In this document: piece by piece, positions 1 through 41,625 of the stretch
How the letters are laid out: every line of letters starts with the position of its first letter
How positions within the stretch are numbered: position 1 is the first letter of the stretch
NCBI GenBank assembly: GCA_030612005.1
Contig: JAUWOU010000012.1
Span: 1-41,625 of the forward strand
From: Candidatus Thorarchaeota archaeon
GTDB taxonomy: Archaea; Asgardarchaeota; Thorarchaeia; Thorarchaeales; Thorarchaeaceae
Length of the DNA: 41,625 nucleotides
Direction: 5' to 3'
Program-made: the position numbers and the translations under genes
The notes under the pieces: model-generated
Databases searched by the model: none
Told to the model about the DNA's origin: nothing
Seen by the model: the letters and a program-made list of their open reading frames with translations, nothing else

Positions 1-2109
1 AACACGGACATCATCAACTGACAGGTCAATCAAAAAGGTATCCCATGTACATGAAATGCTTGGCTTTCCAGTGGCAATCTTTGTGATGCCGTAGGTGTTC
101 TCAAGGGCATTCAGGTCATCTACAGAATAAGACCACAGCCCCGGATACAAGTAAGAAACGGTATAGGTGAAGTAAGTTCCTCCATCACTCATCTGTATGC
201 CATTCATATAGAGCGTATCGAGCCCAGAGTCGAGAGCATGTCCCAAGTGACTTAGTTGTGCGGTCACTTGAATAGTAATCGAGTTGCCAATATTGACATA
301 GTCGTCACCACCCTCGATAACGGTGGTAAGGATCTCAATCTCGTCCCAGAGAACCTTGTAGGAGGGTTCAGTAACTACATTATATGGGGTCCCATCCACA
401 ACAACGGTGAGGTCATTGTAGGTCAGATTTCCAACACTTGAGCGTGCATAGGTATCACCTTCCCAACGACCAGAAGTATATCTCATTGACACAGTATTTC
501 CAGAGGATGCCCAAGAAACGGTTGTTGCGGAGGTTATTACAATACCTGAACTTTCCCATTCGATTTCGAGATACAAAGTATCTGCCTGACCTGTATTTCT
601 GACACCGCCTCCGTAGGCGGCGTTGTAGCTTGTGCTCCCAACACTACCAGAGCTCACTACTACACGGTTTCCAACCACCGTATCAGAGTAAGTTGTTGTC
701 AATAGGTTGGCGCTTTCACCATCGGCAACAACCCTGAGCTCAAAAGTATTAGTTCCAGAGGTAGAAGCTGTACTTGGATTCACAGTGAACGTGCCATCAC
801 TTGCGGGTTGATTACTATATACCCAAGAAGTGGCAGACGGACTCACTCGTCGGACTTGGATATCAACTTCAGATGAGCGAGGTGCCCAATGTCCGGGAGA
901 ATTATAGTATTCAACATCACCTGTGAAGCTGAATGTACCTTCAGCATTCACCTTAGACTCGGAAATCGCTGGTGTTGTCTGCATACCCAAACGCGACTCA
1001 ACTTTGTAACTATATGAGTGAATCTGAGGGTCCGTCTTAGTGAATTCAAGATATGACGTTGGAGAACCTTGAACCTCAGCTGAAGGGTGATCCCAGTTAA
1101 TCCGTACTGCGAAGGTGACGGTACGTGTGTAGGTTGTAGTCGAGGTGGTGCAGTAGGCGGTCAGAAGTTCGACCCAACTAGCGTCTGCATCTCCCTCGTA
1201 ATTAATAGAAAAGTCACCTGCTGAAGTCCAACGTACGTACCACCTGTCAGTAGTACCGTACTCAAATTGAATTAAACTGATGTCCGCATAGCCATCTAAA
1301 GTATAGATTGACCAAGAGAGCTCAGTATAGTCCTTAGAAACCGACGAACCATATTTCGCATAAAGAGTATCACCCTCGGCGGCATCACAGCTGTGAGATT
1401 CAATTCGGGCTTTATGATTATTATAGGCAATCCCAAGAGTATCGAAATCATATGAGTTTCCGGTGCCATCGCCCCCTTCCTCCCAGGCACCTAGAACCCT
1501 GATGAACAAACGTCTCGCAGACAAGATGTCGTTATTATGAAGGTAATTAATATCAAAAGCATATACTCCAGAGGTGCTGGAGAGTTGCCCAACAAAATAA
1601 TAAAACCCCTCATCCCCTGTAGCTGTTGCAATGCAAACATAGAATTTGAGATCTTCGGGATAGAGGGACCAGACTTGTGTGAAGTCTAGCTTCAATTCTA
1701 GGTTCGTGTATTGGTGCGCATAGACTGCAGCTGTTCTAAAACGGAGGTCAATTCGATAGTTAGACCCGTCATACTCTTCACTCAATCGGCAGAGCGATCC
1801 ATCATCAGCATCAAGACGCGAAGGATAGTCCGCGGACCCATAAGGATCATTATTCAGTGTATTCGTAGCAGCCCAGGACCAATCAGTATCCGACGCAGGA
1901 ATCGCACTCTCATTTAGGGATATATTCAGATCATTCAGAGATAGAGGGGGTGGGTCGTAGTCCTCAGTGAAGGCATCCTCAATCAGAGAAACTGAGTCTG
2001 TCACATCTACGGTATGGGCAGGATATGAGAGGGGAGTTAGAACAGTGCCGAATATTAAGAAGGTCAGAAAGGTAATTATGGAGATTAGTACAACTCGTTT
2101 TCGTTTCAT
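1..2109 (-). CDS. Large secreted/surface protein, C-terminally truncated by the window edge
   Basis: Manual minus-strand translation from the ATG at 2109 (MKRKRVVLISIITFLTFLIFGTVLTPLSYPAHTVDVTDSVSL...) appears open to position 1 (703 codons). It has a signal peptide and Ser/Thr/Asn/Tyr-rich beta-type extracellular sequence. Not in the supplied ORF track, presumably because its stop is outside the window. Confidence 0.8.
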   Translation of the reverse strand, partial: MKRKRVVLISIITFLTFLIFGTVLTPLSYPAHTVDVTDSVSLIEDAFTEDYDPPPLSLNDLNISLNESAIPASDTDWSWAATNTLNNDPYGSADYPSRLDADDGSLCRLSEEYDGSNYRIDLRFRTAAVYAHQYTNLELKLDFTQVWSLYPEDLKFYVCIATATGDEGFYYFVGQLSSTSGVYAFDINYLHNNDILSARRLFIRVLGAWEEGGDGTGNSYDFDTLGIAYNNHKARIESHSCDAAEGDTLYAKYGSSVSKDYTELSWSIYTLDGYADISLIQFEYGTTDRWYVRWTSAGDFSINYEGDADASWVELLTAYCTTSTTTYTRTVTFAVRINWDHPSAEVQGSPTSYLEFTKTDPQIHSYSYKVESRLGMQTTPAISESKVNAEGTFSFTGDVEYYNSPGHWAPRSSEVDIQVRRVSPSATSWVYSNQPASDGTFTVNPSTASTSGTNTFELRVVADGESANLLTTTYSDTVVGNRVVVSSGSVGSTSYNAAYGGGVRNTGQADTLYLEIEWESSGIVITSATTVSWASSGNTVSMRYTSGRWEGDTYARSSVGNLTYNDLTVVVDGTPYNVVTEPSYKVLWDEIEILTTVIEGGDDYVNIGNSITIQVTAQLSHLGHALDSGLDTLYMNGIQMSDGGTYFTYTVSYLYPGLWSYSVDDLNALENTYGITKIATGKPSISCTWDTFLIDLSVDDVRV

Positions 2110-2465
2110 GAGTTTTCACCTGAAATAGTATCATTTGCTTACCTTTTACGCTCCCACCAAACAGAGTCCGCAGTATATTGATGGAATTATCTTATGAAAA
2201 GTGGTGTCGAGAAGTAACAAGTATCTATGCACAATGTGAGAAGTTAAACATGAGAACCAGTCATGAAGAGTGCTCATTGGTCAGATAGTGGAAACGCCAA
2301 GCAAGGAGTCATAGTGTTCCTTTTCATCTATCTAAGACGCATGTTGGACTTCTGACATAGGGTATAGCCGTGGTTTGCAGGAATTAGTGGTTTTCCAACC
2401 AAACTATAGTACTGCCAGAAGTAGTAATGATTTTAACAAAAAAGGTGTCAGCATAGGAAAGGGAA

Positions 2466-2726
2466 TTGATAATAATGAGAAGAGAAACGTTTAGGAAAAT
2501 CGATATTCTTACCCTAGCAGGCTCTCTGATATTGATCGCAAGCGCAGTGTTTCTCACGCTTTCTATCGGTATGGAAGTCAGAAGATGGGATAGTATCTGG
2601 CTATACTACAATGACCATATGACGGAGTGGGCTATCCTGCAGTTCATAGTTGTTTTCATAGTCATTCAAATCGCAGGATATATTCTGAAACTGCGAGAAG
2701 CAGTTTTAGTAGATGATACTCAATAG
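2466..2726 (+). CDS. Small membrane protein, two predicted TM segments
   Basis: ORF of 86 aa with hydrophobic segments LTLAGSLILIASAVFLTLSIG and WAILQFIVVFIVIQIAGYIL. Confidence 0.5.
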   Translation: MIIMRRETFRKIDILTLAGSLILIASAVFLTLSIGMEVRRWDSIWLYYNDHMTEWAILQFIVVFIVIQIAGYILKLREAVLVDDTQ

Positions 2727-2996
2727 CTCTTTTGAAAATCTCCTTGGACTATTTCTTAGTTTTGTGGGATTTTGCCTTGATCTCCTATAAGTGTGGGATG
2801 ATTTTGCAATAGGTCGACAGAACCTGTTCTAAGCGGTGTTGACGAGTCAGGCCCTCAATATTAGATTCATCGCTGTACCAGTATCCATAGTGTAAGGAAC
2901 TCACTTTTCCCTAGCACGCATGATAGTTCACTGTAAACTAGTGTGAATTTACATATTTAATCACAGTATACGTATCATTCATTCCAGAAGTTCGAA

Positions 2997-3395
2997 TTAC
3001 TCGGTTGATTCTTTTCTCCAAAACCATCTGCTGCCAACTAGTTGACCAACAAGAACATTCACAACACTTGTAATCACTAAAATGGCTACTACAATTGGCA
3101 TCAAAGGCATTACATTTGAGCCCCATTCTGATTGAAACGAGTATATCCTGATTTGTGGTGTCAGGAAGTACAAAACGAAGGGCATTATATTATCATACCA
3201 TGGAACTGCATAATCTAGTGCAATAGAGAAGGGATAGGCCACACCAAAGACTCCGATGGCCCCAAGAATGCCGATTAAGGTACCTATCACTATTGAAACC
3301 AGAGGTTGGGTGTACTTGTTTCTAACTATCCTTGAAATGACTATCCCACACAATAAGGACAAGAACATACACGTTACCTCATTTAGAATTACCAC
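2997..3395 (-). CDS. Hypothetical multi-TM membrane protein
   Basis: ORF of 132 aa with several hydrophobic stretches. Confidence 0.5.
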   Translation of the reverse strand: MVILNEVTCMFLSLLCGIVISRIVRNKYTQPLVSIVIGTLIGILGAIGVFGVAYPFSIALDYAVPWYDNIMPFVLYFLTPQIRIYSFQSEWGSNVMPLMPIVVAILVITSVVNVLVGQLVGSRWFWRKESTE

Positions 3396-3565
3396 GATAT
3401 ACTCTAGTTATTGATTCAAGACAATATAATATTTACGAACTAAACCTCTGATTTACACACACTAATCACTGCCCAACAATGGCTTCTATGTACATCCTTA
3501 AGCAACCAAGAAGACAAACCAGTTTCAGACTGATTCTGAGTGTGTTGACTCAGTAGAAAGAGAAC

Positions 3566-3600
3566 TGATGTGAATCAATCATAAGCTGGGATTCACATCA
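3566..3600 (-). terminator. 11-bp perfect inverted repeat downstream of the protease gene
   Basis: TGATGTGAATC (3566-3576) / GATTCACATCA (3590-3600), 13-nt loop, just 3' of the minus-strand protease stop at 3609. Confidence 0.45.
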
Positions 3601-3608
3601 CTTCATGC

Positions 3609-5357
3609 TTACGATACGGTTGTCATGATATGGACGTCATAGAAGTCCCCTGATACCTGACCACGGTAGAGATTACCATTCTTATAGACCTCAACCTTCA
3701 CATAGTAAGTTCCCTCATATGTGGACCAGTATCCCACATTCCTGATTCTTCCATAATATGACTCTGCTTTCTTGACGAGATTTTTGTCCCAAATTGAAAC
3801 GATTAGAACTAGGTCTGGATCGCCTGATGCTTTTGCGTAGATGAAGATACTGTCGTAGCAAAAGATCTTATACCAGTCAGCCATGCTAGAGGGATCCCCA
3901 GCCCAGAGCGGCTCGTTGTCATGATAGTAGTTTTTGTCAGACCAGGATTTAGTGATAACAGTGGGTGCATTAAAGTAACTACCGGATATATCAGTGATAT
4001 AGAACAAAAGCTCATCCCATGCATCGATTCGACCAGCACCATACGAGTTGTCCTTTCCTGGTTCAGTGTCATATGGCATATCTGTTGCACTTGCCATTAG
4101 CAAGTTTTTCACCTTCGGGTCAGATATCAATCCATATGATGGTGCCTTAAGACCCATGTTTTCATCGAGCCACAATGCACAGAAACCTGCCACAAATGGT
4201 GTGGACATTGAGGTGCCAGTACCTGGGATATACTGATTCAATGTCCCCGCCTCTGCAGCCATGATATTAGTCCCAGGAGCAAGAACATCTGGTTTTTTCC
4301 TTCCATCATCAACCGGACCCGAGCAACTGGTTGGATTGAGTTCCCAGTTTCCGCTTGAGCTCTCTGAAGGATCAATTGCATTGCCTACTGTTATGACAAA
4401 CTTGCCAGTTCCTGGCGATCTCACTATTGGACCCTTGTCTGTATTGCCCTGTGCACATATCACAATAAGACCATAGTCATATACGAGCCTGTCAGCGAGT
4501 TGAGCATATGCATCATAATCTCCATCGGAACCAGGAACTGAAAGTGACATGCTAACTATCTCAATACCATATGTTCCCTTGTACGCCGCAATCCAGTTCA
4601 ATGCGTCAGTTAATTCACTAATTAATCCGATTCTCACTACGACTAAAGCAGCAAGAGGTGCCACTCCTTGATAAAGCCCATAGGACCCTATACCAAGTCC
4701 TGCAGCTATACTACACACATGGGTTCCATGACCCACAGGATCATAGGCTTCAATGGGGGGAGTATAGTCGCTATTAGCCTCATTTGTACAGTCCTTGAAT
4801 GCTAGTAGCTTGCCACCGGCTAGGTCCACATGGTCATTGTCACAACCTGTATCAATAATCGCAATTACTACGTCATCCTTTGAGTAAGATACAAGCTCTC
4901 CATCCAAGTCGCCGTTTATATAGGGGTACTCATCTCTCCATTTATCCACATCGGTTTCTGAACAAGCATCGTCTAGTTCGAAGATGATTTCTCCTTCCTC
5001 TGAATCGATACTAATCACATATGGAAGCTCCGCAAGCTTCAACAATTGTGATTTACTGACATTAGCACTGAAAGCACCTAGAGCATCCCATATATCAGTA
5101 ATATGCATATCAGCTATTGAATCCCTCACCTGATTAGTATACGTTGAGGTGTCCAGCCCTTCACACACCACTAAGACATTCATTCTGTCCTCCTCAGATG
5201 AATTATCTAGAATAGCTCGTAGCCTGTTCTCAATCTTATCCAAGGCGTCTGACGTTGGTTCAACGTTTGCACCATCTACGTTCTGTATAGTTGCCAAATT
5301 TGGTGCAACTAGTATAATCATAATCATTACTGTAATGATAACATTGTGTTTTATCAT
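3609..5357 (-). CDS. Secreted subtilisin-like serine protease (S8 family)
   Basis: Signal peptide; catalytic motifs VIAIIDTGCDNDH (Asp), GHGTHVCSIAAG (His), GTSMSTPFVAG (Ser); beta-rich C-terminal region. Confidence 0.93.
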   Translation of the reverse strand: MIKHNVIITVMIMIILVAPNLATIQNVDGANVEPTSDALDKIENRLRAILDNSSEEDRMNVLVVCEGLDTSTYTNQVRDSIADMHITDIWDALGAFSANVSKSQLLKLAELPYVISIDSEEGEIIFELDDACSETDVDKWRDEYPYINGDLDGELVSYSKDDVVIAIIDTGCDNDHVDLAGGKLLAFKDCTNEANSDYTPPIEAYDPVGHGTHVCSIAAGLGIGSYGLYQGVAPLAALVVVRIGLISELTDALNWIAAYKGTYGIEIVSMSLSVPGSDGDYDAYAQLADRLVYDYGLIVICAQGNTDKGPIVRSPGTGKFVITVGNAIDPSESSSGNWELNPTSCSGPVDDGRKKPDVLAPGTNIMAAEAGTLNQYIPGTGTSMSTPFVAGFCALWLDENMGLKAPSYGLISDPKVKNLLMASATDMPYDTEPGKDNSYGAGRIDAWDELLFYITDISGSYFNAPTVITKSWSDKNYYHDNEPLWAGDPSSMADWYKIFCYDSIFIYAKASGDPDLVLIVSIWDKNLVKKAESYYGRIRNVGYWSTYEGTYYVKVEVYKNGNLYRGQVSGDFYDVHIMTTVS

Positions 5358-5477
5358 TGCTCATTCCTCCATAACCATCATCCACGACTGCAATCGTTTC
5401 TGTTCGTTCAAATTAGTTGTTTTTTTTTATAAGACAATCAATAGATAAAATAAACATTGTGCTTATTAAATGTGCTA

Positions 5478-6245
5478 TTATGTTTGATCCTCAGCCCATT
5501 GGGCAACTTGTCGATATGTTTCCCTCGCAATCCTCAAGACTTCATCAGATTTTTCCAGAATAGATACATAATCTCGTTTCTTGTAATGGTTATCTATATT
5601 GGAGGGAATCCGAACCGTAGTTTGTATCACCTTCTCATCAAGATGATTCACGACCCAATAGTATCTTTCACGCACTCGTGAAAATTCATCACCAAGCACT
5701 GATGCAATGAAATTCTCTTTCTTATACGTTCGATCAATAGAGGAGAGAATTAATGAGTGAATGAAATATGTTGTACCAAGTACGGCATACAAATGATAGC
5801 AGCTCCCAGTGAATTGTAGATTTGATTCAAGATTGGAAACGGCCTGTTCAGTGCTTTGAACGTGAACCCAATACTCTTCGATGACATATTGTGGTTTGAT
5901 CTGAATAATCTTTGTTATATCTCGTCCATACAACATTTTTCCTGTATATATGCAAGTCCAAATGAATCGGTTTTCAATACTTGACTTCGCTTTATTGAAT
6001 ACCTCCTCAGTGTAAACCTTACAGTCCAAAAGTGGTCTTTCACTTTCTGACTCCAGATTCTCTGCTATTTGTAACACCTGAGCTACTTCTTCATGACCCT
6101 TTGTTATTACAATTAAATCAATGTCACTATCATCATGAGCCAGACCCATAGCCTGACTTCCAACGAGCATTATTGATAATGAGAACTCAGATGCTGTACT
6201 AACAAACCTTTTGATGAGTCTATCACTATCATCTGTCATAAGCAC
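5478..6245 (-). CDS. Nucleotidyltransferase-domain protein
   Basis: GSQAMGLAHDDSDIDLIVI matches the GSxxxGxxxxxSDIDL nucleotidyltransferase motif. Confidence 0.75.
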   Translation of the reverse strand: MLMTDDSDRLIKRFVSTASEFSLSIMLVGSQAMGLAHDDSDIDLIVITKGHEEVAQVLQIAENLESESERPLLDCKVYTEEVFNKAKSSIENRFIWTCIYTGKMLYGRDITKIIQIKPQYVIEEYWVHVQSTEQAVSNLESNLQFTGSCYHLYAVLGTTYFIHSLILSSIDRTYKKENFIASVLGDEFSRVRERYYWVVNHLDEKVIQTTVRIPSNIDNHYKKRDYVSILEKSDEVLRIARETYRQVAQWAEDQT

Positions 6246-6746
6246 TGCAACAGTGTGGTTTTACTCACTTATTACTATGTAGATTTCATCACTGGTAGTG
6301 TCTAAACCTTCGTTTAATCAAGAAAGAGTCTGTTCATCTTCGTAATAACAATACGAACAAAAACCTCGCAATTAAGACTCAACACGATTTAGTTCGTAAT
6401 AGTCTATTGCACACGAAGGTTACATACAGTATCATTGCTGTAGCGAATAACAGTAGGAGAGATTTGAATACACCAACAGTCAGAGCAAATGCTTCAAAAT
6501 AACCATCGTTTACGAACGATTCCATTAGGCTACCCACCTTCAACAAATAATGAGTCATTTGTCCAGCATTCATCTCCAAAAGTATGTCCGAAGATAGATA
6601 GCTTCTTCACAACGTGCAGGAGATGTCTACCCAAATCATCTCTATTATTGGAAATATTGAACTTACTGAAGGAAAGGTGGAGATTGACGATTCAGCAGCG
6701 GTCCATGTCCACGAGCATATCGTCTGAAACTTCAATCTCACTCATT

Positions 6747-6962
6747 CTAAGTTCCCTCCGTTTGGGGTATTGTGGCAAATGCCATGAAGCTGTCAATAAT
6801 ATCAATGTGTGCGAGTAGCATTCTTCGACAACAATATCTGTTCAATCCAAGGTTATCAAGAACTGTGGCTGGATCTTCTCCTTGTCTGATCTCACGTTTG
6901 AATTGGTCGTATTTGTCCGCTACTACTTTGCCACAAGTGAAACATCTTACTGGAATAATCAT
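6747..6962 (-). CDS. rpoN: DNA-directed RNA polymerase subunit N (Rpb10-like)
   Basis: [21 protein letters not shown]...[18 protein letters not shown]; the CFTCGK and YCCRRM motifs are diagnostic. The ORF-track start at 7076 overlaps S9 and is probably too far upstream. Confidence 0.92.
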
Positions 6963-6972
6963 TACTTTCCCA

Positions 6973-7380
6973 TCACCTGTATGATTTCTGGTATCTTGAA
7001 CGTGCTGAAGGGCCACCGAACTTCTTTGGTTCAGTTCGTCTGGGGTCACCGACAAGCATCGTTCTGTCGTGTTCAATCATCTTTGAACGAGCCTCAAAAT
7101 CTTGGCTCATTCTAATCAAGCCTGTTGCTATCGCCATTCTGATTGCATCAGCTTGACTCATAAAACCGCCTCCTTTGACCCTCACTTTGATGTCATAGCG
7201 TTTCCAGCCATCACCAAAGAGTATCAAAGGTTCAATGATTCTCATTCGTGCAAGCTCTGGTTGATGTATTTCCAGAGGTCTTCCATTGATTCTAATTCGA
7301 CCAGTACCGTCCCTAACTGTTGCTTTAGCAAGACTGGTTTTTCTCTTACCTGTACTGACTACTACTTTCATTTCATGCAA
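6973..7380 (-). CDS. rps9: 30S ribosomal protein S9
   Basis: [28 protein letters not shown]...[17 protein letters not shown]. Confidence 0.95.
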
Positions 7381-7834
7381 CCTCCGGATGTGTCCAACCT
7401 AGTTCTTTACTAAGTTCTAGCACCTTGATATGCTTCTGTGTCATGCTTCTGTAACGTGATTTCTCCAATACTATCTTTTCAGAATCTGCGTATTTCTCAG
7501 GAGTTCCAATGTACACTTTGATACGCTTGTATGCAGCTTTACCTCGTGGGGTGGGCCATGGAAGCATTCCCCTAATCATCCTTCGTACCATTTTATCTGG
7601 GCGACGGTGATGGAATGGACCTCTCCATGGTTTGTAAGAGGTGCGAATGTTGAATTTCTCTTTCCATGCTGCAATTAGTGTTCTTGGATCACCAGTGATT
7701 ATGGCCTTTTCCGCATTTATGATGATGATAGTATCACCCAATAATGCTGCCTTTGCAACTTTGGAGCCAAGTCGGCCAACAACCATTTGCTCGGCATCGT
7801 AAACTTTGATCGTGTCTGTACTCATATGAATCAC
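7373..7834 (-). CDS. rpl13: 50S ribosomal protein L13
   Basis: YDAEQMVVGRLGSKVAKAALLGDTIIIINAEKAIITG...VRRMIRGMLPW; between S9 and L18e. Confidence 0.95.
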   Translation of the reverse strand: MIHMSTDTIKVYDAEQMVVGRLGSKVAKAALLGDTIIIINAEKAIITGDPRTLIAAWKEKFNIRTSYKPWRGPFHHRRPDKMVRRMIRGMLPWPTPRGKAAYKRIKVYIGTPEKYADSEKIVLEKSRYRSMTQKHIKVLELSKELGWTHPEVA

Positions 7835-8221
7835 CTACACAATTATCGTAATACCGCTCCCTTTCGGAATCTGCTTTAATAGCTCATCAATTGAGATTAG
7901 TGAGCCACCTGCTCCAACTATCGCAGATCTTGCGGTAGAAGATGCATTTAGGGCTGCAACTGTTACCTTATGCGATATGAGTCCAGATCCTAGAACTTTT
8001 CCAGGTACTACAACTATATCGCCTGCGTTAGTATGTCGTTCAATCTTTCCTACATTAACAGTAGGGCGCTTCCGAGTGGGTCGGCCTACAAGCTCAGCAA
8101 CTCGTTTCCATATTCTAACATCATGTTTCGAAGATGTTTTTCTGAGCGCATTAATCAGCGCGCGTGTATTTGGGTCCGTTGGTCCGGATCTAATAGATCT
8201 CTCCATGCTGTGACACCTCAT
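7835..8221 (-). CDS. rpl18e: 50S ribosomal protein L18e
   Basis: LINALRKTSSKHDVRIWKRVAELVGRPTRKRPTVNVGKIERHT...VVPGKVLGSG. Confidence 0.93.
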   Translation of the reverse strand: MRCHSMERSIRSGPTDPNTRALINALRKTSSKHDVRIWKRVAELVGRPTRKRPTVNVGKIERHTNAGDIVVVPGKVLGSGLISHKVTVAALNASSTARSAIVGAGGSLISIDELLKQIPKGSGITIIV

Positions 8222-9018
8222 ATTGAATTTGCGTAATCTAATGCCAATCTGATTCTCTCTTTGAAAATCTCGGCCGATTTTTCAACAATTACTTCAGGAG
8301 TCAGGGCTCCTGTGGATTCAACCTTGAACAGAAAACTGTTCTTCTTAGAATCTATTGTGATCGCTCCGGGTTCGCAGACTTCAACGCATGCCTCACAGAG
8401 GCTGCAGTCCAAAGTATTTTGTGTCGCGATTGTATCACCCTCAACAAGAAGGATATTCTTCGGGCATACTTTGACACAGTCCCCACATTGATTGCACTTG
8501 TCTTTGTTAACTTCAATAATTGGCACATACTTGTATGATACTGTTGAAACTGGTTGGAACTTTGCGTTTTCTACACCCTTTCCAAGACGAGCATATGCTT
8601 CAAAAATTAGACGTTGCTTAGGAGCAAGTTTCACTAGGGGAATCTCACCTAATGCGGGAACAATTTTAGGGTCTTGTGACGATAGGTCACGAGAATAGAC
8701 CATTTCCTCTTCATCACCGGCTTGTTTCTCTAATGTGAGTGTACATTGGCAAAGGCTACAGCCCTTTCCTTCACAGTCACACTCTTCTGGGAGATTGTAG
8801 CTCTCCAAATCTGTTACTAGAGGTATAAGTCCCATTCTATGAGCTAGCATCTCATCGTACATGACGCTAGTATTCTCAAGGACTAATACTTCATCTATTG
8901 CCATCGCCGGCAATCTAGTAAGCATGGTTCTCCTAAGCGCGTTTGCAAAGGCTACATCTAACCCTTCAGCTAAGAAGTGGATGATGTTTTCTTGCTTGCG
9001 AATGATTGTGATTTCCAT
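8218..9018 (-). CDS. rpoD: DNA-directed RNA polymerase subunit D with two [4Fe-4S] ferredoxin-type motifs
   Basis: FANALRRTMLTRLPAMAIDEV is Rpb3/RpoD-like; CNQCGDCVKVCP and CSLCEACVEVCEP are ferredoxin-type motifs. Start set at MEITIIRKQ; the ORF track begins at 9048. Confidence 0.93.
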   Translation of the reverse strand: MEITIIRKQENIIHFLAEGLDVAFANALRRTMLTRLPAMAIDEVLVLENTSVMYDEMLAHRMGLIPLVTDLESYNLPEECDCEGKGCSLCQCTLTLEKQAGDEEEMVYSRDLSSQDPKIVPALGEIPLVKLAPKQRLIFEAYARLGKGVENAKFQPVSTVSYKYVPIIEVNKDKCNQCGDCVKVCPKNILLVEGDTIATQNTLDCSLCEACVEVCEPGAITIDSKKNSFLFKVESTGALTPEVIVEKSAEIFKERIRLALDYANSI

Positions 9019-9080
9019 TGACTCACCTGACCGCGGAGGTTTACCCAAAAGACATGTTCTTCCCGGATGGACTCGCCATA

Positions 9081-9123
9081 TGGTCTAAATTGACCAAAGG
9101 GCTCTTTCGCCCATGCCTTGGGC
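9081..9123 (-). promoter_or_regulatory. Structured 5' leader of the rpoD-L18e-L13-S9-rpoN transcription unit
   Basis: Minus-strand hairpins GGGC-GAAAGA-GCCC (9099-9112) and TGGTC-AATTTA-GACCA (9081-9096). An alternative hairpin GCCC-AAGGCAT-GGGC (9109-9123) shares one strand with the first. Confidence 0.4.
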
Positions 9124-9216
9124 AAGTTGGTCTGCTTTTTCTCTGCATAAAAGTATTGTCCTAAGGATGAAGCTAGAAACATCTCTAATACAAGGAACTA
9201 TTGCTATTAACCATGA

Positions 9217-9714
9217 TTATGCAGCAATTTGGACCATATCTCGCAGTCCGTTAACAATGAGCTTGTAGCCATTCAGACGTTCTTTAGGATTAATTGCAAC
9301 CATTCCATAAGTTGGAACACCCAGCAGATCCTGTACTGACTCTGGGCGCATTGAACCTGGCAAGTCTTGTTTGTTTGCAATTGCTATTACTTTGGCCCCG
9401 AGTAAATTGTCTTTGTACTTCTCAAGGAGTTGGCGAGTCTTAAGAACAGCTTTTGGATTACTCTCAGTGACTACAACAACCATTGTACTACCCCTCAAAA
9501 AATCAGGCCAGAGAAATTCAAAATGAGCTTGTCCACCCATCTCGACAAGTGAAACCTTTGTACTAGCATCAATTGTGATTGTACCACAGCTCATTCCTGG
9601 TGTTGGCTTGTAGTTAGTTTCTAATTTTTGTACTCCATCAGTGAGGAGCTTGATTAGAGTTGATTTGCCTGCGTAACCAGACCCCATTAGGGCAACCTTG
9701 ACATATTCAGTCAT
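9217..9714 (-). CDS. Arf-like small GTPase (eukaryotic-signature type)
   Basis: P-loop GSGYAGKST, G3 VEMGGQAHF (Arf-like xxGGQ), G4 ANKQDLPG (Arf-type NKQDLP). Confidence 0.85.
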   Translation of the reverse strand: MTEYVKVALMGSGYAGKSTLIKLLTDGVQKLETNYKPTPGMSCGTITIDASTKVSLVEMGGQAHFEFLWPDFLRGSTMVVVVTESNPKAVLKTRQLLEKYKDNLLGAKVIAIANKQDLPGSMRPESVQDLLGVPTYGMVAINPKERLNGYKLIVNGLRDMVQIAA

Positions 9715-9954
9715 GAGAGTTGTCTCCGTGATGAACTTGTGTGGTAGATGTATAGACTAGAGTATTACCTGAATCTTATTCGATGAGGCGAGTGAACCTC
9801 CGATGTAAGAAACTTCTGTGTTCCACCTTTCTCGCAACTGCCGTCGCCGGCCGATTTCTGACCTAAATCAGTAACCTTGTCACGAGCTTTGCCCTTCCAA
9901 AGACCATTTTTTCTACAGGAGCTTAAATACTGGGACAGGGAACACGTTACTGTA

Positions 9955-10174
9955 GTGTCGGTTCAGGACGAGAACCAAGTCCAAGGATCGATTTGCAGTC
10001 GCCGCGAGTTGCACGGAGACATAAAACGCCTGTTGGAGAGACCGTAAGACTTTCCAGTCCTTCGGGATCAGCAAAGCAGCCTCGATGAATCAGGAACCGA
10101 ACGTCAATCATGGGCTATATGTCCAGGATTGCGTAAGTTTCGGGCAACGGTAACACTCACTTCTGAACTGACAC
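9955..10174 (+). ncRNA. Candidate structured non-coding RNA of unknown family
   Basis: Termini pair: GTGTCGGTTC (9955-9964) with GAACTGACAC (10165-10174), 10 bp with one G-U. TATA-like CTTAAATA at 9922-9929 lies about 25 nt upstream. Internal hairpin CAATC-a-TGGGC-TATAT-GTCCA-g-GATTG. No ORF. Confidence 0.5.
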
Positions 10175-10275
10175 ACGCTTGCATCTATACTTAAGAATAC
10201 TGCAATAGATAATGATTTGGCGCGATAGAAGCTCTTTTCAAGAGCTGGAGTTTCGAGAGAAAAGGAGCTAATAAT

Positions 10276-11268
10276 ATGTCCAGCACTGGGCCAGCAACAG
10301 TTGTAATTGCAGAAGGTGCCCTAGAGGAACTTAGGACTATATTGAAAGATTACTCGTGTCCATTGTGTGTGACTGATGAAGTGATTCATGCCCAGTATTC
10401 GACTCTTCTAGAAAAAATAATTGAAGTACCCTGTAAATGGATGATGGCATCCGCATATCCTAAGAACTCGGCTCTATCACTTGAGGGAATTGATATTGTG
10501 ATCGGGTTTGGAGGAGGAGCAAGCTTGGATATTGCGAAACTTATTGCAAGAGATACGAATCTTGACTGGATATCAGTACCGACAGCAGCTTCCCATGATG
10601 GAATTGCGAGTGAAGTTGCCTCTGTCAGTCATGATGGATATAAGTATTCAATGAAATGTAAAGGACCGATGGCAGTCATTGCTGATACATCTATCATCTC
10701 AAAAGCACCTCCTAAACTCAAACTAGCAGGTCTTGGAGACATTATCTGTAAAACATCCAGCTTGGCAGAATGGAAATTATCTCATGAAGTGAAAGATGAA
10801 CCATTTGATGAACAGGTCTATGATATCGTTGATAATGCGTTGATATCTGTACTGAAGGATGATGGATTCGAAACTTTGATCAGAGCCGAGATTGATGCAG
10901 GAAGAGCAATGAGTATATTCGGTAGCTCTCGTCCATGTTCAGGCACAGAACATGCAATCTCACATGCAATGGACAGAATTGACTCAGATTTGCATGGACT
11001 GCAGGTCGCATTTGCCACACCAATCTGTCTCTACTATCTACAGGAATCTGGTTATGCAGAGTATAAGCCTGAGGAAATCCAAGAATTCATGTCTAATCAT
11101 CATATGCCTACAACCTTTGATGAAATTAATACCAATTTGGTAGCATTCATAGAAGATATTCATCATGCATTAAAAATCATGAAGAAGAGAGATCGATACT
11201 CCGTTTTGGAACATTTAGGTATAGATGATGCAAATCTCGCTAGTGCCTTACGAGACTTGAACTATTAG
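10276..11268 (+). CDS. egsA: sn-glycerol-1-phosphate dehydrogenase (archaeal lipid synthesis)
   Basis: IVIGFGGGASLDIAKLIA, SVPTAASHDGIASEVASV and SSRPCSGTEHAISHAMD are typical of G1PDH. Confidence 0.93.
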   Translation: MSSTGPATVVIAEGALEELRTILKDYSCPLCVTDEVIHAQYSTLLEKIIEVPCKWMMASAYPKNSALSLEGIDIVIGFGGGASLDIAKLIARDTNLDWISVPTAASHDGIASEVASVSHDGYKYSMKCKGPMAVIADTSIISKAPPKLKLAGLGDIICKTSSLAEWKLSHEVKDEPFDEQVYDIVDNALISVLKDDGFETLIRAEIDAGRAMSIFGSSRPCSGTEHAISHAMDRIDSDLHGLQVAFATPICLYYLQESGYAEYKPEEIQEFMSNHHMPTTFDEINTNLVAFIEDIHHALKIMKKRDRYSVLEHLGIDDANLASALRDLNY

Positions 11269-11397
11269 TGCTTGGTAATTCGAATTTCACTATGCTAGTT
11301 CGACAGTTTTAAAAGAAACAGGTCAGACGACGCAGAAGAGTCTGTTCAAGAAGAATGGACTAAATACCGATGACGAAATAAACTGAGGTAAATTGTA

Positions 11398-11769
11398 ATG
11401 CCAAAACCAAGTTTTGTTGAATGGGAGCCCACTGAGGAACTCCAAAAGAAAGCCCTTGAGGCTCTAGAAATAGCCAAAGATACTGGTAGAATAAAGAAGG
11501 GGATTAACGAAGCGACCAAAAGTATTGAGCGCGGAGTAGCCCGTTTAGTGATTGTTGCTGAGGATGTTGAACCCCCAGAGATAATCATGTACCTTCCAGG
11601 TCTTTGTGATGACAAGAAGATTCCTTACATATTCGTCCAGAATAAGGAAGATCTTGGTAAAGCTGTAGGAATTGAAAGACCCACTGCCGCTGTCGCAATT
11701 ATTGTTGATGGCAAGGCAAAGAGTCTAGTTGACGACCTTGTCGAGAAGATCAACGGTCTTCGAAAGTAA
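11398..11769 (+). CDS. rpl7ae: 50S ribosomal protein L7Ae
   Basis: GRIKKGINEATKSIERGVARLVIVAEDVEPPEIIMYLPGLCDDKKIPYIFV. Confidence 0.95.
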   Translation: MPKPSFVEWEPTEELQKKALEALEIAKDTGRIKKGINEATKSIERGVARLVIVAEDVEPPEIIMYLPGLCDDKKIPYIFVQNKEDLGKAVGIERPTAAVAIIVDGKAKSLVDDLVEKINGLRK

Positions 11770-11789
11770 GATTCAGGTGATGACTTTCG

Positions 11790-12014
11790 ATGAGTAAAGA
11801 TGATGAATCAACTCCAGCAATTCCTGCTGAAATAATCCAGCTCTTAGGACGAACTGGTGTAACCGGTGAGATTACTCAGGTTCGTGTTAAAATTCTAGAT
11901 GGCAGGGACAGAGGACGAGTCCTGACTCGAAATGTTAAAGGACCTGTACGAGAAGGAGACATTCTCATTCTAAGGGAAACCGAAAGGGAAGCCCGTAAAA
12001 TGAGGAGGCGCTAA
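11790..12014 (+). CDS. rps28e: 30S ribosomal protein S28e
   Basis: [56 protein letters not shown]. Confidence 0.96.
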
Positions 12015-12015
12015 T

Positions 12016-12216
12016 ATGGTTGGTACCCAGAAATGTTCGTTCTGTGGAAAGGACATTGAACCTGGTACTGGATCTGCTTTTGTTCAAACAAAGGACGGCG
12101 CAGTCTTCTGGTTCTGTTCTAACAAGTGTAAAGTCAATAGAATGAAACGTCGCATGAAGCCTAGAGATACAAAATGGACTACCGAATATCAGAAAGGCGG
12201 TAAGGCTGCACGCTAA
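12016..12216 (+). CDS. rpl24e: 50S ribosomal protein L24e
   Basis: CSFCGKDIEPGTGSAFVQTKDGAVFWFCSNKCKVNRMKRRMKPRDTKWT. Confidence 0.95.
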   Translation: MVGTQKCSFCGKDIEPGTGSAFVQTKDGAVFWFCSNKCKVNRMKRRMKPRDTKWTTEYQKGGKAAR

Positions 12217-12250
12217 ACTAATAATTCTATTTTAAAAAAAAGAGACTAAT

Positions 12251-12266
12251 GGTGGCATTAGCCACC
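12251..12266. terminator. Bidirectional hairpin terminator between convergent genes
   Basis: GGTGGC-ATTA-GCCACC between L24e (+) and ndk (-), with an A8 tract on the left and T-rich sequence on the right. Confidence 0.55.
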
Positions 12267-12274
12267 TTGGTTTT

Positions 12275-12940
12275 CTACTCTGTTTTTTCTACTTCTTCTT
12301 TTACATAATCAAAGACAACTTTTGCTAAAGTATCTGTATCTTCCTTCTCAATACCAACGGCGTCTTTTGCAAAGAGTTCTATCAATGATTGAAGGACCTC
12401 ACTGGAAGCATCACGATTTTCAATAGCATCCTTCACAACACTCCGTAGGTCCATAGTAAAATCAGCATCGCCAGTGATGTGTTTTTGAATGTAAGCAAGT
12501 GCAAGCGCCTCAGCATCTGATGACTCCTTGAGACCACCCTCTGCATTCCATAGTTTCATCTCATCTGCAGCTGTTTCGGGGGCATCTGATGCATGAGCAA
12601 TGTTAATTCCTGCCCAGATACCATATTTTCCTCTGAGAGATTCGGGGGATGCCTTCTGTACAAATGTGGCTCCAAGAGCATCACGAACACCCTGGATTAC
12701 ATCGTCAGACTCGAAAATCATGGTAAGAACTGGAGCTGAAGATATGAAATCTACTAACCATGGGAAAAAGGGTTTTTCTTTGTGGACTGCATAGTGCAAC
12801 TTGGCTAAAGACTCGGGCACTTTCATCTCTTGAAATGCAACAAGTCTGTAACCTCTGTCTAAGAGAGCCTTGAGAACTAGTGCACTTACTCGACGGCGTG
12901 TGGTACCATCAGGTTTGATAATTACAAATGAACGTTCCAA
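12275..12940 (-). CDS. ndk: Nucleoside diphosphate kinase with C-terminal extension
   Basis: ERSFVIIKPDGTTRR; NIAHASDAPETAADEMKLW (NxxHxSD catalytic His motif); about 75 extra residues after the kinase domain. Confidence 0.9.
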   Translation of the reverse strand: MERSFVIIKPDGTTRRRVSALVLKALLDRGYRLVAFQEMKVPESLAKLHYAVHKEKPFFPWLVDFISSAPVLTMIFESDDVIQGVRDALGATFVQKASPESLRGKYGIWAGINIAHASDAPETAADEMKLWNAEGGLKESSDAEALALAYIQKHITGDADFTMDLRSVVKDAIENRDASSEVLQSLIELFAKDAVGIEKEDTDTLAKVVFDYVKEEVEKTE

Positions 12941-13108
12941 ATTAAATCACCTATAGTTATGATACGTATTGACCGTATCCACGCATCTCGCGGTGAAAAT
13001 ATAGGATATAATCCATTTCATTCAGCAGTATAATGTGAGAATGATAGGAATTGCAAAAGCGACACTTTCATAACTGTTGTAAAAAGACCACAGTAAATTC
13101 CTTGTGGG

Positions 13109-14899
13109 GTGTTGATCTTGACTGAAGCTGATAAACTGCGTTCTCCGATTGTTACTGTACTTGGTCATATCGACCATGGAAAAACATCGCTTCTAGACAA
13201 GATGCGAGGAACGGGAGTACAAGCTAGAGAGGCAGCTGGAATAACACAACATATCGGTGCATCTTTCTTTCCCACTGAAACGATTCTATCAATATGTGGA
13301 GATCTTCTCAAGGCTGTCAATACTGAATTGACTATTGATGGACTTCTCTTCATCGATACACCTGGACACGAAGCTTATCTCAATCTAAGAAGACGTGGAG
13401 GTGCTATAGCAGACATCGCTATTCTTGTAGTTGATATAAACGAAGGTCCTCTCACCCAGTCTTACGAATCATTGAAGATTCTACGTTCTGGAAAAACACC
13501 CTTCTTGATTGCCGCAAACAAACTTGACAAAGTACCAGGCTGGAGAAAAAAAGAGGGATTGTCGCTCTTTGATGCCATTAAGGCACAGGGAATATCAACC
13601 CAATCTGAAGTTGATAGAAGAATTTACGAAATTGTGGGTGCACTCTCTGCAAACGATATTCAGTCAGAACGGTTTGATCGTGTTGAAGATTTTCAAAAAA
13701 CTGTGGCTATCGTACCCACAAGCGCTAAGACCGGTACTGGAATTCCAGAGCTTCTGATGGTTCTATCAGGTCTTACACAGCAATACATGAAAGATCGACT
13801 TACTATTTCCACAGGACCAGCGATAGGTGCTGTTCTTGAAGTAAGAGAAGAAACAGGCCTTGGGCTTACTCTTGATACAATCATCTATGATGGAGTATTG
13901 AAGAAGACTGACACTATTGTTGTCGGTGGACTTGATGGAGTGATTGAGGCTAAAATCAGAGCATTACTTTTACCAAAACCTCTTGATGAGATTCGCGATC
14001 CCAAAGAGAAATTCACACATGTTGACATCGTACATGCAGCAGCAGGTGTCAAGATAGTAGCCCCAGATATTGAAGGTGTTGTGGCAGGTGCACCTGTCTA
14101 TGCTGTGGAGGACCCTGAAAAACTCGAAGAAATCAAGCAAAAGGTCAGAGATGATCTTAGTTCAATCAGAATTCAGACTGATAAATCTGGAATCATTGTA
14201 AAGACTGATACATTGGGGTCTCTAGAAGCTGTAACACAATTCTTACAGGAACGGGATGTTCCAGTACGATTTGCTGATGTGGGTCCAATTGTGAAGCGTG
14301 ATATCGTTGAGGCGCAAGCTTCTGGTGATGGAGATCCACTTAATGCAGTAGTTCTAGGATTCAATGTGAAGATTGCATCAGAGATAGAAGATATTGCTGC
14401 GGAACTAGGTGTTGAGTTATTCTTGAGTGAAGTCATCTATAGATTATACGATGAATATTATGCTTGGTTAATTGTGAAGAGAGAGCAAGCAAAAGCCGAA
14501 TCATTGAGTTCAATTATTAGGCCTGGAAAAATCGTACTCATTCCGGAATATGTGTTTAGACATAAGAATCCAGCAGTTGTGGGTGTTAAGGTTCAGGGAG
14601 TAATAAGGCCAAGAACTGGATTAATCAATGAAGATGGAAAGAGAGTTGGTACGATTCTTCAGATTCAGGACCGTAGCGTGACAATAGATGAAGCTACAGA
14701 TGGAATGGAAGTTGCAGTATCAATACGCGGACCTACTATTGGACGACAGGTCAAAGACGACGAGATTCTGTATACAGATGTTCCTGACAAACAGATACTG
14801 GCTATCAGAAAGAAATTCCTCGACGATCTCTCTCCTCCAGAAAAGGAAGTCTTGGAAGAACTCACTACCATTAAGCGTGCCGCTGGTTCCTTTGTATAA
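13109..14899 (+). CDS. infB: Translation initiation factor aIF5B (IF-2 gamma-like GTPase)
   Basis: RSPIVTVLGHIDHGKTSLLDKMRGTGVQAREAAGITQHIGASFFP; DTPGHEAY; NKLDKVPGW. Confidence 0.95.
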   Translation: MLILTEADKLRSPIVTVLGHIDHGKTSLLDKMRGTGVQAREAAGITQHIGASFFPTETILSICGDLLKAVNTELTIDGLLFIDTPGHEAYLNLRRRGGAIADIAILVVDINEGPLTQSYESLKILRSGKTPFLIAANKLDKVPGWRKKEGLSLFDAIKAQGISTQSEVDRRIYEIVGALSANDIQSERFDRVEDFQKTVAIVPTSAKTGTGIPELLMVLSGLTQQYMKDRLTISTGPAIGAVLEVREETGLGLTLDTIIYDGVLKKTDTIVVGGLDGVIEAKIRALLLPKPLDEIRDPKEKFTHVDIVHAAAGVKIVAPDIEGVVAGAPVYAVEDPEKLEEIKQKVRDDLSSIRIQTDKSGIIVKTDTLGSLEAVTQFLQERDVPVRFADVGPIVKRDIVEAQASGDGDPLNAVVLGFNVKIASEIEDIAAELGVELFLSEVIYRLYDEYYAWLIVKREQAKAESLSSIIRPGKIVLIPEYVFRHKNPAVVGVKVQGVIRPRTGLINEDGKRVGTILQIQDRSVTIDEATDGMEVAVSIRGPTIGRQVKDDEILYTDVPDKQILAIRKKFLDDLSPPEKEVLEELTTIKRAAGSFV

Positions 14900-14944
14900 A
14901 CTGGCAGCATCAACAATGTTTTTAGGGATTCTCTGGAAATCTCA

Positions 14945-15241
14945 AATTGCGATGGGTAGGGCCGGGTCGTTTGGCGCGACCTGTTATCGGTAATGTCAAT
15001 AGCCGAGGCCAGTAACCTGCATCGAGAATGAACCGGAACGTCGTTGGGTCCAGCTGCAGGACGTTGACATGCGGTCTCTGGAGTCTGTCTCTGACATACC
15101 AGCATTCGTAGGTTTGCTGTGATTGTCATAAACTTCCGAACCGAGTCAGGCCCTGGCGGGAACAGCTCTAAGGAAGAGTGGTGGAGCCCCAGAGGTGGCC
15201 GCATTGAGAATTGCGCTGATCAGCCCTTCGATTACCGACAT
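14945..15241 (+). ncRNA. Signal recognition particle RNA (archaeal 7S RNA)
   Basis: 5' domain TAGGGCCGGGTCGTTTGGCGCGACCTGTTATCGGTAA...AGCCGAGGCC matches the archaeal helix 2-4 signature. Domain IV GAACCGAGTCAGGCCC-TGGC-GGGAACAGCTCTAAGG is at about 15138-15172. Ends approximate. Confidence 0.85.
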
Positions 15242-15323
15242 TCGGAATGTGGGAGCTGTCGCACCTTCTTATCGTTAACCTACAACAATGTTTAAGAGAA
15301 AAATACGGTCAGCACGTTCTCAA

Positions 15324-15466
15324 GCTCAGGTATCCAAGCCTGGTATGGAGCTGGATTGCTATAGGCAGCTATACGCAGTCCTGCAAACATCCAGTGTGCT
15401 TTGCACTCGAGAGTTCAAATGACTTCATGATTTCCATGAGGTTTGAAATTCTCTCCCTGAGCGCCA
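15324..15466 (+). tRNA. tRNA-Ser(GCT) with two BHB introns and encoded CCA
   Basis: Acceptor GCTCAGG/CCTGAGC + G73 + CCA; D-stem TCCA/TGGA; anticodon stem CTGGA/TCCAG, loop TTGCTA-A; variable arm GTGC-TTT-GCAC; T-arm GAGAG-TTCAAA|T-CTCTC. Intron 1 is 15362-15388 (37/38; BHB central helix TTGC/GCAA, bulges TAT and ACA). Intron 2 is 15420-15449 (T-loop; central helix TTCA/TGAA, bulges AAT and ATT). Predicted mature length 86 nt. Confidence 0.92.
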
Positions 15467-15474
15467 TCTTTTCT
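15454..15474 (+). repeat. 21-bp att-like repeat, copy 1 (3' end and trailer of tRNA-Ser)
   Basis: TCCCTGAGCGCCATCTTTTCT, identical to 17092-17112. Confidence 0.85.
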
Positions 15475-15546
15475 CAGATTATGTTTGGATACGTGAAACG
15501 AAAGAAGCAATAATACCAATACTGTAAGTATTCTTGTGGTTGGGTT

Positions 15547-16563
15547 ATGGAAGAGTCACAGGAGAAGAGAGAGTGGATATATAGAAACAGAAAGCTGGTT
15601 GCTGGTTTAGTTATCATATTCATACTATTACAAGTGACCATTACTGTATTGACTATATCATTGAATGATGATGAAATTTCTGATATCAATGTTCCAAGAT
15701 CGACTATTCCAGATAGCTGTGTCTATCCTGCTACCTATGATATTGAATACAATACATCCTATTGGATTAGAGGTAACTATGTTCCACTCATCAATATATC
15801 AGAAGCAGCAGCAGTTGATGCTGCTATGACATTTCTCACTGTGTATCTACCCGAAGAATTGTTGACAGGGCTTCGAGTAGACACAAATAATGAATTTTGG
15901 CCAGGCAGGCCAGAACTCACTACAGACTGTTTCCCTCGGTGGGGAATGACTCTTATTTCTGATTATATGAGAGCAAATGTATGGGTTAATGCCCTAAGTG
16001 GAAAAGTAGTACAATTCAGTCTGGGTTCCTATAATACATCAGTCTTTGTATTTGAAAGCGTTGAAACAGTGGAAGAAACTGAAAGCATTGTTATAGATTT
16101 CCTTCAATCACAAAATTATACATTACTCCCAGATGCAGTCTATGATGGCACTGATCTATCATCATTATCAGAATATGCTTACCACACTCTGACATTTCAT
16201 CAGGTGGTTGATGAGATTCTAATAGGCATTGGAAAAATTACTTTCCATATTGATGCGACTTATGGATTAATCAAATATTTCAGATACAGATGGATTGATC
16301 TTGATGAGATTCCAGTAGATAGAATTCTTCCCGTTGGAGAAATCCACAATATTGTACTGGAAGCAGACAATGATACATTTTTGATTACAATTCGAAATAC
16401 TGAGCTGCGCCTTAACATAATCGGGTTTGATCCAGATTCATCGGATTTTGTAATGCGACTTGTGTATGAAGTAACATTGACGCCGATTTGGGGAGTTGGT
16501 GGAGATTTGTACACAGTTGATGCTATATCAGGTGAGATAGTAAGTATAGATGTATTGTTTTAA
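15547..16563 (+). CDS. Membrane-anchored/secreted hypothetical protein; an in-frame stop precedes a C-terminal TM anchor
   Basis: 338 aa with N-terminal signal/TM (VAGLVIIFILLQVTITVLTIS). After TAA (16561-16563) the same frame continues SSFLGVYEPYFGVAAMLLVAVVLSGAVRVVKRRRLSISME* to 16686. Confidence 0.75.
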   Translation: MEESQEKREWIYRNRKLVAGLVIIFILLQVTITVLTISLNDDEISDINVPRSTIPDSCVYPATYDIEYNTSYWIRGNYVPLINISEAAAVDAAMTFLTVYLPEELLTGLRVDTNNEFWPGRPELTTDCFPRWGMTLISDYMRANVWVNALSGKVVQFSLGSYNTSVFVFESVETVEETESIVIDFLQSQNYTLLPDAVYDGTDLSSLSEYAYHTLTFHQVVDEILIGIGKITFHIDATYGLIKYFRYRWIDLDEIPVDRILPVGEIHNIVLEADNDTFLITIRNTELRLNIIGFDPDSSDFVMRLVYEVTLTPIWGVGGDLYTVDAISGEIVSIDVLF

Positions 16564-16710
16564 TCATCATTTCTGGGAGTTTATGAACCTTATTTTGGAG
16601 TTGCAGCTATGCTTCTGGTGGCAGTGGTGTTGTCGGGAGCTGTTCGAGTTGTAAAAAGAAGACGATTATCAATATCTATGGAGTAACATTTTGCAAAGAT
16701 TTATCATTAA

Positions 16711-17058
16711 GTGACAAAATGTGATGTTGGAGGGTTCGTAACGTTGCAACAAGAAGCGCAGCAGATGTTCGGTATTAGTGGAATTGGAATTCTAGGTATG
16801 GGTCTGGTAATTGTTATCGTGCTGTTAGTTATCGGGTTCAGAGAGAAAGAAGATGTTTTCAGAAAAGAACGATTCATTCGAGCAGCAGGGGTAGTACTCG
16901 GAGTATTGATTATAGTCACAGGATTCACTTGGTATAGCACCGTGGTGGCAGTCGCTACAACACCTATGACCTTTGAGGATGTACTCATCATAACTGGGTT
17001 TTCTTCCATAGGCGGTCTGATTTCAGGCATTTCCTGCTATTTTCCAATTAATAAATAG
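16711..17058 (+). CDS. Small hypothetical membrane protein
   Basis: 115 aa with three or more hydrophobic segments. Confidence 0.5.
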   Translation: MTKCDVGGFVTLQQEAQQMFGISGIGILGMGLVIVIVLLVIGFREKEDVFRKERFIRAAGVVLGVLIIVTGFTWYSTVVAVATTPMTFEDVLIITGFSSIGGLISGISCYFPINK

Positions 17059-17091
17059 AAAGTAAATCTTAGGTTGTAATCTGAAAGTTAT

Positions 17092-17112
17092 TCCCTGAGC
17101 GCCATCTTTTCT
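17092..17112 (+). repeat. 21-bp att-like repeat, copy 2 (detached tRNA-Ser 3' fragment)
   Basis: TCCCTGAGCGCCATCTTTTCT, exact copy of 15454-15474 without the rest of the tRNA. Confidence 0.85.
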
Positions 17113-17265
17113 TCTTCATTGTGTTAGGAGTTGGTGATTGCTAGGGTTAGCTAGTCCGGTCTTTTGTCATATGGGCTATATTATGAAGACCTGAACGTGG
17201 CTGCAGTGGTGTGGTATCTATTGGGAAGAATCGTCAGTAACAAGCCAATCATCACTGGAAGTGAC

Positions 17266-17757
17266 TTAATCTAATTTTAAGGGTGGAATCAACTTAGCTA
17301 GAATTAGAAAAATGAGAATAGAAATTGGAAGTGGAAAATCAGCAGGAGGATTAAGGTGCATTCCGGGCACCGGAAAAATTGTATAGAGCAAGTTACCACC
17401 GTTAAGACTTACAAAAATATAGATTTCGATAAAGACTCCAACTAGTAGTGTCCGAGTAAACGATGTTTGATTATTATAAAATCGGTAAATCATCAAAAAG
17501 AAAAGATACTTGATAAATGAATTTAAAAATATGAGTTGATCGAGTGCAAGAAAGAATCTGAGAGGTTCGTCTTGTTCTATCCTAATGACCCATGTTAGTG
17601 ATTTGATTTCCAAGAAATTGCGAGTGTGGATGAACGCAGGTGTCACCAGTATAACAATGAGCATAACTAATGAGATAATTATTGGACTGACGAATCTCTT
17701 ACTCGATTGATTATTCTCTTCCATAAGACAACTCCTCTTCTTTTCAGCCTCCGCCAT
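17266..17757 (-). CDS. Hypothetical multi-TM membrane protein
   Basis: 163 aa with several hydrophobic helices. Confidence 0.6.
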   Translation of the reverse strand: MAEAEKKRSCLMEENNQSSKRFVSPIIISLVMLIVILVTPAFIHTRNFLEIKSLTWVIRIEQDEPLRFFLALDQLIFLNSFIKYLFFLMIYRFYNNQTSFTRTLLVGVFIEIYIFVSLNGGNLLYTIFPVPGMHLNPPADFPLPISILIFLILAKLIPPLKLD

Positions 17758-17853
17758 AATTTCATCTGAGAGCTCTTGATATGTATCATAAGTGTATTGA
17801 CTAACAAAAAATGAACCACTCGAATACCAGCTTTCAAGCTAATCACAAGCTAA

Positions 17854-17934
17854 CCACTTCTTCTAAGACTGAATCTGATTCATTCTAAGCGGTGTTATCA
17901 AGGAGAAGAAAGAGAAAAGGAGAAGGCGAGAGAT
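17854..17934 (+). repeat. About 80-bp direct repeat, copy 1
   Basis: CCACTTCTTCTAAGACTGAATCTGATTCATTCTAAGCGGTGTTATCAAGGAGAAGAAAGAGAAAAGGAGAAGGCGAGAGAT; near-identical to 19391-19474. Confidence 0.85.
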
Positions 17935-17989
17935 GTAAATTCCAAGAGTTTAAGATAGCTGAGTGTGTTTTCAACATTAAGGGGTTTCA

Positions 17990-19372
17990 GTGTTCGAAAG
18001 AGTAGCGTTGCTAAGAAAATACATTTCACTTCTATCCAAGAAGGAAGTGAAGAGATGGCTTATTCTAATGGCTATAGCGTTTGCTTTCTACTTCCCTTTG
18101 GGGGTAAGTGGTACTTGGTATAGACCTCTGAATGCAACATTCAACATAGCTGGAACCATTGGTTGGCTTTTAGCTACTGGATTTCCTTTTGTGATTGGAG
18201 CATCACTGATTCTCTGTTCAGATCAGACACGAAATAACATTGTAGCGTATACACGAACCCACGAAAAAATGAAGTTCTCATATCTCTTTGTTTCTTTCAC
18301 AGTATTGACCCTAGTAGTTATGGCAGCTGCATCCTTTGCAGGTCTACTAATTGCTGTTAGTGTATCTGGGAATATAGCAATCCTTGGTGTTCTTCCCCAA
18401 TTAGTAGGAATCACATTGTTCCTCTCCTTGCTTCTGACCCCAATCTATGCACTAATTGCCATTGAATTCGATAGTATGAGCAAGTCAATTGTAATAGGAT
18501 TCTTCCTATCCATTGCACTTGTTGCTACAACAGGTCAACCAGGATTTCCCATAAATTACCCCGAGGTTTCGTTCTTTGGACCTGCACATCTACTATCTGC
18601 ATTACTGTTCATCTCTATAGGCGCTTATGGAAATTACAGTGCAGAATTTTTTGTTGGGACTCTCTTTCAACCAATTCATGTGGTTGCTCCAATCCTAGTG
18701 TGGAGTTTCATTTCGATTGTTTGCTATTACGTGGCAAGAAAGGTGTTCTCCAACAACCTATCCCGATGGATTAAGGAGAGGGAAGGTTGGCTCTCAAGTG
18801 GCCAGTCGAAAACAGAACTGGATGATTCAACCCTACCTGCAAATCTTCCAACAATTCGAAAAGAGCTTTATAAAAGACAGAGAAAAGCTGTGGTAGTATC
18901 TGTTGCCATCATTATTCTGATTTTTATCGGGGGATTCGGATATACACAAGTGAAACAGGGGGAATGGACCCAAGTTGTGTATGAGAGTCCATCTGAAGGG
19001 GAAACAGTTGCAATTGGAGACTGGTTGCAGGGATCTTTTACGGGAGTTGAATCTCCATCATCGATAATGTTAGGAGTGACATGTCAGGGTAGAATTCTTG
19101 ACTGGAGTGGTGGGAGTGGATATGTGTATTTTACATTCGAACATAGAGCTATGACCTTAAGTGAATTCCAAGGTCTTAATGAAACTGAGTTCACCCGATT
19201 ATTTGATTCATCAGAAAGCGGAAATCATGGTGTCATTGGGACTTTTAGTAGCGGTCTTGGTGGGCCAATTCATGACTCAGAGTATGTTTGGGTTCTGCGA
19301 TTTAATGATGTCAATGAACGAACTTCTGGATCTGTAGATATTTGGTTTCAGGTGATCCTCAGAGCTTTCTAG
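17990..19372 (+). CDS. Multi-TM membrane protein with a C-terminal extracytoplasmic domain
   Basis: 460 aa; about 7 hydrophobic segments, a further TM (VVVSVAIIILIFIGGFGYTQV), then a soluble beta-rich domain. Confidence 0.75.
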   Translation: MFERVALLRKYISLLSKKEVKRWLILMAIAFAFYFPLGVSGTWYRPLNATFNIAGTIGWLLATGFPFVIGASLILCSDQTRNNIVAYTRTHEKMKFSYLFVSFTVLTLVVMAAASFAGLLIAVSVSGNIAILGVLPQLVGITLFLSLLLTPIYALIAIEFDSMSKSIVIGFFLSIALVATTGQPGFPINYPEVSFFGPAHLLSALLFISIGAYGNYSAEFFVGTLFQPIHVVAPILVWSFISIVCYYVARKVFSNNLSRWIKEREGWLSSGQSKTELDDSTLPANLPTIRKELYKRQRKAVVVSVAIIILIFIGGFGYTQVKQGEWTQVVYESPSEGETVAIGDWLQGSFTGVESPSSIMLGVTCQGRILDWSGGSGYVYFTFEHRAMTLSEFQGLNETEFTRLFDSSESGNHGVIGTFSSGLGGPIHDSEYVWVLRFNDVNERTSGSVDIWFQVILRAF

Positions 19373-19390
19373 CAAATCTCACCCTCAGTG

Positions 19391-19474
19391 CCATTTCTTC
19401 TAAGACTGAAAATCTGATTCATTCTAAGCGGTGTTATGAAGGATAAGAAAGAGAAAAGGAGAAGGCGGAGAGAT
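19391..19474 (+). repeat. About 80-bp direct repeat, copy 2
   Basis: CCATTTCTTCTAAGACTGAAAATCTGATTCATTCTAAGCGGTGTTATGAAGGATAAGAAAGAGAAAAGGAGAAGGCGGAGAGAT. Confidence 0.85.
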
Positions 19475-19783
19475 AGAGTCTATCTCAGCGCCTGTAATAG
19501 GAGAAAGCATGTGTGATTGCGTGAGTGGAGATTGGCTTACTAGGAGCCTTTCTCTTGGTTGTCTTAGCGAACGCCATGATAATCTACCTCACAACGGTCG
19601 CGTAAGCGTAAGCAACAGCATCGGTAGATACCTTGCGTTTGTTCTTCAGCACGGAGTTAGATCGGTTGTTAGTTGTTAGAGCCATAATAGTTCACAAGAT
19701 ATACTGCTCGTATTTAGTATATATACCAAAGGCACTATTGAGGGTCACAATTGAGAGTCACATGTTGTGACTATTGCAGAACG

Positions 19784-20203
19784 TCATTTAATGTGCAATC
19801 TAGTGTCACAGAATGGACAAAGAAAAACATCTGTTTCAACAGGAATTGCATTGACCAGCTCAAAGGACATGCCACAGTTTGAACAGCGCACAGTATCACT
19901 GAGATTTGCTCGTTCAGTAGGAAGAGCATGTTTTCGCATTGATTCGAGAATTCGATCATCTTCATTGATGTCAGTAGGAGCGATGTCGCGACCTTGTGCC
20001 CAGCGAAATGTAACGTATAGCAAGAACACTATCATAGGAATGTAAAGAAAGGTATAGAGAAAGATGGCTTCAAGTGGGACACTTATGATGATACCATAAA
20101 TACCGAGGATGCCTAGGACTAGAACAAGAACAAAGAGCATCCACCTACCCATATTTGAACCATTGTTTTGGTATGAATCATCATAGTAATCATCGTTCAT
20201 CAT
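19784..20203 (-). CDS. Membrane protein with C-terminal zinc ribbon
   Basis: Two TM segments, then CSNCGMSFELVNAIPVETDVFLCPFCDTRL. Confidence 0.7.
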   Translation of the reverse strand: MMNDDYYDDSYQNNGSNMGRWMLFVLVLVLGILGIYGIIISVPLEAIFLYTFLYIPMIVFLLYVTFRWAQGRDIAPTDINEDDRILESMRKHALPTERANLSDTVRCSNCGMSFELVNAIPVETDVFLCPFCDTRLHIK

Positions 20204-20294
20204 GAGAAGTACACCCTACCATCATTTGGTGCATGAAACCTTCTAATATCTTCTATCGCAATGTTGCTAAATCTAATGAAAAAAGAAAGAAATA

Positions 20295-20313
20295 CGGGCC
20301 TTGCTGGCCCGTT
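20295..20313 (-). terminator. Hairpin terminator of the EF-1A gene
   Basis: ACGGGCC-TTGCT-GGCCCGT with a T-rich tract on the minus-strand 3' side, just after the EF-1A stop. Confidence 0.65.
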
Positions 20314-20321
20314 TCTCAAAG

Positions 20322-21632
20322 TTACAATTTTCTTTTAGTGACCTTAGTCACAACACCAACAGCTACAGTCATACCCATGTCACGGACAGCAAACCTGCCG
20401 AGTTGTGGGAATTTCTTGTAGGATTCGATGACCATTGGTTTTAGAGGTACCAACTTGGCAATCATGGACTCGCCTTTCTTGACAAAGTCTGGTTTCTCCT
20501 CAGTGACCTGTCCAGTAGCTTGGTCAAGCTTCTGTAAGATCTCGTCGAACCTGCAAGCGACCTGAGCGGTGTGTGCATGAATGACTGGTGTATAACCAAC
20601 AGTGATAGCACTTGGGTGCTGGATGACCATCACCTGACCGGTATAGTCAGCAGCAACTGTGGGTGGTTTATCTGTTGGACCAGCAACATCTCCACGACCT
20701 AGGTCTTTTCTATCAATACCTCGTATATTGAAACCGATGTTATCACCAGGTACTGCCTCAGGCATTATCTCATGATGCATCTCGATAGACTTGACTTCTC
20801 CAGTCTTGTTCGGGGGCATGAAAGTCACTTCTTGTCCTGACTTCAGGATACCAGTTTCAACACGACCTACTGGTACTGTACCAACACCCTTGATTGAGTA
20901 TACATCATTGATTGGTATACGCAAATCCTTGTCAGTTGGCTTCGGTGGAAGTGCAACTAAATCAAGTGCTTCAAGAAGGCAGGGACCATCGTACCATGGT
21001 GTGAATTGGGGGGTCTTCTCCTTCAGGTTAGCAGCATCGAGTGCTGAAGTTGGAATGAATGGAACTGTACCTTCCTTGTAGCCAATAGTGGCTAAGAATC
21101 CACCAACTTCGTCTTTGATCTCATTGTATCTATCTTCGCTGTACTTGACGCTATCATCGTCGAACTTGTTCACCGCCACAATTAAGCTTGGTACTCCAAG
21201 AGTCATAGCAAGGTAAGCATGCTCCTTAGTCTGACCACCAGGTCCGATACCAGCTTCAAACTCTCCTCGCTTTGCAGACACAACAAGCAGACCAACATCA
21301 GCCTGTGAGGCGCCAGTGATCATGTTCTTGATGAAGTCTTTATGTCCGGGAGCATCGATAATTGTGTAGTAGTATTTGTCAGTGAGGAACTTAAAGAAGG
21401 CAATATCAATTGTGAGGCCTCTTTCTCTCTCTTCCTTGAGTCTGTCAAGTGCGAAAGCCCAAGCCCAGGATGGTCTTCCTAGTGCCTCAGCCTCAGCTTT
21501 GTGTGCCTGAAAAGTTCGCTCATCTACTGCACCGGTCTCGTATAGCAATCTGCCCGTCATAGTGCTTTTACCGTGGTCTACGTGCCCTATGACGACGAGA
21601 TTGAGGTGCTCTTTTTCTCTTTTTTTGCTCAA
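20322..21632 (-). CDS. tuf: Translation elongation factor EF-1 alpha
   Basis: LNLVVIGHVDHGKSTMTGRLLYETGAVDERT; DAPGHKDFIKNMITGASQAD; NKFDD. Confidence 0.97.
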   Translation of the reverse strand: MSKKREKEHLNLVVIGHVDHGKSTMTGRLLYETGAVDERTFQAHKAEAEALGRPSWAWAFALDRLKEERERGLTIDIAFFKFLTDKYYYTIIDAPGHKDFIKNMITGASQADVGLLVVSAKRGEFEAGIGPGGQTKEHAYLAMTLGVPSLIVAVNKFDDDSVKYSEDRYNEIKDEVGGFLATIGYKEGTVPFIPTSALDAANLKEKTPQFTPWYDGPCLLEALDLVALPPKPTDKDLRIPINDVYSIKGVGTVPVGRVETGILKSGQEVTFMPPNKTGEVKSIEMHHEIMPEAVPGDNIGFNIRGIDRKDLGRGDVAGPTDKPPTVAADYTGQVMVIQHPSAITVGYTPVIHAHTAQVACRFDEILQKLDQATGQVTEEKPDFVKKGESMIAKLVPLKPMVIESYKKFPQLGRFAVRDMGMTVAVGVVTKVTKRKL

Positions 21633-21974
21633 TCTTATTCACCACGTTTTTTTAGCCTGTCCAGTGAATGTGACAGACTTTTTATGCTCCTTCGTGGGAT
21701 GCTTTTAACGGTTTCGACAGGTTCGCTTAACCATTGAGATACCAAGCCATTTGAGTTATTATTCAATCATCTTTGAGAATTAGAATGCTCCAGAAGATAA
21801 CAGAATTGTTTCAAGTCTTTGCTTGATGTTTTGTGTAATTGATTTAGTTCCTTCAAACGTCCCTTCAAGATTGCGGAACAAGTATAGATGCACCTCGCTA
21901 CTCTCATTACTCAAACACATCTCTTCATACAAAAAATTGTATGAGTTCATATACTCACATCAGCATGAAATGTT

Positions 21975-22289
21975 ATGAGAGGACTAGGTATGTGGATTAG
22001 GGTCTTAGATAAGACTCGACGTGCGCGACTGAAAGCCCAGAGGAAGAAGCCTTCTTCTAAAGGGAAGTCCTTACTCTTCAATAAAGAACAATCATCAGGT
22101 TCTGAAGAGTCCGCGGCTGTTCACTATGTCCAAAAGGACCTTGCTAGTTTCAGTGATGAATCTAACAAGAGTGATAATGACCTCGCCGTAGCAAGAACTG
22201 TGGAAATATTCTCTGTTGCTAGAAGTGATGTTCAAGCACTAAAACAGGAGAAGGAAGCCAGGTCTTCAGGAGGGATTCCATCCCAATGA
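21975..22289 (+). CDS. Small hydrophilic hypothetical protein
   Basis: 104-aa ORF; basic N-terminus, Ser/Glu/Lys-rich; no recognisable family. Confidence 0.35.
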   Translation: MRGLGMWIRVLDKTRRARLKAQRKKPSSKGKSLLFNKEQSSGSEESAAVHYVQKDLASFSDESNKSDNDLAVARTVEIFSVARSDVQALKQEKEARSSGGIPSQ

Positions 22290-22486
22290 ACGTTGACAAA
22301 ACTCTTGCTAATTTTTTTAATTCCTTGGAATTACGAGGAGGTGGCGACACTGGCAGGAGAAGGGTGGAACATAGAGGTTTCTTACTGTTGTGATTTACTC
22401 ACAACATAATGTAAGAAATAGGTCATTAGAATACAACTGAACCAATTCAGTTCCAGCTGAGGTTTTCGAAATGGTGTCTATACAAA

Positions 22487-23050
22487 CTAAGCATCAAAGG
22501 GATCAGGTATGAGACCTTCAGTCCATATACGAATCTGTTCCCAATCACGAAGGTCAACACGCCCAGGAGTTTCCTCACCTTCTTCAGCAAATGACTTTAC
22601 GATCGCTTGCATAATAGCTTTCGTCAGGATGTTCCCTTTTGATGTGTCAATGAGTCCACCAAAGAGACCCATGGAAATTGGGATTATCTCTGGGAAATCA
22701 GCGGCGATATTGTCAAGATAGTTTCTACGCGCCTGATTGCAGGATTCTGGTTTAGCAGCAGTCATACAGGATACAAAGAGTGCAATCTTCTTTCTTGAGA
22801 GGATTACAGGATGTTTTTTTAGAAATTGCAGAGGCTCTTTGGTCCATTTTCCCATCTGGATTCCACTGCCTACAACCACAAGATCAAAGGTTTCTAGATT
22901 CTTAACTTTGTTTTTCTTCAGATTGATAATATCCACTGTAGCGCCATGATTACGCAGAATCTCACCGATATTTTCCGCAATCTCACCTGCCGAACCATAC
23001 CTTGTGCCATAACAAACTAGAATCTTATCATTCATTCTAATCACTCTCAA
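22487..23050 (-). CDS. Flavodoxin-domain protein (HemG/protoporphyrinogen oxidase-like)
   Basis: KILVCYGTRYGSAGEIAENIGEIL; DLVVVGSGIQMGKWTKEPLQFL; ALFVSCMTA. Confidence 0.8.
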   Translation of the reverse strand: MRVIRMNDKILVCYGTRYGSAGEIAENIGEILRNHGATVDIINLKKNKVKNLETFDLVVVGSGIQMGKWTKEPLQFLKKHPVILSRKKIALFVSCMTAAKPESCNQARRNYLDNIAADFPEIIPISMGLFGGLIDTSKGNILTKAIMQAIVKSFAEEGEETPGRVDLRDWEQIRIWTEGLIPDPFDA

Positions 23051-23984
23051 CGAATTTGTCAGGCATTATAAGGTCTTCACTAGATTTCTTACGAACTTGG
23101 GTCATCTGAGCGAGAATCACTCCAACTATGGTGAGAAATCCTCCAGTTATCTGGAGTAAGGTGATTGTTTCATGGAGAATAAGAACTGACATCAAAACTC
23201 CCCAAACGGCAATCAAATTCAGTGTAATCTGAACTCGTGATGCCTCGATATACTTCATAGATTGATAGTAGAGAATGAATGCCATCACAGTGTTTACAAT
23301 TGCGACCCATGCTATTACAAGCCAAGTAAAGGCACTCATTCTGAATAGAACAGTAACATCTTCAAGAATTGCAGCAGAAATCCAGATGAATGGAACTGCA
23401 AATAATGTGCTATAGAAAGTGACAGTCACTGCATTTTCATATTTTACAGCAATTTTCCCAGCAATCCCATTGATTGCAAAGAAGAATGTTGATGCAATCA
23501 CAATGATATCTCCAATAATCCTTTGGACATTGATAGCTGCGTATTCTGGAGATGTGTTCACAACTATGAGAATTACACCAATTGTTGCAAGAAATAGTCC
23601 AAGAATCTTATCAAGTGTTATCCTTTCCTTCAGTAAAGGAGCTGCAAGAATCACCGCAAAAATAGGTGTGAGATTCAATAGTATGAGAGCATCACTTGCA
23701 GTTGTCATATTAAGGCCAATATACTGCAATATCTGAGAGATGAAAGGACCACTAAGTCCTGCAACTAGCAATATTTTCCAGCTCTTTTTCAAATTTCCTG
23801 ATTTATTTTTCCGATTCTGTTGGAGAATCAAAGCCAGAAGAAAAGGACAAGCAAGTGTGTACCTTAGTGCTACAAACACAATTGGACTCACTTCATTAAA
23901 AATCAGTTTAGCAAATATCAGTGAGGATGACCAAGCAATTGTTGTTATGATAAGAGCTAGATATGATAACGAAACCCTATTCAT
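23037..23984 (-). CDS. EamA/DMT-family transporter
   Basis: About 10 TM segments with the two-fold EamA pattern (ALRYTLACPFLLALIL; LNLIAVWGVLMSVLILHETIT). Confidence 0.85.
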   Translation of the reverse strand: MNRVSLSYLALIITTIAWSSSLIFAKLIFNEVSPIVFVALRYTLACPFLLALILQQNRKNKSGNLKKSWKILLVAGLSGPFISQILQYIGLNMTTASDALILLNLTPIFAVILAAPLLKERITLDKILGLFLATIGVILIVVNTSPEYAAINVQRIIGDIIVIASTFFFAINGIAGKIAVKYENAVTVTFYSTLFAVPFIWISAAILEDVTVLFRMSAFTWLVIAWVAIVNTVMAFILYYQSMKYIEASRVQITLNLIAVWGVLMSVLILHETITLLQITGGFLTIVGVILAQMTQVRKKSSEDLIMPDKFVESD

Positions 23985-24060
23985 CCTTGGTTCCTCTAAT
24001 TGAAACTAGAGCATTGAAACCTCTGATAAGATGACCTGATTGGTCATAAAATATAGAGAT

Positions 24061-24080
24061 TGCACGGGAAAGCCCGTGCA
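24061..24080 (-). terminator. Hairpin terminator of the rpoB-...-S12-S7 operon
   Basis: TGCACGGG-AAAG-CCCGTGCA immediately 3' of S7, followed on the minus strand by T/A-rich sequence. Confidence 0.6.
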
Positions 24081-24092
24081 GATGGATTATAA

Positions 24093-24752
24093 TTACCTTG
24101 CTGAACGTGCTATTCGCTCTCGTTCATCTTTCCTAGCAACTGCAAAGCTACCAGGATCTTTCTTGTAAGCAAGAAGTAGCTCGTCTGTTATACACTCTTC
24201 AAATGACTTTGCATTCTTGTGTGCAGAACGTACAGCACCTACGCTTAGGTACTTTAGAGCAAGGTCGACTCTGCGTTGAGGAGCTACATCCACTGAGCGG
24301 GGGTATGCCATCCCACCGTAAGAGATTCTGGTTGTTTCCTCAGAAGGTGCAGAGTTCTCGATTGCAGTGACCAAAACTTGGATTGGGTTCATTCCAGTTC
24401 TGTAGTCAATCATCTCAAAGACACGTTTCAAAGTGTTCAATGCCTTCAATTTCTTGCCAGCATTTCTTCCAGATCGGGTCTTCTTGTCTTTTCGGCGCCC
24501 TGCATTCAATAGCTTATTGACAAAACGCTCAACAATTGGAACGTTGGACTTGTGGAATCTCTTGTGTGCATGTCTACCAGAAGTATGTGGAATAAGTACT
24601 GGTCTCAGTGAGATGTATCGAATAAGACCTATATCTTTGACCTCAACTTCTGTGGGGTCCCATTTACCAAATACGAGAAGAGTTGGTGGTATATGAGAGG
24701 GAGCCGCTTCAACAACTGGTTCAACTGATTTTTCTTCTGCCATGATTACCAC
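24093..24752 (-). CDS. rps7: 30S ribosomal protein S7
   Basis: VERFVNKLLNAGRRKDKKTRSGRNAGKKLKALNTLKRVFEMIDYRTGMNPIQVLVTAIENSAPSEETTRISYGGMAYPRSVDVAPQRRVDLALK. Confidence 0.96.
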   Translation of the reverse strand: MVIMAEEKSVEPVVEAAPSHIPPTLLVFGKWDPTEVEVKDIGLIRYISLRPVLIPHTSGRHAHKRFHKSNVPIVERFVNKLLNAGRRKDKKTRSGRNAGKKLKALNTLKRVFEMIDYRTGMNPIQVLVTAIENSAPSEETTRISYGGMAYPRSVDVAPQRRVDLALKYLSVGAVRSAHKNAKSFEECITDELLLAYKKDPGSFAVARKDERERIARSAR

Positions 24753-25196
24753 CTAGCGTATTGGTTTCTCCTTTCTGCCGTAAATCAGAGATTCTAAGCC
24801 GACTCCGTTGACTTTGATAACTTTCCAACTCACACCAGGAAGATCTCCTACTGGACCACCTTGAGCACCACCAATTCCCTCAATGAGTACAGTATCATGT
24901 TCATCGATGTATTTCAAACCACCATCCCCAGGAATGAAAGCAGTGATTTGTTTTCCGTTCTTGGACAGTTGAATCCTGACAGCTTTTCGAATAGCTGAGT
25001 TTGGCTGTTTTGATTCGATACCGACCTTCTCTAGAACGATTCCTCGAGCTTGGGGAGCACCCTCTAATGGGTCACTCTTTTTCCTAAGCTTTAGGACTCT
25101 TCTTTTGTAGGCGGCTTTCTTCCAGCGGAACTTCTTTCTCTTTCGTAGAAGAGGTCGCGCTGCGAACTCGCCAACTGGGGATTTTGAACCTGTCAA
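24753..25196 (-). CDS. rps12: 30S ribosomal protein S12
   Basis: [47 protein letters not shown]. Confidence 0.97.
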
Positions 25197-25326
25197 AGAT
25201 ATCTAACCTCGTAATGATAGAGTCACCATTCATGGTATACTCTATGTGGTGCTGAAGCCTTCCGGCTAGTGTTTCCTTAAAAGCCTTATCAAATAAGCTC
25301 AGTTTTGAATGGTGAAAAAGAGGTTC

Positions 25327-25761
25327 CTAAGCAATTACTACATTGTCTAGGTCAAAATGACGTTTAACTAGGATACGGGCGCGAGCGACATTTCTTCCCT
25401 CACGACCTATGGCAATACCGCGATCTTCACTCTTTACAGTGACTGAAGCTACCTTGTTACCATCGCGACGCTCTATGATTTTTACTGCTTCAACTCGAGC
25501 CGGAGCAAGAGCGCTCTTTACGAAATCCTCAACGGTTTCAGCCATCTCAACTACATCTACAACTCTACCAAAAACATCAGAAGCAGCTTTAACATTGACA
25601 CCGCCCCTACCTATTGCCTTACCAAGCTGCTTGGCTCGTACAACAACAATGATACGTTTTCCTTCGTCATCACGGATAATATCGATTGCTGCAGCGCCAG
25701 TGATTTGCTCAAATCTGGCAATCATTGCCATGTCATCCATTGATAACTTGATTTTACCCAA
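25327..25761 (-). CDS. nusA: Transcription factor NusA (archaeal, KH domains)
   Basis: RAKQLGKAIGRGGVNVKAASDVFGRVVDVVE; DRGIAIGREGRNVARARILVKRHF. Confidence 0.9.
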   Translation of the reverse strand: MGKIKLSMDDMAMIARFEQITGAAAIDIIRDDEGKRIIVVVRAKQLGKAIGRGGVNVKAASDVFGRVVDVVEMAETVEDFVKSALAPARVEAVKIIERRDGNKVASVTVKSEDRGIAIGREGRNVARARILVKRHFDLDNVVIA

Positions 25762-25771
25762 GAATCTCGCC

Positions 25772-26101
25772 TCAGACCATCTTTAGAATTTTGGAGTCAC
25801 CAGGTTTGATGATTGCAATGGCAGAAACCATGAAGGGTTTACCTACAGTTTCACCGAGATCCCATGAGGTGCCTTCAAATATTTGAACTTTGATTCCAGA
25901 TAACTGAGCGTATCTTTCAATGTCAGCATATTCGTTCTTTGGGCAGTTGGCAGCTACTACAACTAATTTTGCCTTGCCTTTCTTTATAGCATCAATTGAT
26001 GACTTTGCTCCTATCTTGCACTCACCTGTGCTTACTGCGCTTGCAATTGGTTGATTCAGGCTCATATTATAGACCTCTTTGCTGTTTGTAGACACACCCA
26101 A
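25772..26101 (-). CDS. rpl30e: 50S ribosomal protein L30e
   Basis: STGECKIGAKSSIDAIKKGKAKLVVVAANCPKNEYADIERYAQLSGIKVQIFEGTSWDLGETVGKPF; the first ~12 residues may be over-extended. Confidence 0.92.
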   Translation of the reverse strand: MGVSTNSKEVYNMSLNQPIASAVSTGECKIGAKSSIDAIKKGKAKLVVVAANCPKNEYADIERYAQLSGIKVQIFEGTSWDLGETVGKPFMVSAIAIIKPGDSKILKMV

Positions 26102-26163
26102 ACAAGTTGCGTCAAATGACTTTCTGTTTTAATGCTTCCGTCATGGACTCCTTATAGCTCATC

Positions 26164-27525
<1,362 letters not shown>

Positions 27526-27537
27526 CTAGACCTCCCC

Positions 27538-30195
27538 TTATTCGGTTCTCACTTTTCCGAGAACTTTCTCAATAACTATGTCTATGTTCACTGAACGGCC
27601 GTGATCCGATTTACTTGGGTCAACACCATCATCTCCAAAGCGGAATTGGACAATCCTTCCTGGAGCTGTCCGCACGGTGCCATCAGTTTCAACCTTAAGA
27701 TCTTGTAGAGCAGTCATGAGACGTCTCTGCATGTATCCCGAGGTCGAAGTTCGTACTGCCGTATCTACAAGGCCTTCACGACCTCCTGCTGCATGGAACC
27801 AGTATTCAATAGGATCTAAACCACTTTTGTAACTCGAGGTGACAAATCCACGTGCTCGTGCACCAAGATCGCCTCTCTCAAAGTGTGGAAGGGTTCTTCC
27901 AACATATCCTCTGCTAATTCGTTCACCACGAACTGCTTGTTGCCCTACAACTGCAGCCATCTGAGATAGATTCAGTCGTGAGCCTCGGGCACCAGTTTGT
28001 GCCATTATAACAGCAGTGTTTTCCAAACCAAGGTGTTCTCCTGCAACTGCACCAGCTGAATCACGTGCTTCGGCTAATGTGGCCATAATTCTCTGTTCTA
28101 AGGTTTCCAGTAAGGTCTGACCTGGGTTGGGGTCAAGTTCTCCTCTCTGGTATGTTTCAATAAGTTGATTCACTTTCTGATCAGCATCAGTCAGAATCTT
28201 CTTGATTCTCTGAGATGCAGCACGTGGAAGTGTGACATCATTCAGACCCATTGAGAAACCCCTGTCGGTAATCAATCGGACAAGGAGTCTTCCTATAGAG
28301 TCCATGAAAATTCTCGCTGTAGTGGGACCGTTTTCTTTGATTATTCTATGGAATAATGAGTCAGGCTCACCTGCACCGAAGGCTTTCTCATCAACAACAC
28401 CAAATATCAGATTTCCATCACGAACCACTACATAAGAATCAAATTCACAGTCTTCACGCTTGCAAACATTACATTTCTTACAGACGTTCGCCTTGAAGGA
28501 GATGTTAATTCCTTTAGGAATAAATATACTGAAGATTTGTTTTCCAGTCCATAACTCCACTGGAGCCTTGATAGCAGGTTCTGGAAGCTTGAGCTCGTAA
28601 TCTGCTGTGGCTAGTAGCTGATTTACTTGATCCTTAGTAAGTAGATTAGACTTACGTGTCAATAGAAATGCTGAGGAGATATAATCCTGAAGTGCTCCAA
28701 TGATTGGACCACCGTATCGTGGGGACAGAATTTGTTCCTGCACACGCATTAGAACTCTTGCCTCTGAACGGGATTCTTCTGACTGAGGAACATGCAGATT
28801 CATCTCATCACCATCAAAGTCTGCGTTGTATGGTGGGCAGACATAAAGTGAGAGTCTGAATGTTCTATATGGCATGACTCGGACTTCGTGGGCCATGATT
28901 GACATTCTATGTAGTGATGGTTGCCTGTTGAACAGTACAATATCACCATTAGCCAGATGACGTTCAACAATGAATCCAGGCTCAATAGTATCTGCGATAA
29001 TTGATCTATCCTTAACAAATCGGAGGTCTACTCGTCGACCATCGGTCCTAATCAAGTAGTTGCAACCAGGATGTCTGTCAGGTCCTCTAATGACAAGATC
29101 CTTCAGTTCTGCGATATTCCACTCAGTAATACGTTGTGGGATTGTAAGGATTTTAGCTATCTGTTCTGGAACACCAACCTCGTTCATACTTAGATTCGGA
29201 TCTGGTGAGATTACAGTACGTGCTGAGAAGTCAACACGCTTTCCAGAAAGATTAGAGCGAAAGCGACCTTCTTTGCCCTTTAGTCTCTGAGCCAAAGTTC
29301 TTAGTGCTCTACCGGATCTATGTCTTGCTGGAGGAATTCCGCTTACACCATTATCAAAATACGTTGTACAATGGTATTGAAGTAGTTCCCAAAGGTCTTC
29401 AACGATTAGTTGGGGTGCTCCAGCATCAAGATTCTCACGTAATCTTTGATTAATTCTGATAATATCAATGAGTTTGTGGCTCAGGTCATCTTCACTTCTA
29501 ACTCCGGATTCTAATGTAATAGATGGTCTCACAGTGACGGGAGGAACAGAAAGAACAGTTAGAATTGCCCATTCAAGGCGAGCAGCTACGGGATTGATAC
29601 CAAGAAGACGATAGTCGTCATCTATAATATTTTCAAGTCGTGCTCTGACGTCAATAGGAGTTAATCTTACTGAACCAGCCTCACCAACCTCATAAATCGA
29701 TGTAGGTTTTTCTAACTTCAATTTGAGTTGTGGTTCTTCACAGTGTGGGCAGGCCTTGCTCTTGGCCGCTCTCTTAAGAATCTCGTTAGAAAGATTAGCA
29801 GTCTTTTGACCAATTTCAGGATATTTCTTGAAGAGCTTCTGGTAATGTTCAATCTCTTCATCACTCAGAAGAATTCTGTTACAATCTCTGCATATTGCTC
29901 GAAGGACTTTGTGGATTACTTTTGCATACCCTTCATGCATGATTGGGCGTGCAAGTTCAATATGGCCAAAATGGCCTGGACAATTACCCACTCTGTTTCC
30001 ACAGGTCTTGCAGCGCTGACCGGGGTCGATTACACCTAGCTTGGGGTCCATGATACCTGACTCAATAGGATATCCATCTTCGTCATAGGTATCAGCTACC
30101 ACTATCTGTGCAATAGACATCTTACGGATGTCCTCAGGGGACAATAGTCCAAATTCAATTGAATCAATCTTTTTTGTTGTAAGACCAGAGATCAT
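27538..30195 (-). CDS. rpoA1: DNA-directed RNA polymerase subunit A'
   Basis: Catalytic NADFDGDEMN in YVCPPYNADFDGDEMNLHVPQ; Zn motif CKTCGNRVGNCPGHFGHIEL. Confidence 0.98.
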   Translation of the reverse strand: MISGLTTKKIDSIEFGLLSPEDIRKMSIAQIVVADTYDEDGYPIESGIMDPKLGVIDPGQRCKTCGNRVGNCPGHFGHIELARPIMHEGYAKVIHKVLRAICRDCNRILLSDEEIEHYQKLFKKYPEIGQKTANLSNEILKRAAKSKACPHCEEPQLKLKLEKPTSIYEVGEAGSVRLTPIDVRARLENIIDDDYRLLGINPVAARLEWAILTVLSVPPVTVRPSITLESGVRSEDDLSHKLIDIIRINQRLRENLDAGAPQLIVEDLWELLQYHCTTYFDNGVSGIPPARHRSGRALRTLAQRLKGKEGRFRSNLSGKRVDFSARTVISPDPNLSMNEVGVPEQIAKILTIPQRITEWNIAELKDLVIRGPDRHPGCNYLIRTDGRRVDLRFVKDRSIIADTIEPGFIVERHLANGDIVLFNRQPSLHRMSIMAHEVRVMPYRTFRLSLYVCPPYNADFDGDEMNLHVPQSEESRSEARVLMRVQEQILSPRYGGPIIGALQDYISSAFLLTRKSNLLTKDQVNQLLATADYELKLPEPAIKAPVELWTGKQIFSIFIPKGINISFKANVCKKCNVCKREDCEFDSYVVVRDGNLIFGVVDEKAFGAGEPDSLFHRIIKENGPTTARIFMDSIGRLLVRLITDRGFSMGLNDVTLPRAASQRIKKILTDADQKVNQLIETYQRGELDPNPGQTLLETLEQRIMATLAEARDSAGAVAGEHLGLENTAVIMAQTGARGSRLNLSQMAAVVGQQAVRGERISRGYVGRTLPHFERGDLGARARGFVTSSYKSGLDPIEYWFHAAGGREGLVDTAVRTSTSGYMQRRLMTALQDLKVETDGTVRTAPGRIVQFRFGDDGVDPSKSDHGRSVNIDIVIEKVLGKVRTE

Positions 30196-33100
30196 TTAGA
30201 TCATCTCCTTAAGTCTAAGCCTAGTGGCCAGGCCAAGTGACATCATTTCTTGTATGAGTAGTTTGAATGCATAAGATACAACTAAACTGCTGATCTTGGC
30301 ATTTGTACCACAGATTGGGCAGTAGTATTGGTCCTTGTTACGGTCGTATACACCAATTAGACCACAATCTTCACAGACAAGCATGCTACTCTTATCAGAC
30401 TCGTCTAGAAGTCGACCTTTCAGAAGGATTGCAGCACCGTGACCAATGAGCACATCACGCTCCATCTCTCCGAATCGTAGACCACCTTCTCGTGCACGAC
30501 CCTCTGTGGGTTGACGTGTCAAAATCTGGACTGGGCCTCTGGCTCGAGCGTGAATTTTGTCTGCAACCATGTGGTGTAGCTTCTGGTAGAAGATAACACC
30601 TATGAATATGTCCACTTTGAGCCGCTCTCCTGTGATACCAGAATACATGGTTTCACGGCCATTGTGCTTGAGTCCATGCTTTCGTAGTGTTTCAAAGAGT
30701 TCATCTTCAGTGACTCCACAGAAAGGTGATGCATCTTGTTGTTTACCAGCAGCGCAGCCCGCCTTTCCAGCAATCATCTCTAAAATCTGACCAATGGTCA
30801 TTCGACTTGGGATAGCATGAGGATTGACCAGCAAGTCGGGAACTACACCATCCTCAGTGAATGGTAGATCCTGCTGTGGAACAATATATCCGATTACTCC
30901 TTTCTGACCGTGACGTGATGCATATTTATCTCCAAGTTCAGGTACTCTGAGGTCGCGTACTTTTACTTTGACTAAACGGTTACCATCAATGGTTTCAGTC
31001 AGGATAACACTGTCTACAACGCCAGCTTCACCATGACGCACAGCTACTGAGGTTTCACGACGGTTTGGTGAAGCAATCTCGAATTCAGAGTACTCTTCTA
31101 AGAATCTTGGTGGAGAGGTTCTACCAATGAGTACGTCACCACCCAATACTTCTACTTCAGTTTCGATTATACCGTCTTCACCGAGATTTCTGTAAGATTC
31201 TGAGGCTCTATAACCTCTAACACTGCGATCTGGAATCTCAAAGCGATCTTCCTGACCACCAGGATACTTTCGCTCTTCGCTCTCGTAAACACGAGCGAAT
31301 GTACTTCTACCAAGTCCACGCTCAATTGAAGCTTTGTTCATGATAAGCGCGTCTTCTATATTATAGCCCTCAAAGGATATGATTGCAACAATAAAGTTCT
31401 GTCCTGCTGGACGTTCCTCGTAGCCAATAGAGTCCATTGCACGAGTCTTTACCATTGGGACCTGTGGATAATGGAAGAAGTGAGAACGTGTATCTGCACG
31501 GAATCTGAAATTAGATGCTGGAACCCCTACAGATTGCTTAGCCATGCCAGCCATGTACACATTACGAGGTGACTGATTCCTCTCTGGGAATGGTATCAAT
31601 GCAGCAGAAATACCAAGGATAGTAGAGGGAACAATCTCAAGGTGAGTTGTATTGTCTACCATCTCTGAAGGGTACATTGCTATGAGTGCATTCTCTTCTT
31701 CCTCAGCATCAATGAACTCTACAATTCCGTTCCTGAGTAAGTCTTGAAAGCCCCATTCACCATCGATAACCATCCGAAGATGTTCATCAGTAAGGCGGCT
31801 CTTGTCTTTCTCAGTGACTATTACTGGTCTTCTGACCCGACCCGCATCACAGTTTACTTGCACCTCATGGGTATCTTCGTAATATGCAACATTTGTCTGA
31901 TTGTCAATTTCACCAGCTCGTCGCTTCTGCCGCAGAGTCTTTACTAACACTTGGGGTGCATTATGAATTCCAACCAATCTTCCATTGAGAAAAACATCTG
32001 CGCCCTTTCGACCACGTTTACCAAGTAATTTCTCGATTGGTTCAATTTCAGATTTAATCATTATATGTTCAATAGCCTCTTCATCGGTACCTACAGAGAT
32101 GTATGCACTCATAGCGAGGTTCTTGACTAGCCCACAATTTGGTCCTTCAGGGGTTTCATTTGGACAGATTTTACCCCAGTGTGTGGAGTGCAAATCTCGT
32201 GCTTCGAAGTGTGGTTGTGAACGTGATAGCGGGGAAACTACTCTTCTAAGGTGTGAAAGTGATGAAATGTAATTTGTACGATCAAGTAACTGTGATACTC
32301 CAGCTTTACCTCCAACCCAATTACCAGTGGCTAAGGCATGTTTCAATCGTTGTGTGATTACATCTGCTCGAACTGCGGTTCGAATGTTAGGTTTCCGACC
32401 TCGTACTGCAGTACGTTCAAGCTGATACTTGATATCACGCGTTAAAGAATAAAGTGCAACTCTGAACAGGGACATTAGCAGGTCACCTGATAGTTTCAGT
32501 CGTTTGTTTGCATAGTGATCCTTGTCATCAGGAGTTCGTTTGTTAAGAACGAGTTCAAGTAATCGTTCAACCATCTGGCCAAGGTAGTACGCTTTATGAA
32601 GACGGGTATCATCTTCAGTTCCAATATGAGGGAGCAGATAACGGTCAAGTACTTTCATAGCTCTTGCCAGTCTGTACTCCTTAGTCTGACCAACTGCAAC
32701 ACGCTTTCCTATGAAATCAAGAGCATTTTCTCTTGTTGAACCACTTTCTTCATCATCCTTGAAAACATTGATTGGTGCTGACTGTTCAATGGTGACAATC
32801 AGTTCATTCCTGAGTTCGTCATCATCTGAAATAACATCAACTATCTCTCGATCTGACTCGAGGCCTAATGCTTTCATGAGAATTGCTAGAGGGATTTTTC
32901 CAGGAACTGATGGAAATGAAACTCTCAGTTCACCAGTTCTTTTTCGCTCGATAGTGACAGGAGCTCTGAAGCCTCGTGAAGTGGAAAATACTTTGGCTAT
33001 ATGGGTGAAGCTCGAGCTCTTGCTAGCCTCTTCAATAAGAATTCGGTTTGGCGCCAAATCTTCTTGTGTGACTAAAACTCGCTCTGAGCCGTTAATAATA

Positions 33101-33570
33101 AAGTAACCACCAGGGTCTTTCGGATCTTCGCCAAGGGCAATCAATTCCTCAGCTGATTTGCCAAAGAGATGGCATTGTTCGCTTCGAAGCATAATTGGCA
33201 TGTTACCAACATAGACTTTCAGGGTCTCAAGTCTTGTTGATACTGACCCCTCTTTTCGAACAGGAGTCATGTGAAGAAAGAGCTTGCTGGCGTAGGTAAG
33301 ATTTCTAATCCTAGCCTCGTTGGGGTTTAGACCATGCTCGCTCCCATCTGCTTCTCGGATTGTGGGCTTCCCAATTTCTATGTCGCCTAGCTCGACAACA
33401 TATCCCTCAATCTTAGGAGTCAGCTTTCCGACACTGTTTACTACTTGCTGGAGCTCCTCTCGTATAAACCGATTAAAAGAGTCAAGATGTTGGCCTACTA
33501 GTCCGTAATGGTCGAAAAATGCCTCTATAACAGGCCAATACTTGTCTCTGTCTGTGCTACCCGACGCCAT
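30196..33570 (-). CDS. rpoB: DNA-directed RNA polymerase subunit B (single, unsplit)
   Basis: ETPEGPNCGLVKNLA; FIVAIISFEGYNIEDALIMNKASIERGLGRS; GDKYASRHGQKGVIG; C-terminal Zn motif CEDCGLIGVYDRNKDQYYCPICG. Confidence 0.98.
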   Translation of the reverse strand: MASGSTDRDKYWPVIEAFFDHYGLVGQHLDSFNRFIREELQQVVNSVGKLTPKIEGYVVELGDIEIGKPTIREADGSEHGLNPNEARIRNLTYASKLFLHMTPVRKEGSVSTRLETLKVYVGNMPIMLRSEQCHLFGKSAEELIALGEDPKDPGGYFIINGSERVLVTQEDLAPNRILIEEASKSSSFTHIAKVFSTSRGFRAPVTIERKRTGELRVSFPSVPGKIPLAILMKALGLESDREIVDVISDDDELRNELIVTIEQSAPINVFKDDEESGSTRENALDFIGKRVAVGQTKEYRLARAMKVLDRYLLPHIGTEDDTRLHKAYYLGQMVERLLELVLNKRTPDDKDHYANKRLKLSGDLLMSLFRVALYSLTRDIKYQLERTAVRGRKPNIRTAVRADVITQRLKHALATGNWVGGKAGVSQLLDRTNYISSLSHLRRVVSPLSRSQPHFEARDLHSTHWGKICPNETPEGPNCGLVKNLAMSAYISVGTDEEAIEHIMIKSEIEPIEKLLGKRGRKGADVFLNGRLVGIHNAPQVLVKTLRQKRRAGEIDNQTNVAYYEDTHEVQVNCDAGRVRRPVIVTEKDKSRLTDEHLRMVIDGEWGFQDLLRNGIVEFIDAEEEENALIAMYPSEMVDNTTHLEIVPSTILGISAALIPFPERNQSPRNVYMAGMAKQSVGVPASNFRFRADTRSHFFHYPQVPMVKTRAMDSIGYEERPAGQNFIVAIISFEGYNIEDALIMNKASIERGLGRSTFARVYESEERKYPGGQEDRFEIPDRSVRGYRASESYRNLGEDGIIETEVEVLGGDVLIGRTSPPRFLEEYSEFEIASPNRRETSVAVRHGEAGVVDSVILTETIDGNRLVKVKVRDLRVPELGDKYASRHGQKGVIGYIVPQQDLPFTEDGVVPDLLVNPHAIPSRMTIGQILEMIAGKAGCAAGKQQDASPFCGVTEDELFETLRKHGLKHNGRETMYSGITGERLKVDIFIGVIFYQKLHHMVADKIHARARGPVQILTRQPTEGRAREGGLRFGEMERDVLIGHGAAILLKGRLLDESDKSSMLVCEDCGLIGVYDRNKDQYYCPICGTNAKISSLVVSYAFKLLIQEMMSLGLATRLRLKEMI

Positions 33571-33736
33571 GAAAGATCACACCGTGAATGTGGAGGACGG
33601 GGGAACTACTGCTTGCATGTACGCTTCCCAACGCTTAGAACTCAGAAATCCGAGCTCACACATTTGCTGCAATAGCCGCCCCGTTGTTTTTTACTCTGAC
33701 AAATCTACCAGTGACCCACACCCATACCAAGATCAG

Positions 33737-33845
33737 TGGCGGGCTCGGTGGGATTTGAACCCACGGCCAGTCCCCGAAGCAAGAGATGACTCTCCTGTTC
33801 ATCAGGTTAAAAGCCTGCTGCGCTACCTATCTGCGCCACGAGCCC
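33737..33845 (-). tRNA. tRNA-Lys(TTT) with a probable non-canonical intron near the anticodon-stem/variable boundary; encoded CCA
   Basis: Minus strand GGGCTCG-TG-GCGC-AGATAGGTA-GCGC-A-GCAGG-CTTTTAA-CCTG-[~32-nt insertion]-TGGCC-GTGGG-TTCAAAT-CCCAC-CGAGCCC-G-CCA. Confidence 0.87.
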
Positions 33846-34201
33846 CTGATGTCCAGACGGATTCTAGTCTACGACCGTCAATGACCTCTTACATGACAAA
33901 AAGTCCCATGATTGTTACTTGTAGTCATGCATGAGTGGGAAGCAGTTCTGTCTGAGCAGAGGACGGGAATTCTGTAGCCATAAAAGGATTTGGATAAAAC
34001 AACTAAATGGCATTACATCTAAGGGGGTTTGGCTGTGTGAGCCAGTCTATAGTATGCTTTAGAAGCTAATAAGTTACTCTATTTTCCAGACGTATTACCC
34101 AGGATACCTTTCCATATGCAAATTGTAATCAGGTAGATAACTTTGTCATCAATACCGAACGACAACTTTAATAGAAAAACGGATTTGCAGCAGTCAATCA
34201 C

Positions 34202-34368
34202 GCCCCTGTAGTGTAGTCCGGTTAGCATTCAAGACTGTCAATCCAAGCGGTTGACGCTTGAAGCAGACCTCTTGAGACTCCCTCATTAGTGAGGGAGGCG
34301 GAGACAGATCCGGGTTCAAAAGAGATTCATGATTTCCATAATCTCTGAATATCCCGGCGGGGGCGCCA
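34202..34368 (+). tRNA. tRNA-Asp(GTC) with three predicted introns and encoded CCA
   Basis: Acceptor GCCCCTG/CGGGGGC + G + CCA; D-stem GTGT/GCAT; anticodon stem CAAGA/TCTTG, loop CTGTCA|C; T-arm CCGGG-TTCAAA|T-CCCGG. Intron 1 is 34241-34268 (37/38; BHB central CTGT/GCAG). Intron 2 is about 34276-34306 (variable region; hairpin CTCCCTCA-TTAG-TGAGGGAG). Intron 3 is 34321-34351 (T-loop; central TTCA/TGAA, inner GAGATT/AATCTC). Predicted mature length about 77 nt. Confidence 0.9.
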
Positions 34369-34424
34369 TCTTTCTCTTTTCTGGTTACAACGTATGAAAA
34401 CTTTGTCAGAATGAAGTATGAATA

Positions 34425-34856
34425 CTATACAGAATCAATCTCTCTGATCTTTTCTCTTACAATATTAGGAAGGGTTGTTTTCTTTGAATTCTTGTAATCA
34501 TATATCATCAATTTCGATTCTCCGAGAGCAGCTATCCCCTTGGATTTACTTACGATGATATATTCCGTAATGAAATGGGTTGGTTCAATAGAGGTTACAC
34601 GAGCACCTACAGTTACTGTATCAGGGTAAAACAGAGGCTTAATGAATTTACAAGAAGTAGTAGCTAAGATTGGACCAATAGCATCATTCTCCATGGCTTC
34701 AATGAATCCTACTTCCTCAAAGTACTTTATACGAGCGGTTTCAAAATATTTGAAGAATTTAGTGTTGTTTACATGTTTTAAAGAGTCCATGTCTCCCCAA
34801 GCAACGGGAATGTCGACTGTAATGTTGAAATCGTCTAATGATGTCATTGATAACAC
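34425..34856 (-). CDS. 4HBT-family acyl-CoA thioesterase (YbgC/FadM-like)
   Basis: IPVAWGDMDSLKHVNNTKFFKYFETARIKYFEEVGF is a typical hot-dog thioesterase motif. Confidence 0.85.
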   Translation of the reverse strand: MLSMTSLDDFNITVDIPVAWGDMDSLKHVNNTKFFKYFETARIKYFEEVGFIEAMENDAIGPILATTSCKFIKPLFYPDTVTVGARVTSIEPTHFITEYIIVSKSKGIAALGESKLMIYDYKNSKKTTLPNIVREKIREIDSV

Positions 34857-34945
34857 TTCTACAATTTAGAGATGAGTCACCTACATCAGATAAAAATGAT
34901 GTGTCAGGTATGCTACAACTTCAGTACCTATTCATTTTCAGGATT

Positions 34946-34973
34946 CTCCGGGTTCAAATCCCGGCGGGGGCGC
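34946..34973 (+). pseudogene. Detached tRNA-Asp 3' fragment (T-arm + acceptor + CCA) lacking the T-loop intron; att-like or split-tRNA 3' part
   Basis: CCGGGTTCAAATCCCGGCGGGGGCGCCA matches the spliced 3' end of tRNA-Asp. No 5' part is adjacent. The following CTTTTCTCT resembles the tRNA-Asp trailer TCTTTCTCT. Confidence 0.85.
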
Positions 34974-35006
34974 CACTTTTCTCTATACCAGACTCAATTT
35001 CTGCAT

Positions 35007-35867
35007 CTATTCATTTTCAGGTTTCATACTATCCCAGAAGCTCTTTGGAGGGTGCCGTAAGTCCCAGTCAACCCGAGTATCATGTAGAACACGAGAACAA
35101 TATGGATCGCCTTGAGCAATAGTATGTTCCATTGTTAGGACTATACTATCGTGATAATTCCTAAACTTTTCATAATCTCCATAACAGCAAACATAGTATT
35201 TTAGCTCGGTATCGGGCAGGTCTTCTCCTATGGCATTAAAAAAGACACAGGTATCGTTCCGAAAAGCATATTTTCCATCCCCAATCAATGTGTGAACAAT
35301 TTCCCAGTCGGATGGTTCTTCTTTGGGTTCTATCGCCTTTTCATAAATAATTTTCACACTGTCTACTGTCTTTCTTTTTGGATCCCTGTTTTCAAGTGTA
35401 TGGTGAGTTACAAATTTCTTGTACAAATCTATTCCATCTGTTCGATTAAGAGTTTCAGTCAAAACTAGTAGGTTGGAATAATTGTGATGTGACCAAGATC
35501 TGAAGTAGTTCCTATTCACAACCTTGGTTTTCCCTAGTTTATCTTCAGCTGGTAATCGAAGTATCTGTAGAATGTAGTTCAGAACAAGTCTTGTGAGTTC
35601 CAAATGCTCTTTCATATGTGGATTCTCAGATACGAGTTCGTCTAGGTCAGGTGGATTTGCTTTCCTTCGCTCATCCTCCAGTAGACCCTGGTATTTTTCT
35701 ATGAGCTTGTTTATATATTCTGGAAAAATGTCTGGATTTTGTTCTCTGATGAATCCGAGGAAGTAGTTCATTCGTTTCAATCGATTCTGTGCTTCCTCAA
35801 GAGAATTAATCTCGACTGAACGCTCGAGGGTATCTTGTCTATATTTTCCAGTTTTAACAAATTTCAT
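35007..35867 (-). CDS. Hypothetical protein, possibly ATC-hydrolase-like (L-2-amino-thiazoline-4-carboxylic acid hydrolase) C-terminal domain
   Basis: LKYYVCCYGDYEKFRNYHDSIVLTMEHTIAQGDPYCSRVLH resembles the conserved C-terminal GD/C pattern of that family; assignment tentative. Confidence 0.4.
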   Translation of the reverse strand: MKFVKTGKYRQDTLERSVEINSLEEAQNRLKRMNYFLGFIREQNPDIFPEYINKLIEKYQGLLEDERRKANPPDLDELVSENPHMKEHLELTRLVLNYILQILRLPAEDKLGKTKVVNRNYFRSWSHHNYSNLLVLTETLNRTDGIDLYKKFVTHHTLENRDPKRKTVDSVKIIYEKAIEPKEEPSDWEIVHTLIGDGKYAFRNDTCVFFNAIGEDLPDTELKYYVCCYGDYEKFRNYHDSIVLTMEHTIAQGDPYCSRVLHDTRVDWDLRHPPKSFWDSMKPENE

Positions 35868-36040
35868 TCAAAACCACGCTGCCAAGTTTATCTTAGGAAT
35901 GATGTGTGAAATGCAAGACTCTGTAATTAATAAGAGTGTCAAACCACGCAAAAAAATCTGCAAGTTCCGATTAACTCTTACATCGTGAATAAGATAAGGA
36001 GAGAGTATGTATTCGATAGAATGCTCTGGGTTGTGATACT

Positions 36041-37042
36041 ATGACAGAATTCCTAGATTCATGTTATGATGTAATTAAGATACAAGAGAGATCTATTGCA
36101 CACACTATCAAATCCGTTGATTTGAAGAATATATCAGATATTACAGCAAAACAACGAATTGTATTGATAGGTGCAGGAGATTCATACGCTGTATCCGAAT
36201 ATGGAAAATGGGTATTCCGTTCTATTGGATTGAATGCAATCTCATTATCACCGCCTGAAATTATGCATTTTCCACTGGATTCTGAAACAGTAGTAATTGG
36301 AGTTACAGCATCTGGTAGAAGCCTATCTACACTTGATGCGCTCCAAAAAGCTAAAGATGAAGGTGCTAAAACTATTGTATTGACTGATAATTCAGATGGA
36401 AAAGCATCAGAAGAAACATCCAATCTGTGGGTAACTAAATCTGATGTAGATTCGTACAATGTTAGTCCGGCTTCACCAACTACAACTGCAATGGCATATC
36501 TACTTGCTATTGCTTCTGAATTAGAAAGTAAACTGCAGACAGACCTTCAAAATGATCTCAAACAACTCACAAAGATAGGAAAAGACATGGTCAAATGGGC
36601 AGAACATGAAGGCACAATCATTGCCAAGCTTGTAACTCCTGGACCACCTCTATACATGATCTCAGACGGTCCAAATCATGTCGCGGCGCAGATTGGAATG
36701 ATGAAATTCAACGAGTTTGCGGTTGTCAAAGGGTTTGCAGCCTTACGAGAAGATTTCTGTCATCATCAGAACCTATCCATAAATGATGGAGATCAAGCCT
36801 TGCTTATCTCAGGAAAAGATGAGTCTGATGATGAAAGGTATATGAAAGTATTAACAGAAGTTCTGAATATGCAAGCTCATCATATTCATGTTCCTGAAGA
36901 ATTCGGTTTCAAGACTGCACTTGCACAAACAATACCGAATACTATAGCTCTCCAGATGGGAGCGCATTTTACCGTACGTAGATACAATCCAAATATGGAA
37001 TGGTTTAGGATGCCTCATGCAAAAGCATTCAGAATATATTAA
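36041..37042 (+). CDS. SIS-domain sugar isomerase-like protein
   Basis: IVLIGAGDSYAVSEYGKWVFRSIG; VVIGVTASGRSLSTLDALQKAKDEGAKTIVLTDN. Confidence 0.8.
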   Translation: MTEFLDSCYDVIKIQERSIAHTIKSVDLKNISDITAKQRIVLIGAGDSYAVSEYGKWVFRSIGLNAISLSPPEIMHFPLDSETVVIGVTASGRSLSTLDALQKAKDEGAKTIVLTDNSDGKASEETSNLWVTKSDVDSYNVSPASPTTTAMAYLLAIASELESKLQTDLQNDLKQLTKIGKDMVKWAEHEGTIIAKLVTPGPPLYMISDGPNHVAAQIGMMKFNEFAVVKGFAALREDFCHHQNLSINDGDQALLISGKDESDDERYMKVLTEVLNMQAHHIHVPEEFGFKTALAQTIPNTIALQMGAHFTVRRYNPNMEWFRMPHAKAFRIY

Positions 37043-37093
37043 ATTCTACCTTCACGGGAAGATGTATCAATGGAAAAGTAAGGTGCATATCTT

Positions 37094-38050
37094 GTGACAG
37101 AACTATCAAAACTCTTGCTGAAGGGAGCCACTCCAGAGAGAACAAGTGAGATAGTAGAATATATCCACAATCATCCTAAGGAGTTTGAACAAGTCCTAAA
37201 TGCTGCATTTTCAAAACAAACTAATTTGAAACAACCTCTGCTCAATCTTGTAGATCTTCTAAATGGAACTCTCATGGTTCAGATTATTGAGCAAGCTATC
37301 AAGGATGATGATATTCAGATTAGGAAGCGAGGATTGCAAGCTGCTTATAGAACTAGAGTAGATTCTTTGAATTTGTATGTAGTTGAAATTCTTTCTAATC
37401 CTAAGGAGGAATTTGAGTCAAGGAAATGGGCGCTTCATATCTTAGGAAGCACAGACCCTGATTATTACAGTGGACACATTGTGAAGATTACTAGGAATAA
37501 TTCAGAAAGTACGAATCTCCGTAAAGAAGCTATTTTTGCTCTCACTAAAATTGTAAACGACAAAATCTTGGGAACTCTATGTGCATTATTAGGAGACTCT
37601 GATGTTGAGATACGACAATCTGGAGCTTGGGCACTGAGCAATATTGGCTCTTCTGATACTATCAACTGTCTATTTGCAGCATTAGATGATGACGATGAGA
37701 GTGTTAGAGATTGGGCTATTCGAGGACTTCGTGACATGGATGATACTCGTGCTCTGCAGGGATTAGCAGATGCAATTCATACAAGTATACCAAAAGAACA
37801 GGTGAGAATGACTCGTTTGGTAATTGAAAGAAAATCCGAGGTCATTCTCAGAGCAATAGTAGAACTACTTGGTTCACAGGATATTCAAGTCAGACGAATC
37901 GCTGCTTGGGCTTTGGGTGTTTCTCCGTATCCACCTGCAGTTCCAAGTTTGAAAGAACTTCTGGATGATGAAGATGAGGAAGTTCGGGATTATGCAAGAA
38001 TTGCTCTAATTAGGAGTGGGGGATTGGATCCCACTGATTTACGGCTCTGA
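37094..38050 (+). CDS. HEAT-repeat protein
   Basis: Repeated motifs such as LGDSDVEIRQSGAWALSNIG, LDDDDESVRDWAIRGLRDM, LGSQDIQVRRIAAWALG, LDDEDEEVRDYARIALIR. Confidence 0.85.
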   Translation: MTELSKLLLKGATPERTSEIVEYIHNHPKEFEQVLNAAFSKQTNLKQPLLNLVDLLNGTLMVQIIEQAIKDDDIQIRKRGLQAAYRTRVDSLNLYVVEILSNPKEEFESRKWALHILGSTDPDYYSGHIVKITRNNSESTNLRKEAIFALTKIVNDKILGTLCALLGDSDVEIRQSGAWALSNIGSSDTINCLFAALDDDDESVRDWAIRGLRDMDDTRALQGLADAIHTSIPKEQVRMTRLVIERKSEVILRAIVELLGSQDIQVRRIAAWALGVSPYPPAVPSLKELLDDEDEEVRDYARIALIRSGGLDPTDLRL

Positions 38051-38058
38051 GTTGATTA

Positions 38059-38814
38059 CTACATCATTCCTTGATAGAGACCACCATCTACGAGCAATAG
38101 AGCTCCATGAATATAACTTGAAACTGGACTCATAAGGAATGCAGCTACTGGTCCAAATTCATCGGGTTTCCCAATTCGTTTCAGGGGGATTTTTACAGTA
38201 ATGTTCTCTTCTGCAGATTCTGAAGCGGATAATAGCTCATCTACTCTCTCAGTCTGAATATATCCAGGACATATAGCATTCACACGAATATAATCAGGAG
38301 CAAGTTCAGTAGCTAGTGTACGCATCATGCCAATAACTGCAGGTCGAATTGCATTTGAGAGTAATAGATTGTCGATTGGTTGTTTTACCGAAACTGAAGT
38401 GCTGAATAGTATGGAAGAAGAATCAGACATCTTCAGAAGTGGAATTGTTTCTCTTGTCAGCCAAACAGCACTCATTAGTGTAAGATCAAAGGCTTTCCTC
38501 CAGTCGTCGTCTGTTAGTTTAGAAAAGGTACCCGGAGGAGGTCCTCCAGCATTAACAAAGAGTCCATCAAGAAGAAGTATATTCGTTGCGATTTTCTTCA
38601 CTAGTGATTGAACATCTTCCTTCTTTGACAAGTCAGCCACATAATATTCAGCTAATTCACCAAGAGATGATGTTGCTTTTTTCAGTGACTCTTCATTACG
38701 ACCACAGATTATCACTTCAGCTCCTTCGTTAACTAGAGCTTTTGCAACACTAAACCCAAGTCCTCGAGAGGCTGCTGTCACAAGAAATGTACGGTCTTTT
38801 AGATCGAGATCCAT
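38059..38814 (-). CDS. SDR-family oxidoreductase
   Basis: TAASRGLGFSVAKALVNEGAEVIICGR; NAGGPPPG; VNAICPGYIQT; C-terminal LLVDGGLYQG. Confidence 0.88.
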   Translation of the reverse strand: MDLDLKDRTFLVTAASRGLGFSVAKALVNEGAEVIICGRNEESLKKATSSLGELAEYYVADLSKKEDVQSLVKKIATNILLLDGLFVNAGGPPPGTFSKLTDDDWRKAFDLTLMSAVWLTRETIPLLKMSDSSSILFSTSVSVKQPIDNLLLSNAIRPAVIGMMRTLATELAPDYIRVNAICPGYIQTERVDELLSASESAEENITVKIPLKRIGKPDEFGPVAAFLMSPVSSYIHGALLLVDGGLYQGMM

Positions 38815-38847
38815 GTTCTATACGAATCTCGGAGATGCAGATAAAAA

Positions 38848-38870
38848 GCACGGCTGCTACTAAGCCGCGC
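38848..38870 (-). terminator. Intrinsic-type hairpin overlapping the stop codon of the 95-aa ORF
   Basis: Minus strand GCGCGGC-TTAGTAGCA-GCCGTGC followed by TTTTT. Confidence 0.55.
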
Positions 38871-39147
38871 CAAGTGTGATTGGTTTTTCAGTTTTTGCTC
38901 CAAGAACCACTTCGAGATGCAAGAATGCAGAACTGAGTCGTTGGAATTCTCGTGGAATTTTGAAATCACCAACATTGAGTGTCACCAATGCGTTCTCAAT
39001 TTTCCTGATTGAGAGTTTTCTGTTATCTTTAGAATTGAATGCAAGAAGTACTCTGGTGTCATCAGGGTCACTTAGAGCAAAGACTGATTGACACTTGATA
39101 CCTTTGTTCTCTAATGCGTGCTTGATCTTGGCCTCTATTTGCTTCAT
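38860..39147 (-). CDS. Hypothetical 95-aa protein
   Basis: Intact ORF with adjacent terminator; no family recognised. Confidence 0.5.
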   Translation of the reverse strand: MKQIEAKIKHALENKGIKCQSVFALSDPDDTRVLLAFNSKDNRKLSIRKIENALVTLNVGDFKIPREFQRLSSAFLHLEVVLGAKTEKPITLGAA

Positions 39148-39387
39148 ACGACTATCGCCAAAGTCTTGTTCTTGTTTAAGGTACTAAAGCGCCTGTATTA
39201 CCAAGAATTGCTCTATAATAGGCGCTAAATTGAGCATCGAGGTTTCTCGCAACTTCCGAGTGAACAGCTTAACACTTGCCCTCTTCCGTCGTTTGATATA
39301 CAACAGATAGAATAGTTGTCTGAGTGTGAATTAGATGGACAAGACGAGTGTAGTTTTCTCATTCATCTTCCTGAAGGAGTTGAATAA

Positions 39388-39924
39388 TTGATGAATATTG
39401 ATGATGTTATCAAGGGGCGTCGAAGTATTAGAACTTACAAGAATGATGAGGTAAAAGAAGACCTAATCAGAGAGATTATTGAAGCAGCAACATTCGCACC
39501 CAGTGCTAAGAATAGTCAGTCATGGAGATTCACTGTACTTACTGGTGATTCTAAGAACAAGTTTATTGATATGTACAGAAGTGAACTTGACAAATCGATT
39601 ATTGATGTTGGTTCCTCATATGGATCATGTACAATGATGGAAGAAGCTCCAGTAGTCATAGTGGTGTGGAATACGAACGAACTTGGATGGACTACTGAAG
39701 TTCATAGTGTTTCTGCAGCAATTCAAAATATATTATTGAAAGCTCATTCACTTGGACTTGGAACATGTTGGATTGGGGATATCTTCTATACATACGAAGC
39801 TATTATAGACTACTTCAAGAAACCTTGGAAACTACTTGCAACAATAACTGTGGGATGGTCAGATGCAAAACCGGGACCCAGACCTAGATTATCTGTTGAT
39901 GATGTTACTGAGTTTTTGAATTAA
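39388..39924 (+). CDS. Nitroreductase-family FMN protein
   Basis: IKGRRSIRTYKNDEVKEDLIREIIEAATFAPSAKNSQSWRF; GLGTCWIG. Confidence 0.9.
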   Translation: MMNIDDVIKGRRSIRTYKNDEVKEDLIREIIEAATFAPSAKNSQSWRFTVLTGDSKNKFIDMYRSELDKSIIDVGSSYGSCTMMEEAPVVIVVWNTNELGWTTEVHSVSAAIQNILLKAHSLGLGTCWIGDIFYTYEAIIDYFKKPWKLLATITVGWSDAKPGPRPRLSVDDVTEFLN

Positions 39925-41594
39925 GAGGAAGTAGTCTGATGTCGTTTCAAAGGATATTCAGTGGTTATTTCCTGGTCTAGTTGTCTTAGTCTTGTGGCTT
40001 CATCAATGGGAGTACCAGAACTGGGGTCTATTGCTAAGCACGCACCGTCAATCATTTTGGTCCTAAGTAATCCCTTGGCAATAGGATTGTTTCTAAGATG
40101 GGGCGCATCCAAGACTCCCTTCTTTACTGCGCGTACGTATGTAATAGGATCAAGAAGCGGGTCTTTCGAGGATTCATCACCCAACAAACGAATTGCTGCT
40201 ATAAGCACCTTAGCTTCTCTGACTAGCTCATTCTTTCGGTTCAATACTTCTTTGTCATCCAGAGGATTTAGTGTTCCAAGAAGACAATCATGCATAACCC
40301 GTCGTGAAATCTTGCAACTCTCAATGATATCATCTGCAGTGGCAGCATGATCAGCCTCGCAAAAACCAACGACATGTACAATATGTGGTTTCAACATCAT
40401 GGCTGTATAAATCGATGATGCGAGTTGACCCTTGGCCAAATCAAGGTCAGGAGGATAAGAGAAAAGCCCAGGTCGTACCTGTCTAAAAGAGTCAAAGTGA
40501 GGTCCATGAAGCGACTCAATGAGTTCGATTTTCGCCAGCATTTTGGCAAGGTCCATTTTGGGAGAAGTTCCCAGAGGTGTGTTTAGCATGTATTGCGCGA
40601 TATAATGCCTGACACCAGCTTTCTTGGCGTTGTATGCTGAGAGATATGCCATTGTAACTGCAATTGTGTCATGAGCACTTCTCAGACTCCAATGATGCGA
40701 CTCATTGAGTTCTACAGGGATGTTATGTTTTGCGTGCCATCGGTGATTCTCTTGATTCTCAGCGATTGCCTCCTCAAGGGGTCTTTTGCTTCTTCCATCC
40801 AATTCGCTGTACCATAACAGAGGAGTTGCACACCACGCAGTGTTTAAAGTATCCTTTAGTAACTGTGCCCAAGATATCAAATCACGAGTGCCACTATAAC
40901 ATCTCATGAGTGGATAGTTACCTCTTCGCGAGGCTTCAAAGATACGCTGTAAATCTTTGGATTCCCTAATTGGAACACCTCCATCACCCTCTAGACTCTT
41001 ATTCATCTCGGATGGACGAAAGAAAGATTCTTGGGCGTTCTGATCTGGTCCAATGGAGAGAATATCTAAAACTCCAGCCTCTGCAATTTTTTTGACACCA
41101 GTTATGGTTTCTTCTATTGATGGAAGACCAAAATGGTGTCTAATAAGCGGTATCGGACTTTTGAGGACCATTCTTGTAAGTAAATCTTGAGGATTCTTCT
41201 CTTCTGGCGGTATGTGTGTCCGACCACGAAGAAAACTGATTGAGTCTTCATCAGTCGAGAAACCAGTGAATATTTCTTCAAAAAGATTGGTTTTTTCTGC
41301 AAAAGGTTTGACTGGTGCTGTGCAACCAAGCACCCATCGTTTTCTCTCTAGACCCGATTCTATGACGGCGTTCTTCAAGTCCTCAAGAAGTTTGACTGCA
41401 CTGGTCGCTGTGAGTCTATAACTCACACCGATAACATCAGGGTTGTGTTCTTTCACCTTCGCTATCAATTCGTCAATGGAAACCGCTGTTCCCAAGAATA
41501 TAGTTTTATGCCCTTCTTCCTCTGCGAGTGTGAGAAATCTAAGAACACCAGCCACATGGACACAACTTCCTATGGCGGCTCCCAAAATTCTCAA
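39921..41594 (-). CDS. Cobalamin (B12)-binding domain protein fused to a glutamate-mutase-like C-terminal region
   Basis: N-terminal MRILGAAIGSCVHVAGVLRFLTLAEEEGHKTIFLGTAVSIDELIAKVKEHNPDVIGVSYRLT resembles a B12-binding Rossmann domain (HxxG). The large C-terminal region is plausibly a mutase barrel. Confidence 0.65.
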   Translation of the reverse strand: MRILGAAIGSCVHVAGVLRFLTLAEEEGHKTIFLGTAVSIDELIAKVKEHNPDVIGVSYRLTATSAVKLLEDLKNAVIESGLERKRWVLGCTAPVKPFAEKTNLFEEIFTGFSTDEDSISFLRGRTHIPPEEKNPQDLLTRMVLKSPIPLIRHHFGLPSIEETITGVKKIAEAGVLDILSIGPDQNAQESFFRPSEMNKSLEGDGGVPIRESKDLQRIFEASRRGNYPLMRCYSGTRDLISWAQLLKDTLNTAWCATPLLWYSELDGRSKRPLEEAIAENQENHRWHAKHNIPVELNESHHWSLRSAHDTIAVTMAYLSAYNAKKAGVRHYIAQYMLNTPLGTSPKMDLAKMLAKIELIESLHGPHFDSFRQVRPGLFSYPPDLDLAKGQLASSIYTAMMLKPHIVHVVGFCEADHAATADDIIESCKISRRVMHDCLLGTLNPLDDKEVLNRKNELVREAKVLIAAIRLLGDESSKDPLLDPITYVRAVKKGVLDAPHLRNNPIAKGLLRTKMIDGACLAIDPSSGTPIDEATRLRQLDQEITTEYPLKRHQTTSS

Positions 41595-41625
41595 ATTTCA
41601 TCCACCTCCAGTTCGAACATTTCAG

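Follow-up and report, generated by a model that had tools for sequence, protein, structure and literature searches.

Position 59/60 is a listed intron position in tRNA, and multi-intron tRNA genes are documented in the Crenarchaeota (PMC4090602). In the Thermoproteales, canonical and noncanonical bulge-helix-bulge (BHB) introns occur together in one tRNA gene, up to three per gene (Sugahara 2008; Fujishima 2010; reviewed in PMC4090602). Among Asgard archaea, the accessible text of a 2024 report on the Atabeyarchaeia and Freyarchaeia gives introns in 92-95% of tRNA genes, often noncanonical, with more than half of the genes carrying multiple introns; neither T-loop introns nor the tRNA introns of Thorarchaeota are analysed in that text (PMC11291895). 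A literature search for Thorarchaeota tRNA introns, conducted mostly outside subscription journals, returned no paper.

The locus described here is a tRNA-Ser(GCT) gene of a Candidatus Thorarchaeota archaeon (GenBank assembly GCA_030612005.1; 3.64 Mb, 271 contigs, ~91% complete). It was read as a functional archaeal gene with two independent BHB introns in its precursor, one at 37/38 and the other at 59/60, and with an 86-nt tRNA as the spliced product (probability about 0.95). Like the multi-intron tRNA genes of the Thermoproteales, it combines different BHB introns in one gene and uses position 59/60, and it differs from them in phylum. With the Atabeyarchaeia and Freyarchaeia genes, as far as the accessible text of that report describes them, it shares an Asgard host and multiple, noncanonical introns, but it belongs to another Asgard class. 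The gene is real, looks functional and is easily missed by annotation software; given the crenarchaeal records of 59/60 and multiple introns and the Asgard records of multiple noncanonical ones, its kind was already known in archaea. Gene anatomy, spliced product, covariation, intron presence or absence in relatives and enzyme presence were all established by computation.

Gene structure and splicing signals

The window, i.e., the whole stretch of DNA analysed, comprises 41,625 nt of contig JAUWOU010000012.1. The gene and its flanking elements are as follows.

15291..15299 (+), putative TATA-like promoter element TTTAAGAGA (TTTATGAGA in some orthologues), ~30 nt 5' of the tRNA, conserved in orthologue sequences
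15324..15466 (+), interrupted tRNA-Ser(GCT) gene, CCA at 15464-15466
15324..15361 (+), exon 1: 5' strand of the acceptor stem, D arm, anticodon stem and loop up to position 37
15362..15388 (+), intron 1: 27 nt, canonical position 37/38, precisely absent in orthologues G007 and G034
15389..15419 (+), exon 2: 3' side of the anticodon stem, variable arm, T stem, T-loop up to position 59
15420..15449 (+), intron 2: 30 nt at T-loop position 59/60, with a strict BHB; cleanly missing from 10 of the 17 other orthologues
15450..15466 (+), exon 3: T60, then the 3' strands of the T stem and acceptor, discriminator G and CCA
15467..15473 (+), T-rich tract 3' of CCA, likely terminator, form conserved in orthologues

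The gene sequence contains GCTCAGG and, further on, CCTGAGC followed by GCCA. After removal of both introns, ARAGORN called the remaining 86 nt as tRNA-Ser(GCT) with an encoded CCA. Every stem is present in the spliced sequence, with a GTGC/GCAC variable arm and a TTCAAAT T-loop, and the long variable arm, GCT anticodon, G73, 7-bp acceptor stem and CCA place it among class II serine tRNAs. A blind search, in which the BHB-like introns of the region were removed in all combinations and the products scored with ARAGORN, returned exactly 15362-15388 plus 15420-15449. The original prediction stands: its coordinates are exact, and the identity of the tRNA, the two introns and their junctions are upheld.

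Both introns follow the strict hBHBh' form, with a 4-bp central helix, flanking 3-nt bulges and a cut after the second bulge base. The T-loop BHB was reproduced as first described, with an outer helix of 5 bp (GAGAG/CTCTC), a TTCA/TGAA central helix, two 3-nt bulges and an inner helix of 9 bp (two G-U). When this grade was defined as an outer helix of at least 5 bp, an inner helix of at least 9 bp and a central helix without G-U, no second BHB of the kind occurred on either strand of the window, and none in 2,000 dinucleotide shuffles of the region. The prediction had called both motifs perfect, which holds for the T-loop BHB; in the anticodon BHB the bulges are strict and the TTGC/GCAA central helix is perfect, but the inner helix has only 3 continuous base pairs, and folded in isolation this BHB reaches -7.4 kcal/mol versus -15.1 kcal/mol for an alternative hairpin. 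Permissive BHBs comparable to it arose ~1.5 times per shuffled region, so that taken alone it is no better than chance, and its support therefore comes from its position, the orthologues and the spliced product.

The expectation that standard finders may miss the gene was borne out for ARAGORN and for Rfam. ARAGORN found no tRNA in the whole window, its intron option likewise missed the unspliced gene, and the Rfam model RF00005 recovered only the tRNA at 33740-33845. By design, tRNAscan-SE 2.0 copes with multiple and noncanonical introns (PMC8450103). Rfam matches to KCNQ1OT1, mir-84 and snR87 near the gene scored far under the gathering score and were taken as chance.

Directly 5' of the gene lies an archaeal SRP RNA (14950-15261, +), and an aIF5B-like protein is encoded at 13109-14899, with 81-87% identity to Candidatus Thorarchaeota MAGs. 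On the 3' side, the end of the tRNA gene plus the downstream T tract recurs as a 21-nt exact direct repeat (15454-15474 and 17092-17112, +). The 1.6 kb between the copies holds two ORFs (one weakly PepSY-like) unmatched downstream of the tRNA in the compared locus stretches, and no integrase was recognised between the repeats (15454-17112). The repeat pair resembles an attachment-site scar at a tRNA locus.

Intron distribution and covariation in related genomes

Searched at the DNA level, 47 genomes from this archaeon's order yielded 18 readable tRNA-Ser(GCT) orthologues, including that of the source genome (G000). The T-loop intron is present in eight (G000, G029, G021, G032, G025, G022, G033 and G007) and cleanly absent in 10, among them G011, G006, G026, G017, G024 and G030, while the 37/38 intron is present in 14/18. 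The G034 orthologue is intron-free, and G007 has the T-loop intron only, its anticodon loop being identical to the predicted exon junction. Three orthologues, G010 (L107), G031 (L110) and G036 (L106), have a 31-nt D-loop intron, replacing or accompanying other introns; that of G010 was read by eye after the automatic procedure had left it unresolved. For G021, G032 and G007, the automatic choice of 28- or 32-nt T-loop cuts, which gave other loop lengths, was replaced by a 30-nt cut giving a 7-nt loop. As read from the sequence of G021, the BHB register shifts the cut one base earlier (58/59) and leaves the mature TTCAAAT unchanged. Intron gain and loss take place within one genus.

These orthologues also bear on whether the T-loop insertion might persist in the mature tRNA and lengthen its T arm, with the anticodon intron alone being spliced. 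The insertion does fold into a stable hairpin that stacks on the T stem, and its length is almost constant in relatives. Retention would, however, abolish the contact between T-loop and D-loop, an established element of tRNA structure; the cut register is moreover that of a strict BHB, and removal restores, as had been predicted, the 7-nt TTCAAAT exactly as found in orthologues without the insertion. Retention was accordingly considered the least probable of the readings, and removal of both introns is preferred.

Covariation in related genomes, proposed earlier as a check, was seen as compensatory change in both the mature tRNA and the T-loop BHB. For the mature tRNA (10 orthologues), 98.8% of cells were paired, with 17 compensatory cells versus 4.8 in shuffled alignments, slid controls pairing at 32-52%, and two-sided changes at nine pairs. 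For the T-loop BHB (seven orthologues), 96.0% were paired, with 18 compensatory (two-sided) cells versus 4.9 shuffled and slid controls at 32-56%; six of the nine inner-helix pairs covary, and the central helix is relaxed in two of the seven (one pair missing). The anticodon BHB (nine sequences) showed two-sided changes at two pairs, both in the inner helix, its exon helices being uninformative because they are invariant.

Decay was weighed against function on the same evidence. The gene could be a tRNA pseudogene whose insertions are no longer spliced, with AGC and AGU read by another tRNA-Ser missing from the assembly, and its going unrecognised by ARAGORN and the Rfam model fits this, as does the incompleteness of the assembly, which at ~91% may lack a second Ser(GCT) gene. 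Against this, every stem and every invariant tRNA position is intact, the exons as well as the BHB show compensatory changes, and the promoter-like element and CCA are conserved. A second, uninterrupted tRNA-Ser(GCT) was sought, as suggested with the prediction, and apart from the gene itself the assembly contained no full-length match to the mature sequence of 86 nt, the remaining matches being short and mostly to the T-arm end. A pseudogene is thus very improbable, and a functional gene with two spliced introns remains the reading adopted.

Endonuclease and ligase

Two tRNA_int_endo (PF01974) genes are present in the source genome and in 41/47 genomes of the order. The first (188 aa, L143:319-885) encodes a splicing endonuclease alpha subunit with a full-length match to Aeropyrum pernix EndA alpha (E 3e-44), in which the active-site Tyr, His and Lys are aligned and K43-P44-K45 lies opposite K44-P45-R46 of the A. 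pernix Crenarchaea-specific loop. Broad specificity has been linked to a Lys in that loop that precedes Pro or Val and then a basic residue (PMC12397907; PMC6379350). The second subunit (212 aa, L144:393-1031, -) aligns without the catalytic His. Two paralogous subunits, one of them without the catalytic His, and the loop signature identify an (alpha-beta)2-type endonuclease with the Crenarchaea-specific loop, its assembly and activity being predicted from sequence. An RtcB ligase is also encoded. Given the loop signature, the two subunits and RtcB, this genome has the type of enzyme that deals with noncanonical introns. The likeness to the crenarchaeal (alpha-beta)2 endonuclease (A. pernix, 3p1z) extends to the alpha match, the aligned Tyr/His/Lys, the K-P-(K/R) motif and a separate gene for the second subunit; in contrast, the second subunit of the source genome has its best matches among other splicing endonucleases (5x89, 1a79) rather than with a crenarchaeal beta subunit.

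In the proposed pathway, a two-intron tRNA-Ser precursor would be transcribed, and the two-subunit endonuclease with the loop signature would cut both BHBs after the second bulge nucleotide, the same enzyme presumably serving the T-loop BHB. RtcB would join the three exons into the 86-nt tRNA with a normal TTCAAAT T-loop.

T-loop introns in other tRNA genes

Two further interrupted tRNA genes were located in the window.

33740-33845 (-), tRNA-Lys(TTT) with a ~32-nt insertion in the variable region
34202-34368 (+), tRNA-Asp(GTC) with three introns: 34241-34268 in the anticodon loop, ~34279-34309 in the variable region and 34321-34351 in the T-loop

The tRNA-Asp gene was missed by ARAGORN and by Rfam at gathering score, and no strict BHB was found for the variable-region insertion of tRNA-Lys. 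Elsewhere in the source genome, a candidate tRNA-Sec(TCA) was located (L135, G000:C225:7133-7218).

A covariance model of the T-loop intron (R1) located further introns of that form in many tRNAs, across 30/47 genomes of the order. Clean ARAGORN calls after splicing were obtained for Ser, Lys, Thr, Asp, His, Pro, Phe, Leu, Glu, Val, Ile and Arg tRNAs, so the T-loop intron extends to at least 12 tRNA identities of Thorarchaeota. A second model with the hairpin loop masked (R2) matched 37/47 genomes of the order and 131/232 genomes of the phylum (E up to 0.001). For most of the non-family matches examined, ARAGORN accepts the surrounding sequence as a tRNA after removal, some of these identities resting on ARAGORN's own intron option and being uncertain. 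Across the phylum, the matches were densest in one family (f27, 4 to 11 per genome). The intron structure covaries strongly over 35 sequences, a set chosen by structural model. The conserved hairpin loop ANTTC seen in R1 matches had been considered as a single-lineage signature; this was dropped because the R1 training set was rich in that loop and the new matches of the loop-masked R2 had mixed loops.

A separate question is that of origin, namely whether T-loop introns spread by recent tRNA-to-tRNA copying within a genome or reflect old gains followed by vertical descent and loss. Such copying between tRNA genes has reportedly been proposed for the Thermoproteales. Here, introns of the same form sit in many tRNA identities, the Ser and Asp T-loop introns of the window share TTCATGATTTCCAT (top 0.7% of different-tRNA pairs), and the universal T-loop TTCA would let any copy pair its TGAA. 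Within-genome intron pairs were, however, no more alike than between-genome pairs, 438 of 2,000 label shuffles of this model-selected set reaching the observed mean, and selection by a model trained on such introns inflates apparent similarity. Recent copying is thus unlikely. Recent transposition between tRNAs is not supported; an older spread may have occurred. It is tentatively suggested, at long odds, that Asgard T-loop introns are a single old family, which colonised many tRNA genes by virtue of the TGAA it carries, the complement of the universal T-loop TTCA; the T-loop would then be a universal insertion site at which the host tRNA has no need to adapt.

Implications

The tRNA set of a Thorarchaeota genome is corrected by a needed serine tRNA that the tools tried had missed, and intron-dense tRNA genes extend past the two Asgard classes reported. 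Eukaryotes have their closest known relatives in the Asgard archaea, so that noncanonical introns together with a two-subunit endonuclease bear on the origin of the eukaryotic TSEN and of 37/38 introns. With presence and absence recorded among closely related species, intron gain and loss become directly traceable.

Follow-up and report, generated by a model that had tools for sequence, protein, structure and literature searches.

The window analysed here, a 41,625-nt stretch of DNA from a Candidatus Thorarchaeota archaeon, carries a tRNA-Ser and a tRNA-Asp gene whose T-loops are interrupted by short insertions holding the same 14-nt string, TTCATGATTTCCAT. The question raised by this locus is whether the string records the movement of an intron between unlike tRNA genes, as the first-pass annotation had proposed, or a functional core, which it had offered as a second option. 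The source genome is a 3.6-Mb MAG of 271 contigs, and the genomes compared with it are draft MAGs. Its EF-1A shares 85–96% identity with that of most named Thorarchaeota MAGs among the matches listed.

Two T-loop introns in unlike tRNA genes

The tRNA-Ser(GCT) gene was recognized by sequence reading at 15324–15466 on the forward strand; it encodes CCA and has two introns. One lies at 37/38 in the anticodon loop (15362–15388, approximate bounds set by eye), lacks an ANUNC loop and is also present in the orthologues L097 and L099–L103. The other, of 30 nt, lies at 59/60 in the T-loop (15420–15449). The tRNA-Asp(GTC) gene (34202–34368, forward strand) also encodes CCA, gave a single genome match and has three introns: one at 37/38 (34241–34268, approximate) that is common to most orthologues, one in the V-region (34277–34307, approximate) with relatives in G008 and in a truncated G004 tRNA-Asp copy, and one of 31 nt at 59/60 in the T-loop (34321–34351). 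Both T-loop introns follow TTCAAA (15414–15419 and 34315–34320) and their flanking helices differ, as annotated. The 14-nt string is exact in both, on the forward strand; its second copy lies at 34326–34339, as reported, and its first, which had been placed at 15423–15436, is at 15424–15437. The 11-mer core ATGATTTCCAT has seven sites in our genome, and only those of Ser and Asp lie in tRNAs. The Rfam tRNA model missed both genes, and ARAGORN returned zero tRNAs in the window. A third intron-bearing tRNA gene, at 33740–33845 on the reverse strand, was the only one in the window that the Rfam model detected.

Both introns form canonical bulge-helix-bulge (BHB) structures, with the Ser intron reading TTCAAA/U-GACUUCAUG-AUUUC-CAUGAGGUU-UGAA-AU/U and the Asp intron TTCAAA/A-GAGAUUcAUG-AUUUC-CAUAAUCUC-UGAA-UA/U (slashes, junctions). 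The T-stem provides the outer helix, and T-loop UUCA paired with intron UGAA the 4-bp central helix, which is flanked at both junctions by 3-nt bulges (AA/U and AU/U in Ser, AA/A and UA/U in Asp). Inside it, after one intron nucleotide, stands a hairpin with a 9-bp stem, interrupted in Asp by one bulged C, and an AUUUC loop; two nucleotides follow the UGAA. RNA fold z-scores were −3.2 for the Ser and −3.6 for the Asp intron. This architecture suggests that the insertions are protein-spliced archaeal BHB introns. The genome encodes two PF01974 splicing-endonuclease proteins (C77 and C8), one with a Tyr/His/Lys pattern, which we take to be that of catalytic endonuclease subunits, and one that by inspection apparently lacks the His. 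This is as expected for a heteromeric endonuclease of broad specificity.

Box C/D guide introns, as in tRNA-Trp, are functional archaeal tRNA introns. Unlike these, the Ser and Asp introns have no C/D or C'/D' boxes on sequence inspection; an apparent CUGA consists of a stem C and the T-loop-pairing UGAA. A C/D-box reading was dropped, since the UGAA is forced by the T-loop. BHB introns are known at the non-canonical sites 53/54, 56/57 and 59/60 of archaeal tRNAs (excerpts of PMC4090602), and Atabeyarchaeia and Freyarchaeia have intron-rich tRNAs (excerpts of PMC11291895). The introns described here share with those of the excerpts their BHB junctions, T-arm sites, occurrence of several per tRNA and Asgard hosts.

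A family of T-arm introns with a conserved loop

A covariance model that included the loop (R1) was used to search 16 genomes of the genus and found T-arm introns in many tRNAs, located by manual parsing at 53/54, 56/57, 57/58, 58/59 and 59/60 with matching BHB helices. R1 is biased to the motif, so that all loop statistics rest on a loop-blind model (R2), built from natural exon flanks with randomised stems and loops, which favours 30-nt introns. R2 matches were obtained in 47 of 47 genomes of the family, at a threshold where matches include intron-free T-arms. The introns read were the best or first matches listed, and the anticodon, judged by eye, was used to name the isoacceptor. Pooling the R2 and R1 sets gave 117 introns in 28 groups (27 isoacceptors and one unassigned) among the matches listed. 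The Ser and Asp introns are members of a family of T-arm introns of about 30 nt that extends across many Thorarchaeota tRNAs. Orthologues of the Ser intron in G013, G005, G006 and G009 are always 30 nt long and read CAUG-ANUNC-CAUG; the intron is absent from G001, G008, G010, G011 and G014. A simple pattern scan for T-loop introns was also tried and discarded as noisy.

The pentaloop ANUNC was found in 25 of the 58 R2 introns outside the R1 set, among the matches listed, as against a mean of 1.4 and a maximum of 7 after shuffling. In these pentaloops, A occupied position 1 in 43/58, U position 3 in 41/58 and C position 5 in 39/58. When one intron was taken per isoacceptor the motif still averaged 9.3 of 20. 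Information reached 0.97, 1.01 and 0.84 bits at loop positions 1, 3 and 5, and was at most 0.35 bits in the stem except at the closing pair (0.66). The checks named in the first-pass annotation included a search of this and related genomes for T-loop introns with the core and a look for compensatory changes. The former revealed the tip family-wide and not in an isolated pair. For the latter, an alignment of 35 arms, among them one Asp copy with no intron, was 93.9% paired as compared with 65.9% after shuffling, and all nine stem pairs change on both sides. The tip has no advantage in nearest-neighbour stability, where AUUUC ranks 357 of 1024. The tip is a strong tendency and not a rule: 43% are exact in the unbiased set, and Leu-CAA and Ser-CGA often deviate.

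R2 also found similar-sized introns in other Asgard archaea, with ANUNC in only 1 of 24 among the matches listed (Fisher p = 5e-4 against the 25/58 of Thorarchaeota). Strong matches also came from 21 of 398 genomes sampled from the phylum to which a Bathyarchaeota MAG belongs, but these T-loop introns, unlike those of Thorarchaeota, are of variable length and have no such tip. The ANUNC excess is restricted to the Thorarchaeota lineage within the sampled genomes. A near-constant 30-nt design with a conserved tip also distinguishes the Thorarchaeota introns from those described in the excerpts of PMC4090602 and PMC11291895.

To our knowledge, sequence constraint on archaeal tRNA introns is generally taken to end with the BHB. 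That one Asgard lineage conserves a tip in the introns of many isoacceptors points to a second recognition element, which can be tested. With the tip kept family-wide and the stems covarying, the functional-core option of the annotation fits the shared core best, with a putative function for the loop. Outside the T-arm, the tip is shared by some Thorarchaeota introns of the D-arm, V-region and anticodon. In the G023 tRNA-Asp gene (L438, reverse strand, 3140–3340), the D-arm intron likewise has an AUUUC tip (CATCATGG-ATTTC-CCATGATG). The site of the Thr-CGT T-arm intron is 53/54 in G007, G011 and G012 (L168, L169 and L170) versus 58/59 in our genome (L032), where one T-stem pair is A-U instead of the G-C of L168–L170.

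The tRNA-Asp locus and tRNA 3' ends as probable insertion sites

Upstream of tRNA-Asp, the flanks of G012 and G013 are 95% identical to that of our genome, and in both relatives the gene lacks the V-region and T-loop introns but has a D-arm intron. No T-loop intron was seen in the other tRNA-Asp genes read within the genus. Identity to G012 and G013 is lost from 34277 onwards and picked up again in a tRNA 3'-end copy free of introns (34947–34980). This copy (T-arm, acceptor and CCA; 34947–34975, forward strand) is identical to the tRNA-Asp 3' end of the relatives and sits 607 nt downstream, beyond an insert (34369–34946) whose sole gene (34425–34856, reverse strand) encodes a 4HBT-type thioesterase; a related gene (79%) lies at the tRNA-Asp locus of G009. 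A second gene (35007–35867) follows the copy, and the common flank resumes near 36005. The stretch with this second gene matches, at 82% identity, a part of the G023 Asp locus situated between two 3'-end copies, and the G023 array includes a 5'-truncated tRNA-Asp copy with a T-loop intron as well as intron-free copies. In G004, a 5'-truncated tRNA-Asp copy carries a V-intron.

Intron gain by an integrating element has been described for Caldiarchaeum tRNA-Thr (PMC3293823; reviewed in PMC8371274), and the published model sets an attP with an intron against an attB without one (PMC3293823; PMC8371274). As in Caldiarchaeum, the intron-bearing gene at the tRNA-Asp locus adjoins an insert, on whose far side lies a displaced tRNA fragment, here free of introns; element-mediated gain is recognized by this arrangement. 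Unlike that model, the cassette inserted here has a single gene, the copied part is the 3' T-arm and acceptor, and no recombinase was found among the genes of the window inserts examined. G013 has a downstream intron-free copy although its gene lacks the T-loop intron; because of this, the remnant alone is no proof of a joint arrival of intron and insert, and the weight first given to it was lowered. The locus is consistent with a recombination route, in which the intron may have arrived with the insert.

Other tRNA genes show similar arrangements. Relative to G005, the region 15474–19435 next to tRNA-Ser is an insertion, and a 20-nt copy of the tRNA-Ser 3' end (CCCTGAGCGCCATCTTTTCT; 17093–17112, forward strand) forms a boundary of inserts. 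Such copies, which start in the T-stem or T-loop or are shorter, lie downstream of Ser, Asp and Thr-CGT in our genome and, within the stretch read, behind 6 of 20 other RF00005 tRNA genes (L008, L009, L013, L016, L022 and L026); three stand in tandem behind Leu-GAG of G012. Among the genes of the window inserts are one for a thioesterase and one for an ATC_hydrolase-like protein; the others gave no significant family. This looks like a cassette system with tRNA 3' ends for attachment sites. We gave the Thr-CGT remnant no weight in the case for intron arrival, since its immediate 3' flank is also present in G012.

Small cassettes with 3'-end copies between them were seen behind the tRNAs of L008, L009, L013, L016, L022, L026 and L032. 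Behind Leu-GAG in G012 (L130, 1558–3058) there are three tandem cassettes, each with one opposite-strand ORF. The SRP RNA region of the window (14948–15267) is inverted between our genome and G013 (L433), with both flanks collinear.

Origin of the shared core and spread of the introns

The explanation that we consider best, and moderately probable as a whole, combines a BHB intron family, a selected tip and entry of introns at the DNA level. T-loop UUCA would pair with UGAA at the intron 3' side to form the BHB, both bulges of which would be cut by the two-subunit endonuclease of the genome. The rest of the intron would be a 9-bp stem of any pairing sequence and a pentaloop kept as A-N-U-N-C by selection, most likely through a putative reader active in processing, either the endonuclease complex or one of its partners. 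Introns would enter single tRNA genes as DNA: T-arms would serve as insertion sites for small gene cassettes carrying tRNA 3'-end copies, and recombination of intron-bearing with intron-free copies could exchange the 3' half of a tRNA.

Because the tip is conserved family-wide while the stem varies, the 14-mer is mostly hairpin tip plus closing pairs. By arithmetic, a 14-mer common to two random 30-mers has a chance of about 1e-6; the loop and stem preferences that run through the family raise this to about 1e-3 per pair, with 2–5 such pairs expected among 4394. Chance or convergence of two unrelated introns could draw on these latter figures, but the preferences themselves show the introns to be related in design, and the family-wide motif makes this reading very improbable. 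A recent direct copy of the Ser intron into tRNA-Asp, by reverse splicing and recombination or by gene conversion, with later divergence of the stem, is doubtful. It would agree with the Asp intron being nearer to the Ser introns of our genome, G013 and G005 (0.72–0.75) than to its Asp counterparts in other genera (0.56–0.66), with its absence from the other tRNA-Asp genes read in the genus, and with Ser/Asp being the sole 14-nt match among intron pairs of our genome. (The top matches, of 15 nt, were discarded as same-tRNA pairs, Leu-CAA, with an offset.) Against it, the stems share little beyond the tip and the forced UGAA, the lengths are 30 and 31 nt, and the overall identity of 23/32 ranks 30 of 6404 unlike-tRNA pairs and is reached by 0.9% of simulated random family pairs. 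Direct copying, though conceivable, is unnecessary to explain the 14-mer, which argues only weakly for such a transfer. Transfer between tRNAs seems better shown by Leu-GAG of G012 and Val-GAC of our genome (G000), two species, with 27/31 identity over the intron and adjoining exon bases; this is the strongest pair outside same-amino-acid pairs, and 0.005% of simulated pairs reach it. With no T-loop intron seen in the other tRNA-Asp genes read in the genus, this supports the annotated idea that T-loop introns spread within the clade, though not from Ser to Asp on the strength of the core, and recombination at attachment sites is a likelier route than the reverse splicing suggested.

Common descent alone, from a single mobile ancestor whose AUUUC tip survives as a functionless relic, would also account for the Leu-GAG/Val-GAC likeness and for the near absence of the motif in other Asgard archaea. 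Large-scale transposition of tRNA introns is known in Thermoproteales (Fujishima 2010, as cited in the excerpts of PMC4090602). The Ser/Asp and Leu-GAG/Val-GAC pairs may resemble that type in placing similar introns in unlike tRNAs; unlike it, the Ser/Asp likeness is largely confined to the tip and forced pairs. Without constraint, a loop is expected to change sooner than the paired stem below it, yet here the stems have changed by compensation and the loop was kept, and the tip recurs outside T-arms, which makes a mere relic distinctly unlikely. The introns might instead be retained because they interrupt attachment sites and so shield tRNA genes from insertion, as proposed in PMC3293823. The 3'-end copies behind tRNA genes, whose similarity begins in the T-stem or T-loop, fit this, but intron-bearing Asp, Ser and Leu genes also adjoin inserts and the conserved tip is left unexplained; we hold protection to be somewhat unlikely, although compatible with the preferred account of a selected tip and DNA-level entry. 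A bolder form of that account is speculative and unlikely as it stands: a dedicated Thorarchaeota reader would recognize ANUNC tips 9 bp from the BHB, splicing or intron fate would depend on this code, and T-arm introns would travel as passengers of single-gene cassettes using tRNA 3' ends.

Near-identical Asp loci with different intron sets and intron-free tRNA ends allow tRNA intron gain to be examined directly in sequence. In G002, four complete or near-complete tRNA-Asp copies lie on different contigs (L425–L428), two of them with downstream 3'-end copies.

Follow-up and report, generated by a model that had tools for sequence, protein, structure and literature searches.

The window analysed here, a stretch of 41,625 nucleotides from a Candidatus Thorarchaeota archaeon (its own genome is denoted G000 below), contains a tRNA-Ser(GCU) gene followed by an array of genes for membrane and secreted proteins interspersed with copies of the tRNA 3' end (Table 1). 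The tRNA gene was missed by both ARAGORN and Rfam because it contains two introns, one of 27 nt in the anticodon loop (15362-15388) and another of 30 nt in the T loop (about 15421-15450). Removal of both yields a full tRNA-Ser(GCU) cloverleaf that ends with the CCA at 15466, and in relatives that lack the T-loop intron the T arm is uninterrupted, so that the tRNA-Ser of the initial annotation is genuine. The SRP RNA gene is the upstream neighbour of tRNA-Ser in many relatives too, and sequence similar to the ancestral flank is found directly 3' of tRNA-Ser in G001, G004 and G010, and about 250 bp 3' of it in G012.

Table 1. Features of the tRNA-Ser array and its surroundings, in positions of the window
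Feature	Position	Strand	Basis and remarks
SRP RNA gene, archaeal	14950..15261	+	Rfam RF01857, 104.4 bits; ancestral neighbour upstream of tRNA-Ser
tRNA-Ser(GCU), docking site	15324..15466	+	two introns; cloverleaf after in-silico intron removal, alignment with relatives
Near 21-mer (tRNA 3' end and trailer)	15454..15474	+	exact sequence match
A338, secreted/membrane protein, interval 1 cargo	15547..16563	+	ORF; weak PepSY, below Pfam cut-off
B115, small membrane protein, interval 1 cargo	16711..17058	+	ORF
Far 21-mer, exact, closes interval 1	17092..17112	+	exact sequence match
C163, membrane protein, interval 2 cargo	17266..17757	-	ORF
Decayed repeat unit	17829..17934	+	D460-like gene end, ruined tRNA end (CCA ~17854), native-flank sequence; aligned with 19363-19474
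D460, multi-pass membrane protein, interval 3 cargo	17990..19372	+	ORF
Degenerate far tRNA-end copy	19382..19401	+	intact at orthologous place in G013
Ancestral flank	19402..19700	.	two minus-strand ORFs, 30-33 aa (19485-19577, 19584-19685), and their terminator-like repeat
E139, ancestral downstream neighbour	19784..20203	-	ORF; synteny in relatives
EF-1A gene, ancestral downstream neighbour	20322..21632	-	Pfam; synteny in relatives

The exact pair of 21-mers reported initially was recovered, with 0.01 such recurrences expected by chance. The own genome holds one further match to the 20-mer core at up to 3 mismatches (a 3-mismatch site on a different contig), and searches for the 21-mer in a viral collection and in a genome collection, the latter of which may omit the own genome, returned 0 matches each. 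The degenerate copy proposed at the end of the array is real as well: at the orthologous site in G013, where, just as in the window, D460 precedes and the native flank follows, the copy is intact and reads CCCTGAGCGCCATCTTTTC, 19/19 identical to the tRNA end. As to the weaker trace noted near 17850, a ruined tRNA end is indeed present there, and is now seen as the middle of a repeat of about 110 bp, with copies at 17829-17934 and 19363-19474, that runs from the end of the D460 cargo gene through the relic of the tRNA end into the native flank downstream. Among the 47 genomes of the family, own included, relatives of A338 occur in 21, those of B115 in 9 and those of D460 in 25; for C163, no family was found in Pfam or PHROGs. 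The own genome carries a second copy of B115, followed by a tRNA-Ser end copy, on contig C189, and in G005 the D460 gene is located at a box C/D-like sRNA gene instead.

In 13 relatives, tRNA-Ser and the ancestral E139, itself followed by EF1A, lie within ~0.8 kb of each other; where these genomes have less than 0.8 kb, the window has ~4 kb of foreign genes. The A338-B115-C163-D460 block is absent from all compared tRNA-Ser loci, with two partial exceptions: G031 has a fragment resembling D460, and a contig of G013 bears D460 together with its tRNA-end copy. Conserved synteny of the entire block, which would have spoken against mobility, is thus not observed, and the lack of the foreign block at the compared loci supports the original proposal of successive insertions, or very small satellite elements, at a tRNA attachment site. 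The same tRNA-Ser in G034, a genome in one contig with an estimated completeness of 86%, carries an independent 3.66-kb insertion that lies between 35-nt repeats differing at one position and encodes an octopine-type dehydrogenase and a B12-binding protein. A repeated tRNA end in G042 was considered as a cassette and rejected, as by eye it resembles a second tRNA.

The initial annotation saw one case; similar structures are present at many other tRNAs. Of the tRNAs tested, those with a downstream repeat of their own 3' end number 8/21 in G000, 4/22 in G013, 6/34 in G034, 1/26 in G036 and 0/26 in G038, which belongs to a different family. Antisense and shuffled controls gave 0/129 each, and of 7061 random 40-mers from the surveyed loci, 131 had a copy. 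These counts leave out a weak tRNA call in G034 (1795292) and what looks like a real second tRNA in G013 (119084), and include, restored by eye, the tRNA-Ala(CGC) of G013, which ARAGORN had mis-tagged as tRNA-Cys with a 159-nt intron. Most of the intervals consist of one gene, and the genes are mostly unrelated to one another; ORFs span at least 65% of the length in 21 of 24 intervals, and one of the remaining three holds a 225-aa gene on the minus strand that runs into the tRNA and was missed by the ORF count. The inserts measure 0.14-3.7 kb and the repeats about 19 to 65 nt, the left edge of the copies falling mostly in the T loop or T stem and the right edge at the CCA or a few nt beyond; next to the copies, no motif common to the cassettes was seen by eye. 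The tRNA-Thr cassettes are paralogs of each other, and the tRNA-Thr copies within one genome have common trailer letters that differ from those of the sister genome. A common process has probably been at work at numerous tRNA genes across this genus and family of Thorarchaeota.

Empty and filled sites, the comparison of which had been suggested along with the initial annotation, were found as pairs at three tRNAs, and these pairs demonstrate insertion. At tRNA-Met, empty in G013 and filled in G000, the sequence is native flank again from the far copy onwards (90% over 1073 bp). At tRNA-Ala(CGC), empty in G000 and filled in G013, the 65-nt far copy is identical to the G000 tRNA end. At tRNA-Gly, empty in G013 and filled in G000, the far copy retains 40 nt of native tRNA, continued by 4 kb of native flank (89.6%), and the near tRNA is only 84.5% similar to the native one. 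As the working tRNA here is the foreign one and the native sequence lies in the far copy, the insert arose by crossover with incoming DNA and not by target-site duplication. At tRNA-Leu(UAG), flanks that are 89% alike enclose a cassette of 730 bp in G000 versus 2228 bp in G013. These loci directly display insertion relative to sister genomes, borders made of tRNA ends, and the occupation of one tRNA by distinct cassettes in sister species.

We consider the inserts to be, with a probability of about 0.65, small non-autonomous integrative cassettes similar to CIMEs, mostly of one gene each, that are stacked in tandem at tRNA 3' ends. The incoming DNA, we infer a circular intermediate, would consist of a gene together with a matching tRNA 3' end and would cross over with the chromosomal tRNA gene, so that the working tRNA would be completed by the incoming end and the displaced native end would remain as a repeat at the distal border; successive crossovers of this kind would stack the cassettes. 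At somewhat less than even odds, the reaction may be catalysed by a tyrosine recombinase that another element supplies in trans. The proteins encoded in the four-gene array of the window have no integrase match in Pfam or PHROGs, in line with the initial observation that no integrase is visible, and no recombinase was found among those proteins of the 24 intervals, part of the total, that were scanned. The own genome has three PF00589 matches, all on other contigs; contig C132 has none, and no IntI is found beside the array. None of the 23 integrase loci examined (of 36 rows) adjoins a genuine tRNA or a tRNA-end copy; the tRNA-Ser that ARAGORN placed beside an integrase of G019 (L290) is false, as it lies inside the integrase ORF. 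More tentatively, and by analogy with attC in integrons, these loci might represent a genome-wide gene-cassette system of Thorarchaeota without a recombinase in cis, in which the end of the RNA gene itself would serve as the recombination site, and the single genes that dock at tRNA genes and, in at least one case, at a box C/D-like sRNA gene would be drawn from a common pool with rapid turnover (NosD-like, YCF48/BNR-like and small membrane proteins, a JAB protein, and others).

Several observations weigh against the cassette interpretation and, for the most part, are what could be expected if no dedicated recombinase was involved and imported fragments or DNA circles that carry a tRNA end were joined by ordinary RadA-type homologous recombination over 20-65 bp of identity, a scenario that we consider unlikely on the whole. 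The variable repeat length is unlike that of one dedicated att system; a single integrase normally recognises fewer tRNAs than are used here, and the docking genes even include the sRNA gene in G005. Besides the lack of a recombinase among the scanned interval proteins and of a genuine tRNA end at the 23 integrase loci, single-contig G034 has zero PF00589 matches, no excised circle was seen, and the genome-specific trailers of the tRNA-Thr copies are as expected from gene conversion; the paralogous Thr cassettes could be obtained equally well by local tandem duplication. However, the clustering of the borders in the T loop or T stem and at the CCA resembles that of known tRNA integrases, and 20-25 bp of identity is short for homologous recombination. 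It is still less probable that the inserts go back to ordinary viruses or plasmids that integrated and then eroded, with the integrase and other genes deleted. Integration in archaea does prefer tRNA genes (PMC8371274), and islands without integration modules are described in Dehalococcoides (PMC3146451), but most of the intervals are largely filled with ORFs and hold one gene, no integrase fragments were seen, none of 8 proteins scanned had a PHROGs match, and D460 and B115 had no relatives in the viral contigs searched. Transposition with target-site duplication, for instance by a casposon-like enzyme at tRNA ends, would account for the direct repeats, and casposon integration with such duplications is on record in archaea (PMC6563490), but it seems highly improbable and the duplication itself is rejected, given that the tRNA-Gly copies differ and are native only at the far side, the repeat length is not fixed, and neither a transposase nor Cas1 was found among the cargo scanned, that of the window included. 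An assembly artefact at short repeats is hardly credible either: most genomes compared are multi-contig bins, 21 nt is near small assembly k-mers, and the record names indicate low coverage for two contigs, but similar structures exist in single-contig G034 and at several tRNAs with repeats above 21 nt, flanks resume collinear with sister genomes, and D460 with its tRNA-end copy is common to the G013 and G000 arrays.

If the cassette interpretation is correct, the Asgard archaea, closest to eukaryotes among known organisms, have a route for gaining individual genes at sites that can be predicted, and the recent acquisitions of each genome could be listed by a simple scan for tRNA ends. It also raises a testable question, namely, which enzyme joins the tRNA ends, given that no tyrosine recombinase is detectable in the inserts or in the G034 assembly.

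With the tRNA-targeted elements that employ tyrosine integrases (archaeal SSV-type and pNOB8-type, among others), the cassettes share direct repeats of the tRNA 3' end at both borders, with edges in the T arm and at the CCA, an empty site in relatives, and the restoration of the 3' end by incoming DNA, displayed at tRNA-Gly, with the displaced native end retained as a direct repeat; they differ in small size, mostly single genes, the use of many tRNAs per genome, and in that no integrase gene or fragment was found in them. Aloposons and HeimV1 of Heimdallarchaeum are likewise Asgard elements at tRNA sites but, as described in PMC8813620, carry giant tandem genes and a viral integrase, respectively, unlike the cassettes. 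Integron gene cassettes, reported in Asgard archaea (PMC9668308), are similarly compact, hold one gene each and are stacked behind a docking site, whereas the Thorarchaeota array has no IntI in or near it and is bordered by tRNA ends instead of attC. With CIMEs, the cassettes have in common att-like borders, the stacking at one tRNA, and that neither recombination nor transfer genes were found in them, although the known CIMEs arise from ICEs or IMEs at the site or are mobilised by them (PMC3146451), and no such element was found at the cassette sites. The ssrA islands of Dehalococcoides, as presented in PMC3146451, are also tandem units bounded by RNA-gene 3'-end copies with insertion in the T loop, 15 of them without integration modules and 16 with serine-recombinase modules; in the vcr islands described there, the integration modules take 9-11 kb, in addition to 3.8 kb of cargo. 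All these islands use one gene, ssrA, whereas the Thorarchaeota cassettes use many tRNAs.

The tandem array that the initial annotation had read behind tRNA-Ser is correct, and it is one member of a genome-wide pattern. The 21-mer comprising the tRNA-Ser 3' end and its trailer occurs in the window in two exact copies, with 0.01 expected by chance. The tRNA-Ser(GCU) gene is interrupted by two introns, one in the anticodon loop and one in the T loop, and ARAGORN reports tRNA-Ser(gct) once both are taken out in silico; in relatives devoid of the T-loop intron, the uninterrupted tRNA end is visible. The introns of this gene differ among relatives (anticodon, T-loop, D-loop). Downstream follow, in this order, the cargo genes A338 and B115, the exact copy, C163 (minus strand), a decayed copy, D460, and a degenerate copy, the GC content of the three intervals being 0.377, 0.368, and 0.409 vs 0.424 in the rest. 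The weak trace noticed near 17850 lies within a repeat of ~110 bp that combines the D460 end, the tRNA-end relic, and native flank. Two tiny ORFs further downstream, mutually alike in their C-terminal parts (by eye), have counterparts at the same place in four relatives (G004, G010, G012, and the sister species, G013).

Coordinates of the features, in the window or local to the fetched loci
Feature	Sequence	Position	Strand
tRNA-Ser(GCU) gene	window	15324-15466	
T-loop intron of tRNA-Ser(GCU)	window	15421-15450	
21-mer, exact, at tRNA-Ser	window	15454	
21-mer, exact, downstream	window	17092	
~110-bp repeat, first unit	window	17829-17934	
~110-bp repeat, second unit	window	19363-19474	
Degenerate (third) copy	window	19382	
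Tiny ORF, 30 aa	window	19485-19577	minus
Tiny ORF, 33 aa	window	19584-19685	minus
Inverted SRP RNA, G005	L045	1824-2131	
Inverted SRP RNA, G013	L056	315-622	
Broken integrase, own genome (contig C253)	L157	1125-1616	
Box C/D-like sRNA	L162, L161, L163	about 2160-2220	

The degenerate copy is a genuine tRNA-Ser end, as proposed initially. A 4024-bp contig of the sister species carries D460 (84% identity at the protein level), behind it CCCTGAGCGCCATCTTTTC, which matches the tRNA-Ser end without a difference, and next the native flank through EF1A; hence, the third copy of the window was formerly less degenerate, and D460 may have been inserted before the two species split. Elsewhere in the own genome, on contig C189, a relative of B115 (65-68%) precedes TGAAATTCTCTCCCT...CCAT, a tRNA-Ser end with the T-loop-intron tail, and 40 bp of flank, the whole lying beside a tRNA-Gly gene. 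In G005, D460 (85%) is found inside a conserved box C/D-like sRNA region (C/D reading by eye), and behind it lies a partial copy, 38 bp long, of the sRNA; the insert-free sRNA is present in the own genome, G013, and G012. Inspected by eye, the next gene in G005 looks similar to the YCF48/BNR gene in the own genome's tRNA-Gly cassette. The sRNA follows a gene that is YkgJ-like (both names were given by eye); the region of this gene matches in 16/16 genomes of the genus, the sRNA itself having been read in four.

A query of SRP RNA plus tRNA-Ser DNA matched 36 of 59 genomes, own included. The fetched loci display the order NDK, aIF5B, SRP RNA, tRNA-Ser, E139, EF1A, with some rearranged, and the gap between tRNA-Ser and E139 is below ~0.8 kb in 13 genomes (G002, G003, G004, G006, G007, G010, G011, G012, G014, G015, G025, G027, and G035). 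Unrelated larger inserts (~2-4 kb) occupy this gap in G016 (BON and CBS proteins), G017 (MFS and CLC channel), G022 (S9 peptidase and BON), and the single-contig genome G034 (octopine dehydrogenase and B12 protein); a short-chain dehydrogenase lies behind tRNA-Ser in G036, and an oligoendopeptidase-F-like ORF (by eye) in G005. When these loci were scanned for end copies (28 scored of 29, window included), the window and G034 alone stood out, besides G042, where the repeated end looks like a second tRNA and was rejected as a cassette border. The G034 genome (one contig, 3.16 Mb) carries an insert of 3.66 kb there, with a tRNA-Ser end of 35 nt repeated at its borders with one mismatch. Between aIF5B and tRNA-Ser of G005 and G013, the SRP RNA is inverted and only ~75% alike, which looks like gene replacement; G013 retains a remnant of the SRP gene in its former orientation. 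The EF1A gene appears to be in pieces in the bins G016 (L049) and G002 (L048).

How general is this arrangement? Using tRNA lists from Rfam (for G013, G036, and G038, a genome of another family, the tRNAs of the fetched stretches only), the last 27 nt of each tRNA plus trailer were searched for within 4 kb downstream (score >= 13, annotated tRNAs excluded). Among 129 tRNAs, own-end copies were found for 8/21 in the own genome, 4/22 in G013, 7/34 in G034, 1/26 in G036, and 0/26 in G038, with 0/129 both on the antisense strand and in shuffles; the final counts, two doubtful rows being removed and one restored, are 8, 4, 6, 1, and 0. With random 40-mers drawn from these loci, a downstream copy is found in 131/7061 cases (1.9%); against this background, there is an excess in the own genome (p = 2e-9), G034 (4e-5), and G013 (7e-4), and none in G036 and G038. 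At score >= 20, the counts are 8, 3, 2, 0, and 0, and G034 taken by itself is no longer significant.

The 24 intervals behind 19 tRNAs, with the decayed window copy taken as a border, range from 140 to 3682 bp, and in 21 of them ORFs, mostly a single one, cover 65-98% of the length; three hold two or three genes. The exceptions in coverage are Thr-1 (140 bp, no ORF) and Thr(CGT) (16%) of G013, and Leu(UAG) of the own genome, where a 225-aa gene on the minus strand runs into the tRNA. The annotated cargo (NosD-like, YCF48/BNR-like, JAB-domain, luciferase-like, DUF362, octopine dehydrogenase, B12-binding) is accompanied by many membrane proteins without annotation. From one tRNA to another, the cargo proteins mostly show no relationship; the NosD-like proteins of own-genome Ala and G034 His are alike, and the tandem Thr cassettes are paralogs of each other. 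Most copies have their left edge within the T loop or T stem, at a distance of 18-29 nt from the CCA end (the extreme values are 12-13 and 51); right edges fall on CCA itself or no more than 16 nt past it. Among intervals with a clear gene, the genes point towards the tRNA in 5/5 tRNA-Leu cassettes and away from it in 16/17 others (Fisher p = 2e-4). The three end copies at tRNA-Thr(GGU) (L200, L215) share trailer letters within each genome and differ between the sister genomes, as if homogenized within a genome.

Comparison with the sister species reveals the direction of events. Its tRNA-Met is empty, with a flank (-17 to 1055) that matches the own genome from the far (downstream) copy onward (90%). 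At tRNA-Gly(UCC), its tRNA and the 4 kb behind it correspond to the own genome beginning 40 nt inside the far copy, the working tRNA-Gly of the own genome being a different sequence (84.5%); therefore, the near end is incoming and the far end native, which contradicts target-site duplication. Such a pattern is characteristic of reciprocal recombination with DNA bearing a tRNA end. The G013 far copy at tRNA-Ala(CGC) is identical (65/65) to the own-genome tRNA end, and at tRNA-Leu(UAG) a common flank is combined with different cassettes. These comparisons demonstrate insertion at tRNA ends, end replacement (at tRNA-Gly), and stacking. Insertion would proceed via circular intermediates, with the recombining enzyme acting in trans. 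Homologous recombination instead of a dedicated integrase is a serious rival, retained because G034 yields no match to the integrase profile PF00589 and no copy of the tRNA ends of the five genomes lies at the 23 integrase loci examined (out of 36 rows). An own-genome integrase is broken by an in-frame TGA.

In the portions consulted of the open PMC literature (including PMC3293823, PMC8371274, PMC6563490, PMC8813620, PMC3146451, PMC9668308, and PMC9897764), we found no description of tRNA-end-delimited single-gene cassettes in Asgard archaea. The closest likeness among these papers is the ssrA islands of Dehalococcoides, which likewise insert at the T loop and 15 of which are without integration modules (PMC3146451). 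The Thorarchaeota cassettes also work like the tandem accretion of cis-mobilizable elements (CIMEs) at tRNA genes, and match that class in part, with mobilization in trans as a putative feature; what is novel is that no recombinase was found in the inserts, the size of the inserts, and the number of docking tRNAs.

Follow-up and report, generated by a model that had tools for sequence, protein, structure and literature searches.

A tRNA-Asp(GTC) gene with three BHB introns in a Thorarchaeota genome and the possible origin of its introns by integration

The stretch of DNA analyzed here (referred to as the window; 41,625 nucleotides) carries at 34202-34368 on its forward strand a tRNA-Asp(GTC) gene with an encoded CCA and three interruptions. 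ARAGORN does not detect the gene, nor does the tRNA model of Rfam at the gathering cut-off. The gene was examined with a BHB-aware parser written for this analysis, which allows zero to three introns without constraint on their placement. In archaeal BHB geometry, the 4 nt that precede the first two bulged exon bases pair with the 4 intron nt that precede the second bulge. A perfect tRNA-Asp(GTC) was obtained only when 34241-34268, 34275-34305, and 34321-34351 were taken out. This top solution has introns of 28 nt (37/38), 31 nt (43/44), and 31 nt (59/60), and their removal leaves a mature tRNA of 77 nt, GCCCCTGTAGTGTAGTCCGGTTAGCATTCAAGACTGTCACTCTTGAGATCCGGGTTCAAATCCCGGCGGGGGCGCCA. The gene and its upstream element are composed as follows.

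34167..34174, + strand: TATA-like element TTTAATAG inside the motif GACAACTTTAATAGAAAA, about 30 nt upstream of tRNA-Asp
34202..34240, + strand: exon 1, tRNA-Asp positions 1-37, anticodon GTC at 34237-34239
34241..34268, + strand: intron 1, canonical position 37/38, strict hBHBh' motif, H CTGT:GCAG, outer helix 5/5
34269..34274, + strand: exon 2, CTCTTG, positions 38-43, 6 nt; intronless relatives have CTGTCACTCTTGAGAC at the same spot
34275..34305, + strand: intron 2, position 43/44, relaxed HBh' motif, H CTCT (38-41):GGAG, hairpin CTCCCTCA/TGAGGGAG
34306..34320, + strand: exon 3, AGATCCGGGTTCAAA, variable region to position 59, from the parse
34321..34351, + strand: intron 3, T-loop position 59/60, strict hBHBh' motif, H TTCA:TGAA with four Watson-Crick pairs
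34352..34368, + strand: exon 4, position 60 to the encoded CCA, from the parse

A 4-bp central helix and 3-nt bulges at both splice sites are present in all three introns. The outer helix is the full anticodon stem in intron 1, which also has a strong inner helix, and the full T stem (5/5) in intron 3, the inner helix of which has 6 bp; intron 2 has no outer helix. When the intron interiors were shuffled, an equally good motif arose in 9, 9, and 4 of 200,000 trials for introns 1, 2, and 3, respectively, and none of 1,500 whole-gene shuffles reached the observed score. An earlier note on this DNA had proposed a three-intron tRNA-Asp(GTC) in which introns 1 and 3 have 4-bp central helices and 3-nt bulges. 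The unconstrained parse, the shuffle controls, and the mature sequence of relatives all agree with the three introns, and introns 1 and 3 are both strict hBHBh' motifs. The same note regarded intron 2, placed at about 34276-34306, as less certain; its motif proved to be clear, with shuffles as good in only 9 of 200,000 trials, and its best boundaries lie one base away. Four registers of intron 2 lead to the same mature tRNA, and BHB geometry for both the 4-bp helix and the hairpin is found in 34275-34305 alone; the register 34276-34306 was rejected, as it retains the 4-bp helix and breaks the inner helix. A split or permuted tRNA was also rejected as unlikely, the four exons being collinear and in order on the same strand. 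The positions and boundaries of three BHB introns in tRNA-Asp(GTC) are confirmed at the level of sequence.

The host is a member of the Thorarchaeota, in line with the earlier assignment to an Asgard archaeon: the RpoB gene lies 0.6 kb from tRNA-Asp, and RpoB is 97-99% identical to that of named Thorarchaeota MAGs. The genome is itself a MAG, 90.9% complete and in 271 contigs. It had been stated that an intact tRNA-Asp elsewhere in the genome would speak against the triple-intron gene; BLAST of the mature sequence detected no second full tRNA-Asp in this genome, although a copy may have been missed because only ~91% of the genome is covered. The sole matches were a 29-nt 3' piece and the T-arms of other tRNAs. 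The TATA-like motif is kept in nearly all of 12 aligned Thorarchaeota 5' flanks, the remainder of which is mostly 38-57% identical.

As for the enzymes, the genome encodes RtcB and two EndA paralogues (on contigs C77 and C8), each with both Pfam domains. The C77 protein (188 aa) has the triad Tyr, His, and Lys. Its alignment with the catalytic subunit of Aeropyrum pernix runs end to end (E value, 3.1e-44), with its loop RKPK aligned to the A. pernix EKPR (K44, P45, and a basic residue). The C8 protein (212 aa) is without the catalytic His. Two EndA matches were found in 35 of 39 genomes from Thorarchaeota and other Asgard families, and the K-P-K loop is present in all 27 parsed Asgard catalytic EndA subunits. 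The loop and its lysine have been tied to broad substrate specificity in reviews (PMC6379350, PMC12397907), the main texts of which make no mention of Asgard archaea, and we found no report of a conserved loop in Asgard EndA in the open-access literature searched. The pair of proteins resembles the (alpha-beta)2 EndA with the Crenarchaea-specific loop of A. pernix (PMC6379350, PMC12397907) in the K44-P45-R/K46 residues, in the end-to-end alignment, and in the separate subunit that lacks the catalytic His; it differs in that the host here is an Asgard archaeon and that assembly and specificity here are predicted from sequence. We infer that the two proteins would assemble into a heterotetramer. 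The presence of a catalytic EndA with the loop lysine and of a second EndA copy is consistent with the broad-specificity endonuclease that the earlier note had predicted, and the EndA architecture to which it had pointed as a check is that of two paralogues, one catalytic and one without the catalytic His. That Asgard archaea conserve an EndA loop which was named "Crenarchaea-specific" and associated with intron diversity is relevant to the ancestry of the eukaryotic splicing endonuclease.

In the mechanism that we propose, a heteromeric EndA with the broad-specificity loop would cut the transcript at each of the three BHB motifs, and RtcB would join the exons. The bases of exon 2 belong both to the outer helix of the intron 1 motif and to the central helix of the intron 2 motif. 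As these 6 nt are shared, the two motifs cannot form together, and their mutual exclusion suggests that the introns are removed in order: intron 2 would probably leave before intron 1, letting the full intron 1 motif form. The same layout of exon 2 between introns 1 and 2 is found in two related loci, L019 and L035.

Many Thorarchaeota relatives retain tRNA-Asp at the same place, and among 24 related genomes there are seven intron states of this gene. The states of the relatives are as follows, with loci given by label.

No introns: L020, L031, L039, L040
37/38 intron alone: L015, L017, L018, L023-L026, L029, L030, L041, L045
D-loop intron alone: L032, L044
D-loop and 37/38 introns: L013, L014, L016, L021
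37/38 and 43/44 introns: L019
37/38, 43/44, and 53/54 introns: L035 (record released as chromosome)

For L013, L014, L025, L029, and L044, where the strict parser failed or shifted, states were assigned by alignment with relatives, and the motifs seem to be relaxed. The inferred mature tRNA of the window is identical letter for letter to that of L021, despite the different intron set, and is near-identical to that of the intronless L020. The 43/44 intron is also found in L019, L035, and a partial copy of the gene in L021, with different helix letters and the pairing kept. The T-arm introns lie at 59/60 in the window and at 53/54 in L035, and therefore most likely arose independently. In an RpoB tree, the window groups with L013 and L014 (100/99 support), both of which lack introns 2 and 3. 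On this tree (24 Thorarchaeota and one outgroup row with its own label), the intron set at the locus has undergone at least 12 changes.

Across the phylum, the 59/60 pattern with the TTCA:TGAA helix is enriched over a reversed control, with hand tallies of 62 versus 5 in family f9, 30 versus 0 in family f27, and 40 versus 12 in the window's own family, f1. The view that T-loop introns belong mainly to Thermoproteales does not fit with 59/60 motifs that are widespread in this phylum, and the corresponding view of multi-intron tRNAs is superseded by those with introns at non-canonical positions published for Asgard archaea (PMC11291895). The exact sequence of intron 3 was found, among the loci fetched, at no locus but this one. 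A second match to the T-loop pattern in this genome, on contig C64, lacks a matching hairpin on visual inspection and probably arose by chance.

The region downstream of tRNA-Asp contains the following features, before a conserved SIS-domain gene at 36041.

34425..34856, - strand: thioesterase gene (4HBT_2; Pfam, 3.6e-23), candidate cargo between tRNA-Asp and the 3' fragment
34947..34975, + strand: copy of the tRNA-Asp 3' end (T48-A76, 29 nt), intron-free, att-like, 100% identical to residues 49-77 of the 77-nt mature sequence
35007..35867, - strand: ATC_hydrolase-like gene, second variable insert

The 3' fragment is thus situated 0.6 kb downstream of the gene. Homologues of the thioesterase adjoin tRNA-Asp in L020 and L035 too, and the ATC_hydrolase-like gene is absent at this place in the other Thorarchaeota loci checked. 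The interval from tRNA-Asp to the SIS gene ranges in relatives from ~60 bp to several kb and differs in gene content. Partial tRNA-Asp copies are present in L014, L019, L021, and L035. In L014 and L019 alike, one such copy precedes the SIS gene by ~70 bp, a distance similar to that of the intact tRNA in L039. One partial copy in L021 still has 37/38 and 43/44 introns; those in L035 have none. The 5' flank of tRNA-Asp in the window is 86-87% identical to those of the sisters L013 and L014. Intron 1, in contrast, shares 93% identity with its counterpart in L017, L018, and L019 and only 67-70% with those of the sisters. The ancestries of the 5' flank and of intron 1 therefore disagree, and these comparisons suggest a mosaic gene that combines the native 5' flank with the intron 1 of another lineage and has a breakpoint inside it.

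We consider it most likely that the gene gained its current intron set recently and by integration, a route deduced from the arrangement just described. DNA integrating at tRNA-Asp would have exchanged the gene, starting at about the anticodon loop, for an intron-bearing copy and would have left the intron-free 3' fragment at 34947-34975. A comparable exchange has been proposed for Caldiarchaeum tRNA-Thr(GGU), where an integrating element is thought to have swapped the tRNA end for an intron-bearing one (PMC3293823). In both cases close genomes differ in introns at one locus, and a tRNA fragment and cargo adjoin the gene. They differ in that Caldiarchaeum has a 5' fragment and a nearby recombinase, whereas the Thorarchaeota locus has a 3' fragment, no nearby integrase, and three introns. 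Of the features expected from the Caldiarchaeum model, a tRNA fragment that flanks inserted DNA beside the changed tRNA is found at 34947-34975 and in L014, L019, L021, and L035. A recombinase gene in the insert is not; the only genes there are those for the thioesterase and the ATC_hydrolase-like protein, and the three integrase matches in the genome are all on other contigs. By analogy, the turnover and the fragments at tRNA-Asp appear to fit the integration model. One possibility, which we put forward tentatively, is that small inserts, mostly of a single gene and mobilized in trans, dock repeatedly at Thorarchaeota tRNA-Asp. Each docking could exchange the 3' portion of the tRNA together with its intron set, so that tRNA introns would be spread by integration and, by then disrupting the attachment sequence, would lock in the cargo.

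Several points argue against integration. The mosaic argument hangs on one 28-nt intron, one-gene inserts are small for integrative elements, and an old polymorphism could be the source of the two intron 1 types. Introns 2 and 3 of a genuine triple-intron tRNA may instead have been gained singly and in place, by intron transposition or reverse splicing, with no relation to the neighboring tRNA fragment. Such a history would account for intron positions that vary independently in relatives, with at least 12 changes, and for T-arm introns that lie at 59/60 in one genome and at 53/54 in another, and intron transposition between tRNAs has been described for Thermoproteales (cited in PMC3218864). 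It sits less well with the different ancestries of the intron 1 type and the 5' flank, with an intron 3 the exact sequence of which occurs, among the loci fetched, at this locus only, and with the tRNA-Asp fragments that adjoin the gene in several relatives, and we consider it rather unlikely.

Two further explanations were considered. The incompleteness of the genome (~91% complete, 271 contigs) would allow a decaying pseudogene with insertions, the working tRNA-Asp being located in the missing part; this is highly improbable given exons that are intact and identical to those of a relative, BHB geometry in every insert, a conserved promoter element, and the lack of a further full match to tRNA-Asp in this genome. 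It would be just as surprising if different Thorarchaeota had been fused at a repeated tRNA sequence during assembly or binning. The MAG is fragmented and tRNA fragments are repeats able to confuse assembly, but both sides match the same sister species (L013; 94.7% upstream and 91% downstream), and L035, released as a chromosome, has an independent triple-intron tRNA-Asp. We therefore regard tRNA-Asp(GTC) as probably a functional single-copy gene that would be spliced by a heteromeric EndA and RtcB and whose intron set appears to have been acquired recently by integration.

Multi-intron tRNAs of Asgard archaea have already been published, and L035 is a second Thorarchaeota locus with a triple-intron tRNA-Asp of its own. 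Introns interrupt 92-95% of the tRNA genes of Atabeyarchaeia and Freyarchaeia, and more than half of the genes contain several (2024; PMC11291895). Those genes are likewise from Asgard archaea, with introns at non-canonical positions and often several per gene, but they belong to other classes; here, a Thorarchaeota locus was compared over 24 genomes and the splicing enzyme was examined. The multi-intron tRNAs of Pyrobaculum and Thermofilum (Thermoproteales) are similar in having BHB introns, up to three per gene, and the permuted tRNAs of Thermofilum have a T-loop join also at 59/60, according to PMC3218864 and the work cited there; they differ in phylum, as the host here is not a crenarchaeon. 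In the open-access literature searched, we found no report of a tRNA locus where introns turn over rapidly and in apparent connection with integration, and a single population-level precedent for the route by which archaeal tRNA genes gain introns. With 24 genomes, seven intron states, fragments of former tRNAs, and a mosaic gene, the tRNA-Asp locus makes the integration model directly testable.

Further observations were made on tRNA fragments and inserts. A 15-bp direct repeat, CTATTCATTTTCAGG, flanks the tRNA-Asp fragment (34928-35020), its right copy being the end of the ATC_hydrolase-like gene. In L020 (3036-5341), the same thioesterase gene is one step farther from tRNA-Asp: a degenerate tRNA fragment and a newer gene lie in between, as would be seen if inserts accumulated beside the tRNA. 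On the 8.7-kb contig C10 (L131), the 3' end of a tRNA-Ser/Leu-like gene occurs several times, at distances of a few hundred to a few thousand bases, and one such 3' end with its 140-bp upstream sequence is found again at the end of C189 (L132); this arrangement may represent an array of small inserts with tRNA fragments at their borders.

Several other tRNA genes of this genome have introns in a partial inventory (L109, L119, L120, L123, L125, L128, and L130). Introns are found at 43/44 in tRNA-Leu(CAG) and tRNA-Leu(GAG), at 37/38 in tRNA-Pro(TGG), at 22/23 in tRNA-Thr(TGT), and in the T-loop at 58/59 in tRNA-Thr(CGT); tRNA-Tyr(GTA) and a tRNA with anticodon TCT give two-intron parses (D-loop and 37/38). 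Upstream of rpoB, tRNA-Lys(TTT) (33740-33845, - strand) also has a variable-region intron of ~31-32 nt, and in several Thorarchaeota relatives this gene is present and lacks the intron. The window also contains an archaeal SRP RNA gene at 14950-15261 on the + strand (Rfam, 104 bits).
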